DNA of 43,191 nt, from NCBI GenBank assembly GCA_027488965.1, contig JAIYAO010000111.1, forward strand, positions 1 to 43,191, written 5' to 3'. The stretch is from Alphaproteobacteria bacterium (lineage in GTDB: Bacteria; Pseudomonadota; Alphaproteobacteria; Caulobacterales; Aquidulcibacteraceae). The notes below the pieces were generated by a model. It did no database searches, was not told the DNA's origin, and was given only the letters and a program-made list of their open reading frames with translations. Of the stretch, positions 1 to 43,191 are shown piece by piece. A program made the position numbers and the translations under genes. Each line of letters begins with the position of its first letter. Position 1 is the first letter of the stretch.

Positions 1-586
1 CCGCAATGCGCGGCGTGTTCGGCAGGTACATCGCCTCCATGGCGTCGATGCGGAAACCTGCACTGGCGACGATGGCGGGAATGTCCCGCGTCAGATGACA
101 GCCGCCGGCGATACGCCGCCAGAGAGGCTCGATGCCGCGCTGCGATTTCGCCACGTCCGCGTCGGGCGCAAGGCCGTGTTCGCAGAACACCAGCGTCGCG
201 TCGGCCTTGAGGAACGGGCGGCACGCCGACAGCGCCGACACGGGATCGGGAATGGTGCACAGCGTGTAGGTGACGAACAGCGTGTCGACGCTGTGCAGCG
301 GGATGTCGAGGGTCTCTGCGGTCTCGGCGCGCACCTCCACGGGAAATGGCGCCGCTGCGGCGGCCTTCCGCGAGAGCGCGCGCATGCCGGCCTCCGGCTC
401 CAGGGCATACAGTTTCGATATGCGCGCCGCATCGAGATGCGGGACGTTGCGCCCCGACCCGAAACCCAGCTCCAGCACGACGCCGCTCACCAGCGGAGCC
501 ACCTTCGCCCGCTGACGTTCGATGGGTCGCGACCCGCACGCGCAGTTGATGAGGTGCGGAAGAATGTACCGGTCGTAAAGGCCCAC
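1..586 (-). CDS. Class I SAM-dependent methyltransferase (C-terminus cut off)
   Basis: The protein reads MGLYDRYILPHL at its start and then has a Rossmann SAM-binding motif I, LELGFGSGRN, at about residues 38-47. It continues with a motif II/post-motif block ending in VTYTLCTIPDP. This layout is that of UbiE-like small-molecule methyltransferases; the substrate cannot be told from the sequence. The start is a GTG at 586, chosen because the family-like N-terminus begins there and it lies just behind the stop of the Nudix gene (591). That spacing suggests translational coupling in a leftward pair. The reading frame stays open to base 1, so the last part of the protein lies outside the window. 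Confident of the fold, not of the reaction. Confidence 0.85.
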   Translation of the reverse strand, partial: MGLYDRYILPHLINCACGSRPIERQRAKVAPLVSGVVLELGFGSGRNVPHLDAARISKLYALEPEAGMRALSRKAAAAAPFPVEVRAETAETLDIPLHSVDTLFVTYTLCTIPDPVSALSACRPFLKADATLVFCEHGLAPDADVAKSQRGIEPLWRRIAGGCHLTRDIPAIVASAGFRIDAMEAMYLPNTPRIA

Positions 587-590
587 GATC

Positions 591-1064
591 CTAGCCCACG
601 CGCTGGCCGGCCTGCCTGCGCTGACGCAGCCAGTGCAGGATCGCCCATGCGTGGGCCTCGTGACGCATCTTCGCCAGCGCATCGGCAGGCGCGATCCACA
701 TCAGCTTGTGATCGGGTTCGGTGGGCGCGCCGTCGTCGGCGGAAAGCTCGACTTCGTAAAATGTGGCGAGGCTGTTGCGCGGTTCGGCGCCGTTGTTCCA
801 GAACTGGCCGGCGCGGCCGATGATGCGGGCGGGCCAGACGGTCAGACCGGTTTCCTCGAGGAATTCGCGCATCAGCGCCGCGGCTTCGTCCTCGTCGGCC
901 TCGATGCCGCCGCCGGGCAGGTCATAGTCGTACGGCGCCGCGCGCCCGATCCGCGCCACAGCGATGGACCCCTCGCCGCGCGCACAGATGCCATAGACGG
1001 TGCAGCGTTCCACGTACGTGAGGCCGGGTTGGGTCTGCCCGAACTGAAGCGCAAATCTGGTCAT
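591..1064 (-). CDS. Nudix hydrolase
   Basis: This 157-residue protein carries a complete Nudix box at residues 52-74, fitting GX5EX7REUXEEXGU with REFLEETGL at its end. The box binds divalent metal and hydrolyses a nucleoside diphosphate linked to another group. The surrounding sequence (PYDYDLPGGGIE before the box, an acidic SADDGAPTEPDHKL stretch after it) does not identify the substrate. A housecleaning role on oxidised or excess nucleotides is common in small Nudix proteins. It is the first gene of a leftward pair with the methyltransferase. No clear ribosome-binding site precedes the ATG, but a TATAGC hexamer lies about 10 bases upstream, so a leaderless or very short leader transcript is possible (inference). 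Confidence 0.9.
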   Translation of the reverse strand: MTRFALQFGQTQPGLTYVERCTVYGICARGEGSIAVARIGRAAPYDYDLPGGGIEADEDEAAALMREFLEETGLTVWPARIIGRAGQFWNNGAEPRNSLATFYEVELSADDGAPTEPDHKLMWIAPADALAKMRHEAHAWAILHWLRQRRQAGQRVG

Positions 1065-1097
1065 GGCGCGATGCTATAGTCCCGACTCACCGCCCCG

Positions 1098-1427
1098 TCA
1101 CGGCTCGCTGCCCGGCGCCAGCGTGACTTCAAGACCGTCCAGCTCCGCCCGCATCAGGATCTGGCAGGAAAGCCGCGAATTGCCGGTGACACTGAAAGCG
1201 TCGTCGAGCCGTTCGAGTTCCTCGTCGGTGGGCGGCACCAGCGCCGAAAGCCAGGCGTCCGCCACGTAGACGTGGCAGGTGGCGCACGCGCACGCGCCGC
1301 CGCACTCGGCCTTGATGGGCAGGCCCTGGTCCCGGATGATTTCCATCACGCGCCAGCCGTCCAGCCCCTCCACTTCGTGGCGGGCGCCGGCCATGTCGGT
1401 GACGATGAGCTTGCGGATGTCGTCCAT
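1098..1427 (-). CDS. 2Fe-2S ferredoxin, adrenodoxin type
   Basis: A 109-residue ferredoxin. Cys42, Cys48, Cys51 and Cys88 form the C-x5-C-x2-C...C pattern that binds a 2Fe-2S cluster in the vertebrate adrenodoxin and bacterial Fdx class; Cys46 is an extra cysteine inside the loop. The acidic stretch around residues 68-77 (TDEELERLDD) matches the partner-docking helix of this class. It should act as a soluble electron carrier, for example for a cytochrome P450 or for iron-sulfur cluster assembly. Neither hscA/hscB nor a P450 or ferredoxin reductase lies nearby, so its partner is unknown. It may be co-transcribed leftward with the Hpt gene whose start lies to its right. Confidence 0.92.
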   Translation of the reverse strand: MDDIRKLIVTDMAGARHEVEGLDGWRVMEIIRDQGLPIKAECGGACACATCHVYVADAWLSALVPPTDEELERLDDAFSVTGNSRLSCQILMRAELDGLEVTLAPGSEP

Positions 1428-1465
1428 GGCTGTGTCCTGCCCAGCGGGACGCGGCGTGTCCAGCC

Positions 1466-1819
1466 TCAGGCGGCGACGACGGACGCGGGCGCCGCCTCGA
1501 GCGCTTCCAGCGCCTCCTCCAGCGCGTGGCGGACCCGCGACAGCGCTGCCTTCACCATCGCCCCCTCCACTGCGCCGGCGCGGCCCAGTTGCTCGGCCTG
1601 GTCACAGGCCTCCGCCAGCCGCCACAGGCCTAGCCCCTTGGCGGAGCCCTTCGCCGTATGGGCGGCGTCCGCCCAGGTGACGGTGGGGGCGTCCGGGATG
1701 AGAAGCCTGGACCAGAGCTGCGCCTGGACGCGAAAGATCGCGACGATCTCGGCCTGCAACTCGGCATCGTGGCCGGTCATCATGGCGAAGTGCGCGCGGT
1801 CGAACGTTTCCGGACCCAT
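1466..1819 (-). CDS. Hpt domain (histidine phosphotransfer) protein
   Basis: A 117-residue, mainly helical protein with the phosphotransfer signature AAHTAKGSAKGLG; His54 is the expected phosphorylation site, followed by K57-G58-S59. It consists of nothing but one Hpt four-helix domain. It probably shuttles phosphate between a hybrid histidine kinase and a response regulator encoded elsewhere. The start ATG at 1819 has a good Shine-Dalgarno (GGGAGG) about 9 bases upstream. The C-terminal Ala-rich tail is low complexity. No kinase or receiver gene is adjacent, so the pathway is unknown. Confidence 0.85.
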   Translation of the reverse strand: MGPETFDRAHFAMMTGHDAELQAEIVAIFRVQAQLWSRLLIPDAPTVTWADAAHTAKGSAKGLGLWRLAEACDQAEQLGRAGAVEGAMVKAALSRVRHALEEALEALEAAPASVVAA

Positions 1820-1876
1820 GTGGCCAGCCTCCCCTGTGGGCCGAGTATGGACCGGGGATGCTTAGGGAACCGTTCA

Positions 1877-2575
1877 TCAGAGCCCGAAACTGAACGCTTT
1901 CACCCCGAACGCCAGCCGGTGCAGGTAGGCCGCCGCCACGTACGCTATGGCCGCCACGGCGAGCGCGGGCGCGGCCTCCGCGATGCGGAAGGTGTTGCGC
2001 CCCTGCACGATGGCCGCGAACGGGACGTTGGATGTCACCGCCGCGAACGCCCCCCAGTGCGCGGGATCGCGGGCGGCGGTCTTGCGGTCGATGGAGCGGG
2101 TCCCCAGCAGCGCCATGACGGCGAGCCCCCCGAACAGCAGCACGGAGGTGATCTCCGGGTTGGCCGGAAGATGGCCAACGCCCCACAGCGCCACACCCCA
2201 GAGGAAGGGGTGGCGCGTGACCCGCAGGATGCCCTTCGCGGGCTCCGGCTTGCGCAGCGCGCCAGCGAAACCGACCAGCGTCGGCCCGGGCGTCACCAGC
2301 CCCGCGACGCCCAGCAGGAAACCCGCAAGCACCAGCGTGGCCGTGACGTGGCGACCCCACGCGGGGGCCTCCCACAGGAGTGCGTTGCCCGGATCGGCCC
2401 GCGCGGCCCCGTAGGCGAAGATCAGCCAGGCCAGCACGCCCGCCGAGGCCAGCGAGAACAGCCCTCGGTACGGCCCCTCGCCCATCCCCCCCACCAGCGC
2501 CCGCCGCAGGGGCGTGGCGGCGATGCCCACGTGCAAGAGAATGAATGCGGCGAGCGCGAGCGCAAACTGGGTCAT
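1877..2575 (-). CDS. NnrU-like integral membrane protein
   Basis: A 232-residue hydrophobic protein starting MTQFALALAAFILLHVGIAATPLR, with about six membrane segments. The motif VTRHPFLWGVALWGVGHL is typical of the NnrU family, membrane proteins first linked to nitrite and nitric oxide reduction and distantly related to isoprenylcysteine methyltransferase-like proteins. The biochemical role of NnrU is not established. The start at 2575 was preferred over a longer frame because GGGAGG lies at ideal distance and the first membrane segment begins at once; upstream codons give an Arg-rich, non-membrane sequence. It diverges from the MaoC gene at 2693. No denitrification genes are nearby, so a role there is unsupported. 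Confidence 0.85.
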   Translation of the reverse strand: MTQFALALAAFILLHVGIAATPLRRALVGGMGEGPYRGLFSLASAGVLAWLIFAYGAARADPGNALLWEAPAWGRHVTATLVLAGFLLGVAGLVTPGPTLVGFAGALRKPEPAKGILRVTRHPFLWGVALWGVGHLPANPEITSVLLFGGLAVMALLGTRSIDRKTAARDPAHWGAFAAVTSNVPFAAIVQGRNTFRIAEAAPALAVAAIAYVAAAYLHRLAFGVKAFSFGL

Positions 2576-2692
2576 GCATGGCCTCCCTCGGGGCGGAGGC
2601 TGCGCCCGCCGGTCCGCGCTGGCAACCCGTTGGCGTCGGCGCGCGACGCGCGATAGAAAGTCTGGAACCCTTTCAGCGGAAGCGAGCAACCG

Positions 2693-3115
2693 GTGCGCGG
2701 ACTATTCTTCGAAGACCTCTCCCTCGGCCAGGCCGAAGCGCTGACGCGGACCGTGGGCGAGGCCGACATCGCCGCCTTCGCCGCCGTCTCCGGCGACGAC
2801 AACCCGGTTCACCTCGACGCCGCCTTCGCCGCGACGACCCCGTTCAAGGAACGCATTGCCCACGGCATGCTGACCGCGAGCTACATCTCCGCGCTGATCG
2901 GCACGCGCCTGCCAGGGCCGGGCGCGATCTATGTGTCGCAGACCCTCTCTTTCAAGCGCCCGGTGCGGATCGGCGACGAGGTGACCACGCGGGTGGAAGT
3001 CTCGGCGCTCGACGAGGTGAAGAACCGCGTCACCTTCGCGTGCACGTGCAGCGTCGGCGGCAAGCCGGTGCTGGAGGGCGAGGCCGTGGTGATCGCGCCG
3101 CGCCGTCCGGCCTGA
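2693..3115 (+). CDS. MaoC-like (R)-specific enoyl-CoA hydratase
   Basis: A 140-residue single hot-dog domain. It shows the hydratase 2 motif SGDDNPVHLD, in which Asp35 and His40 (D-x4-H) correspond to the catalytic pair of PhaJ. HGMLTASYISALIGT follows, as in that family. PhaJ-type enzymes hydrate trans-2-enoyl-CoA to (R)-3-hydroxyacyl-CoA and can feed polyhydroxyalkanoate synthesis. Other single-domain MaoC proteins act in fatty acid synthesis or unknown pathways, so the exact substrate is open. The start is GTG at 2693 with GGAAGCGAG upstream. The stop is 2 bases before ribF, so the two are probably co-transcribed. Confidence 0.88.
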   Translation: MRGLFFEDLSLGQAEALTRTVGEADIAAFAAVSGDDNPVHLDAAFAATTPFKERIAHGMLTASYISALIGTRLPGPGAIYVSQTLSFKRPVRIGDEVTTRVEVSALDEVKNRVTFACTCSVGGKPVLEGEAVVIAPRRPA

Positions 3116-3117
3116 GC

Positions 3118-4062
3118 ATGCGCACGTTCACCGCCGAGGACGCCGTTCCGGCCGACGCGCGCGGCGCGGCGGTGGCGCTGGGCAACTTCGACGGCGTCCA
3201 TCGCGGACACCAGGCGGTGGTGGCCGCCGCCGCCGCGCGCGGGAGCCCACTGGCGGCCGCCGTGTTCGAGCCGCACCCGCGCCGCTTCTTCAAGCCCGAG
3301 GCGCCGCCCTTCCGCTTGCAATCGCCCGGGCAACGCGCGCGCGCGCTGGCGGCGCTCGGCGTCACCGTGCTGCACACGCTGCGCTTCGACCGCGCCATGG
3401 CCGACCGCGACGACACCGCCTTCGTGCGCGACATCCTGGTCGACCACATCGGCGCAGCGCACGTGGCGGTGGGGTTCGATTTCCGCTTTGGACATGACCG
3501 CGTGGGCGACGCCGCGCGCCTGCTGGCGCTGGGCGCGCAGTACGGGTTTTCTGTGGAAGTGGTCGACGCCGTCGACGATGCGCGCCACGCCGGCAAGGTC
3601 TCTTCATCCGACATCCGCGCCGCCGTCGAGGCCGGCGACACCGCGCGCGCCGCAAATCTCCTCGGCCGCCCCTGGGCCATCGAGGGCGCGGTGATCGATG
3701 GACACAAGCGCGCCCGCGGCATCGGCTTTCCCACCGCGAACGTGGCGCTGGGCGACTACGTGCGCCCGCTGTTCGGCGTCTATGCCACGCGCACCGATGT
3801 GGGCGACGGCGTGTGGCGGGCAGGCGTGTCCAACATCGGCGTCAAGCCCACCGTGAGCGACGCGCCGGAGCCGCTGCTGGAGACGCACGTGTTCGACTTC
3901 GACGGCGACCTTTACGGGCGTACGGTGGAGACGCAGCTGCTTGCCTTCCTGCGGGCGGAGCAGAAGTTCGAGAATTTCGCGGCGCTGACGGCGCAGATCG
4001 CTGCGGATGCCGATCGGGCTCGCAAGGTGCTGGCCGAGCCGTCTATCCTCGCCGCGCCCTGA
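3118..4062 (+). CDS. ribF: Bifunctional riboflavin kinase / FAD synthetase
   Basis: A 314-residue cytosolic enzyme that makes FMN from riboflavin and then FAD. The N-terminal nucleotidyltransferase part shows GNFDGVHRGH at 22-31 and EPHPRRFFKP at 51-60. The C-terminal kinase part has GIGFPTANVAL with the PTAN motif at 205-208. Length and domain order match bacterial RibF. The ATG at 3118 sits 2 bases behind the MaoC stop, suggesting coupling. Its last 20 bases overlap the end of convergent tadA. No FMN riboswitch is visible upstream, as expected because it follows another gene. Confidence 0.96.
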   Translation: MRTFTAEDAVPADARGAAVALGNFDGVHRGHQAVVAAAAARGSPLAAAVFEPHPRRFFKPEAPPFRLQSPGQRARALAALGVTVLHTLRFDRAMADRDDTAFVRDILVDHIGAAHVAVGFDFRFGHDRVGDAARLLALGAQYGFSVEVVDAVDDARHAGKVSSSDIRAAVEAGDTARAANLLGRPWAIEGAVIDGHKRARGIGFPTANVALGDYVRPLFGVYATRTDVGDGVWRAGVSNIGVKPTVSDAPEPLLETHVFDFDGDLYGRTVETQLLAFLRAEQKFENFAALTAQIAADADRARKVLAEPSILAAP

Positions 4063-4501
4063 AGAAATCCTTCAACAGCGCCGCCGACTCCTCGGCGCCG
4101 ACGCCGCCCGCCACCGCCGGCCGCCAGTGGCAGGTGGGCTGATCGAAGAAGCGCACGCCGCTTTCCACCGCCCCGCCCTTCGCATCGGCCGCGCCGTACA
4201 CGACCCGCGCAATGCGGGCGTTGCTGATGGCGCCGGCGCACATGGTGCAGGGCTCCAGCGTCACATAGAGCGCAAGGCCGGCGCGCAGCCGGTAGTTGCC
4301 CAGCGCCTCGCCCGCACGACGCAGCGCGAGGATTTCGGCGTGGGCGCTGGGATCGTGCAGCGCGATCGGGGCGTTGGCGGCGGCGGCGATCACCTCGCCC
4401 GTGGCGGGATCGGCGATCACGCAGCCCACCGGCGTCTCGCCGGCGGCGGCGGCCGCGCGCGCCTGCGCCAGCGCCAGCGCCATGAACTGGGCGTCCCCCA
4501 T
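4043..4501 (-). CDS. tadA: tRNA-specific adenosine deaminase
   Basis: A 152-residue cytidine-deaminase-fold enzyme that converts A34 to inosine in tRNA-Arg(ACG). The zinc site is complete: His54 and catalytic Glu56 in HAEILALR, and Cys85 and Cys88 in EPCTMCAGA. The family-specific segment NARIARVVYGAADAKGGAVES follows. The ATG at 4501 gives the usual length. A longer frame reaches back across the divergent rluB start at 4551, and I rejected it because its extra residues are unlike TadA. The 3' end overlaps ribF by 20 bases. Confidence 0.95.
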   Translation of the reverse strand: MGDAQFMALALAQARAAAAAGETPVGCVIADPATGEVIAAAANAPIALHDPSAHAEILALRRAGEALGNYRLRAGLALYVTLEPCTMCAGAISNARIARVVYGAADAKGGAVESGVRFFDQPTCHWRPAVAGGVGAEESAALLKDFFRARRG

Positions 4502-4550
4502 CAGGTTACCGTGCTCGATTTTCCCATGCGCGAAGGCTAAGCCTCGCCCC

Positions 4551-5321
4551 ATGGAAAAGGAAGCAGCAGGCCTCGCCAAGGAAGGCGAGCGCATCGCCAA
4601 GGCGCTGGCGCGGGCGGGCGTGTGCTCGCGCCGCGACGCGGAGAAGCTCATCGAGGCGGGGCGCGTTTCGGTGAACGACACGAAACTGGGCACGCCCGCC
4701 TTCAAGGTGATGCCGGGCGATGTGCTGCGCGTGGACGGCAAGCTGGTGGCCGCGCCCGAGCCCACGCGCCTGTGGCGCCACCACAAGCCGCCGGGCCTCG
4801 TCACCACCAACCGCGATCCGAAGGACCGGCCCACAGTGTTCGACCGGCTGCCGGAGAACCTGCCGCGGGTGGTCAGCGTCGGCCGCCTCGACCTCAACAG
4901 CGAGGGGCTTCTGTTGCTGACCAACGACGGCGAGCTGGCGCGCCGGCTGGAGCTGCCCGCCAACGCCTGGAAGCGCCGCTATCGCGCCCGCGCCTTCGGG
5001 CGGATCGCGCAGGCGGAACTGGATGTGCTGAAGGACGGCCGCACCGTGGACGGCGTCCACTACGGGCCCATCGAGGCGGTGCTGGAGCGCCAGCAGGGCG
5101 CCAACGCCTGGATCGAGCTCACGCTGGTGGAAGGCAAGAACCGCGAGGTGCGCCGCGTGCTGGAATCGCTGGGGCTGACGGTGAACCGCCTGATCCGCAC
5201 GGCCTACGGGCCGTTCGAACTGGGCGATCTCAAGCCCGCGCAGGTGGAGGAGATTCCGCCCCGCACGCTGCGCTCCCTGTTCGGCCCCGCCAAGCGCCGC
5301 CGCGATCACGCCGGCGGGTGA
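4551..5321 (+). CDS. rluB: 23S rRNA pseudouridine synthase, RluB/RsuA type
   Basis: A 256-residue enzyme with an N-terminal S4 RNA-binding domain (about residues 14-60, containing RAGVCSRRDAEKLIEAGRVS). The catalytic domain holds GRLDLNSEGLLLLTNDGEL, whose Asp114 is the expected nucleophile. VEGKNREVRRVLESLGLTV is the conserved late motif of the RsuA/RluB/E/F group. RluB modifies U2605 of 23S rRNA; the choice of RluB over RsuA or RluF follows the general pattern of this order and is an inference. It diverges from tadA (49-base gap) and overlaps the end of the TerC-like gene by 16 bases. Confidence 0.9.
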   Translation: MEKEAAGLAKEGERIAKALARAGVCSRRDAEKLIEAGRVSVNDTKLGTPAFKVMPGDVLRVDGKLVAAPEPTRLWRHHKPPGLVTTNRDPKDRPTVFDRLPENLPRVVSVGRLDLNSEGLLLLTNDGELARRLELPANAWKRRYRARAFGRIAQAELDVLKDGRTVDGVHYGPIEAVLERQQGANAWIELTLVEGKNREVRRVLESLGLTVNRLIRTAYGPFELGDLKPAQVEEIPPRTLRSLFGPAKRRRDHAGG

Positions 5322-5983
5322 GGCGCCCCCAGAAAGCCCGGCAGCGCCGGCACGTACGCCGGGAAGAAGTGGTGTGAATCCTCCCAGATCATCCGCAGGC
5401 CCGCGAACACGATAATGACGATGCCGACGTAGGCGATCCACGTGTACTTGTGGATCACGCGCGCAATCACCGAGGCCGCAAGCCCCATGAGCGCCACCGC
5501 AAGGATGAGGCCGAACCAGAGGATCCAGTCCGCGCTGTGACGCGCCACGCCGGCCACGGCGAGCACGTTGTCGAGCGACATGGACACATCGGCGACGATG
5601 ATCGTCAGCAGCGCGCGGCCGAAGGACTTCGGGGTTTCCTCACCGCCCACGGCGGCGGCGGCCTGTTCCCCCATGTGCGGGTCCATCACCTCCACGTCCC
5701 GGTGCGCCGCGAGGTCGGACCACATGCGCCAGGCCACCCACAGCAGGAGCAGGCCGCCGGCGAGCAGGATGCCCTCGATGCTCAGCAGCCACTTCACGCC
5801 GGTGGCGAACACCACGCGCAGCACGAGCGCGAGCACGATGCCCCAGAAGATCACCCGTCGCTGTTGGTCCTTCGGGAGCGCGGCAGCCGCCAGTCCCACC
5901 GCCACGGCGTTGTCGCCCGCCAGCGCCAGATCGATGAGCACGACCTGCAGTAGCGCTGCACTGTCGGCTAAGAGACTTTCCAT
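5306..5983 (-). CDS. TerC/YjbE-type membrane protein, probable metal transporter
   Basis: A 225-residue protein with about seven membrane helices. It holds the two paired TerC motifs: DLALAGDNAVAVG near residue 24 and VSMSLDNVLAVAG in the second half. Their Asp-Asn pairs lie in membrane helices and are thought to form the ion path. YjbE/TerC-group proteins have been linked to manganese export and metal loading of exported enzymes. A second, more distant TerC protein of the Alx type lies at 30369-31427. The ATG at 5983 was chosen because the first membrane segment starts directly after it; the longer upstream frame is Arg-rich and crosses into the rsmD promoter region. Confidence 0.9.
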   Translation of the reverse strand: MESLLADSAALLQVVLIDLALAGDNAVAVGLAAAALPKDQQRRVIFWGIVLALVLRVVFATGVKWLLSIEGILLAGGLLLLWVAWRMWSDLAAHRDVEVMDPHMGEQAAAAVGGEETPKSFGRALLTIIVADVSMSLDNVLAVAGVARHSADWILWFGLILAVALMGLAASVIARVIHKYTWIAYVGIVIIVFAGLRMIWEDSHHFFPAYVPALPGFLGAPHPPA

Positions 5984-6095
5984 GTGGCGGGGCCCCCAGG
6001 GTGTTCGAAGCGGACCTTGTTCCAAATGGATGGGTCCGGGGCAAGCCCGGCGGGCGCCCGTTGCATGAGCGCGCCGGGCGCGCCATGGGAGGCGG

Positions 6096-6659
6096 ATGCG
6101 GATCGTGGGCGGACGCCTGAAAGGCCGCGCGCTTGTCGCGCCGGAGGGGAAGGCCACGCGGCCCACGTCGGACCGCGCCCGGGAGTCCCTGTTCAACGTG
6201 CTGGCGCACGCGCCGTGGTCGCCGGGCCTTGAGGAGGCCCGCGTGCTGGATCTCTTCGCGGGATCGGGCGCGCTGGGGTTTGAGGCGCTGTCGCGCGGGG
6301 CCGCCTTCGCCCTGTTCGTGGAGACCGACGCCGCCGCCCGCGGCGCCATCCGCCAGAACATCGAGGCGCTGGCGCTGTTCGGCGAAACGCGCCTGCACCG
6401 CCGCGACGCCACCGATCTCGGCCACAAGCCTGCCGGCCTCGGCGCGCCCTTCGACCTCGTGTTCCTGGACCCGCCCTACGCCACCGACCTCGGCCACCAC
6501 GCCCTGTCGCGCCTGGCGCCCGGCGGCTGGGTCACGCCCGATGCGCTGATGGTCTATGAGTGCGGGGCCGAGGAGACGCCGAACGTGGGCGGGCTCAGCC
6601 TCGTGGACGAACGCACCTGGGGCGCCGCCAAGGTGCTGTTTCTGAAAGCCGCCGGGTAA
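6096..6659 (+). CDS. rsmD: 16S rRNA (guanine-966-N2)-methyltransferase
   Basis: A 187-residue methyltransferase. It begins with the family hallmark MRIVGGRLKGR, then RPTSDRARESLFN, the SAM motif DLFAGSGALG at 52-61 and the catalytic DPPY at 125-128. RsmD methylates G966 of 16S rRNA in the assembled small subunit. The ATG at 6096 lies only 3 bases behind a GGGAGG, closer than usual, but the conserved N-terminus argues for it. The gene ends 18 bases before the convergent TIR gene. Confidence 0.95.
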   Translation: MRIVGGRLKGRALVAPEGKATRPTSDRARESLFNVLAHAPWSPGLEEARVLDLFAGSGALGFEALSRGAAFALFVETDAAARGAIRQNIEALALFGETRLHRRDATDLGHKPAGLGAPFDLVFLDPPYATDLGHHALSRLAPGGWVTPDALMVYECGAEETPNVGGLSLVDERTWGAAKVLFLKAAG

Positions 6660-6677
6660 GCCCGCAGCCGCCAGCCG

Positions 6678-8144
6678 TCACCGGTTCGGGGGAAGGCTGC
6701 CGCACGCCTGCGCCAGTTCGGCTTCGGTCACCGCAGCGCCCTGCCGGCGCGCGCGGCGCAGGGTGGCGCAGGCCTCTAGGCCCTCCCCCTGCTTCAGCTG
6801 CGCGCGGGCGAGCTTCGATGAATCGAGCGCAAGCGCGGCGATGTTCCTGTCGGCGCCATGCGCTTCGACCGCAGAGGCGTAGCTGGCCTCGGCGCCCGCC
6901 CAGTTTTCCGTAGCCGCCGCCGCATCGCCCATCTGGCCCAGCACGAAGCCGCGGGTCTGCGCGTCCGTGACGAGAGGCAGCGCCCGCTCAAGCCGCGCGG
7001 TCGCCGCGCGCCAGTTGCCCGTCGCTGCGGCGCGAATGCCCTCGCCCACCAGCGCCGCGCCGGCGGCGTCCAGCGGCCTGTTCCGGCGCGCGTACGAATA
7101 GCTGAGCAGGCGCCACAGGTCGCGATCCTGCGGGTTGAGCGCGCGGGCCTGTTCCAGCGCCGCCGCGGCGCGATCGTCGCCCACCGCCAGCATCAGCGCG
7201 CCACAAGCCCGCAGCAACGCCGGCGTCGAACCTTCCCCTTCCCCGACCTGCGCCCACAGCGCATCCAGCCCAGCCTGGCGCGTATTCGTGTCCCGCACCT
7301 GCAGCAGCGCGCGTCGCACGCGCGGATCGGGGTCCTGCAGCAGCGTGGCCGCGGCATCCTCGAAAGACTGGCGCGCGGCCGCCAGCATGTCGCGGCGGTT
7401 GACCCGCGGCGCCTCCGCCATCGCTGCGCGCTGGGCCCGGGTGGCGGCGGGCGGCGCAGGCAGTGGCGCCGCATCGGCGGCGGGTTCGGCGCTGGCGGGA
7501 ACATCGGCGAAGGCGCGGGTCTGCAGCAGCGTCGCCAGTTCAAGCGCTTCATCGCCCGGGATGCTGCCCTCGGCGGCCAGTTCCAGCAGCACGGAGAGCT
7601 GGTCCTGCCGCTCCGCCACCTGCGCGCGTTCGCGCACGAACAGCGTGGCGCCCGCCGCAAACAGCAGCATCGCCGCTGCAAGAGCCAGCGCCGGCACGAG
7701 CAGCATCGAGCGGCGACGGCGCGCCTTGTCGGCGACGACGTCGACGGTGCGCCCCTGCAGCCGCGCGCGCACCGCGTCGGCGAGCGCCTTGACCGCCCGC
7801 GCGCGCGGATCGCCCGTCCAACCGGTGAAATCGGCGGGTGGATACGCGCCGAACCCCAACGGAGTCTCCACGCCGCGATCGATCAGCACCGGAAACAGCC
7901 GCCCGTCATCGCGGGCGCGCCCGGCTTCATCGCGCACCAACGGGGATGCCGCGGACGCCGCCGTCCACACCACGATCACGGCCTTCGCGTCCTTCAGGGC
8001 CCGTTCGACCGAAGCTGCGTCGTCCTCGCCCGGCGCCAGCGCCCTGTCCCACCACACAGTGAAATTCTGCGCCTCCAACGCCGTCGCCAGCCGCCGCACG
8101 CGCGCGCGGTCCTCGCTGGCGCTGGAGATGAAGACGTCGGCCAC
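6678..8144 (-). CDS. TIR domain protein with membrane anchor and helical repeats
   Basis: A 488-residue protein in three parts. Residues 1-105 are a TIR domain: DVFISSASEDRARV at the start, FTVWWDR after the first helix, KAVIVVWTAAS, and SPLVRDE, where Glu73 sits where the catalytic glutamate of NAD-cleaving TIR domains falls. A basic patch ARRRR precedes one membrane helix at about 147-170. Residues 170-488 are Ala-rich helices; the last 200 look TPR-like (ALEQARALNPQDRDLWRLLSYSYARR). The TIR part should face the cytosol and the repeats the periplasm, by the positive-inside rule. The start is GTG at 8144 with AAGGAAC upstream. It could be a signalling or defence NADase or only a scaffold; no defence genes adjoin it. 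Confidence 0.85.
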   Translation of the reverse strand: MADVFISSASEDRARVRRLATALEAQNFTVWWDRALAPGEDDAASVERALKDAKAVIVVWTAASAASPLVRDEAGRARDDGRLFPVLIDRGVETPLGFGAYPPADFTGWTGDPRARAVKALADAVRARLQGRTVDVVADKARRRRSMLLVPALALAAAMLLFAAGATLFVRERAQVAERQDQLSVLLELAAEGSIPGDEALELATLLQTRAFADVPASAEPAADAAPLPAPPAATRAQRAAMAEAPRVNRRDMLAAARQSFEDAAATLLQDPDPRVRRALLQVRDTNTRQAGLDALWAQVGEGEGSTPALLRACGALMLAVGDDRAAAALEQARALNPQDRDLWRLLSYSYARRNRPLDAAGAALVGEGIRAAATGNWRAATARLERALPLVTDAQTRGFVLGQMGDAAAATENWAGAEASYASAVEAHGADRNIAALALDSSKLARAQLKQGEGLEACATLRRARRQGAAVTEAELAQACGSLPPNR

Positions 8145-8252
8145 GGGCGGATCAGTTCCTTGAACCAGAGGCCGGACCGTAGTGAACCCGGTCGGCGTCG
8201 GGAAGATGGCGGCGGCGTCACCGAGTCCCTCACCGGCCCCGCACCCGGCCCG

Positions 8253-9269
8253 TCAGGCCAGCGTCGCGGCCTTGCGGAAGACGGTGGGCAGCCCGGCGCG
8301 CGGCAGGTCCGCAATCGGCGTCCAGTCGCCGTCGGCGGCGCCTTCGCCCACCCAGACCTCGAGCATCAGGGCGAAGTGCGTGAACACGTGGCGCACCGCG
8401 CCCTGCACCCGCCACGCGGCGCGGGCCGGCGCGTGCGCCTGCGCTTCCTCCGCCGTCCAGGGCGTCTCGCGCCACGGCGTCGTCGGCAGCGCCGCCATGC
8501 CGCCGAGGAGGCCGCTGTCGGGCCGCCGCACGAGCAGCACCTTGCCCCCATGTTCCAGCCGGAAGGCCACGCCGTGGCGTTCGGGACGGACGGGCTTGGC
8601 GCGTTTGCGCGGAAATGTCTCGGGCGCGCCGCCGGCCAAGGCGCGGCAGGCGAAGGCGAGCGGGCAGTCCCCGCAGCGCGGCTTGCGCGGCGTGCAGACC
8701 GTGGCGCCCAGGTCCATCAGCGCCTGCGCCCAGTCCCCCGGTCGCTCATCGGCCACGAGCCCGCCCGCAAGCCGCGCCAGCTCGGCCTTGGCGTCGGGCA
8801 GGGGCGCCTCCACGGCGAAGAGCCGGGCCATGACCCGCTCCACGTTGCCGTCGACCACATTGGTCGGCAGGCCGAAGGCGATGGCGGCCACCGCCGCGGC
8901 CGTGTAGGGCCCGACGCCGGGCAAGGCACGCCAGCCGGCCTCGTCTGCGGGCAGGATCGCCATGGCGGCAAGCTGTTGCGCCGCCGCGTGGAGATTGCGC
9001 GCGCGGCTGTAATAGCCGAGGCCGGCCCAGGCCCGCAGCACGTCCTCGCGCGGGGCGGCGGCCAGGTCAGCCACTGTGGGCCAGGCCTTGAGGAACGCCG
9101 CGAAGTACGGCCCGACCGCGGCCACCGTGGTCTGCTGCAGCATGATCTCCGACAGCCAGACCGCGTAGGGGTCGGCCCGGGCCCCCGGCGGCGCGCGCCA
9201 GGGCAGCGCCCGGGCATGCCGGTCGTACCAGTCCAGAAGGGCTCCCCTGATCGCTCCCTTGTTGCTCAT
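8253..9269 (-). CDS. mutY: A/G-specific adenine DNA glycosylase
   Basis: A 338-residue base-excision enzyme that removes adenine mispaired with 8-oxoguanine. The HhH-GPD core is present: EIMLQQTTV with catalytic Glu41, then LPGVGPYTAAAV, and Asp140 in TNVVDGNVERV. The 4Fe-4S cluster ligands follow as C-x6-C-x2-C-x5-C (CTPRKPRCGDCPLAFAC). The C-terminal part is the Nudix-like 8-oxoG recognition domain. I chose the ATG at 9269, where MSNKGAIRGALLDWY resembles other MutY starts; a frame extending to 9323 lacks support. No strong ribosome-binding site is seen. The gene diverges from dciA. Confidence 0.95.
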   Translation of the reverse strand: MSNKGAIRGALLDWYDRHARALPWRAPPGARADPYAVWLSEIMLQQTTVAAVGPYFAAFLKAWPTVADLAAAPREDVLRAWAGLGYYSRARNLHAAAQQLAAMAILPADEAGWRALPGVGPYTAAAVAAIAFGLPTNVVDGNVERVMARLFAVEAPLPDAKAELARLAGGLVADERPGDWAQALMDLGATVCTPRKPRCGDCPLAFACRALAGGAPETFPRKRAKPVRPERHGVAFRLEHGGKVLLVRRPDSGLLGGMAALPTTPWRETPWTAEEAQAHAPARAAWRVQGAVRHVFTHFALMLEVWVGEGAADGDWTPIADLPRAGLPTVFRKAATLA

Positions 9270-9362
9270 GGGTCTATCCACAACAACATCTTGATTCGGG
9301 GTGGGGCGTCGGGCCGGCGGCATTCAATCTCCCTTAACGCCTCTGCGATTCTCTGGAGGGCC

Positions 9363-9920
9363 ATGTTGCCCAAACGCCCGCCCCTTCCCAGACCGGACGC
9401 CTTGCTCGATCCCCGTCTCGAGGAAGCCGCCGCGCGGGCGCTGGAAACCCGTCGCGGCAAGGCCGCCCGCCGGGGCGGGCCGCCGCAGGCCGGCGTCATC
9501 GCCTCCCGCGTGGTGCGCCCGCTGGGCAAGCCCACCCCCGGCAAATCCATCGAGGCGCTCCGGCGCCAGTGGCGCGACATCGTGGGCGAAAAGATCGCCC
9601 TGATGACCGAGCCTGAAAAACTCTCCGGCGCCGGCGGCGCGCGGGTGCTGACCGTGAAGGTCGCCGGCCCCGCCGCGCCGTTCATCCAGCACCAGATTCC
9701 CCTTCTTCTCGAGCGCTGCAATCTGGCCGGCGCCGACATTTCCGGCGTGACCCTCAAGCAGGGCGTGATCGCCCGGCCCAAGGGCAACGTGCGCCCCCTC
9801 TCGGCGCCGCTGTCGGCGGACGAGGAGCGGCTGCTGGCCGGCGCGCTGCAGGGTGCGCCCAGCCCGCGCCTGCGCGCGGCGCTGCTGAAGCTCGGCCGCA
9901 GCATGGGGCAGCGCCCGTAA
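9363..9920 (+). CDS. dciA: DciA-like protein (DUF721), replicative helicase loader
   Basis: A 185-residue protein whose middle, about residues 60-140, has the DUF721 pattern: LRRQWRDIVGEKIALMTEP, then LTVKVAGPAAPFIQHQIPLLLERCN. DciA is the ancestral loader of the DnaB helicase in bacteria lacking DnaC. The N-terminal 55 residues are basic and Pro-rich and look disordered. The ATG at 9363 is preceded by GGAGGG at good distance. The next two genes on the same strand are a DsbA-like lipoprotein gene and smc, an order I recall as common in alphaproteobacteria. The family call is firm; the loader role is taken from other species. Confidence 0.85.
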   Translation: MLPKRPPLPRPDALLDPRLEEAAARALETRRGKAARRGGPPQAGVIASRVVRPLGKPTPGKSIEALRRQWRDIVGEKIALMTEPEKLSGAGGARVLTVKVAGPAAPFIQHQIPLLLERCNLAGADISGVTLKQGVIARPKGNVRPLSAPLSADEERLLAGALQGAPSPRLRAALLKLGRSMGQRP

Positions 9921-10027
9921 GGCCGCGCCCGAGGCTGTTCTGGGGCGTCGCCTTCCGGTTCGGCGCCGGGCGCGCTAAGAGGGCGTCTCACGTGTCCAGG
10001 ATCAAGTCCCCGAGGGAGCGCCCGACC

Positions 10028-10666
10028 ATGCCGGCCGATCGTCGCCAATTCATCGTCACGTCCGCCGCCGCGGCGCTGCTCGCCGCCTGCGGATCGAGCG
10101 CCAGCGGGCCGGCCGTCGCCAGCGGCGACATCGTCCTCGGCAAGGCCGACGCGCCGGTGACGGTGATCGAGTACGCCTCCACCATGTGCCCGCACTGCGC
10201 GGAATTCCACGAAGAGATCTTCCCGCAGATCAAGGCCAACTACGTCGACACCGGCAAGGCCAGGTACGTGTTCCGCGAGTTCGCCACCGAACCGCGCGAA
10301 TTCGCCTACGCCGGCTTCATGATGGCCCGCTGCGTGGGCACGACCCCTGAAAAGTACCACGACATGCTGGGCGTCCTGTTCCAGCAGCAGCGCGCCATCT
10401 TCGAGGCCGCCCGCGCCGGCCAGGGCCGCGAGAAGCTGCTGGAGATCGCCCGCGCGGCGGGCATGTCGGAAGAACAGTTCGGCGCCTGCGTCACCGATCC
10501 CGAAGGCATCGAGCGCATCCGCAAGGTCGAGCAGGCCGGCATGGACGAGTTCAAGTTGCAGGGCACGCCGACGATCATCATCGACGGCCAGGTCATCCCC
10601 AACACCATCGAGGCGCCTTACAGCTACGCATCGCTGTCGGCGCTGATCGACGCGCGGCTGAAGTAG
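10028..10666 (+). CDS. DsbA-like thioredoxin-fold lipoprotein
   Basis: A 212-residue exported oxidoreductase. It begins MPADRRQFIVTSAAAALLAAC: a twin-arginine-like RRQF followed by a hydrophobic stretch and a lipobox LAAC with lipidated Cys21. It is therefore probably a Tat-exported lipoprotein in the periplasm. The thioredoxin active site is CPHC at 54-57, and the cis-proline is in LQGTPTIIIDG near the C-terminus, as in DsbA/DsbG-type proteins. It probably oxidises or isomerises disulfides in secreted proteins. The ATG at 10028 was chosen over a frame from 9992 because GAGGGAG precedes it and the signal peptide then has normal length. Confidence 0.92.
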   Translation: MPADRRQFIVTSAAAALLAACGSSASGPAVASGDIVLGKADAPVTVIEYASTMCPHCAEFHEEIFPQIKANYVDTGKARYVFREFATEPREFAYAGFMMARCVGTTPEKYHDMLGVLFQQQRAIFEAARAGQGREKLLEIARAAGMSEEQFGACVTDPEGIERIRKVEQAGMDEFKLQGTPTIIIDGQVIPNTIEAPYSYASLSALIDARLK

Positions 10667-10684
10667 GCGGACGCGGGCGCGCCG

Positions 10685-13600
10685 TTGCATATCACCGAAC
10701 TGCGCCTCTCGGGCTTCAAGTCGTTCGTCGATCCCGTGCGTCTGGTGATCGATGCGGGGCTCACCGGCGTCGTCGGTCCGAACGGATGCGGCAAGTCCAA
10801 CCTGCTTGAAGCCGTGCGCTGGGCCATGGGCGCCACAAGCGCAAAGGCCATGCGCGCCGGCGACATGGACGACGTGATCTTCGCCGGTGCGAGCCAGCGG
10901 CCGCCGCGCGAGCATGCCGAAGTGGTGCTGGTGATCGACGCCGCCGGCGCCAAGCCCCCGCCCGGCGTGCCCGCCGCCGACGTGCTGGAGATCTCGCGCA
11001 AGATCAAGCGCGACGCCGGCTCCACCTACCGCATCAACGGCCGCGAAGTGCGCGCCAAGGACGTGCAGCTGCTGTTCGCCGATGCGTCCACCGGCGCCAA
11101 TTCGCCCGCGCTCGTCCGCCAGGGCCAGATCAGCGAACTGATCGCCGCCAAGCCCGAAAACCGCCGCCGCGTGCTGGAGGAAGCCGCCGGCATCGCGGGC
11201 CTGCATGCGCGCCGCCACGAGGCCGATCTCAAGCTGGCCGCCGCCGCCAACAATCTTGCACGCCTCGATGAGGTCGCCGCCGAGATCGACGCACAACGGC
11301 AGGGCCTCAAGCGCCAGGCGCGTCTGGCGGAGCGCTATCGCGGCCTGGCCGAAGAGATGCGGCGCACCGAAGCGCTTGTCCTGCACCGCCGCTGGCGGGA
11401 CGCGGGCGAGGCGGTGATGGAGGCGGAGACGGCGTTCCGCGCGGTGGAGCGCGCCGTGGCTGAAGCGGCGGAAGCCGCCTCCGTCGCGCGCCGCGCGGTC
11501 GACGCCGCGCACGCGCTGTCGCCGCCGCTCCGCGAGGAGGAGCTGGTGGCCGCGGCCGTGCTGCGCAAGCTGGAAGGCGAACGCGTCAACGTCGAGCGCG
11601 ACGTGCGCGACGCCGAGGCCACCGTGGCGCGCGCCGCCGACGCCCTCGCCCGGCTCGACGCGGACGCCGCGCGCGAAGCGCAGATGCAGCAGGACGCGGG
11701 CGCAGCGCTCGCCCGCCTCGACGCCGAAGCGCTGGAGCTTGCGGGAGGCGACGGCGCAGGCGCCATCGACGCCGCAGAGGCGCGCGCCGCCGAGACGGAA
11801 ACCGCACGTCTGGCGGCGGACGCAGCCCTCGACGCCCTCACCGCCGCCGCCGCGAAGATCGGCGTGGAGCGCGCCACGCTGGAGGCCAACGCCCGCGAAG
11901 CCCGCGCGCGCCTCGCCCGCGCCGAAGCGCGTCTGGCAGACCTTGCGCGTGACGAAGCCGCCGCCGCCGGACCTGCCGATCTCGAGGCCCGCCTCGCCGC
12001 CGCCGAAACCGCCCTGTCGGACGCCATCGCCGCCGCAGAGCGCGCCGCCGGCGCGGTGGACGCCGCAGAGCGGGCAGCCAAGGACGCCGACGCTGCGTGG
12101 CAGAAGGCCGAGACCGGCTTCCGCACCGCCGACGCCGCGCGCAGCGAACGCGCCGCCGAGGTGCGCGCACTGGAAAAGCTCGCCGCGGACTCCGCAGGCG
12201 GCGCCTTCGCGCCCGTGCTGGCGGAGATCGACGCCGAGCCCGGCTTCGAACGCGCGGTGGCGGCAGCGCTGGGCGACGACATCGAGGCGTCGCTCGACGA
12301 GAACGCGCCGCTGCGCTGGGCCGGGGCCACGGTGCGCACGGTGGTGTGGCCGAAGGGCGTGGCCCCGCTGGCGCCGCACGTGACCGCGCCGGAGGCGCTC
12401 TCCGCGCGATTGTCGCTGTGCGGCCTTGTGGAGCGCGCGGATGGGCCCCGCCTGTTGTCGACGCTTTCAGCCGGCGCACGGCTTGTGTCGCGCGAGGGCG
12501 ATCTCTGGCGCTGGGACGGCTTCGTGCGCAGCGCAGATGCGCCCTCTCCCGCCGCGGTGCGTCTCGAACACCGCAACCGTCTGACCGCCGCGCGCGCGGA
12601 GCTGGCCACGGCCGCCGCAAAGGCGGAGACGGCGCAGGCGACCGCCACAAGAGCGCGCGCCGCGCGCGCCGACGCCGAGACCGCAGCCCGCACCGCCCGG
12701 GTCGCCGCGCCGACCGCAGCGGCGTTGGTGCTGCGCGCCACGGGCGCGCGCGACGCGTTACTGGCCGAGGCGCGGCGTCTGGCGGAGCGGCGCGAGGCGA
12801 TCGCGCGCCAGCGGGTGGCGCTGGAGACCGAGAAGACGGAAGCAGCAGCGGCCTGCGACGGCGCCGAGACGGCCCGCGGCGCAGCACAAGCGGTGGATGA
12901 GGCAGCGCTTGCGCGCGCGCGCGAAACCGCAGGCCACGCGCGCGCCGCCGCCGCCGAAGCGAAAGCCGCGCTGTCGTTGCTCGCGCGGGCGGAAGCGGCG
13001 CGTCAGCAACGGCGCACGGCGATCGCCACGGAGCAGGCGGACTGGCGCGCACGCCGCGACGGCGCAACGGCCCGTCTGGACGCCATCGCGTCTGCCCGCG
13101 TGCGTGAAGCGAAAGCGCTGGCGGCGGCGAAAGATGCGCCCGCGGCGGCGGCGCTGCGGCTGGCCGCCGTGCAGGACCAGTTCGCGCTGGCGGAGCGGCG
13201 GCGTGCTGCAGCGGCCGATGCGCTCGCGGCGGCCGAGCGCCAGGCGCGCGACGCCGAGATCGCCGCGCGCACGACCGAACAGGCGCACGCCACACAGCGC
13301 GAGGCCCGTGCGGGCGCCGAGGCGCGTACGACAAGCGCGCGCGAACGGCTCCACGCCATCGAAGCGGCGGCGCAAGACCAGATCGGATGCGCCGCCCCCG
13401 ACCTTGCCGCGAAGGCCGGCGCGCTCATGGAGCAGGCGCTGGCGCGCGGGCCGCTGGCCGACATCGAGCGCAAGCTTGAGCGGCTGCGCAGCGAGCGCGA
13501 TCAGGCAGGGCCGGTGAACCTGCGCGCGGAGGAAGAACTTGCGGAAGTGGAGGCGCGGTTGGCCTCCATGGAGAAGGAGCGCGCCGATGTGGACGGCGCC

Positions 13601-14128
13601 ATTCTCAAGCTGAAGCAGGCGATCGGGCGGCTGAACGCGGAAGGCCGGCAGCGGCTGATGGCGGCGTTCGAGATCGTCAACGGCCACTTCGCGCAACTGT
13701 TCGCCACGCTGTTCGAGGGCGGTCAGGCGGAGCTGCGGCTGACGGAATCGGACGATCCGCTGGCGGCGGGTCTTGAGATATTCGCGTGCCCGCCGGGCAA
13801 GAGGCTGTCGACGCTGTCGCTGATGAGCGGCGGCGAGCAGGCGCTGACGGCGACGGCGCTGATCTTCGCGGTGTTCCTCGCCAATCCCGCCCCCATCTGC
13901 GTGCTCGACGAGGTGGATGCGCCGCTCGACGACGCCAACGTGGACCGCTTCTGCCGCATGCTCGACGAGATGCGCCGCCTTACGGACACGCGCTTCCTCA
14001 CCATCACGCACAATCCCGTCACCATGTCGCGGATGGACCGGCTGTTCGGCGTGACGATGGCGGAACGCGGCGTCAGCCAGATCGTGGCGGTGGACCTGCA
14101 GCGCGCGACGGAGCTTGCGGCGGAGTAG
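10685..14128 (+). CDS. smc: Chromosome segregation SMC ATPase
   Basis: A 1147-residue SMC protein. The N-terminal head has ITELRLSGFKSF and Walker A GPNGCGKSN at about 31-39. Two very long Ala-rich coiled coils flank a hinge at roughly residues 500-640. The C-terminal head has the ABC signature LSLMSGGEQAL, Walker B with ICVLDEVDAPLDD, and the late ITHNPVTMSRMDRLFGVTM. SMC with ScpA and ScpB compacts and segregates the chromosome; scpAB are not in the window. The start is TTG at 10685, 18 bases behind the previous gene, which gives the standard family N-terminus. The coiled-coil composition explains the long spurious frames on the other strand. Confidence 0.97.
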   Translation: MHITELRLSGFKSFVDPVRLVIDAGLTGVVGPNGCGKSNLLEAVRWAMGATSAKAMRAGDMDDVIFAGASQRPPREHAEVVLVIDAAGAKPPPGVPAADVLEISRKIKRDAGSTYRINGREVRAKDVQLLFADASTGANSPALVRQGQISELIAAKPENRRRVLEEAAGIAGLHARRHEADLKLAAAANNLARLDEVAAEIDAQRQGLKRQARLAERYRGLAEEMRRTEALVLHRRWRDAGEAVMEAETAFRAVERAVAEAAEAASVARRAVDAAHALSPPLREEELVAAAVLRKLEGERVNVERDVRDAEATVARAADALARLDADAAREAQMQQDAGAALARLDAEALELAGGDGAGAIDAAEARAAETETARLAADAALDALTAAAAKIGVERATLEANAREARARLARAEARLADLARDEAAAAGPADLEARLAAAETALSDAIAAAERAAGAVDAAERAAKDADAAWQKAETGFRTADAARSERAAEVRALEKLAADSAGGAFAPVLAEIDAEPGFERAVAAALGDDIEASLDENAPLRWAGATVRTVVWPKGVAPLAPHVTAPEALSARLSLCGLVERADGPRLLSTLSAGARLVSREGDLWRWDGFVRSADAPSPAAVRLEHRNRLTAARAELATAAAKAETAQATATRARAARADAETAARTARVAAPTAAALVLRATGARDALLAEARRLAERREAIARQRVALETEKTEAAAACDGAETARGAAQAVDEAALARARETAGHARAAAAEAKAALSLLARAEAARQQRRTAIATEQADWRARRDGATARLDAIASARVREAKALAAAKDAPAAAALRLAAVQDQFALAERRRAAAADALAAAERQARDAEIAARTTEQAHATQREARAGAEARTTSARERLHAIEAAAQDQIGCAAPDLAAKAGALMEQALARGPLADIERKLERLRSERDQAGPVNLRAEEELAEVEARLASMEKERADVDGAILKLKQAIGRLNAEGRQRLMAAFEIVNGHFAQLFATLFEGGQAELRLTESDDPLAAGLEIFACPPGKRLSTLSLMSGGEQALTATALIFAVFLANPAPICVLDEVDAPLDDANVDRFCRMLDEMRRLTDTRFLTITHNPVTMSRMDRLFGVTMAERGVSQIVAVDLQRATELAAE

Positions 14129-14150
14129 TGTTGAGCAGACCTGCCACAAC

Positions 14151-14244
14151 AGGACCACCGGCGCCCTCGCCGGCGTACGGTGGGTCAAGCACGCGCCGCC
14201 GGCGCAAGGCTGAACACTGCGCCGGCGAGGGCGCCGGCGGTCCT
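14151..14244. terminator. Long inverted repeat between convergent smc and thiolase
   Basis: Two 25-base arms (14151-14175 and 14220-14244) are complementary with one mismatch and enclose 44 bases. The left arm begins AGGACCACCGGCGCCC. The element lies between the ends of smc (+) and the thiolase gene (-), so it may act as a two-way transcription stop or protective hairpin. There is no T-run, so it is not a textbook intrinsic terminator. It could instead be one copy of a dispersed palindrome family. Confidence 0.6.
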
Positions 14245-14261
14245 CATCGCCTGGCGCCGTG

Positions 14262-15443
14262 TCACATCAACTCCAGCGCCACCGCCGTCGCTTCGCCGCC
14301 GCCGATGCACAGGCTCGCCATGCCGCGCTTTGCGCCGCGCACCTCCAGCGCCGCCATGAGCGTGGCCATGATGCGCGCGCCGCTGGCGCCGATGGGGTGG
14401 CCCAGCGCACACGCGCCGCCGTTGACGTTGAGGACGTCGTGCGAGATCCCGAGGTCCTTCATGGCGATCATCGGCACCACGGCGAACGCCTCGTTGATCT
14501 CGTAGAGGTCGACGTCGCCCACGCCCCAGCCCGCCTTGTCGAGCGCCTTCCGCATGGCGTGGACCGGGGCGGTGGTGAAGTAGGCCGGCGCGTGCGCGTG
14601 CGCCGCGGCGGCGACGATCTTCGCGATCGGCTTGAGGCCGCGCTTCTCCGCTTGCGACAGGCGCATGAGCACGAGTGCGGCGGCGCCATCGGAAATCGCG
14701 GACGCATTCGCCGCCGTCACCGTGCCGTCCCTGGTGAACGCGGGCTTCAGCGTGGGGATCTTTTCGGGCTTCGCCTTGCGCGGCAGTTCGTCGATATCCA
14801 GCTCAGTCTCGCCGTCCCGCCCCCTGATCGTCACCGGCGTGATTTCGCGCCTGAAGGCACCGCTGGCGGTGGCCTTCTGCGCGCGCGCGAGCGTCTCGAT
14901 GGCGTAGGCGTCCTGCGCCTCGCGGGTGAACTGGTATTCCTGCGCGATCATGTCGGCATAGACGCCCATGGGCTTGCCTTCGTAGGCGTCCTCCAGGCCA
15001 TCGAGCGCCATGTGATCGAACAGCTTGTCGTGGCCGTATTTCTGGCCGGTGCGATGCTTCGTCATCAGGAACGGCGCGTTGGACATGCTCTCCATGCCGC
15101 CGGCGATCACCACGTTCACGTCGCCCGAGATCAGCGCGGCGCGGCCCATGATCGCGGCCTGCATGCCGGAGCCGCACATCTTGTTGAGCGTGGTGGCCTC
15201 CACCGAATTCGGCAGGCCGGCCTTGCGCCCCGCCTGCCGCGCCGGCGCCTGCCCCTGCCCCGCGGGCAGCACGTTGCCCATGACGATCCAGTCCACGTCG
15301 TCGCCGTTGACCTTCGCATCCGCGAGCGCGGCCTTCACCGCCACCGCACCGAGCTCATTGGCCGAAAATCCGCCGAGATCGCCCATCAGCCCGCCCATGG
15401 GCGTGCGCGCGAAACCGACGATGACGACAGGGTCTTTTTCCAT
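14262..15443 (-). CDS. Acetyl-CoA acetyltransferase (thiolase)
   Basis: A 393-residue thiolase. It carries the acyl-enzyme cysteine Cys90 in TLNKMCGSGMQA, the NEAFAVVPM loop, the catalytic histidine in GGACALGHPIGASGAR and the second cysteine in LCIGGGEATA. It condenses two acetyl-CoA to acetoacetyl-CoA or runs in reverse. With a PhaZ depolymerase 900 bases away, a role in polyhydroxybutyrate or ketone-body metabolism is likely, though biosynthetic and degradative thiolases cannot be told apart here. The ATG at 15443 has GAGGAG at ideal distance; the longer frame to 15500 runs into the palindrome at 15474 and was rejected. Confidence 0.95.
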   Translation of the reverse strand: MEKDPVVIVGFARTPMGGLMGDLGGFSANELGAVAVKAALADAKVNGDDVDWIVMGNVLPAGQGQAPARQAGRKAGLPNSVEATTLNKMCGSGMQAAIMGRAALISGDVNVVIAGGMESMSNAPFLMTKHRTGQKYGHDKLFDHMALDGLEDAYEGKPMGVYADMIAQEYQFTREAQDAYAIETLARAQKATASGAFRREITPVTIRGRDGETELDIDELPRKAKPEKIPTLKPAFTRDGTVTAANASAISDGAAALVLMRLSQAEKRGLKPIAKIVAAAAHAHAPAYFTTAPVHAMRKALDKAGWGVGDVDLYEINEAFAVVPMIAMKDLGISHDVLNVNGGACALGHPIGASGARIMATLMAALEVRGAKRGMASLCIGGGEATAVALELM

Positions 15444-15473
15444 TGTGAGCTCCTCCTCGACGATGACGGATTG

Positions 15474-15501
15474 GGTGACACACACTCCCGTGCGTGTCAC
15501 C
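15474..15501. repeat. GGTGACACAC palindrome, copy 1
   Basis: A 28-base imperfect palindrome with arms GGTGACACACA and TGCGTGTCACC (one mismatch) around a short centre. It lies upstream of the thiolase start and downstream of the alpha/beta hydrolase end. It belongs to the same family as the copies at 16295, 18357 and 18945. Confidence 0.8.
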
Positions 15502-15525
15502 GGCCCGGCGATAGTCGCGCCCCGA

Positions 15526-16287
15526 CTAAGCCACGAAATCCACGATGCGTTCGATGATCGCCGGCGTCTGGCAGATCATGCGGTGACCGAGGCCGTCGGT
15601 GATCAGGAGTTCGGCGCCGGGCCACACGTCCGCGAGCGCCTGCGCGCCGGTGTAGTCGCACGCATCGTCGTCGGCCGAGTGCAGGATGAGCGCCCGCGCC
15701 GTTATCGACGGCGCTGCGCGGCGCAGGTCGAACCAGTCCACGGGGCGGCCGACGTCGGCCTCGTAGGTGGCGAAGATCTGGGCGACCACGTCGCCCGGAA
15801 TGTCGTTGCGCTCGGCGATGCGCTCGATCTGGCCGCGCTGGTGCAGCGCGGCGCCGATCAGCACGATGCGGTCTGCCGCGAGGCCGTGCTCCTCGATGGC
15901 GGTGACGCTGGCGGGACAGCCGAACGAGTGCCCGACCACCGCGTCCACGGGGCCGAACGCGTCCGCGACTCGGGCCACCTTCTCCGCCGCCAGCAGCAAT
16001 GGCGAACGGTCGCCTTCCGAGAACCCGTGCCCCGGCAGGTCGAGCGCCACCACGGCGCGGCCGATCTGCGCGAGCTGGTCGATCAGCGGCGTCCACAGGC
16101 TGTGATCGTCCTCCCAGCCGTGCACCAGCAGCACCGCGGGACCCTCCGCCAGCCGCCAGGCGGCGACGCCGTCGATCATGCGGTGCTCGGCGTCCGCGAA
16201 CGCCGGCGCCGTGCGCGGGCGCGCGCGCCGGCGCGGGTGCGCAAGGGCGTGGATGAACTGGCGGGCGCGGGTCTCTGCGTCGGACAT
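15526..16287 (-). CDS. Alpha/beta hydrolase
   Basis: A 253-residue alpha/beta hydrolase with a complete triad: nucleophile Ser121 in GHSFG, an acid in LILHSADDDACDY, and a histidine in DGLGHRMI near the end. The oxyanion-hole motif LLVHGWEDDHSLW is present. It is soluble with no signal peptide. It sits between thiolase and phaZ on the same strand, so an esterase or lipase-like role in the same metabolic area is possible but unproven. The ATG at 16287 was chosen; a start at 16305 would lie inside the adjoining palindrome. Confidence 0.9.
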   Translation of the reverse strand: MSDAETRARQFIHALAHPRRRARPRTAPAFADAEHRMIDGVAAWRLAEGPAVLLVHGWEDDHSLWTPLIDQLAQIGRAVVALDLPGHGFSEGDRSPLLLAAEKVARVADAFGPVDAVVGHSFGCPASVTAIEEHGLAADRIVLIGAALHQRGQIERIAERNDIPGDVVAQIFATYEADVGRPVDWFDLRRAAPSITARALILHSADDDACDYTGAQALADVWPGAELLITDGLGHRMICQTPAIIERIVDFVA

Positions 16288-16294
16288 TCCCCGA

Positions 16295-16324
16295 CGGTGA
16301 CACACACTTAAGTGTGTGTCACCG
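16295..16324. repeat. GGTGACACAC palindrome, copy 2 (perfect)
   Basis: A perfect 30-base palindrome: arm CGGTGACACACACTT followed by its exact complement. It fills most of the 43-base gap between the alpha/beta hydrolase start and the phaZ end. It can form a 15-base-pair cruciform or RNA hairpin. It is the cleanest member of the family. Confidence 0.9.
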
Positions 16325-16330
16325 AGCTGG

Positions 16331-17548
16331 CTACGCTTCCATGCTCAGGATCAGGTTGCGCACGATGGGGTAGATCTGGCTGTCCCAGCGCTTGCCGCTG
16401 AACAGGCCGTAGTGGCCGACGCCCACCTGCATGTGATGCTTCTTCATGTAGGGCTTGAGGCCCGTGCAGAGATCATGTGCGGCCGCCGTCTGGCCCAGCG
16501 CGCAGACGTCGTCGCGTTCGCCCTCCACGGTGAGCAGCGCTGTGCGGCGGATTTTCGAGGGATCGACCGCTTCGCCACGGTGGGTGAGTTCGCCCTTCGC
16601 CAGCAGCGCTTCCTGGAACACGAGGCGCACCGTCTCGATGTAGAACTCCGCCGGCAGGTCGAGCACGGCGAAGTACTCGTCGTAGAAGGCCTTGATCCGT
16701 TCGGCCGTCTCGTGGTCGCCGTCGGCGAGCGCGTTGTAGAGGTTCTTGTGCGCTGTGACATGGCGCTCCATGTTCATCTGCATGAACGCGTTGAGCTGCA
16801 CGAATCCCGGATACACGCGCCGCCCCGCCCCGCGATAGCGCATCGGCACGGTGGCGATCAGGTTCTGCTCAAACCACGCGATGGGATGATCGAACGCCAG
16901 CGCATTCACCGTGGTGGGCGACTGGCGCACGTCGATGGGCCCGCCCATCAGCGTCATCGACAGCGGCTGGCACGGATGCTTCTGCGCCGTCATCAGCGCC
17001 ACCGCCGCCAGCACCTGCACGCACGGCTGGCACACCGCCACCACGTGCGCGCCCGGCCCCATGTGCTCCAGAAACTTCACCACGTGGTCGATGTAGTCGG
17101 CAAAGTGGAACGCGCCCGCCGTCACCGGCACGTCGCGCGCGTTGTGCCAATCGGTGATGTAGACGTCGTGGTCCTGCAGCATCGTCTCTGCGGTGTTGCG
17201 CAGCAGCGTGGAGAAATGGCCCGACAGCGGCGCCACCAGCAGCACCCGCGGCTGGGGCACATCCACCTCCTTGGCGAAGTGCAGCAGCGTGCCGAACGGC
17301 GTGACGAGGGCGGCCTCCTCCGTGACCGCCACGGACCGGCCCCCAGAGGCGACGCTGCCGATGGCGTAGTCCGGCCGCGTGTGCGTCAGCGCAAACCGCC
17401 CGAGCAGCTCCCACGACGCCGTCATCCGCCGCAGCAGCGCGTGCTCCGGCGCCCCGTTCACCCACCCGAACGCCGCCTGCGCCGCGCGCGCCATTGCCCG
17501 CAAAGGCAGCAGAAGGTCGGCCTGGGCCTGATAGGACTGGTACAGCAC
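16331..17548 (-). CDS. phaZ: Intracellular polyhydroxyalkanoate depolymerase
   Basis: A 405-residue protein of the intracellular PHB depolymerase family, which mobilises stored polyhydroxybutyrate granules. The family uses a cysteine nucleophile; here Cys173 in AVCQPCVQV fits the VCQP motif. The N-terminus LYQSYQAQADLLLPLRAMA and the C-terminal HHMQVGVGHYGLFSGKRW are characteristic, the latter carrying the active histidine. There is no signal peptide, consistent with action inside the cell. The start is GTG at 17548, supported by the conserved N-terminus. A small hairpin (17565-17579) lies about 17 bases upstream of the start. Confidence 0.94.
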   Translation of the reverse strand: MLYQSYQAQADLLLPLRAMARAAQAAFGWVNGAPEHALLRRMTASWELLGRFALTHTRPDYAIGSVASGGRSVAVTEEAALVTPFGTLLHFAKEVDVPQPRVLLVAPLSGHFSTLLRNTAETMLQDHDVYITDWHNARDVPVTAGAFHFADYIDHVVKFLEHMGPGAHVVAVCQPCVQVLAAVALMTAQKHPCQPLSMTLMGGPIDVRQSPTTVNALAFDHPIAWFEQNLIATVPMRYRGAGRRVYPGFVQLNAFMQMNMERHVTAHKNLYNALADGDHETAERIKAFYDEYFAVLDLPAEFYIETVRLVFQEALLAKGELTHRGEAVDPSKIRRTALLTVEGERDDVCALGQTAAAHDLCTGLKPYMKKHHMQVGVGHYGLFSGKRWDSQIYPIVRNLILSMEA

Positions 17549-17564
17549 GCCGTCGTCCGCCCCT

Positions 17565-17579
17565 TGGGTGTCACACCCA
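17565..17579. repeat. Short hairpin, possible remnant of the GGTGACACAC family
   Basis: TGGGTG and CACCCA arms surround a 3-base loop TCA. The centre GTGTCACAC resembles the half-site of the palindrome family. It lies just upstream of phaZ and would be in its 5' leader, where it could influence translation (inference). Membership of the family is uncertain. Confidence 0.4.
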
Positions 17580-17684
17580 CCATAGGACGTTTGACAGGAG
17601 GCCGCGAGCGTACGTCTTCTGTCGCAGCGTCAAAGGGGCCCGAAAGCGGCGCTGGGCCCTCGGGCGATGCAAAAAGAGGCGGGA

Positions 17685-18338
17685 ATGGCCATGGCGGCGG
17701 CGACGCTGACGATCGCGAGCAAGAACTACGGGTCCTGGTCGCTCCGGGGGTGGCTTCTGTGCCGGATGGCGGGGATCGCGTTCAAGGAGGTCGCCGTCTC
17801 GGCCGACGATGCGCGCGCGGAGCTGCTGCTGCTGTCGCCCTCCTTCCTCGTGCCGCGGCTGGAGACCGGGGAGGTAAAGGTGTGGGACACCCTCGCCATC
17901 GCGGAATACCTCGCCGAGACGCACCCCGAGGCCGGGCTGTTGCCCACAGAGCTGCGCGCCCGCGCCCACTGCCGCAGCATCTGCGGGGAGATGCACTCAG
18001 GCTTCGCCAACATGCGCGCGGCGATGCCCATGAACATCAAGGCGCGCCATCCCGGCTACAAGGTGTTCGCCGGCGCGCGGCCCGACATCGAGCGCATCTG
18101 CACCATCTGGCGCGAGTGCCTGGAAGAGTACGGCGGCCCCTGGCTGTTCGGCCACATGAGCATGGCCGACGCGATGTTCGCCCCCGTCGCCGCCCGCTTC
18201 ATCACCTACGACGTCCAGCTCGACCGCGTGTGCGACGCCTACTGCCGCACCATCGCCCGCTGGCCGCTGATGCAGGAATGGACGGAGGCTGCGCTCAAGG
18301 AGCCGGACGATCTGGAGGAGCTGGACGTGGAGTTTTGA
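17685..18338 (+). CDS. Glutathione S-transferase family protein
   Basis: A 217-residue GST. The N-terminal thioredoxin-like half has KNYGSWSLRGWLLCRMAG, where a serine or tyrosine activates glutathione, then FLVPRLETGEVKVWDTLAIAEYLAE containing the cis-proline and the Asp-Thr/Ser glutathione-binding pair. The C-terminal half is helical (PWLFGHMSMADAMFAPVAARF). It should conjugate glutathione to electrophiles or act as a reductase; the substrate is unknown. ATGs at 17667, 17685 and 17691 are possible. I chose 17685 because GAGGCGGG lies just upstream. Confidence 0.9.
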   Translation: MAMAAATLTIASKNYGSWSLRGWLLCRMAGIAFKEVAVSADDARAELLLLSPSFLVPRLETGEVKVWDTLAIAEYLAETHPEAGLLPTELRARAHCRSICGEMHSGFANMRAAMPMNIKARHPGYKVFAGARPDIERICTIWRECLEEYGGPWLFGHMSMADAMFAPVAARFITYDVQLDRVCDAYCRTIARWPLMQEWTEAALKEPDDLEELDVEF

Positions 18339-18356
18339 GGGGGGGGGCGCACGCAG

Positions 18357-18383
18357 GGTGCCACACACTGAGTGTGTGGCACC
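18357..18383. repeat. GGTGCCACACACT palindrome, copy 3
   Basis: Thirteen-base arms GGTGCCACACACT and AGTGTGTGGCACC flank a single central G, forming an exact hairpin. It differs from copy 2 by compensating changes (GCC/GGC in place of GAC/GTC), so the pairing is kept. It lies between the convergent GST and small-protein genes and could end transcription from either side. Confidence 0.85.
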
Positions 18384-18416
18384 GGCTTGGGCCGGGAAAT
18401 GATGACTGTCACCGTT

Positions 18417-18812
18417 TCAACGAGCGTTTGGGTACCGCGAGTGGGAAAGCATGCGTTTGGCAAGCGCCTGCACCGGACCACATCCACCCTGCGACCATCC
18501 CTTCTTCGACTGCTCTACATCCGTCAGAGCAACTCCAAGGGTAACTGTAAAGTCTAAACACGCACGATCATTCGCGAGACCGCTCAACAAACACGTCTGA
18601 AACATGCAAGTTGAGATGTTGTCGACGTCCCCACGCATGCAGTTGTTGAACAGCGCGTAGTGGGCGGGATTTCTTTGCCGCAACTCAACGACCCGATCCC
18701 AAGCACTTGCCGCCCGCCGGGCTGCCTGATCACAGGCACTCTGTGCGAAAGATGGTTGCGAAATCGTCAGCGCCCCCAATGTGACCATCACACTAACCGC
18801 CCCTCTAAGCAT
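18417..18812 (-). CDS. Small secreted cysteine-containing protein, unknown function
   Basis: A 131-residue protein that I do not recognise. It starts MLRGAVSVMVTLGALTISQPSFAQS, a Sec signal peptide with a likely cut after Ala23. The mature part is about 108 residues and has six cysteines (including STCMFQTCLLSG), enough for three disulfides, so it is probably periplasmic or secreted. The ATG at 18812 has GGAGG six bases upstream; a GTG two codons earlier would touch that site. Base composition is clearly lower in G+C than the neighbours (28 of 60 bases in 18541-18600), and codon use follows, suggesting recent acquisition. It is flanked by palindromic repeats. Confidence 0.7.
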   Translation of the reverse strand: MLRGAVSVMVTLGALTISQPSFAQSACDQAARRAASAWDRVVELRQRNPAHYALFNNCMRGDVDNISTCMFQTCLLSGLANDRACLDFTVTLGVALTDVEQSKKGWSQGGCGPVQALAKRMLSHSRYPNAR

Positions 18813-18910
18813 CTTCACCCTCCAGAACGGACTACGGGCGAACAGTCTATCGTAGAGGATGTTCGTTGCAACGTTGGGTTCCGTGAAGAGTTTGCGACCT
18901 GAGGGTGGGT

Positions 18911-18941
<31 letters not shown>

Positions 18942-18944
18942 CAG

Positions 18945-18973
18945 GGTGACTCGCGCGGTCTTTGTGTGTCACC
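18945..18973. repeat. Degenerate GGTGAC...GTCACC palindrome, copy 4
   Basis: The outer arms GGTGAC and GTCACC are kept, and the right half TGTGTGTCACC matches the family, but the left inner arm has decayed. It lies between the AG tract and the GH13 start codon. Confidence 0.55.
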
Positions 18974-18981
18974 ATTCTTCA

Positions 18982-20616
18982 ATGACTCATCCCCCCCGCG
19001 CCGACTGGTGGAAACGCGCCGTCGTTTACCAGATCTACCCCAAATCCTTCCGCGACGTGACCGGCGACGGCGTCGGCGACATCCGCGGGATCACCGACCG
19101 GCTGCCCTACCTGGCCGATCTCGGCGTGGGCGTGCTTTGGCTTTCGCCCATCTTCGCCTCGCCGATGATCGACAACGGCTACGACACCTCGGACTACACG
19201 AGCGTCAACCCGCTGTTCGGCACGATGGACGACGCTGACGAGCTGATCGCGGAAGCGAAGAAGCGCGGCATCCGCATCCTGCTCGACATCGCGCTCAACC
19301 ACACGTCGACGGCCCATCCCTGGTTCCAGAACGCGCTGGCCGGCGGCGACAAGCGCGACTGGTACTGGTGGCGCGACGGGCGCTGCGGCGCCGCGCCCAA
19401 CAACTGGCGCTCGATCTTCGGCGGCCCGTCGTGGACGAAGCCGGACGGCGACGACCAGTTCTACCTCCACCTGTTCGACAAATCCCAGGCGGACCTAAAC
19501 TGGGAAAGCCCGGCGGTGCGCGCAGCGATCCACGAGTCCATGCGCTTCTGGCTCGACCGCGGCGTCGGCGGCTTCCGGCTCGACGTGGTGACAGTGATCT
19601 CGAAAGAGCCGGACCTGCGCGACGTGGCCGACCCACGCCCCGCCCCCCTCTACCGCCACATCGCCGGCGGGCCCCGCCTGCACGAATTCCTCCGCGAGAT
19701 GCGCCGCGAGGTGTTTGCCCACTACGACTGCGTCGCCATCGGGGAGGCGCCCGGCGTCGATCCCGCGCGCGCGGCCAAGCTCGTCGATCCCGCTGACCCG
19801 ATGCTGGACATGATCTACCATTTCGACCTCGTGGCCATGAACCCCGTCACCGGCGGGGACTGGGACCGGCGCCCGTTCAAGAAGATCTTCACCGACTGGG
19901 ACCGCGGCATCGGCGCCGACGGCTGGAACAGCGTCGTGGTCTCGAACCACGATCTCGGCCGCATCGTCTCGCGCTTCGGCGACGAGGGCCGGTACTGGAA
20001 GGAGAGCGCGAAGGCGCTGCTCACGCTGGTGCTGACGCAACGGGCCACGCCGTTCGTGTACCAGGGCGACGAGCTGGGCATGACCAACTGCCCGTTTACG
20101 TCCTACGACGATCTCGACGACGTCTGGGCCAAGACCACCTACCGCCTCAAGCGCGAAGCCGGCGCCGACCACGACGCCGCCTTCGCCGCAGCCCTCGCCA
20201 TGACCCGCGATCACGCGCGCACACCGTTCCAGTGGAACGACGGCGCGCACTCAGGCTTCTCGGACGTGAAACCCTGGCTGCCGGTGAACCCGAACCATGC
20301 AACGCTCAACGCCGCAGCGCAGGCGGGCGACCCCGACAGCATCCTCGCCTTCACGAAAGCGCTGATCGCCCTGCGCAAGAGCGACCCGCTCTGGATCTTC
20401 GGCGCGTTCGAGGACCTGGCGCCCGATGACCGCGACGTGTTCATCTACACGCGCACCTTCGAGGGACGCACCGCGACGGTGGCGCTCAACCTGCGCGGCG
20501 CCGACGCGCGCGTGACGCTACCCGACGATTCGGTGATGTTATCCAACTACGCGGGGCCGTTCGCGCATGATGCGCTGCGACCGTGGGAGGCGCGGGTGCA
20601 TGAAGCATCTCACTGA
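18982..20616 (+). CDS. GH13 alpha-glucosidase / oligo-1,6-glucosidase
   Basis: A 544-residue cytosolic glucosidase with the GH13 TIM barrel. It starts WWKRAVVYQIYPKSF; region I is DIALNHTS. The nucleophile is Asp201 in GGFRLDVVTVI, the acid/base Glu255 in VAIGEAP, and the third acid Asp324 in VSNHDLGR. In related enzymes a valine just after the nucleophile goes with alpha-1,6 preference and a threonine with alpha-1,4; here it is valine, which hints at an isomaltase-like activity (inference). No signal peptide is seen, so it would act on imported oligosaccharides. The ATG at 18982 lacks a clear ribosome-binding site. No sugar transporter or regulator gene is adjacent. Confidence 0.93.
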   Translation: MTHPPRADWWKRAVVYQIYPKSFRDVTGDGVGDIRGITDRLPYLADLGVGVLWLSPIFASPMIDNGYDTSDYTSVNPLFGTMDDADELIAEAKKRGIRILLDIALNHTSTAHPWFQNALAGGDKRDWYWWRDGRCGAAPNNWRSIFGGPSWTKPDGDDQFYLHLFDKSQADLNWESPAVRAAIHESMRFWLDRGVGGFRLDVVTVISKEPDLRDVADPRPAPLYRHIAGGPRLHEFLREMRREVFAHYDCVAIGEAPGVDPARAAKLVDPADPMLDMIYHFDLVAMNPVTGGDWDRRPFKKIFTDWDRGIGADGWNSVVVSNHDLGRIVSRFGDEGRYWKESAKALLTLVLTQRATPFVYQGDELGMTNCPFTSYDDLDDVWAKTTYRLKREAGADHDAAFAAALAMTRDHARTPFQWNDGAHSGFSDVKPWLPVNPNHATLNAAAQAGDPDSILAFTKALIALRKSDPLWIFGAFEDLAPDDRDVFIYTRTFEGRTATVALNLRGADARVTLPDDSVMLSNYAGPFAHDALRPWEARVHEASH

Positions 20617-20618
20617 TC

Positions 20619-20706
20619 GTAGGGTGCATTAGGCCGAAGGCCGTAATGCACCTCGTTCGTTCAGCGCCTCACGGTGCATTACGCGCCTTGCGCTAATGCA
20701 CCCTAC
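20619..20706. repeat. Paired inverted REP-like element (GTAGGGTGCATTA)
   Basis: Two hairpins, 20619-20652 and 20673-20706, are arranged head to head. The outer ends GTAGGGTGCATTA and TAATGCACCCTAC are complementary, and each half also folds on itself (GGTGCATTA with TAATGCACC). This matches the layout of bacterial interspersed mosaic elements made of two REP units. It occupies nearly the whole gap between the convergent GH13 and mnmA genes. Confidence 0.85.
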
Positions 20707-20716
20707 AAAACACCCT

Positions 20717-21910
20717 CTACGAACCCGTCCGCGCAATCCATCCCCCGCCCAGCACGCGGGCCGGCGCATCCGCATCGTAGAACACCGCCGCCTGCCCCGG
20801 CGCCACGCCCTCTTCTGCCGCATCGAGATCGACGAACCAGCCCGCCCGCGTATCGAGCGTGCCCGGCACGGGCGGGCGCGTGGAGCGCACGCGCACCAGC
20901 ACGCGGCGGCCGTGGAGGTCATCCTCACGGTCGAGCGTCTCCCCGATCCAGTTCACCTCGCGCAGCGCAAACCGCTTCACCGCCAGCGCCTCGCGCGGGC
21001 CGACGATCACGCGCCGGTTCTCCGCATCCAGCTTCACCACGAACAGCGGCTCGCCGGTCGCGACGCCAAGCCCCCGCCGCTGGCCGACTGTGAAATGGAT
21101 CACGCCGTCATGGCGGCCCATCACGCGGCCATCCACGTGGACGATGTCGCCGGGATCGATGGCGCCGGGGCGCAGTTTGGCGACGACATCGGCATACTTG
21201 CCGCTCGGCACGAAGCAGATGTCCTGGCTGTCCGGCTTGTCGGCCACTTCGAGGCCAAACTCTGCGGCCAGCGCGCGCGTATCGCTCTTCGGCATCCCGC
21301 CCAGCGGAAAACGCAGGTAGTCGAGCTGCGCGCGGGTGGTGGCGAACAGGAAGTAGCTCTGGTCGCGTGCGGGATCGTGCGCGCGGTGCAGCTCCGGCCC
21401 CGCAGGCCCCATCACGCGCTGGACATAATGCCCGGTCGCCATGCAGTCCGCGCCGAGATCGCGCGCCAGCGCGAGCAGGTCCTTGAACTTGACGTTCTGG
21501 TTGCACTTCACGCATGGGATCGGCGTCTCGCCGGCGAGGTAGCTGTCGGCGAAATCGTCCATCACCGCGTCGCGGAAGCGGCTTTCGTAGTCGAGCACGT
21601 AGTGCGGAATGCCGAGCCTGTCGGCCACGCGGCGCGCATCGTGGATGTCCTGCCCCGCGCAGCATGCGCCCGGCTTGTTCACCGCCGCGCCGTGATCGTA
21701 GAGCTGCAGCGTCACGCCGATCACGTCGTAGCCGTCGCGCTTCAGCAGCGCGGCGACGACCGAGGAATCGACCCCGCCGGACATGGCGGCCACCACGCGG
21801 GTTTCCCCCGGCGGCTTGGCGAAGCCCAACGAGTTGAGGGCCAATGAGTTGAGGGAGAGGGAATTGAGGGTGGGCGCGCCGGTGGGCGCGGGAGTGTCGT
21901 GCAGGGTCAT
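20717..21910 (-). CDS. mnmA: tRNA-specific 2-thiouridylase
   Basis: A 397-residue enzyme that thiolates U34 of tRNA-Lys, -Glu and -Gln. It has the PP-loop [10 protein letters not shown] (41-50), the family Cys-Cys segment [17 protein letters not shown], the catalytic cysteine in PCVKCN, and the second active cysteine in [22 protein letters not shown] begins the C-terminal domains. An odd feature is a triple Leu-Asn-Ser-Leu repeat at residues 15-28, encoded by three 15-base units in the poorly conserved N-terminal extension. Its ATG at 21910 heads the frame and there is no better later start before the PP-loop. Confidence 0.96.
21824..21868 (-). repeat. Three tandem 15-base units inside mnmA
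   Basis: Three near-identical 15-base units encode [10 protein letters not shown] and LNSLG. They lie ahead of the first conserved motif of MnmA, so copy-number changes would leave the reading frame and the catalytic domain intact. Confidence 0.8.
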
Positions 21911-21974
21911 GGCCTTCCTCCCACCGGGGTCAAGGCCCGGCGCGATGGCGCGTTCGATACCTCAGCGCCCCGCG

Positions 21975-22892
21975 TCAGTCGAGAAAGTTCACCAGCGACA
22001 GGTCCTTGATCTGGGAAAACACGCTGGCCGCCGCCTGATACTGCGTCTGCGCCGCCGAAAGCCGCATGGCCACCTCCGCGAGGTCGGACTCGGCCACCTT
22101 CGCCAGATGGCTGGAGAGCAGGTCGGCGTGGGCGGTGAGGCGGGTGACCGTGCGCTCGAGGTTCTTCTGCGTGTTGCCGTTGATCCCCTGCGCCTCCAGC
22201 ACCTGCCGGTGGCCGCCGTCCAGGGTGGTGGCGATGTCGTTGAGCGCATTGCGCTGGGCGCCTGTGATCGGCGTGTCCACGCCGGCCTGCAGGAAGGCGT
22301 AGAGATCGCGGAAGGCGTGATAGAGCTGGCTCGACGCCGCCGACGCCTTCGGCGCCACTTCGAACACAGCGCCGGCGCCGAGATCGATGGTGGCCGTCCG
22401 CGTGGACTCCGCAAACAGCGTCCCCGCGTCCAGCTCGCCGGCCAGATCGTTGAGGTTGCTGGCCTGCACGGGCGCTGCGTCGCGCCGGTCGCCCGAGAAC
22501 AGCGGTATGCCCTCGTAGGTGGTGTTGAGCGCCTCGGTGGCCTGGCGGAACGCCGCCTCCAGCTGCGCCGACAGGAAGCTCGCGTCGCCGGAGGACAGCG
22601 CGGTGAAGATGTCCTGCTTCAGTTGCGCCGCCGACGCCGCCGCCTGCTGCAGCGCCACATCCTGGATGTCGAGACGGGCGGCGATCCGCCCGGCGGCGTC
22701 GACGCGCGCCGTGCTCTGGGCGATGGCGGCGCGCGCGCTGACGATGCGCCCGGCCTCCTGGCCGTAGCCCTTCAGGTCCGCGGCCTTGTTGCCGGACGCC
22801 GTCTGCCGCTGCAGGTCGTACAGCTCCGCATTGATGCGCGCGAGATCGGTCCGCGCCTGGTTGGCGACGAGAAAGGACGGGATCGGCTTCAT
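21975..22892 (-). CDS. flgL: Flagellar hook-filament junction protein FlgL
   Basis: A 305-residue flagellin-like protein (HAP3) that joins hook and filament. The N-terminal helix has ARINAELYDLQRQTASGNKAADLKGYGQEAGRIVSARAA, where ASGNKAADLKGYG is the flagellin-type turn. The C-terminal helix reads LAEVAMRLSAAQTQYQAAASVFSQIKDLSLVNFLD, the export and assembly region. It follows flgK by 11 bases on the same strand, so the pair forms one operon. By its place behind the sigma-54 promoter at 25207-25221 it should be made late in assembly. Confidence 0.93.
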   Translation of the reverse strand: MKPIPSFLVANQARTDLARINAELYDLQRQTASGNKAADLKGYGQEAGRIVSARAAIAQSTARVDAAGRIAARLDIQDVALQQAAASAAQLKQDIFTALSSGDASFLSAQLEAAFRQATEALNTTYEGIPLFSGDRRDAAPVQASNLNDLAGELDAGTLFAESTRTATIDLGAGAVFEVAPKASAASSQLYHAFRDLYAFLQAGVDTPITGAQRNALNDIATTLDGGHRQVLEAQGINGNTQKNLERTVTRLTAHADLLSSHLAKVAESDLAEVAMRLSAAQTQYQAAASVFSQIKDLSLVNFLD

Positions 22893-22903
22893 GGGTCAGC
22901 GCC

Positions 22904-25024
22904 TCATGCCATGTTGACCAGGATATCGAACATCTCGCGTGCAGCCTGGATCACACGCGATGCAGCCGCATACGACTGCTGGAACTGGGTCATCTTCACG
23001 AGCTCGTCGTCGAGGCTGACGCCTTCGGTCTGCGACCGCCGCTCCGTCGCCGCCGCGAACACCGCTTCAGCGCCCGTCTGGGCCTTGGCGGCCTGTTCGG
23101 CGGCGCGCCCTGCCTCGCCGGCGATGCGCGAGGCGTAGAGCGACAGCGTCGTGGTCTGTGCGGACAGGTTGCCGGCGGCAAGGAAGCTGCGTGCCGTGTC
23201 GCGGGCCGCGGCCAGCGCCTGCGCGCCCCGGGTGTCGCCCGCCTCCACGATGCGCGCGCCGATGGCGGCCCCGAGATCCGGCTTGCCGACGCCGAGCTTC
23301 GCAGGCGAGGCTGTGATCGCGCTGTTGACGGCAAGGCCCAGCGCGCGCGTAGCGGTGGCGGTGCGCGCCAGGCCGAACAGCTCGGACACCGACACGTCGG
23401 TGGCGCCGCGCGCCGTGGAATCGGCGGTGATGTCCACCGTGTAGCCCGCCCGCGGCGTCAGCGTCAGGCGGCCGTTGGCGTCGAAGGCGGCGGTGGCGTA
23501 CTGGCCGATCCCGGTGGTGGCATCGTTGAGGGCCGCGAGATAGTTGGTCCACGTCGTGCCGGCGGCGACGACGCTGGGCGCAGCGATCACCCGGCCGTTG
23601 GCGTCGGTGATCTCGAAATCGAGCGCGCCGCCCGTCACGAGGCCGTGCAGGTCCGCCGCCGCCACGCCCGCCTCGTAGAACACCGGCGCCGGCGCGCGCA
23701 CGAGATCGTTGAGGCCGAAGAAGTGCGCGAACGTGCGGCCCGCGCGCGCGCTTTCGTCGCCCGCCACATCGCCCAGCACGAGGCCCGCGCCGCCCGACAC
23801 CGTCAGCACCCCGTTCACGAAGCTGGCGGCGCCCTGCGCCGGCGCCAGCTGCAGCACTTCGTTGAGACGCGTGGCGAGGTTGCCCACGGAATCGGTGAAG
23901 CTGCGCGTATCGGCGGGGTTTTCGGTGACGATCTGGTCGTTGTCGAAATCGATGGTGATGCGGCGCACCAACGCGCCGCCGCCGTCGACGACGCCGATGA
24001 CCGCTGCGCCCGAGAAGTTCAGCGAGTCCGTCGCCAGCAACCCTGTCTGGCGCCCTGTCAGCGTGGAGGCGGGCGGCGCGCCGGCGGTGGTGGCGTGCAC
24101 GGCGTTGAGGGCGTCGGCCGTGACGGCCGCGAGGTTGGCCAGCGCATCGCCCAGCTGCGGCAGGTCGACGTCGCGCGCGGCGATCAGCCCGGCGATCTTG
24201 CCGTTGCCGACAGCGGGATCGAACTGCGCCTCGGTGGGCAGGCCCGCATTGATCGTGATCGACCCCGGCACGCCGTAGGCGCTGGCGGTGTTGTCGTAGG
24301 AAAGACGCGCCGCGGCCGTGCCGACGAGCAGCGCGCCGTTGTTGGTGCGCAGCTCCACCACGCCGTTCGGCTGCGGCGTGCTGCGCACGTCGATCAGCGC
24401 CGACAGCCGGTCGATCAGCTGGTCACGCGCGTTCTCCACGGTGGTGGAATCCCCGCCCCCCTGGCGCGTGAGACCCACCTCCGCATTGAGCGCAGCAATC
24501 CGCCCGAGCAGGCCGTCGGCCTCCGTCACCGCCTCGCCCAGGCGCTGGTCGGCCTCCAGCCGCAGGGCCTCGATGGATTGCGCGGTGCGCGAGAACTCGT
24601 TGAGCAGATCGCCGATCGCGGCGACCGCGGCGTTGCGCGAGACGCTGGAGGTGGGATCCTGCGCGATGGTGAGGAAGGCGCTGAACACGTCGTCGATGGC
24701 CGTGAACAGGGTCTGGGCGCCGTTGGGATCGCCGAAGGCGAGCTGCGCGCGGTCCAGCAATTCGGCGCGCGCCGAGACGGCGCCCTGCGTGGCCGCCGAG
24801 GTGCGTTGCGCCTCCGCGAGAAAGCGGTCTGCAGCGCGGGTGATGGCCTCCACGTTCACGCCCGCGCCCGCGCCGGCGATCACCTGCGGGCTGAACTGCG
24901 GGCTGGCGCGCACGTAGCCGGGCGTGTTGGCGTTGGCGATGTTCTGCGACACCACCGTGAGTGCGGCCTGACTGGCCTGCAACCCCGTCAGCGCATTGCC
25001 GAAGATGGACCCGATACCTGACAT
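22904..25024 (-). CDS. flgK: Flagellar hook-associated protein FlgK
   Basis: A 706-residue HAP1. It begins MSGIGSIFGNALTGLQASQAAL with SQNIANANTPGYVRA, the rod/hook/HAP N-terminal motif. It ends in the matching C-terminal helix (TQFQQSYAAASRVIQAAREMFDIL). The variable middle is Ala/Gly-rich, as usual. FlgK caps the finished hook and anchors the junction. The ATG at 25024 has GGGAGG at good distance; the frame stays open upstream to 25612, but that part is antisense to the fliK leader and gene and is unlike FlgK. The leader from the predicted sigma-54 start would be about 170 bases and contains an ftr-like dyad. Confidence 0.95.
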   Translation of the reverse strand: MSGIGSIFGNALTGLQASQAALTVVSQNIANANTPGYVRASPQFSPQVIAGAGAGVNVEAITRAADRFLAEAQRTSAATQGAVSARAELLDRAQLAFGDPNGAQTLFTAIDDVFSAFLTIAQDPTSSVSRNAAVAAIGDLLNEFSRTAQSIEALRLEADQRLGEAVTEADGLLGRIAALNAEVGLTRQGGGDSTTVENARDQLIDRLSALIDVRSTPQPNGVVELRTNNGALLVGTAAARLSYDNTASAYGVPGSITINAGLPTEAQFDPAVGNGKIAGLIAARDVDLPQLGDALANLAAVTADALNAVHATTAGAPPASTLTGRQTGLLATDSLNFSGAAVIGVVDGGGALVRRITIDFDNDQIVTENPADTRSFTDSVGNLATRLNEVLQLAPAQGAASFVNGVLTVSGGAGLVLGDVAGDESARAGRTFAHFFGLNDLVRAPAPVFYEAGVAAADLHGLVTGGALDFEITDANGRVIAAPSVVAAGTTWTNYLAALNDATTGIGQYATAAFDANGRLTLTPRAGYTVDITADSTARGATDVSVSELFGLARTATATRALGLAVNSAITASPAKLGVGKPDLGAAIGARIVEAGDTRGAQALAAARDTARSFLAAGNLSAQTTTLSLYASRIAGEAGRAAEQAAKAQTGAEAVFAAATERRSQTEGVSLDDELVKMTQFQQSYAAASRVIQAAREMFDILVNMA

Positions 25025-25061
25025 GCCACGCCTCCCGGTCGGCAAACTTGACCGCCACACC

Positions 25062-25074
25062 GGCAATTTGTGCC
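25062..25074. promoter_or_regulatory. ftr-like dyad in the flgK leader (possible FlbD site)
   Basis: GGCAATTTGTGCC, inside the larger dyad CCGGCA-N5-TGCCGG (25060-25076). It shares the core GGCAATT-N2-TGCC with dyads upstream of fliK and fliF. In Caulobacter, FlbD binds ftr elements with a similar CGGCAA core near flagellar promoters. FlbD binding here is an inference. Confidence 0.6.
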
Positions 25075-25206
25075 GGGCGCGGCGGTGAGGACCACGGCGC
25101 CCGCAGACTGCCGGAAGCACGTCAAAGCCCTTGGCCGACAAGACTTCCATCGCAGCGATCGCGCCGGCGCAGCTGCACCGGCCGTCACGCCGCGAGGAGA
25201 GACATC

Positions 25207-25221
25207 GCAAGCATGGGGCCA
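25207..25221 (-). promoter_or_regulatory. Sigma-54 promoter for flgK-flgL
   Basis: Read on the minus strand, TGGCCC-CATGC-TTGC fits TGGCNC-N5-TTGC exactly, with the -24 GG and -12 GC at the required 10-base spacing. Transcription should start near 25195 and run into flgK. Dyads at 25245-25278 lie just upstream as candidate enhancers. Confidence 0.8.
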
Positions 25222-25244
25222 CGGCGCGCGCGCGGCGCACAGGC

Positions 25245-25257
25245 GGCAATTGCTGCC
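25245..25257. promoter_or_regulatory. ftr-like dyad between the flgK and fliK promoters
   Basis: GGCAATTGCTGCC inside CGGCA-N5-TGCCG (25244-25258). It lies between two divergent sigma-54 promoters, about 100 bases upstream of the fliK one, the usual place for an enhancer-binding site. Confidence 0.6.
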
Positions 25258-25268
25258 GGGCGCCGTGC

Positions 25269-25278
25269 GGAAATTGCC
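25269..25278 (-). promoter_or_regulatory. Second, partial ftr-like site
   Basis: On the minus strand this reads GGCAATTTCC followed by GCA, keeping the left half of the dyad. Its centre is about 22 bases from the previous site, roughly two helical turns. Paired ftr sites are known in Caulobacter flagellar promoters. Confidence 0.45.
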
Positions 25279-25355
25279 GTGCATTCGTGCCGTTGCGTGC
25301 TTTCGCGATTGCGCAGATGCGTTGGCGCACAAGCGTTTTCTGTACTGCGCGCACA

Positions 25356-25370
25356 TGGCGCGCGACTTGC
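25356..25370 (+). promoter_or_regulatory. Sigma-54 promoter for fliK-flgD-flgE
   Basis: TGGCGC-GCGAC-TTGC fits TGGCNC-N5-TTGC with correct 10-base spacing between the -24 GG and -12 GC. The start would be near 25382, about 46 bases before the fliK ATG. It faces the hook operon and is divergent to the flgK promoter. Confidence 0.8.
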
Positions 25371-25427
25371 GATGTGCTTGGCCGCCCCGGTGCGATCGCT
25401 GCGCTGGACGTCGAGGAACGCATACCC

Positions 25428-26633
25428 ATGGATGCAGCCATCGCGCTGATCACACCGCAGGCGACGCCAAGCGCAGCCGACAACGCAAGCGACGCGCCGC
25501 GCGAGGACGCCGCAGCCTTCGCCGCACACCTTGAACCGCAAACGCAGGCGCGGCCGCCCGCGCGCAAGCCCGCGCCGCCGCCCGCAGAGGAGCCGCTCGA
25601 CACGCCCGCCAACGATGCAGGCGCCGCGCAGAGCTATTCGCTCTCGGCGCCGGCGGCGCCGGTGGTGGTGCGCATCGACGGCGCGCAGGCCGCCATCGAT
25701 TTTTCCCTGACGCCGCAGCAGGCCGCAGCCCTGTCGCCGGCGGCCCTTGCGCCGGCTGCGCCTGCCGCGACTGCGCCTGCAACGGCGCCGGCCCCCGCCG
25801 GGCCTGTGGCTGCCGAAGGCGCGCAAACGCCGATCGCGCCCGCAGCACCCTTGCCCACTGGCGCATTGGAAGCCGCAGCACAAACCGTCGCCGCGCCCAT
25901 TGCCGGCGCGAAAGCGGAAGCGCCGGGCGAGCCCCTGCGCGCCTCCGGCCGCGGCCGCGCGGCGCGCGATGGCGCAGAGTCCGGCGGCGAGACGAAAACA
26001 ACAACAGCGACCGCCGCCGCGCCTGCCGCCTCGCCGCAGACGGCGCGCGCCGACGCCGGCGCCGCTGCGACTCCGAACGTGGCGCAAGCAGCCCCGCCGC
26101 GCACGGAACAGGCGCCGCCTGCACCCGCGCTCACCGACATCGCGACCGCTTCGGGCGACCTGCGCCGCACGCTGGAGGCGCCGGCGTCCGCCGTGCACCG
26201 TCCGCCCACGGTGGCGCAGACGGTGGCGCAGCAGGTGATCCGGCGCTTCGAGGGCCAGTCCACCAGCATCGAGGTGCGCCTCGATCCCGCCGAACTCGGG
26301 CGCGTGAACGTGAAGCTGGACGTGGGCGCCGACGCCCGCGTCACCGCCGTGGTGGCGGCCGAAAACCCGGCCACGCTGTCGGATCTCATGCGCTCGGCGC
26401 GGGAGCTGGAGCGGGCGCTGGAATCGGCGGGGCTTGAACTGGCCTCCGGGGGCCTCTCCTTCGATCTCTCCGGCAGCCGCAACGACTTCGCCGACAGGGA
26501 GGGCTCCGGCGACGGTGCGGCCACGCGCGCGGCGAGCGGCGACGCCGGCGCCATCGCCGACGCCGCCACACCGGCAAGCCGGCCCTTCGGCCTTGAAGCC
26601 TGGCGCGGCGTGCGCGTCGACGTGACGGTCTAG
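25428..26633 (+). CDS. fliK: Flagellar hook-length control protein FliK
   Basis: A 401-residue secreted ruler that sets hook length and switches export from hook to filament proteins. The first 250 residues are low complexity, rich in Ala and Pro, as expected for the extended ruler. The conserved C-terminal domain (about 265-350) shows IEVRLDPAELGRVNVKLDVG and VTAVVAAENPATLSDLMRSARELERALESAGL, the Flg_hook pattern. The ATG at 25428 follows GAGGAA. It precedes flgD by 10 bases in the hook operon. Confidence 0.9.
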   Translation: MDAAIALITPQATPSAADNASDAPREDAAAFAAHLEPQTQARPPARKPAPPPAEEPLDTPANDAGAAQSYSLSAPAAPVVVRIDGAQAAIDFSLTPQQAAALSPAALAPAAPAATAPATAPAPAGPVAAEGAQTPIAPAAPLPTGALEAAAQTVAAPIAGAKAEAPGEPLRASGRGRAARDGAESGGETKTTTATAAAPAASPQTARADAGAAATPNVAQAAPPRTEQAPPAPALTDIATASGDLRRTLEAPASAVHRPPTVAQTVAQQVIRRFEGQSTSIEVRLDPAELGRVNVKLDVGADARVTAVVAAENPATLSDLMRSARELERALESAGLELASGGLSFDLSGSRNDFADREGSGDGAATRAASGDAGAIADAATPASRPFGLEAWRGVRVDVTV

Positions 26634-26643
26634 GAGCGACGCC

Positions 26644-27291
26644 ATGGACATCAACGCACTCGCCACCACGCCGGAGACGACATCGCTCTCGCGGGCCAAG
26701 CTGTCGGAGAACTTCGACACGTTCCTGACGCTGCTCACCGCGCAGCTGTCCAACCAGGATCCGCTCAATCCCGTGGATTCCGCGGCCTTCACGCAGCAGC
26801 TGGTGCAGTACAGCCAGGTGGAGCAGCAGATCGAGACGAACGACCGGCTGAAAGTCCTGCTCGACCAGAGCGCGGCCTCCAGCGGCGCCGCCGCCGTGGC
26901 CTACATCGGCAAGAACGCCGTGCTCGACAGCGACGTCACCGCCCTGTCCGGGGGCGCCGCCACCTGGGCCTACGACGTGACCGGCGCCTCCGGGCAGGTG
27001 ACGCTTTCGGTGCGCGACGCCGCCGGCAAGGAGGTGTTCAAAACCACGGCGCCCGCCGCCTCCGGCGGCCAGACGTTCACGTGGGACGGCAAGGACGCCA
27101 CAGGCCGCGCGTACGCGGACGGCGCCTACAGGCTGGCGATCGCGGCGACCGACTCCGACGGCGCCACGATCACGCCCACCGTCAACGTCAGCGAGAAGAT
27201 CACCGGCATCGATTTCGCCGGCGGCACGCCCAACCTCATGACCGCGAGCGGCCAGCGCGCGTTCGATTCCATCCTCACCATCAGGAACTGA
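26644..27291 (+). CDS. flgD: Flagellar hook capping protein FlgD
   Basis: A 215-residue protein that caps the growing hook so that FlgE can polymerise. The N-terminal motif FLTLLTAQLSNQDPLNPVDSAAFTQQLVQYSQVEQ is the family hallmark. It is followed by a FlgD Ig-like/Tudor region with FTWDGKDATGRAYADGAYRLAI. It starts 10 bases after fliK and ends 15 bases before flgE, so the three are one transcription unit. Confidence 0.96.
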   Translation: MDINALATTPETTSLSRAKLSENFDTFLTLLTAQLSNQDPLNPVDSAAFTQQLVQYSQVEQQIETNDRLKVLLDQSAASSGAAAVAYIGKNAVLDSDVTALSGGAATWAYDVTGASGQVTLSVRDAAGKEVFKTTAPAASGGQTFTWDGKDATGRAYADGAYRLAIAATDSDGATITPTVNVSEKITGIDFAGGTPNLMTASGQRAFDSILTIRN

Positions 27292-27306
27292 CCCGGAGCA
27301 AGACCC

Positions 27307-28623
27307 ATGAGTATCTACACCGCCATGCGGTCGGGCGTTTCGGCGCTTGCCGCCAACGCCAGCGCGATGGCCGTCATCTCGGACAACATCGCCAACCTGA
27401 ACACCGTCGGCTACAAGCGCGGCGTCACGGACTTCACCGCGCTGCTGAACAGCCAGACGCAGGGCACCACCTACAACGCCGGCGGCGTGCTGTCGTCCAC
27501 GCGCCGCCTCATCGACCTGCAGGGCTCGCTGGAGCAGTCGCGGTCCAGCACCGACCTCGCCATCGCCGGCGACGGCTTCTTCGTGGTGTCGGAGAACTCC
27601 AACGCGCTGACCAACGGCGGCAGCGTGGCGTTCACGCGCTCCGGCTCCTTCTCCGTGGACTCGGCGGGCTTCCTGAAGAACGCGCAGGGCTTCTACCTGC
27701 AGGGCTGGCCGATCGCGGCCGACGGATCGGTGGCGTCGAGCCCCACGAGCCTGTCGACGCTGGCGCCGATCAACGTGGCGGATGTGGTGTCGAGCGCGGA
27801 GCCCACCTCCTCGGTGACGCTCACCGCCAACCTCAACTCCACGCAGACGGAGTACGCCTCCGTCCCGCAGCCCTACGATGTGGGCGATCTCGCCAACAAC
27901 GTCATCGCGCCGCACTTCGAGAGCAGCATCGAGGTCGTCGACAGCCTCGGCGCGCCGCGCACGCTGGCGATCGGCTTCCTGAAGACCGCGCCCAACGTGT
28001 GGCAGGTGGAGGTGTACACCCGTCCCGCATCGCTGGTGGGCACCGCGGGCGGGCGCGTCGCCGAAGGCACAGTGACGTTCAACTCCTCCGGCGCGGTGGC
28101 GACCACGGGCGGCATCACCGGATCGCTGGCCAACGCCTTCCCCATCCCCTGGGCGGCCGCGACCGGCGCCGCCACCCAGAACGTGGCCTTCAACCTGCGC
28201 GACAGCCTCTCCCAGTTCGCCACCAGCTTCGGCGTCACCACGGTGGTGGCCGACGGCGTGCCGCCGGGCGATCTCGCGGGGCTTGTGGTGGAGGAGGACG
28301 GCTACCTGACGGCGCAGTTCTCCAACGGCCGCTCGCGCGCGCTCTACCAGATCCCGCTGGCCACCTTCCTGAACGCCAACGGCCTCCTGCCGGACCGCGG
28401 CGGCATCTTCCGCACCACGCTGGAGAGCGGCCTCTACAACATCAACGCGCCCAGCTCCGCCGGCGCGGGCACCATCGAGAGCACGGTGCTGGAGGCGTCC
28501 AACGTGGACCTCGCCCAGGAATTCACCAGCATGATCACGACCCAGCGGGCGTACTCCGCCTCGTCCAAGATCATCACCACCGCCGATGAAATGCTGGAAG
28601 AGTTGCTCCGTATTAAGAGGTAA
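27307..28623 (+). CDS. flgE: Flagellar hook protein FlgE
   Basis: A 438-residue hook subunit. The N-terminus has MSIYTAMRSGVSALAANASAMAVISDNIANLNTVGYKR with the rod/hook motif, DLAIAGDGFFVV follows, and the C-terminus is EASNVDLAQEFTSMITTQRAYSASSKIITTADEMLEELL. It is the last gene of the hook operon and is followed at once by a hairpin terminator. Confidence 0.96.
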   Translation: MSIYTAMRSGVSALAANASAMAVISDNIANLNTVGYKRGVTDFTALLNSQTQGTTYNAGGVLSSTRRLIDLQGSLEQSRSSTDLAIAGDGFFVVSENSNALTNGGSVAFTRSGSFSVDSAGFLKNAQGFYLQGWPIAADGSVASSPTSLSTLAPINVADVVSSAEPTSSVTLTANLNSTQTEYASVPQPYDVGDLANNVIAPHFESSIEVVDSLGAPRTLAIGFLKTAPNVWQVEVYTRPASLVGTAGGRVAEGTVTFNSSGAVATTGGITGSLANAFPIPWAAATGAATQNVAFNLRDSLSQFATSFGVTTVVADGVPPGDLAGLVVEEDGYLTAQFSNGRSRALYQIPLATFLNANGLLPDRGGIFRTTLESGLYNINAPSSAGAGTIESTVLEASNVDLAQEFTSMITTQRAYSASSKIITTADEMLEELLRIKR

Positions 28624-28633
28624 TCAAAAGTAT

Positions 28634-28668
28634 AACGAGCGCCGGGCGTGATAACCCGGCGTTCGTTT
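28634..28668 (+). terminator. Terminator after the fliK-flgD-flgE operon
   Basis: A 13-base stem with one G-T pair (AACGAGCGCCGGG with CCCGGCGTTCGTT) and an 8-base loop, followed by a short T-run. It starts 11 bases after the flgE stop. Confidence 0.75.
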
Positions 28669-28685
28669 CAAAATGAAACGCCTTC

Positions 28686-28700
28686 TTAATCTGGTTTAAC
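28686..28700 (+). promoter_or_regulatory. CtrA-like box upstream of sciP
   Basis: TTAA-N6-TTAAC, one base short of the canonical TTAA-N7-TTAA CtrA site. It lies 68 bases before the sciP start. In Caulobacter sciP is switched on by CtrA and SciP then restrains CtrA promoters. The shorter spacing makes the call tentative. Confidence 0.5.
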
Positions 28701-28768
28701 TCCGGCTTTTAGCTGGATATTCATGCCCGCTGTGTACAACGGCTCAACTAACCCAAGGAGTAGGCGCG

Positions 28769-29050
28769 ATGCAGAAGCAACGCCGCTATGAAGGGGTGGT
28801 CATGGGGCCGGATGGCAACCCGATCACCTTGGACGATCTGCCCCCCGCGCAAACCACGCGCTGGGTCATCCGCCGCAAGGCGGAAGTGGTCGCCGCCGTG
28901 CGCGGCGGACTGCTGTCGCTGGAGGATGCGTGCAAGCGCTACAGCCTCACGGTCGAGGAGTTCGACGGCTGGAGAAAGTCGATCGAGCGCCACGGCCTGC
29001 CGGGCCTGCGCACCACGCGCATCCAGCACTACCGGGTCGGCGAGACCTGA
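28769..29050 (+). CDS. sciP: SciP-like cell-cycle regulator (DUF1153)
   Basis: A 93-residue DUF1153 protein containing RWVIRRKAEVVAAVRGGLLSLEDACKRYSLTVEEF, a helix-turn-helix region nearly invariant in the family. SciP binds DNA and the CtrA regulator and represses CtrA-activated promoters in G1, including flagellar ones. Its place directly after the hook operon matches Caulobacter gene order. AAGGAG lies at good distance upstream of the ATG. It is a single-gene unit between two terminators. Confidence 0.93.
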   Translation: MQKQRRYEGVVMGPDGNPITLDDLPPAQTTRWVIRRKAEVVAAVRGGLLSLEDACKRYSLTVEEFDGWRKSIERHGLPGLRTTRIQHYRVGET

Positions 29051-29074
29051 AGACGTTAAACGGCCCAAACCGTT

Positions 29075-29104
29075 AAAAGGCCGGGCGGCGATGCCCGGCC
29101 TTTT
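29075..29104. terminator. Bidirectional terminator between sciP and the small lipoprotein gene
   Basis: A perfect 12-base stem, AAAAGGCCGGGC with GCCCGGCCTTTT, around a 6-base loop. The T-run on each strand allows it to stop transcription of sciP (+) and of the convergent 29135-29329 gene (-). Confidence 0.9.
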
Positions 29105-29134
29105 GGCGTGCCAACCCTCAAGAATTGAGCGCGC

Positions 29135-29329
29135 CTACTGCTTGGTGTTGCTGTCGCGGCAATCGCTGTCGAGCACACCCACGTCGTTGCGGCCGTTGCA
29201 GACGTCGTTGTCGTCCACGAAGTAGTCCACCGCCGCCGCCCCCGCGAGCAGGACGCAGCCCCCCGTCGCCATCGGCGCCGCGAGCGCAAACAGAACGATC
29301 ATGGCGGTCTTCGTGGCGGTGAGCTTCAT
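29135..29329 (-). CDS. Small exported protein, possible lipoprotein
   Basis: A 64-residue protein that I do not recognise. It starts with a basic-hydrophobic signal, MKLTATKTAMIVLFALAAP, and then MATGGC, a weak lipobox with Cys25. The remaining 39 residues are acidic and carry two more cysteines (DVCNG and SDCRD) that could pair. The ATG at 29329 is preceded by AAGGA. It probably sits in the periplasm or on a membrane. The small size limits confidence that it is expressed. Confidence 0.6.
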   Translation of the reverse strand: MKLTATKTAMIVLFALAAPMATGGCVLLAGAAAVDYFVDDNDVCNGRNDVGVLDSDCRDSNTKQ

Positions 29330-29705
29330 GGCGCGCGTCCTTGGTTGCTATCTCATCAACCTTTCGCCGGCAGAAATGTTCCCTGCGCCGCGAGATGGTC
29401 CCGGGGTTGCAGGCGGCCGGCATCCGAGATAGCCGCCGGAGTGTCGGTGCCTCCGATAATTCGGGCCCCACCCCGCGCACGGATAACACTTGCGTTATCG
29501 CACCTTCCTTCCCTGACGACGGTCTTGAACGGCGCAGATCGTTCGCCAAATCCGTGGGGTGCGGGCCGGGCCCCTCTGACACGCAAAGCCGAACGGCTTT
29601 CCATGTGATGTCGGACCGCATCGGGAGCATCCCGGTGTCGGCTCGGCTTTTGATATCTCCGAAGTCTGCAACGCCGCTCTCGCAACATCAAAAGAGAGGA
29701 GCGTC
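29330..29705. other. 376-base gap between divergent small genes
   Basis: No coding frame here looks real. It must hold the promoters of the leftward lipoprotein gene and of the rightward YdcH-like operon. One clear dyad is seen at 29482-29499: GATAAC-N6-GTTATC, a possible operator. No promoter hexamers could be assigned with confidence. Base composition is somewhat less G+C-rich than the flagellar genes. Confidence 0.5.
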
Positions 29706-29951
29706 ATGTCTGACCGACATATCCAGTCCCTGATCCATCGCCGCGTCCAGGTTCAGCGCGCGATCGAAGCCGAGCGCGCAAGCGCCAATCCTGAATCGCT
29801 GCGCCTCGCACAACTCAAGAAGGTGCGACTTCTCTTGAAGGACCGGCTTGCACGCCTCTCGGCACACGCAGCAACCGTCATTGATGGACCCAGGCAGGCA
29901 AACGTCGGCGAGCGCCGCCGCCGCCTGCGCGCCCGAAGCCGCAAGTCTTGA
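29706..29951 (+). CDS. YdcH-like small coiled-coil protein (DUF465)
   Basis: An 81-residue basic protein. Residues 5-52 (HIQSLIHRRVQVQRAIEAERA ... LRLAQLKKVRLLLKDRLARL) follow the DUF465/YdcH pattern: a helix, a short turn, then a second helix with LKKxRLxLKDR. YdcH-type proteins are small helical hairpins of unknown function. The Arg-rich tail (GERRRRLRARSRKS) could bind nucleic acid. AGAGGAG lies at good distance. It heads a likely three-gene unit with the zinc-finger-like and Alx-like genes. Confidence 0.75.
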   Translation: MSDRHIQSLIHRRVQVQRAIEAERASANPESLRLAQLKKVRLLLKDRLARLSAHAATVIDGPRQANVGERRRRLRARSRKS

Positions 29952-29964
29952 TTGGAGAAGCGAC

Positions 29965-30261
29965 ATGCCCCTGATCCAGTCCCCCATCGACGGCCTGCCC
30001 ATGCGCCAGATCGTGCGCTATGGCATCGAGTTCGACGTGTGCCCCTCGACAGGGGGCGTCTGGCTCGACAAAGGCGAGCTTGAGAAGTTGATCGCATTCG
30101 TGGCGGAAGAAGCGCGGGCGCAAGACATGCCCGGGCCTCCGAGCGACCGTGTGCAACCGCGCAACGCGCATCGGCACTTTGATGAAGACGACGCCGGCGA
30201 CCGCCACCATGGCGGCGATGGACGTCGCAAGTCGCGCCTGTTGGATCTATTCGAGTTCTGA
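29965..30261 (+). CDS. Degenerate TFIIB-type zinc-ribbon protein
   Basis: A 98-residue protein. Its first 45 residues follow the zf-TFIIB layout, CPxC...GxxxDxCPxCxGxWLDxGELEKL, but the sequence reads SPIDGLPMRQI...GIEFDVCPSTGGVWLDKGELEKLI. Only one of the four expected zinc ligands (Cys26) remains, so a normal zinc knuckle cannot form. The rest of the motif is well kept, including GGVWLDKGELEKL. A His/Asp-rich stretch near residues 68-84 (HRHFDEDDAGDRHHGGDG) might bind metal instead. GGAG precedes the ATG, 13 bases after the YdcH-like stop. Confidence 0.75.
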   Translation: MPLIQSPIDGLPMRQIVRYGIEFDVCPSTGGVWLDKGELEKLIAFVAEEARAQDMPGPPSDRVQPRNAHRHFDEDDAGDRHHGGDGRRKSRLLDLFEF

Positions 30262-30283
30262 CGGTCCCGACACCCGCATGAAC

Positions 30284-30312
30284 GGGCGCCGCCAACCAGC
30301 GCGGCGGCGCCC
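30284..30312 (+). terminator. GC-rich hairpin before the Alx-like gene
   Basis: Ten-base arms GGGCGCCGCC and GGCGGCGCCC around a 9-base loop. No T-run follows. It lies 22 bases after the zinc-ribbon-like gene and 57 before the Alx-like start, so it may attenuate or process the transcript rather than end it. Confidence 0.5.
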
Positions 30313-30368
30313 ACACGGGATTCAACCAACCTCATACAGTTCTACCGCAAGACGCCCCCAAGGACGCC

Positions 30369-31427
30369 ATGGACTTCCTCGCCTCGTTCCTCACTCACGA
30401 GTTCCTTGGCAAGGAAACGTGGATCTGGCTTGCATTCGTCGGGACCGTCGCCGCCCTGCTCGCCTTCGACCTGGGCGTTGTGAACAAGAACGACCACGAG
30501 ATCGGCGTGGCGGAGTCGCTCAGGCTCTCGGCGCTCTATATCGCCATCGGCCTAGGCTTCGCTGTCGTGGTCTGGCATCTCTACAACAACGAGTACGCCA
30601 CCGCCTCGATCGATCCCCAGTTGCTCGCCGTCACCGGCGTCGAGCGGGCGTGGATGGCGGTTCAGCTTTACCTCACGGGATTTGCAGTCGAGAAGACGCT
30701 GGCGCTGGACAACGTCTTTGTCATCTCGCTTGTGTTCACCTATCTCGCCATTCCGCGGATGTACCAGCACCGCGTGCTGTTCTGGGGCATCATCGGCGTG
30801 ATCGTCCTGCGCGCGCTTATGATCGGGCTCGGCGCGGCGCTCGTGAGTCAGTTCTCGTGGGTGCTCTACGTCTTCGGCGCGTTTCTCGTGCTCACCGGGC
30901 TGCTCATGCTGCGGAAGGGCGACGCTGACCCCGACATGAGCAAGAATAAGGTGCTCATTTGGTTGAAAGGCTGGATGAACGTCACGCCCACGCTGCACGG
31001 CAGCAGGTTCCGCGTGCAGTTGCCGGACCCCCAGACGGGCAAGCTCCGGTGGTTTGCCACGCCGCTGCTGCTGGCGCTGTTTTTCGTCGAGATTGTGGAC
31101 CTTATCTTCGCCATCGACAGCGTGCCGGCAATATTTGCGATCACCAGCGATCCCTACATCGTCTACACGTCCAACATCTTTGCGATCCTGGGCCTTCGCG
31201 CCCTGTTCTTCGCGCTCGCCGCGATGGTGCACCGCTTCAAGTACCTGAAGTATGCTCTGGCGATGACACTGGTGTTCATCGGTTCGAAGATCTTCCTCGG
31301 TGATCTTTTCCCGGGCGGCAAGTTCCCCGCGATGTGGTCGCTCGCCATCACCATGTCGCTGATCGGCGGCGGCGTGCTCTACTCTCTTTGGCGGACGCGC
31401 AACGCACCGGCGACGGGCCACGGGTGA
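30369..31427 (+). CDS. Alx/TerC-family integral membrane protein
   Basis: A 352-residue protein with about nine membrane helices. The paired TerC motifs are EKTLALDNVFVISLVFTYLAIP in the first half and EIVDLIFAIDSVPAIFAI in the second, with in-membrane acidic residues. Length and motifs match the Alx subgroup, linked in Escherichia coli to manganese export and alkaline pH. AAGGA precedes the ATG. No yybP-ykoY-type manganese riboswitch fold was recognised in the 107-base gap, only the hairpin at 30284-30312. It is unrelated in subgroup to the shorter TerC protein at 5306-5983. Confidence 0.92.
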   Translation: MDFLASFLTHEFLGKETWIWLAFVGTVAALLAFDLGVVNKNDHEIGVAESLRLSALYIAIGLGFAVVVWHLYNNEYATASIDPQLLAVTGVERAWMAVQLYLTGFAVEKTLALDNVFVISLVFTYLAIPRMYQHRVLFWGIIGVIVLRALMIGLGAALVSQFSWVLYVFGAFLVLTGLLMLRKGDADPDMSKNKVLIWLKGWMNVTPTLHGSRFRVQLPDPQTGKLRWFATPLLLALFFVEIVDLIFAIDSVPAIFAITSDPYIVYTSNIFAILGLRALFFALAAMVHRFKYLKYALAMTLVFIGSKIFLGDLFPGGKFPAMWSLAITMSLIGGGVLYSLWRTRNAPATGHG

Positions 31428-31631
31428 TTCAATGTTCAGGAATACGGGACGCACCGAGTAAGTGCGGCCGCGTATTCAACCACGCGTTCATCGGCGCGGT
31501 TCGGCTGTTCAGCATTGGGCGGCCTGCCTTCCCCCGCAGCGCGGGGAAAGTGGCGCGCGGGGCGCGCGCGCCCATCCCCGGCTGCGCCGGGACTTCCCCC
31601 GCGGGCTGGGAAAAAAAATTGCAATTAGTCC
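31428..31631. other. Hairpin-rich intergenic segment after the Alx-like gene
   Basis: No gene is seen. Two stem-loops occur: 31528-31550 (CTTCCCCCGC with GCGGGGAAAG, one mismatch) and 31575-31592 (CCCCGGC with GCCGGG). Either may end the upstream transcript. An A-tract at 31611-31618 then begins the promoter region of the next locus. Confidence 0.5.
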
Positions 31632-31659
31632 TTGCATGCGGACAATTTTCCTGTATATC
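31632..31659 (+). promoter_or_regulatory. Housekeeping-type promoter for a candidate RNA
   Basis: A -35-like TTGCAT (31632-31637) and a -10-like TATATC (31654-31659) are separated by 16 bases. An AT-rich A-tract lies upstream (31611-31628) and a GC-rich discriminator downstream. This is the layout of promoters for stable RNAs. No protein gene begins within 500 bases on this strand. Confidence 0.6.
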
Positions 31660-31665
31660 CTCGCC

Positions 31666-32040
31666 CCGTCGACCAAGGGAGGGCCCGTGAGCTCCGGACT
31701 CTGAGGCGGTCGGCGGCGGGCCGGCGTGGTCCTGTCCTGCGGGGTCGCAAACCGCGGGTATTCCATGGAGGCTCCGGGCCTACCGTGCACGCCGCACCGG
31801 GAAACACGGCAGGCGCTAACCTGCGGCGCTGAGGCGTCCCCGTCGGGGGCGACAGACGCTGGCGGGTCGGCCTGGCAAGCCACGAAAAACGCCCGTGGCC
31901 GGTGTCCGGGAAAAACGGTCCGCTTCGACGGGGCGCAGGTCAGCGCCATTCCCGCCGGCTTTTCGCCGGCCTGCCGGCGCCGTCCTGCGCCCCGCCTCCC
32001 GCCTGGGGTTGTCCCGGGCGGGCTCCTTGAAACCGCATCG
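31666..32040 (+). ncRNA. Candidate structured RNA, family unknown
   Basis: Behind the promoter at 31632-31659 lies about 375 bases with no plausible protein frame but many strong helices. Examples are CGGCGTG with CACGCCG around 31723-31797, GCAGG-CGCTAA-CCTGC near 31810-31825, and GCCACG with CGTGGC near 31880-31902. A nested long hairpin has outer arms CGGGGCGCAGG (31929-31939) and CCTGCGCCCCG (31984-31994) and an inner GCCGGC-TTTTC-GCCGGC. A last hairpin lies at 31998-32022. I could not match it to RNase P, 6S, SRP or tmRNA. Ends are approximate. It could instead be only a GC-rich spacer or a long fliF leader. Confidence 0.45.
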
Positions 32041-32127
32041 GCGGACGCACACGCCCGCCAGTGACACACACTTGCCTGTTCGCCACCCCGCACCGCGCCC
32101 CGCCCGCCGCAAAAGACTTGCAGCGTC

Positions 32128-32142
32128 TTAACCATGTTTTCA
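32128..32142 (+). promoter_or_regulatory. CtrA-like site upstream of fliF
   Basis: TTAA-CCATGTT-TTCA matches TTAA-N7-TTAA at seven of eight positions, and TTAACCAT is a common form of the first half. It lies 67 bases before the fliF start. In Caulobacter the fliF operon is a class II operon switched on by CtrA. Confidence 0.55.
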
Positions 32143-32150
32143 CGGCGACC

Positions 32151-32163
32151 GGCAATTTCTGCC
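32151..32163. promoter_or_regulatory. ftr-like dyad upstream of fliF (possible FlbD repressor site)
   Basis: GGCAATTTCTGCC, the same core as the dyads in the flgK-fliK gap. It lies just downstream of the CtrA-like site. In Caulobacter FlbD represses its own fliF operon through an ftr element overlapping the promoter, which fits this place. Confidence 0.6.
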
Positions 32164-32208
32164 TAGCGCGATGCTTGTGTCGCGCCCGCAGGATTCTGGC
32201 GCCCGCCC

Positions 32209-33870
32209 GTGAACGCATTCACCGACGCCCTCATGAAACTCGGCCCCATGCGCCTGTTCGCAGCGCTCGGGGTCACCGCCATCGTCGCGGCCGCCGTCTT
32301 CGCACTCGTCTTCCGCGTGGGCGGCGAGGAGAAGGCGCTGCTGTTCTCCGGGGTGGAGCTGTCGGAAGCGGGCGAGATCTCCTCGCGCCTCGACGCCGCC
32401 AACATCCCCTACGAGCTGAAGGGCGACGGGACCACGATCATGGTGCCCCGCTCCAAGGTGCTCTCGGCGCGGCTGATGCTGTCGGAGGATGGCCTGCCCT
32501 CGCGCGGCTCCGTGGGCTACGAGATCTTCGATCGGCAGGATGCGCTGGGCGCCACCCAGTTCCAGCAGAACATCAACCGCCTGCGCGCGCTGGAAGGCGA
32601 ACTCGCCCGCACCATCGCCTCCATCCACGGGGTGGAGCGCGCCCGCGTGCATCTTGTCTTGCCGGAGAAGCAGCTCTTCGCGCAGGAGCGCGACCAGCCC
32701 ACCGCCTCCATCGTGCTCACTGTCGCCGGCGGCGCGCTCTCCGCCGGCCAGGTGCGCGCCGTGCGCAACCTGGTGGCCAGCGCGGTGCCGGGGCTCGCCG
32801 TCAACCGCGTCACCATCGCCGACGACGACGGCCGCCTGCTCGCCGCCGCGGAGGACGATTCCTCCGGCGCCGCTGGCGCCGAAGCCATGGACGAGCGCAA
32901 GGCGGGCCTCGAGGAACGCTTGCGCAAGGAAGTCCAGAACATCGTGGAAAGCGTCGTGGGGCCCGGCGCCGCCCGCGTGCAGGTAAGCGCGGACGTGGAC
33001 TTCAACCGCGTCACCCAGACCTCGCAGACCTTCGACCCCGAGGGCCGCGTGGTGCGGGAGACGAACTCCACCGAGGAGTCCACCAAGGGCGCAGCCACCG
33101 GCGGCGGCGGCGCAAGCGCCACCCGCAACCTGCCCGACGGGGCGGGCGAAAATGCATCGGGCGGCGGCGACGAGTCCGAGCGCACGGAAGAGAAAGTCCG
33201 CTACGAGATCTCCAACACCACCAAGACCGAGATCATCGAGGGCGGCCGCATCAAGCGGCTCTCCGTGGCGGTCGCGGTGGACGGCGTCACCACCCCGGGC
33301 GCCGAAGGCCAGCCCGCAGCATGGGCCGCGCGCGATCCCCAGGAGCTGGAGCGGATCACCGCGCTCGTGAAGTCCGCCGTCGGCTTCGACGAAGCGCGCG
33401 GCGACAAGGTGGAGGTGGTCAACCTCAAGTTCGCCCGCGCGGCGGTGGAGGGCGCCGAGAGCGGCAAGCCCTCGATGTTCTCCTTCGGCAAGGACGACAT
33501 CATGCGCGGCGTCGAGATCCTCGCTGCGCTGATCGCCAGCATCGCGGTGATCTTCTTCGTGCTGCGCCCGCTGGTGGCCGGCATGATCGCGCCCCCCGGC
33601 AGCGCCGCCGCCGGCGGGCTGCTGACGGGGCCGGGCGGCGCAGGCGCCATGGCCGGCGCAGGCGGTGCAGGCGGCTCCCTGCCGCCGCCGCCGCTCGCCG
33701 GGGCCCTGCCCGCGCCGGCGGGCATGAGCATGGTGGAGAGCACGCTCGACATCGCGCGCATCAACGGCCAGGTAAACGCCACCTCGGTGAAGCGTGTGGC
33801 GGAGGTCATCGAGCAGCACCCCGACGAATCCGCGCAGATCCTGCGCACCTGGCTGTCGGAGCGCGCCTGA
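32209..33870 (+). CDS. fliF: Flagellar MS-ring protein FliF
   Basis: A 553-residue inner-membrane protein that forms the MS ring. One membrane helix lies near residues 14-36 and another near 438-460 (ILAALIASIAVIFFVLRPLV). Between them are the YscJ-type ring domains with ARVHLVLPEKQLFAQERDQPTASIVL and the loop VTRVTIADDDGRLL-like segment. The C-terminal tail (AEVIEQHPDESAQILRTWLSE) binds FliG. The start is GTG at 32209, with only a weak, distant AGGA; an ATG at 32233 is possible. It heads the operon fliF-fliG-flbE-fliN-flbD-flhA. Confidence 0.95.
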   Translation: MNAFTDALMKLGPMRLFAALGVTAIVAAAVFALVFRVGGEEKALLFSGVELSEAGEISSRLDAANIPYELKGDGTTIMVPRSKVLSARLMLSEDGLPSRGSVGYEIFDRQDALGATQFQQNINRLRALEGELARTIASIHGVERARVHLVLPEKQLFAQERDQPTASIVLTVAGGALSAGQVRAVRNLVASAVPGLAVNRVTIADDDGRLLAAAEDDSSGAAGAEAMDERKAGLEERLRKEVQNIVESVVGPGAARVQVSADVDFNRVTQTSQTFDPEGRVVRETNSTEESTKGAATGGGGASATRNLPDGAGENASGGGDESERTEEKVRYEISNTTKTEIIEGGRIKRLSVAVAVDGVTTPGAEGQPAAWAARDPQELERITALVKSAVGFDEARGDKVEVVNLKFARAAVEGAESGKPSMFSFGKDDIMRGVEILAALIASIAVIFFVLRPLVAGMIAPPGSAAAGGLLTGPGGAGAMAGAGGAGGSLPPPPLAGALPAPAGMSMVESTLDIARINGQVNATSVKRVAEVIEQHPDESAQILRTWLSERA

Positions 33871-33873
33871 CGC

Positions 33874-34905
33874 ATGGCCGCCCGCAGCGCCTCCGACGCC
33901 GTCACGAGCATGAACCAGCTCAGCGGACCGCAGAAGGCGGCGGTCATCGTGCTGTCGCTGTCGGACGACGCCCAGGCGGTGCTGCGCCTGTTCGACGATG
34001 AAGAGGTCAAGGAGATCTCTCAGGCGATGTCCAACCTGGGCGTCGTGGACGCCAGTGTCGTCGAGGCGCTGATCATCGAGTTCGTGAAGCAGCTGTCGTC
34101 TGCCGGCGGCATCGTCGGCTCCCACTCCGCCACCCAGCGCCTGCTGCAGAGCTTCCTGCCGTCCGACAAGGTCGAAGCGCTGATGGAAGACATCCGCGGC
34201 CCGGCCGGCCGCACCATGTGGGACAAGCTCGGCAACGTGAACGAGCAGGTGCTCGCCAACTACCTGAAGAACGAATATCCCCAGACCGTCGCGGTGGTTT
34301 TGTCCAAGATCAAGCCGGACCACGCAGCCCGCGTGCTGGCCTCCCTGCCGGAGGACTTCGCCCTCGAATGCATCAACCGGATGCTGCGCATGGAGCCCGT
34401 GCAGCGCGAGATCCTCGACAAGATCGAGGTGACGCTGCGCACGGAGTTCATGTCCAATCTCGCGCGCACGCCCAAGCGCGACAGCCACGAACTCATGGCC
34501 GAGATCTTCAACACCTTCGATCGCCAGACCGAGCAGCGCTTCCTGACGTCCCTGGAGGAGCGCAACCGCGAGGCGGCCGAACGCATCCGCAGCCTCATGT
34601 TCGTGTTCGAGGACCTGAAGAAGCTCGACACCGGCGGCGTCCAGACCCTGCTGCGCGTGGCTGACAAGGCCGATCTCGCGCTCGCCCTCAAGGGCGCCTC
34701 CGACGAACTGCGCACGCTGTTCATGTCCAACATGAGCGAACGCGCCGGCAAGATCATGAAGGACGACATGGCGGCCATGGGGCCCGTGCGGCTGAAGGAC
34801 GTGGAGCTGGCCCAGATGCGGCTGGTCGCCGCCGCCAAGGACCTCGCCGATCGCGGCGAGATCATGCTGGCGGGCTCCGGCGGCGACGAGGAGTTGATCT
34901 ATTGA
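33874..34905 (+). CDS. fliG: Flagellar motor switch protein FliG
   Basis: A 343-residue C-ring protein that couples stator force to rotation. The N-terminal part ([34 protein letters not shown]) binds FliF. The middle has the EHPQ-like motif as [27 protein letters not shown]. The C-terminal charged helix ([30 protein letters not shown]) interacts with MotA. It starts 3 bases after fliF, and its stop overlaps the TTG start of flbE. Confidence 0.97.
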
Positions 34906-35525
34906 GCGCGCCTGTCCGCAAGTACGCCTTCGACACGGTTTTCGACGCCGGCGGCGCCGTGCTGCGCGAAGGCGCCCGTACGCGCAGCTTCACCATCGAG
35001 GAGATGGAGGCCGAGCGCGCCGCCGCCTACGCCGCAGGCCGCGACGATGAGGTCGCACGCGCGCAGGCGCAGGCCGCCGATGCCGTCGCCCGCATCGCCG
35101 CCGCCGCCCAGGACGTGGTGGCCCGGCTCACCGCCGATCGCCGCGCCATGCTGGCCGACGCCGCCCATCTTGCACTCACCGCTGCACGCGCCGCCACCGG
35201 CGCAGCGCTGGAGCGGTTCGGCACCGCGCGGGTGGAAAGCGCCATAGAGGCGGCGTTCGAGGGCTTTGTGGGCGCGCCGCGCGTCATCGTGCGCATCGCG
35301 CCCGCACTCGCCGACGCCCGCGCGCAACTGGAGGAAGCCGCCCGCGCCCACGGCTTCGACGGCGCCCTCGTCGTGCGCGCCGATCCCGCAGTGCGCGTGG
35401 GCGACGTCACCATCGACTGGGGCGAAGGCTCCATCGCACACGACAGCGCAGAGGCGCTCGCCCGCATCGAAACCATGGTGACGGATGCGCTCTCGCGCGC
35501 CGCCGACGAAGGACCTTCCCCATGA
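34902..35525 (+). CDS. flbE: FlbE/FliH-like export ATPase regulator
   Basis: A 207-residue protein in the place of Caulobacter flbE (fliH). The N-terminus FAFDTVF-like segment, the Ala-rich amphipathic coil ([38 protein letters not shown]) and the C-terminal domain [25 protein letters not shown] ... [15 protein letters not shown] follow the FliH pattern. FliH links the FliI ATPase to the C ring. The start is TTG at 34902, overlapping the fliG stop by TTGA. It overlaps fliN by ATGA. The sequence is divergent, so the call relies partly on position. Confidence 0.85.
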
Positions 35526-35851
35526 GCACCGCCGAGATGAACCTGCCGCAGCTGGAGGGCGCCCTGCCCGAGGGCCCGCCGGACGATACAGACCACAGCG
35601 CCGCGGAACTCGCGCCTGTCTTCGATGTGCCGGTGAACATACAGGCCGTTCTGGGCCGCGCGCATCTGGACGTGGCCTCGCTGTTGAAACTGACCAAGGG
35701 TTCGGTGCTGGAGCTCGACCGAAAGGTGGGCGAGGCCATCGACATCTTCGTCAACAACCGCCTCGTGGCGCGGGGCGAAGTGGTGATCGTGGACGACCGG
35801 CTCGGGGTGACGATGACGGAAATCATCAAGGACGGCGAGGCGCGGTCGTGA
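35522..35851 (+). CDS. fliN: Flagellar motor switch protein FliN
   Basis: A 109-residue C-ring protein. Residues 33-105 form the SpoA fold: FDVPVNIQAVLGRAHLDVASLLKLTKGSVLELDRKVGEAIDIFVNNRLVARGEVVIVDDRLGVTMTEII. FliN forms the lower C ring with FliM and docks FliH/FlbE. The first 30 residues are acidic and variable. ATGA overlap with flbE indicates tight coupling. Confidence 0.96.
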   Translation: MSTAEMNLPQLEGALPEGPPDDTDHSAAELAPVFDVPVNIQAVLGRAHLDVASLLKLTKGSVLELDRKVGEAIDIFVNNRLVARGEVVIVDDRLGVTMTEIIKDGEARS

Positions 35852-35864
35852 CGGAGGTGAACCC

Positions 35865-37208
35865 ATGCGCATCCTGATTGTAGGCCCGCTCAACGGCCAG
35901 ATCGCCGCGGCCACGCGGATCGCCATGGATCGCGGCGCGAAGGTCGCGCACGTGGACACGGGCGAGCAGGCGACGGCGGCGCTGCGCGCGGGACGCGGCG
36001 CCGACCTGCTCATGGTGGACGTGCGCATCGACATCGCGGCGCTGATCGCGGCCAACGAGGCCGAACACATCGTGGTGCCCGTGGTGGCCTGCGGCATCGA
36101 GAGCGATCCCGACACCGCCGCGCGCGCCATCCGTGCGGGGGCGCTGGAGTTCGTGCCGCTGCCGCCGGACGCCGCACTCATCGCCGCCGTGCTGGAAGCC
36201 ATTTCCCGCGACGCGCGCGAGATCGTGGCCACCGATCCCGCCATGAAGCAGGTGATGGCGCTGGCCGAACAAATCGCGGCGTCCGACGCCTCGGTGCTGA
36301 TCACAGGCGAGAGCGGCGTCGGCAAGGAAGTGATGGCGCGCTTCGTGCACACCCGGTCGCGGCGCGCCTCGGCGGCGTTCATCGCGGTGAACTGCGCGGC
36401 CATTCCGGAAAACCTGCTGGAATCGGAGCTTTTCGGCCACGAGCGCGGCGCCTTCACCGGCGCAGTGGCGCGCCGCATCGGCAAGTTCGAGGAAGCGAGC
36501 GGCGGCACGCTGCTGCTGGACGAAGTCAGCGAGATGGACCTGCGCCTGCAGGCCAAGCTGCTGCGCGCCTTACAGGAGCGCGTGATCGACCGCGTGGGCG
36601 GGGCAAAGCCCGTGCCGGTGGATATCCGCATCCTCGCCACCGCGAACCGCGATCTCGCCGAGTGCGTGCGCCAGGGCAGCTTCCGCGAGGATCTCTTCTA
36701 CCGCCTCAACGTGGTGAACCTGCGCATTCCGCCCCTGCGCGAGCGCCGCAGCGACATCGCCGCCCTGTGCGGCTACTTCGTGCGCAAGTACGCCGACACC
36801 AACGGCCGCCCAGCGCGGGGCCTGTCCGCCGCCGCGCTCGAGCAGGTCATGGGCTATCGCTGGCCGGGCAACGTGCGCGAGCTGGAAAATGCGATGCACC
36901 GCGCGGTGCTTCTGTCCGGCGGCGCCGAGATCGGCCCCGAGGCCATCCGTGCGCCCGATGGCGCACCGGTGGGCGCAGGCGGTGACGCCGCAGGCCGCGC
37001 TGCCGACGCCGCAAGGGGTCTCGTGGGGCGCACGGTGGCGGAGGTGGAACAGGACCTGATCCTCGACACCCTCGTCCATTGCCTCGGCAACCGCACGCAC
37101 GCCGCCAACATCCTCGGCATTTCCATCCGCACCCTGCGCAACAAGCTCAAGCAGTACGCCGAAGACGGCGCCAACGTGCCCCCGCCCCCGATGGGCGTGG
37201 CGGCGTGA
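35865..37208 (+). CDS. flbD: FlbD, sigma-54 activator of late flagellar genes
   Basis: A 447-residue enhancer-binding protein. Residues 1-118 form a receiver-like domain that keeps Asp52 (LMVDV) but lacks the acidic pair near residue 8 and the usual lysine near 102, so ordinary phosphorylation is doubtful. The AAA+ domain has Walker A GESGVGKE at 148-155, the sigma-54 contact loop GAFTGA at 195-200, and LLLDEVSEMD. The C-terminal helix-turn-helix is NRTHAANILGISIRTLRNKLKQY. In Caulobacter FlbD is controlled by FliX rather than a kinase; fliX is not in the window. Candidate target sites lie upstream of fliF, flgK and fliK. Confidence 0.94.
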   Translation: MRILIVGPLNGQIAAATRIAMDRGAKVAHVDTGEQATAALRAGRGADLLMVDVRIDIAALIAANEAEHIVVPVVACGIESDPDTAARAIRAGALEFVPLPPDAALIAAVLEAISRDAREIVATDPAMKQVMALAEQIAASDASVLITGESGVGKEVMARFVHTRSRRASAAFIAVNCAAIPENLLESELFGHERGAFTGAVARRIGKFEEASGGTLLLDEVSEMDLRLQAKLLRALQERVIDRVGGAKPVPVDIRILATANRDLAECVRQGSFREDLFYRLNVVNLRIPPLRERRSDIAALCGYFVRKYADTNGRPARGLSAAALEQVMGYRWPGNVRELENAMHRAVLLSGGAEIGPEAIRAPDGAPVGAGGDAAGRAADAARGLVGRTVAEVEQDLILDTLVHCLGNRTHAANILGISIRTLRNKLKQYAEDGANVPPPPMGVAA

Positions 37209-37219
37209 GGACCTGATCC

Positions 37220-39316
37220 ATGGCCGAGGCCGCACCAACCGTCCGCACCATCGGGGGGCTCGATTTCGGATCGGTCGTCCGCAACGCATTCCGCGGCGAG
37301 ATCTATCTCGGCGCCGGCGTGCTGTTCATCCTGGCGATCCTGCTGGTGCCGTTGCCGGCCTGGTTCATGGACTTCCTGCTGGCGATCTCGATCTGCAGCT
37401 CCGTGCTGGTGCTGATGACGGCGCTGCTGATCAGCAAGCCGCTCGAGTTCACGGCGTTTCCCACCGTGCTGCTGCTGACGACGCTGTTCCGGCTTGCGCT
37501 CAACGTGGCGTCCACGCGCCTGATCCTCAGCCACGGTCACGAAGGCCCGGAGTCCGCCGGACAGGTGATCAATGCGTTCGGCGAGTTCGTGATGGGGGGC
37601 AACTTCATCATCGGGGTGATCGTGTTCATCATCCTGGTGCTGGTGAACTTCATCGTGATCACCAAGGGCTCCACCCGCATCGCCGAAGTGGCCGCGCGCT
37701 TCACCCTCGATTCCATGCCCGGCAAGCAGATGGCGGTGGACGCCGATCTCTCCTCCGGCCTCATCGACGAGGACCAGGCGCGGGCACGGCGCAAGGCGCT
37801 GGAATCGGAGTCCAACTTCTTCGGCGCCATGGACGGCGCGTCCAAGTTCGTGCGCGGCGATGCGATGGCCGCACTTCTGATCACGGGCATCAACATCGTG
37901 GGCGGCATCATCATCGGCATGGTGAGCCATGACCTGCCCTTCGGCGAGGCGGCCGACGTCTACACCCGCCTCACGGTCGGTGAAGGTCTCGTGGCTCAGA
38001 TCCCCGCGCTGATCATCTCGGTGGCGGCGGGCCTGCTCGTCTCCAAGGCCGGCGTGGAAGGCGCGGCCGACAAGGCGCTGGCCAAGCAGCTTGCATCCTA
38101 CCCGCCGGCGCTGGGCATGGTGGCGGGCTGTGCGTTCCTTGCGGGCTGCCTGCCCGGCATGCCGATGCTGCCGTTCTTCTCGCTCGCCGCCGCCTCAGGC
38201 ATCCTTGCCTGGCGATTGAGCCGCGATGCGCGCGCTAGGCAGGAGGCGCCTGCGCCGCTTCCCGCAGAGGCTGCGCCCACGGAAGAGACTCCTGCCCAGA
38301 CGCTGGCCATGGACGACATCCGCATCGAACTTGGTTTCGGCCTGCTACCGCTGCTCAACGAGGTGCAGGGCCGCCGCCTCACCGACCAGATCCGCGCGCT
38401 GCGCAAGTCCATGGCGCAGGAACTGGGCTTCGTGACGCCGCAGGTCCGCATCCTCGACAACGTGCAGATCGCGCCGGACGCCTACGTCATCCGCGTGCGC
38501 GAGATGGAGGCCGGCAAGGGCCGTCTCAAGCTCGGCGCGCTGCTGGCGATGGACCCAGCGGGCACGGGCGTCACGCTGCCGGGCGAGCCCGTGAAGGAGC
38601 CGGCGTTCGGCCTCGACGCCGCCTGGATCGACGAGGCCGCCCGCGAGGAAGCAAGCTTCCGCGGCTACACCGTCGTCGATCCCGCCACCGTGCTCGCCAC
38701 CCACCTCACCGAGATCGTGAAGGAGCACATGGGCGAACTCCTCACCTTCTCCGAGGTGAAGAAGCTCATCAAGGAACTGCCGAAGGATACCCAGACGCTG
38801 CTGGACGACGTGGCGCCGACGCACATCTCGTGGTCCGGCGTGCAGCGCGTGCTGCAGAACCTGCTGCGCGAGCGTGTCTCCATCCGCGATCTCGGCGCCA
38901 TCGTGGAAGCCATCGCAGAAGCTGCGCCCGCCACCCACGATCTGGTGCAGATCACCGAGCATGTGCGCACGCGCCTTGCCCGCCAGATCTCCTTCCAGAA
39001 CCAGAACGGCGAGGGCGCGCTGCCCATCGTATCCCTGTCGCCCGTATGGGAGCAGACGTTTGCGGAAGCCCTCGTGGGCGAACGCGGGGACCGCCAACTC
39101 TCGCTTGCCCCCTCTAAGCTGCACCAGTTCGTGGCCGACGTGCGCCAGGCGTTCGAGCGGGCTGCGCGCGAGGGCGAGACCCCGGTGCTGCTCACGAGCC
39201 CCGCCATCCGCCCCTACGTGCGCTCCCTCGTGGAGCGGTTCCGGGGCGCCACCACGGTGATGTCGCAGGGCGAGGTGCACCCGAAGGCGCGGCTCAAGTC
39301 CTGCGGCCAGGTCTGA
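37220..39316 (+). CDS. flhA: Flagellar type III export gate protein FlhA
   Basis: A 698-residue inner-membrane protein, the main gate component of flagellar export. The first 330 residues hold about eight membrane helices and the FHIPEP-type segment ([30 protein letters not shown], then GFVIVITKG-like and [28 protein letters not shown]). The C-terminal cytosolic part (about 350-698) forms the ring that binds chaperone-substrate complexes. It follows flbD by 11 bases and is the last gene of the operon. Confidence 0.97.
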   Translation: [698 protein letters not shown]

Positions 39317-39380
39317 CACCCTCGACACACGCCCTCCAGCGCCTAAGTATGCCCCCGAGAGACCTTGAGGAGAGATGGCC

Positions 39381-40679
39381 ATGACCCGCACATGGACAGC
39401 GCTTGTGTGCGCCGGCCTGCTGGCCGCCGCGTGTTCCGGGCAGGCGCCCGCCCCGCCGACCTACGGCGCCAATCCGTCGCTGCCGGCGCCGAAGTCGGGG
39501 CTTCTGCCGACCATCAACGTGCCGAAGGCCGTGGGCTGGCCGGCGGGCGCGGCGCCGGTGGCGGCCGAAGGCCTCGCAGTCACGCGCTTTGCGGAGGGCC
39601 TCGACCATCCGCGCTGGCTGTACCTTCTCCCCAACGGCGACGTGCTGGTGGCGGAAGCGAGCAGCCAGCCCAGCAAGGGCGGCGGCATCACCGGCTTCGT
39701 CGCCAACAGCATGATGCGCCAGGGCGGCGCCTTTGACGCCGGGGCCAACCACATCACCCTGCTGCGCGACGCCGACGGCGACGGCGACGTGGACGCGCGC
39801 CACACCTTCATCGACGGGCTCAAGCAGCCCATGGGCATGGCGCTGCTGGGCGAGACGCTCTACGTCGCCAACACCGACGCGTTGCTGAAGTTTTCCTACA
39901 CGCCCGGCGCCACCAGGCTGGACGGCCCCGGCGAGAAGGTGCTCGACCTGCCCTACCGCGCCGGCGGCAACGGCCACTGGACGCGGACGCTGGCGGTGAG
40001 CGCCGACCAGACGAAACTGTTCATCGCCATCGGCTCCGTCAGCAACATCGCCGACAGCGGCATGGCGGTGGAGGAAGGTCGCGCGGCGATCTGGGAGGTC
40101 ACGCTCGCCACCGGCGCGCATCGCGTGTTCGCCTCCGGCCTGCGCAACCCCGTCGGCATCGACTGGGAACCCGCCACCGCCACGCTATGGACCGCGGTGA
40201 ACGAGCGCGACATGCTGGGCGACAACCTGGTGCCCGACTACATGACGAGCGTGAAGGACGGCGCCTTCTACGGCTGGCCATACTCGTATTGGGGACAGAC
40301 CGTCGACACCCGCGTGCAGCCGCAGGATGCGGCGCTCGTGGCGAAGGCCATAGCACCCGACTACGCGCTGGGCGCCCACACGGCCTCGCTCGGCCTGCAC
40401 TTCTATACGGGCGCCGCGCTGCCGGAAAAGTACCGCGGCGGCGCGTTCGTGGGGCAGCACGGATCCTGGAACCGGTCCGTGCCGAGCGGCTACAAGGTGG
40501 TGTACGTGCCGTTCGCCAACGGAATGCCCGCCGGCGAGGCGCAGGACGTGCTGACGGGCTTCCTCAACGCGAAGGGCGAGGCGCAGGGCCGACCCGTGGG
40601 CGTGGCCACGGACCGCACCGGCGCGCTGCTGGTGGCCGACGACGCCGGCGACATCGTCTGGCGCGTGGCGGCGCGCTGA
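39381..40679 (+). CDS. PQQ-dependent sugar dehydrogenase-like lipoprotein
   Basis: A 432-residue beta-propeller protein of the soluble glucose/sorbosone dehydrogenase group. The N-terminus MTRTWTALVCAGLLAAACSG is a lipoprotein signal with Cys18. Propeller motifs include GLDHPRWLYLLPNGDVLVAEA, NHITLLRDADGDGDVD, LRNPVGIDWEPATATLWTAVNERD and FVGQHGSWNRS. The family oxidises sugar aldehydes or alcohols in the periplasm using PQQ; no PQQ synthesis gene is in the window. The ATG at 39381 was chosen over 39375 because AGGAG is then 8 bases away. It overlaps the cinA-like start by one base (TGATG). Confidence 0.9.
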   Translation: MTRTWTALVCAGLLAAACSGQAPAPPTYGANPSLPAPKSGLLPTINVPKAVGWPAGAAPVAAEGLAVTRFAEGLDHPRWLYLLPNGDVLVAEASSQPSKGGGITGFVANSMMRQGGAFDAGANHITLLRDADGDGDVDARHTFIDGLKQPMGMALLGETLYVANTDALLKFSYTPGATRLDGPGEKVLDLPYRAGGNGHWTRTLAVSADQTKLFIAIGSVSNIADSGMAVEEGRAAIWEVTLATGAHRVFASGLRNPVGIDWEPATATLWTAVNERDMLGDNLVPDYMTSVKDGAFYGWPYSYWGQTVDTRVQPQDAALVAKAIAPDYALGAHTASLGLHFYTGAALPEKYRGGAFVGQHGSWNRSVPSGYKVVYVPFANGMPAGEAQDVLTGFLNAKGEAQGRPVGVATDRTGALLVADDAGDIVWRVAAR

Positions 40680-41137
40680 TGGACACGCTGCTGCCCATCG
40701 CCGCTGCGGCGGGCGCGCGGCTCAAGGCGCGCGGCGAGACCATCGCGGTGGCGGAATCCTCCGCCGGCGGGCTGATCTCCGCGGCTCTGCTGGCCGTGCC
40801 GGGCGCAAGCGCCTACTTCCTCGGCGGGGCGGTGGCCTACACGCTGCCGTCGCGCCTCGAACTGCTGGGCATGGCGCGCGAGCAAATCATTCGTTCCAGC
40901 GAGCAGAGCGCGATCTTCCTTGCCCGCGCGGCGCGCGCGCGGCTGGGCGCCACGTGGGGTCTCGCCGAGACAGGCGCTGCCGGCCCTACAGGTCCTGCCG
41001 GGCGCGCCTTCATCGCCGTGAGCGGCCCCGTGGAGATCGCCGTGTCCATCGAGACCGGCCTGCCCGATCGGGTGGACAACATGCGCGCCTTCAGCCGCGA
41101 GGCGCTGGCCCTGCTCGACCGCGCGCTGCAGGCCTAG
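40679..41137 (+). CDS. pncC: CinA C-terminal / nicotinamide-nucleotide amidase
   Basis: A 152-residue stand-alone CinA C-terminal domain. The motif TIAVAESSAGGLISAALLAVPGASAYFLGGAVAY holds the catalytic serine, and WGLAETGAAGPTGPAGRAFIAV follows. PncC deamidates NMN to nicotinic acid mononucleotide in NAD recycling. It lacks the N-terminal MoaB-like domain of full-length CinA. It is coupled to the dehydrogenase gene by a one-base overlap. Its stop codon shares a CCTAGG palindrome with the stop of the convergent PH-domain gene. Confidence 0.88.
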   Translation: MDTLLPIAAAAGARLKARGETIAVAESSAGGLISAALLAVPGASAYFLGGAVAYTLPSRLELLGMAREQIIRSSEQSAIFLARAARARLGATWGLAETGAAGPTGPAGRAFIAVSGPVEIAVSIETGLPDRVDNMRAFSREALALLDRALQA

Positions 41138-41553
41138 GCCTTCTTCGGTGTCGCCGCCTCGATGTCGCGCCGGAAGCCCGAGGGATCGGCGATGATCGGG
41201 GTGACCCACGCCTCATCGCCCGTGCCGTGGACGGAGAGGCGACCGTAGTTGAACAGCCTGCCGAAGATGTCCTGCGTGATGTGCACGGATTCGATGTTGT
41301 CGAGCCCCACGTCGCGCACGTTGCGCACGAAGAAGCCCTTCTTGAGAATGAGACGGCGGTCCGTGGCGGCGAGCTCCGTCGTCATCAGGAAGATCACCTG
41401 CTGCACGAAGATCACGATGCCCACGATGAACACGCCCAGCACGAGCAGCGCCGCCCACGCGCGCAGCCAGAGAATCCAGTGCAGGCGGGCGCGGGCGCGG
41501 ATCGACTCGTCCGGCGCAAGAAACTGGGCGATGTAGCCGGAGGTCTGGTCCAT
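41134..41553 (-). CDS. PH-domain (bPH2) membrane protein
   Basis: A 139-residue protein with one or two hydrophobic segments at about residues 28-58 (WAALLVLGVFIVGIVIF). A bacterial pleckstrin-homology domain of the YdbS/DUF304 type follows: TTELAATDRRLILKKGFFVRNVRDVGLDNIESVHITQDIFGRLFNYGRLSVHGTG. The I.G.R..YG.....GTG block is the family hallmark. Function is unknown; such proteins are often membrane-stress related. It starts on the last base of gshB (TGATG), so it is the third gene of a leftward unit. Confidence 0.88.
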   Translation of the reverse strand: MDQTSGYIAQFLAPDESIRARARLHWILWLRAWAALLVLGVFIVGIVIFVQQVIFLMTTELAATDRRLILKKGFFVRNVRDVGLDNIESVHITQDIFGRLFNYGRLSVHGTGDEAWVTPIIADPSGFRRDIEAATPKKA

Positions 41554-42506
41554 CAACGTCGCGCCGCAGCGCGTTTCTCCACCACATCCCAGAACAGGGC
41601 CGGCACATCGACGTTTGAAAAGCGCATCAGTTCGCGCACGAGGGTGGGCGAGGTGACGTTGATCTCCGTCAGGCGGCCGTCGATGACGTCAAGCCCGGCG
41701 AACACGATGCCCTTCTCCGCCAGCAGCGGCGCCACGGCGGCGACGATCTCGCGGTCGCGGGCATCGAGCGCACCGGCCTCGGCCACACCGCCCACATGCA
41801 GGTTGGCGCGGAACTCCCCGGCTTTCGGCATGCGGCGCACCACGCCGAGCGGCGCGCCGTCGAGCACGAACACCCGCTTGTCGCCGTCCTTCACCGCAGG
41901 GATGAACTCCTGCACGATGATCGGCTCCTTGAACACCTCAGCCAGCATCGCCGACACCTTGGTCGCGAAATCCGCATCGCCGGCGGCGCCGCGTGAAACC
42001 CCTTCCCCGCCCGCGAAGAACGCCGGCTTGAGCACCACCTGGTCGAAGCGGCGCGCGAAGGCGAGGATGCCCTCCATGTTACGGCCCACGAAGGTGGCGG
42101 CCACGAGGTGCGGAAAGCGCAGCGTGGAGAGCTTTTCGGGAATGTCGCGCACGCCGCGCGGATCGTTTAGCACCAGCGTGCGCGGACCGGTGAACTCCAG
42201 CAGGTAGGTGTTGGACACGTAGCCCATGTCGAACGGCGGGTCCTGGCGGATGAGCACCACGTCGAAGTCATCCACGGGGCGCTGTGCGCTGGAGAGCGTC
42301 TTGTAGAAGGCGTCCGGATCGTCTGTGAGATGCACGTGATGAGCATGCGCGCTGAGCACGCCGGTGTCCCACCACAGGTCTGCGGGATGGAACCAGTGGA
42401 CCTCGTGGCCGCGATCCTGCGCCGTGCGCATCAGCGCCAGCGACGTGTCGCGCGCCACGAGCAGGGTGTCGATGGGGTCCATCTGAACCGCAATACGCAA
42501 ACTCAT
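41553..42506 (-). CDS. gshB: Glutathione synthetase
   Basis: A 317-residue ATP-grasp enzyme that adds glycine to gamma-glutamylcysteine. The N-terminus MSLRIAVQMDPIDTL is typical. VLIRQDPPFDMGYVSNTYLLEF and VLKPAFFAGGEGV (the ATP-binding loop) are present, as are VQEFIPAVKDGDKRVFVLDG and the C-terminal GLDVIDGRLTEINVTSPT. The ATG at 42506 overlaps the stop of the upstream amidotransferase gene by ATGA. The second enzyme of the pathway, gshA, is not in the window. The product would serve the GST at 17685. Confidence 0.95.
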   Translation of the reverse strand: MSLRIAVQMDPIDTLLVARDTSLALMRTAQDRGHEVHWFHPADLWWDTGVLSAHAHHVHLTDDPDAFYKTLSSAQRPVDDFDVVLIRQDPPFDMGYVSNTYLLEFTGPRTLVLNDPRGVRDIPEKLSTLRFPHLVAATFVGRNMEGILAFARRFDQVVLKPAFFAGGEGVSRGAAGDADFATKVSAMLAEVFKEPIIVQEFIPAVKDGDKRVFVLDGAPLGVVRRMPKAGEFRANLHVGGVAEAGALDARDREIVAAVAPLLAEKGIVFAGLDVIDGRLTEINVTSPTLVRELMRFSNVDVPALFWDVVEKRAAARR

Positions 42507-43191
42507 CGGACGCCTCGCAAACCGCACGTATCAAGCCAGAGATCGAGAACGCGCCCGGCCTTCGCCGCCAGCGCGGGGCCGTGCTGCGCCACCGCCGCGC
42601 GCAGGGCCGCCACATCGACGCCTGCCTGCGCCAGTTCGATGGCGTGCCCCACCAGCCAGCGCTCGAACCCCGGGCCGCCCGCTTCGGGGTGAAACTGGAA
42701 GCCGATGGCGCCGGCGCCAAGCGCGAACGCCTGATGCGCGACAAGGTCGGTGGAGGCAAGCAGCGTGGCGCCTGCGGGCAGATCGAATGTGTCGCCATGC
42801 CAGTGCAGCGTCAGCGGGTCGGCGGCGAACGGCGCAAGGCATGATGCCATGCCGGCATCGGTGAGCGTGATCGGCGCGAGGCCGATCTCCTTCACGCCCG
42901 CCGGGTACACCCGCGCGCCCGCGGCGGCGGCCATCAGCTGCGCGCCAAGACAGATCCCCAGCGTAGGCGCCCCGCGCGCCAGACGCGCGGCGATGAGCGC
43001 GATCTCGTCGGCAAGCCAGGGATAGGCTTGCGCCTCGTACACGGCGATGGGGCCGCCGAGGACGATCACAAGGTCGGCGTTCCCGTCCTCCAGCGCCTCT
43101 TCGCCGGCTTCCACATAGCGTACGTCGAAGCCGCGCCGCGCGAGCGCCGGCGCGAACGCGCCGAGGTCCTCGAACGGAACGTGCCGGATCG
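42503..43191 (-). CDS. Class I glutamine amidotransferase (N-terminus cut off)
   Basis: At least 228 residues of a GMP-synthase-like glutamine amidotransferase. The visible start reads RHVPFEDLGAFAPALARRGFDVRYVEAG. It continues with LVIVLGGPIAVYEAQAYPWL, the catalytic cysteine in TLGICLGAQLMA and the His-Glu pair in GFQFHPEAGG. The frame remains open to the right edge, so the first few residues are missing; a GTG at 43114 lies inside the conserved part and is not the start. Proteins of this stand-alone group act on unknown amides or in gamma-glutamyl metabolism. Coupling to gshB by ATGA overlap hints at glutathione or gamma-glutamyl chemistry (inference). Confidence 0.9.
   Translation of the reverse strand, partial: IRHVPFEDLGAFAPALARRGFDVRYVEAGEEALEDGNADLVIVLGGPIAVYEAQAYPWLADEIALIAARLARGAPTLGICLGAQLMAAAAGARVYPAGVKEIGLAPITLTDAGMASCLAPFAADPLTLHWHGDTFDLPAGATLLASTDLVAHQAFALGAGAIGFQFHPEAGGPGFERWLVGHAIELAQAGVDVAALRAAVAQHGPALAAKAGRVLDLWLDTCGLRGVR

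Follow-up and report, generated by a model that had tools for sequence, protein, structure and literature searches.

A multicopy structured RNA family of the Caulobacterales with a divergent copy upstream of fliF

The gap between terC and fliF

The window, a stretch of 43,191 nt from an alphaproteobacterium of the Caulobacterales (assembly GCA_027488965.1, contig JAIYAO010000111.1), carries terC at 30369-31427 and fliF at 32209-33870. The intergenic gap of 781 nt between them (31428-32208), which an earlier note on this DNA had pointed out, was confirmed, and the A-tract described there was found at 31611-31618. The note had also placed a strong promoter in the gap. A TTGCAT/TATATC pair with a GC-rich discriminator is present, but an E. 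coli-type consensus scan gives no score, and the scan of the gap called neither a promoter nor a terminator. In homologs from the same genus, promoter-like hexamers, such as TTGACA in the copies of the congener G001, are located at the equivalent position relative to the RNA. The RNA at this locus is about 340 nt long, with the 5' end near 31665 and the 3' end near 32005-32020, possibly beyond 32044.

Three models of the RNA were built: R1, a 5'-domain model from the window and G001 sequences; R2, a better 5' model of 150 positions from 15 copies; and R3, an independent 3' model. The features of the locus are as follows.

31632-31659, + strand: promoter-like sequence, TTGCAT (31632-31637), 16-nt spacer and TATATC (31654-31659), read from the sequence
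31665-32020, + strand: structured RNA gene, ends approximate, placed by independent matches of R2 (31668-31823) and R3 (31905-32000)
31666-31716, + strand: P2 hairpin of 9 bp, CCGTCGACC (31666-31674) with GGTCGGCGG (31708-31716), from the sequence; R2 helix 1 covaries
31677-32000, + strand: P1 pseudoknot stem, GGGAGGGC (31677-31684) with GCCTCCC (31994-32000), from pairing across nearly all copies
31722-31794, + strand: Px domain, CGGCGTG (31722-31728) with CACGCCG (31788-31794); R2 helices 2-4 covary
31736-31742 with 31752-31758, + strand: hairpin HA inside Px, from the same covarying helices
31765-31772 with 31778-31786, + strand: hairpin HB inside Px, from the same covarying helices; in the window by eye, with one bulge
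31812-31893, + strand: P3, GGCG (31812-31815, within GGCGCTAA) with CGCC (31890-31893), from family pairing; in the window by eye
31906-31917, + strand: conserved CCGGGAAAAACG segment, from family comparison and R3
31929-31994, + strand: P4 hairpin, CGGGGCGCAGG (31929-31939) with CCTGCGCCCCG (31984-31994), from the R3 helices
32029-32044, + strand: GAAACCGCATCGGCGG motif, present 3' of the RNA in 8 of 46 copies
32128-32175, + strand: fliF-proximal block TTAACCAT...TTCAC...TCTGCC, outside the RNA, from alignment with the sequences that precede fliF in G001 and G002

The nested hairpins of the earlier note have a real basis in the 11-bp stem of P4. The GAAACCGCATCGGCGG motif, which is AAACCCGCATCGGCGG-like, lies 21-60 nt (usually 21-28 nt) 3' of the RNA core where it occurs. 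It is nearly absent elsewhere in the scanned loci and, since all 8 occurrences in a background scan were within the order Caulobacterales, it is not a common repeat; it is possibly a 3' extension or terminator of the RNA. Two other elements were observed near the gene. The segment 31528-31618, directly 5' of the promoter-like sequence, is a GC-rich palindromic repeat, and the genome contains more than 20 related ones. An Rfam terC RNA (29558-29623, + strand, 49.7 bits) is located 5' of the DUF465/Zn-ribbon/terC cluster; the terC open reading frame itself begins about 750 nt further on.

Conserved fold and the window copy

The earlier note had suggested comparing relatives for compensatory base changes, and this comparison, with up to 89 distinct sequences, revealed strong covariation. 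For the four helices of R2, 93.7% of the cells were paired in the 89 sequences, compared with 71.0% in shuffled and at most 45.6% in slid controls, and 439 double-change cells were counted, compared with 115 in shuffled controls, with double changes at 21 of the 23 pairs; this alignment had been fitted to the R2 model. In the MAFFT seed alignment of R2, from whose members the R2 structure was derived, 94.8% of the cells were paired against 77.6% in shuffled controls, and there were 64 double-change cells against 17.7. Covariation support for the P4 helices (R3) was more modest.

The helix P3 joins GGA[G/C/U]CUAAG to [C/G/A]UCC. Full pairing was observed in all 41 scored copies with three pair types, and none of 10000 shuffles, which leave the relatedness of the copies in place, was equally good. 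P1 is a pseudoknot that connects the 5' and 3' ends of the RNA: its 5' strand, GGGAG, is contained in the P2 loop and pairs with CUCCC at the 3' end. This stem varies little, and compensatory versions of it are few. CUCCC has an alternative partner in many copies, a local GGGAG just 3' of it, and therefore a structural switch is possible.

To place the window copy, we used R2 and R3, both of which were built without it. R2, which covers the 5' domain P2-Px-HA-HB, matched 31668-31823 with 44.1 bits (E=1.2e-10), and R3, which covers the CCGGGAAAAACG segment, the P4 hairpin and CUCCC, matched 31905-32000 with 43.6 bits (E=9e-8), while its score on the opposite strand was 16.7 bits. The two matches have the expected order, spacing and strand. 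The long-range helix P3 of the family (GGANCUAAG with NUCC) was also found by eye, as a private compensatory version, GGCG/CGCC, of GGAG/CUCC with an altered flanking motif. Other helices of the window copy have private versions as well, again by eye: CCGUCGACC/GGUCGGCGG in P2 and CGGGGCGCAGG/CCUGCGCCCCG in P4. Folding energy was dropped as evidence for an RNA, because the minimum free energy was not beyond chance when compared with shuffled sequences (z of -1.84 on the + strand and -1.90 on the - strand). The fold of the window copy exceeds chance because of homology, covariation and the matches of two models blind to this copy. The copy is divergent, scoring 44 bits compared with 115 bits for the G000:C105 copy in the same genome and having the second-longest branch in the copy tree. 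In our reading, it is a divergent yet structurally intact member of the family, and its placement before fliF is incidental.

Distribution and genomic context of the copies

The first homolog was a 77% identical stretch in G001, flanked by a LuxR-type gene on one side and an SH3-domain gene on the other and preceded by a promoter-like TTGACA. A search of the family with R1 gave 16 convincing matches including the two seeds, several per genome, and a DNA pattern made from these matches was found at 32 loci among 84,980 species genomes. Of these loci, 31 are in metagenome-assembled genomes labelled Hyphomonadaceae, Caulobacteraceae, Caulobacterales or unclassified Alphaproteobacteria; the remaining one, in Holophagae (L071), had no R3 match and was taken as chance. 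R2 matched 41 of the 398 genomes searched in the order Caulobacterales. In a sample of 385 genomes from the whole class, its matches stayed within this order, and there were none in the roughly 380 other alphaproteobacteria sampled. The family was not found in the plasmids and phages searched, and two exact pattern matches in viral contigs were unrelated, with none for a longer pattern.

With lax filters, R2 gave 16 matches in G046 (mostly weak), 15 in G242, 14 in G032 (about 13 elements on a single contig), 13 in G034, 10 in G043 and 4 in the genome of the window; some pairs of matches belong to a single element that a large insert divides. The close relatives G031 and G002 had no R2 match even with lax filters, and the RNA is thus dispensable. 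Overall there are 0 to about 16 copies per genome, each of about 320-440 nt. The RNA is also multicopy in two further families of the order (f2 g35, and f3 g16, where the Px-HA-HB core alone matches), and in two genera the copies match in part. Three other genera of the order have single weak matches that may be accidental, and weak blastn matches in G014, G028, G038, G045 and G055 look like chance.

Several unusual arrangements were observed among the copies. The genome of the window contains a near-identical pair of a different subfamily (G000:C131:14206-14359 and G000:C114:1-132), whose similarity extends more than 200 nt upstream and one of which runs off the contig end. A repeat of about 580 bp in G379 (f3 g16; L147, 2774-3354), present in four copies of 95-100% identity, has the Px-HA-HB core but differs in its 3' part. 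One copy (L066, near 5466, - strand) is split mid-way by unrelated sequence, apparently an insertion. REP-like palindromes are found just upstream of the G032 copies as well.

Eighteen copies in G032 and G033 share no neighbour gene and occur in both orientations (most gene names were assigned by sequence recognition). In the copy tree, the copies cluster partially by genome, with 24 label changes compared with 35 after shuffling, and several subfamilies are present per genome.

Nature of the RNA

The statement of the earlier note that nothing in the gap reads as protein was borne out by the family. When frames are counted from the conserved A/GTGGAGCTAAG, the conserved motifs that follow occupy all three of them, with stops anywhere from codon 7 on, indicating that the RNA is non-coding. 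The note could not place the sequence in a known RNA family either, and the Rfam search that it proposed gave no match at gathering or permissive thresholds; in Rfam 15, members of several other subfamilies, like the window copy, match no family at gathering score. Matches to C4, SgrS and RsmY were weak, far below the cut-off, and were rejected. At one locus (L137), an Rfam suhB/mmgR sRNA (3616-3698, - strand, 47 bits) is convergent with an RNA copy, just 3' of it, and overlaps the downstream motif; lying outside the RNA, it was rejected as the identity of the family. Identity with RNase P RNA, alpha-tmRNA or 6S RNA was also rejected, since the genome carries all three elsewhere and there was no model match. 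No matching description was found in the literature on Caulobacter sRNAs and new structured RNAs, mainly the main texts of open journals.

Several large orphan bacterial RNAs have been described, namely OLE, GOLLD, ROOL and raiA/ModT (PMC12286853, PMC11706538, PMC9723947). Like them, the new RNA is hundreds of nucleotides long with a conserved multi-helix fold, conserved unpaired segments and no coding frame, and its function is not evident from sequence. Unlike them, it has no Rfam match and is dispersed in multiple chromosomal copies within one order, and it is shorter than OLE, GOLLD and ROOL. With RNase P RNA, alpha-tmRNA and 6S RNA it shares structure, a size in the range of 180-400 nt and paired 5' and 3' ends (its stability is predicted), but not sequence. 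The many intergenic copies, several with REP-like palindromes just upstream, are reminiscent of REP/MITE-type repeats, from which the RNA differs in having 300 nt or more, a covarying multi-helix fold and promoter-like sequence, and no consistent target duplications. As in concerted families of the rRNA type, the bodies in one genome appear to be kept alike even where their promoters and flanks differ; however, this RNA is neither essential nor universal, with zero copies in some relatives. As a family, this RNA would be new, whereas its broad kind, orphan structured RNAs, is already known.

Homology, conserved secondary structure, non-coding nature, multicopy dispersal and independence from fliF were established computationally. 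Judging from sequence comparison, the locus is probably a gene for a trans-acting, pseudoknotted stable RNA of about 340 nt with its own promoter-like sequence, belonging to a dispersed and concertedly evolving family of the Caulobacterales. The RNA would be transcribed from this promoter-like sequence and be stable. It would act in trans and not on the neighbouring gene, most likely as the structured core of a ribonucleoprotein, and may have a ribonucleoprotein or catalytic role, while copies within one genome would be homogenised by gene conversion.

The chief rival is a non-autonomous mobile, selfish element that spreads as a unit of promoter and RNA, with the RNA as its cargo and possibly its mobility signal. 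We regard this as unlikely, although the range in copy number, from 0 to about 16 within one genus, speaks for it. In G043, two copies are 98% identical; their similarity begins at the promoter-like box and stops where the RNA ends, the flanks being unrelated, a pattern that fits dispersal. The G032 copy upstream of bipA is missing in five relatives, where the flanking genes are 0-93 bp apart. However, the insert at the bipA site exceeds the RNA in size, and no transposase was found at the copy ends. Target-site duplications were not consistent there, with one 5-bp candidate at one G043 copy and none at its twin; for this reason an insertion sequence or MITE was rejected, terminal inverted repeats not being seen by eye either. 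In G059, the RNA bodies are 100% identical over 390 nt, while one promoter is only 73% alike and the downstream flanks are unrelated, which fits gene conversion better than mobility. Moreover, the copies L109 and L110, from two species of the same genus (f2 g35), precede homologous genes, and the changes that distinguish them in P2 and HB look compensatory by eye, pointing to selection on resident copies.

More doubtful still is a reading in which the family is functional but the window copy is a pseudogene in decay. The copy's place in the lowest-scoring group, its long end branch and the change of the GGAGCUAAG motif to GGCGCUAAC are consistent with decay, but all of its helices pair, P3 through a compensatory double change and P2 through a 9-bp private version, and R2 and R3 both still match it. 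The earlier note had offered an undescribed stable RNA or a long regulated leader of the flagellar operon; the compensatory changes and the lack of an Rfam match and of a reading frame sustain an undescribed RNA family, whereas the leader was not supported. Although the RNA is on the fliF strand, 190 nt upstream, a cis-acting leader of the fliF operon is very improbable, because homologs adjoin unrelated genes in either orientation and fliF of the congeners is without the RNA. In G001 and G002, a DUF1153 gene is followed directly by fliF, whereas the DUF1153 (SciP-like) gene and fliF of the window are about 3 kb apart, with DUF465, Zn-ribbon, terC and the RNA in between (about 29055-32110). 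The fliF-proximal block, probably fliF's own promoter region, is kept in all three, without the RNA in G001 and G002 and below it in the window, and thus the RNA is independent of fliF. A riboswitch or cis-regulatory leader of fliF was rejected, as the RNA has no conserved position upstream of homologous genes. Similarly, there is very little likelihood that the RNA is the structured mRNA of a small protein, such as a type I toxin of the hok kind. The mRNAs of hok type are about 400 nt long, folded end to end and multicopy, which the new RNA resembles in length, fold and copy state, and at the GGAGCUAAG motif an ATG or GTG is present in many copies, with long open frames in some; however, the frames and stops described above argue against translation from that start.

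Beyond the reading as a stable RNA gene, we tentatively raise the less likely possibility that the family represents a class of large structured RNAs, perhaps ribozymes or ribonucleoprotein cores, whose RNA-only genes disperse themselves with no protein of their own and are kept uniform by gene conversion. So much conserved structure in an RNA of about 340 nt usually implies a demanding job. The family belongs to the order that includes Caulobacter, with up to about 16 copies per genome and no Rfam match, and may be a bacterial example of RNA genes, other than the ribosomal ones, that evolve in concert. Defined by models, helices and copy lists, it can now be used for testing transcription, partners and phenotype.
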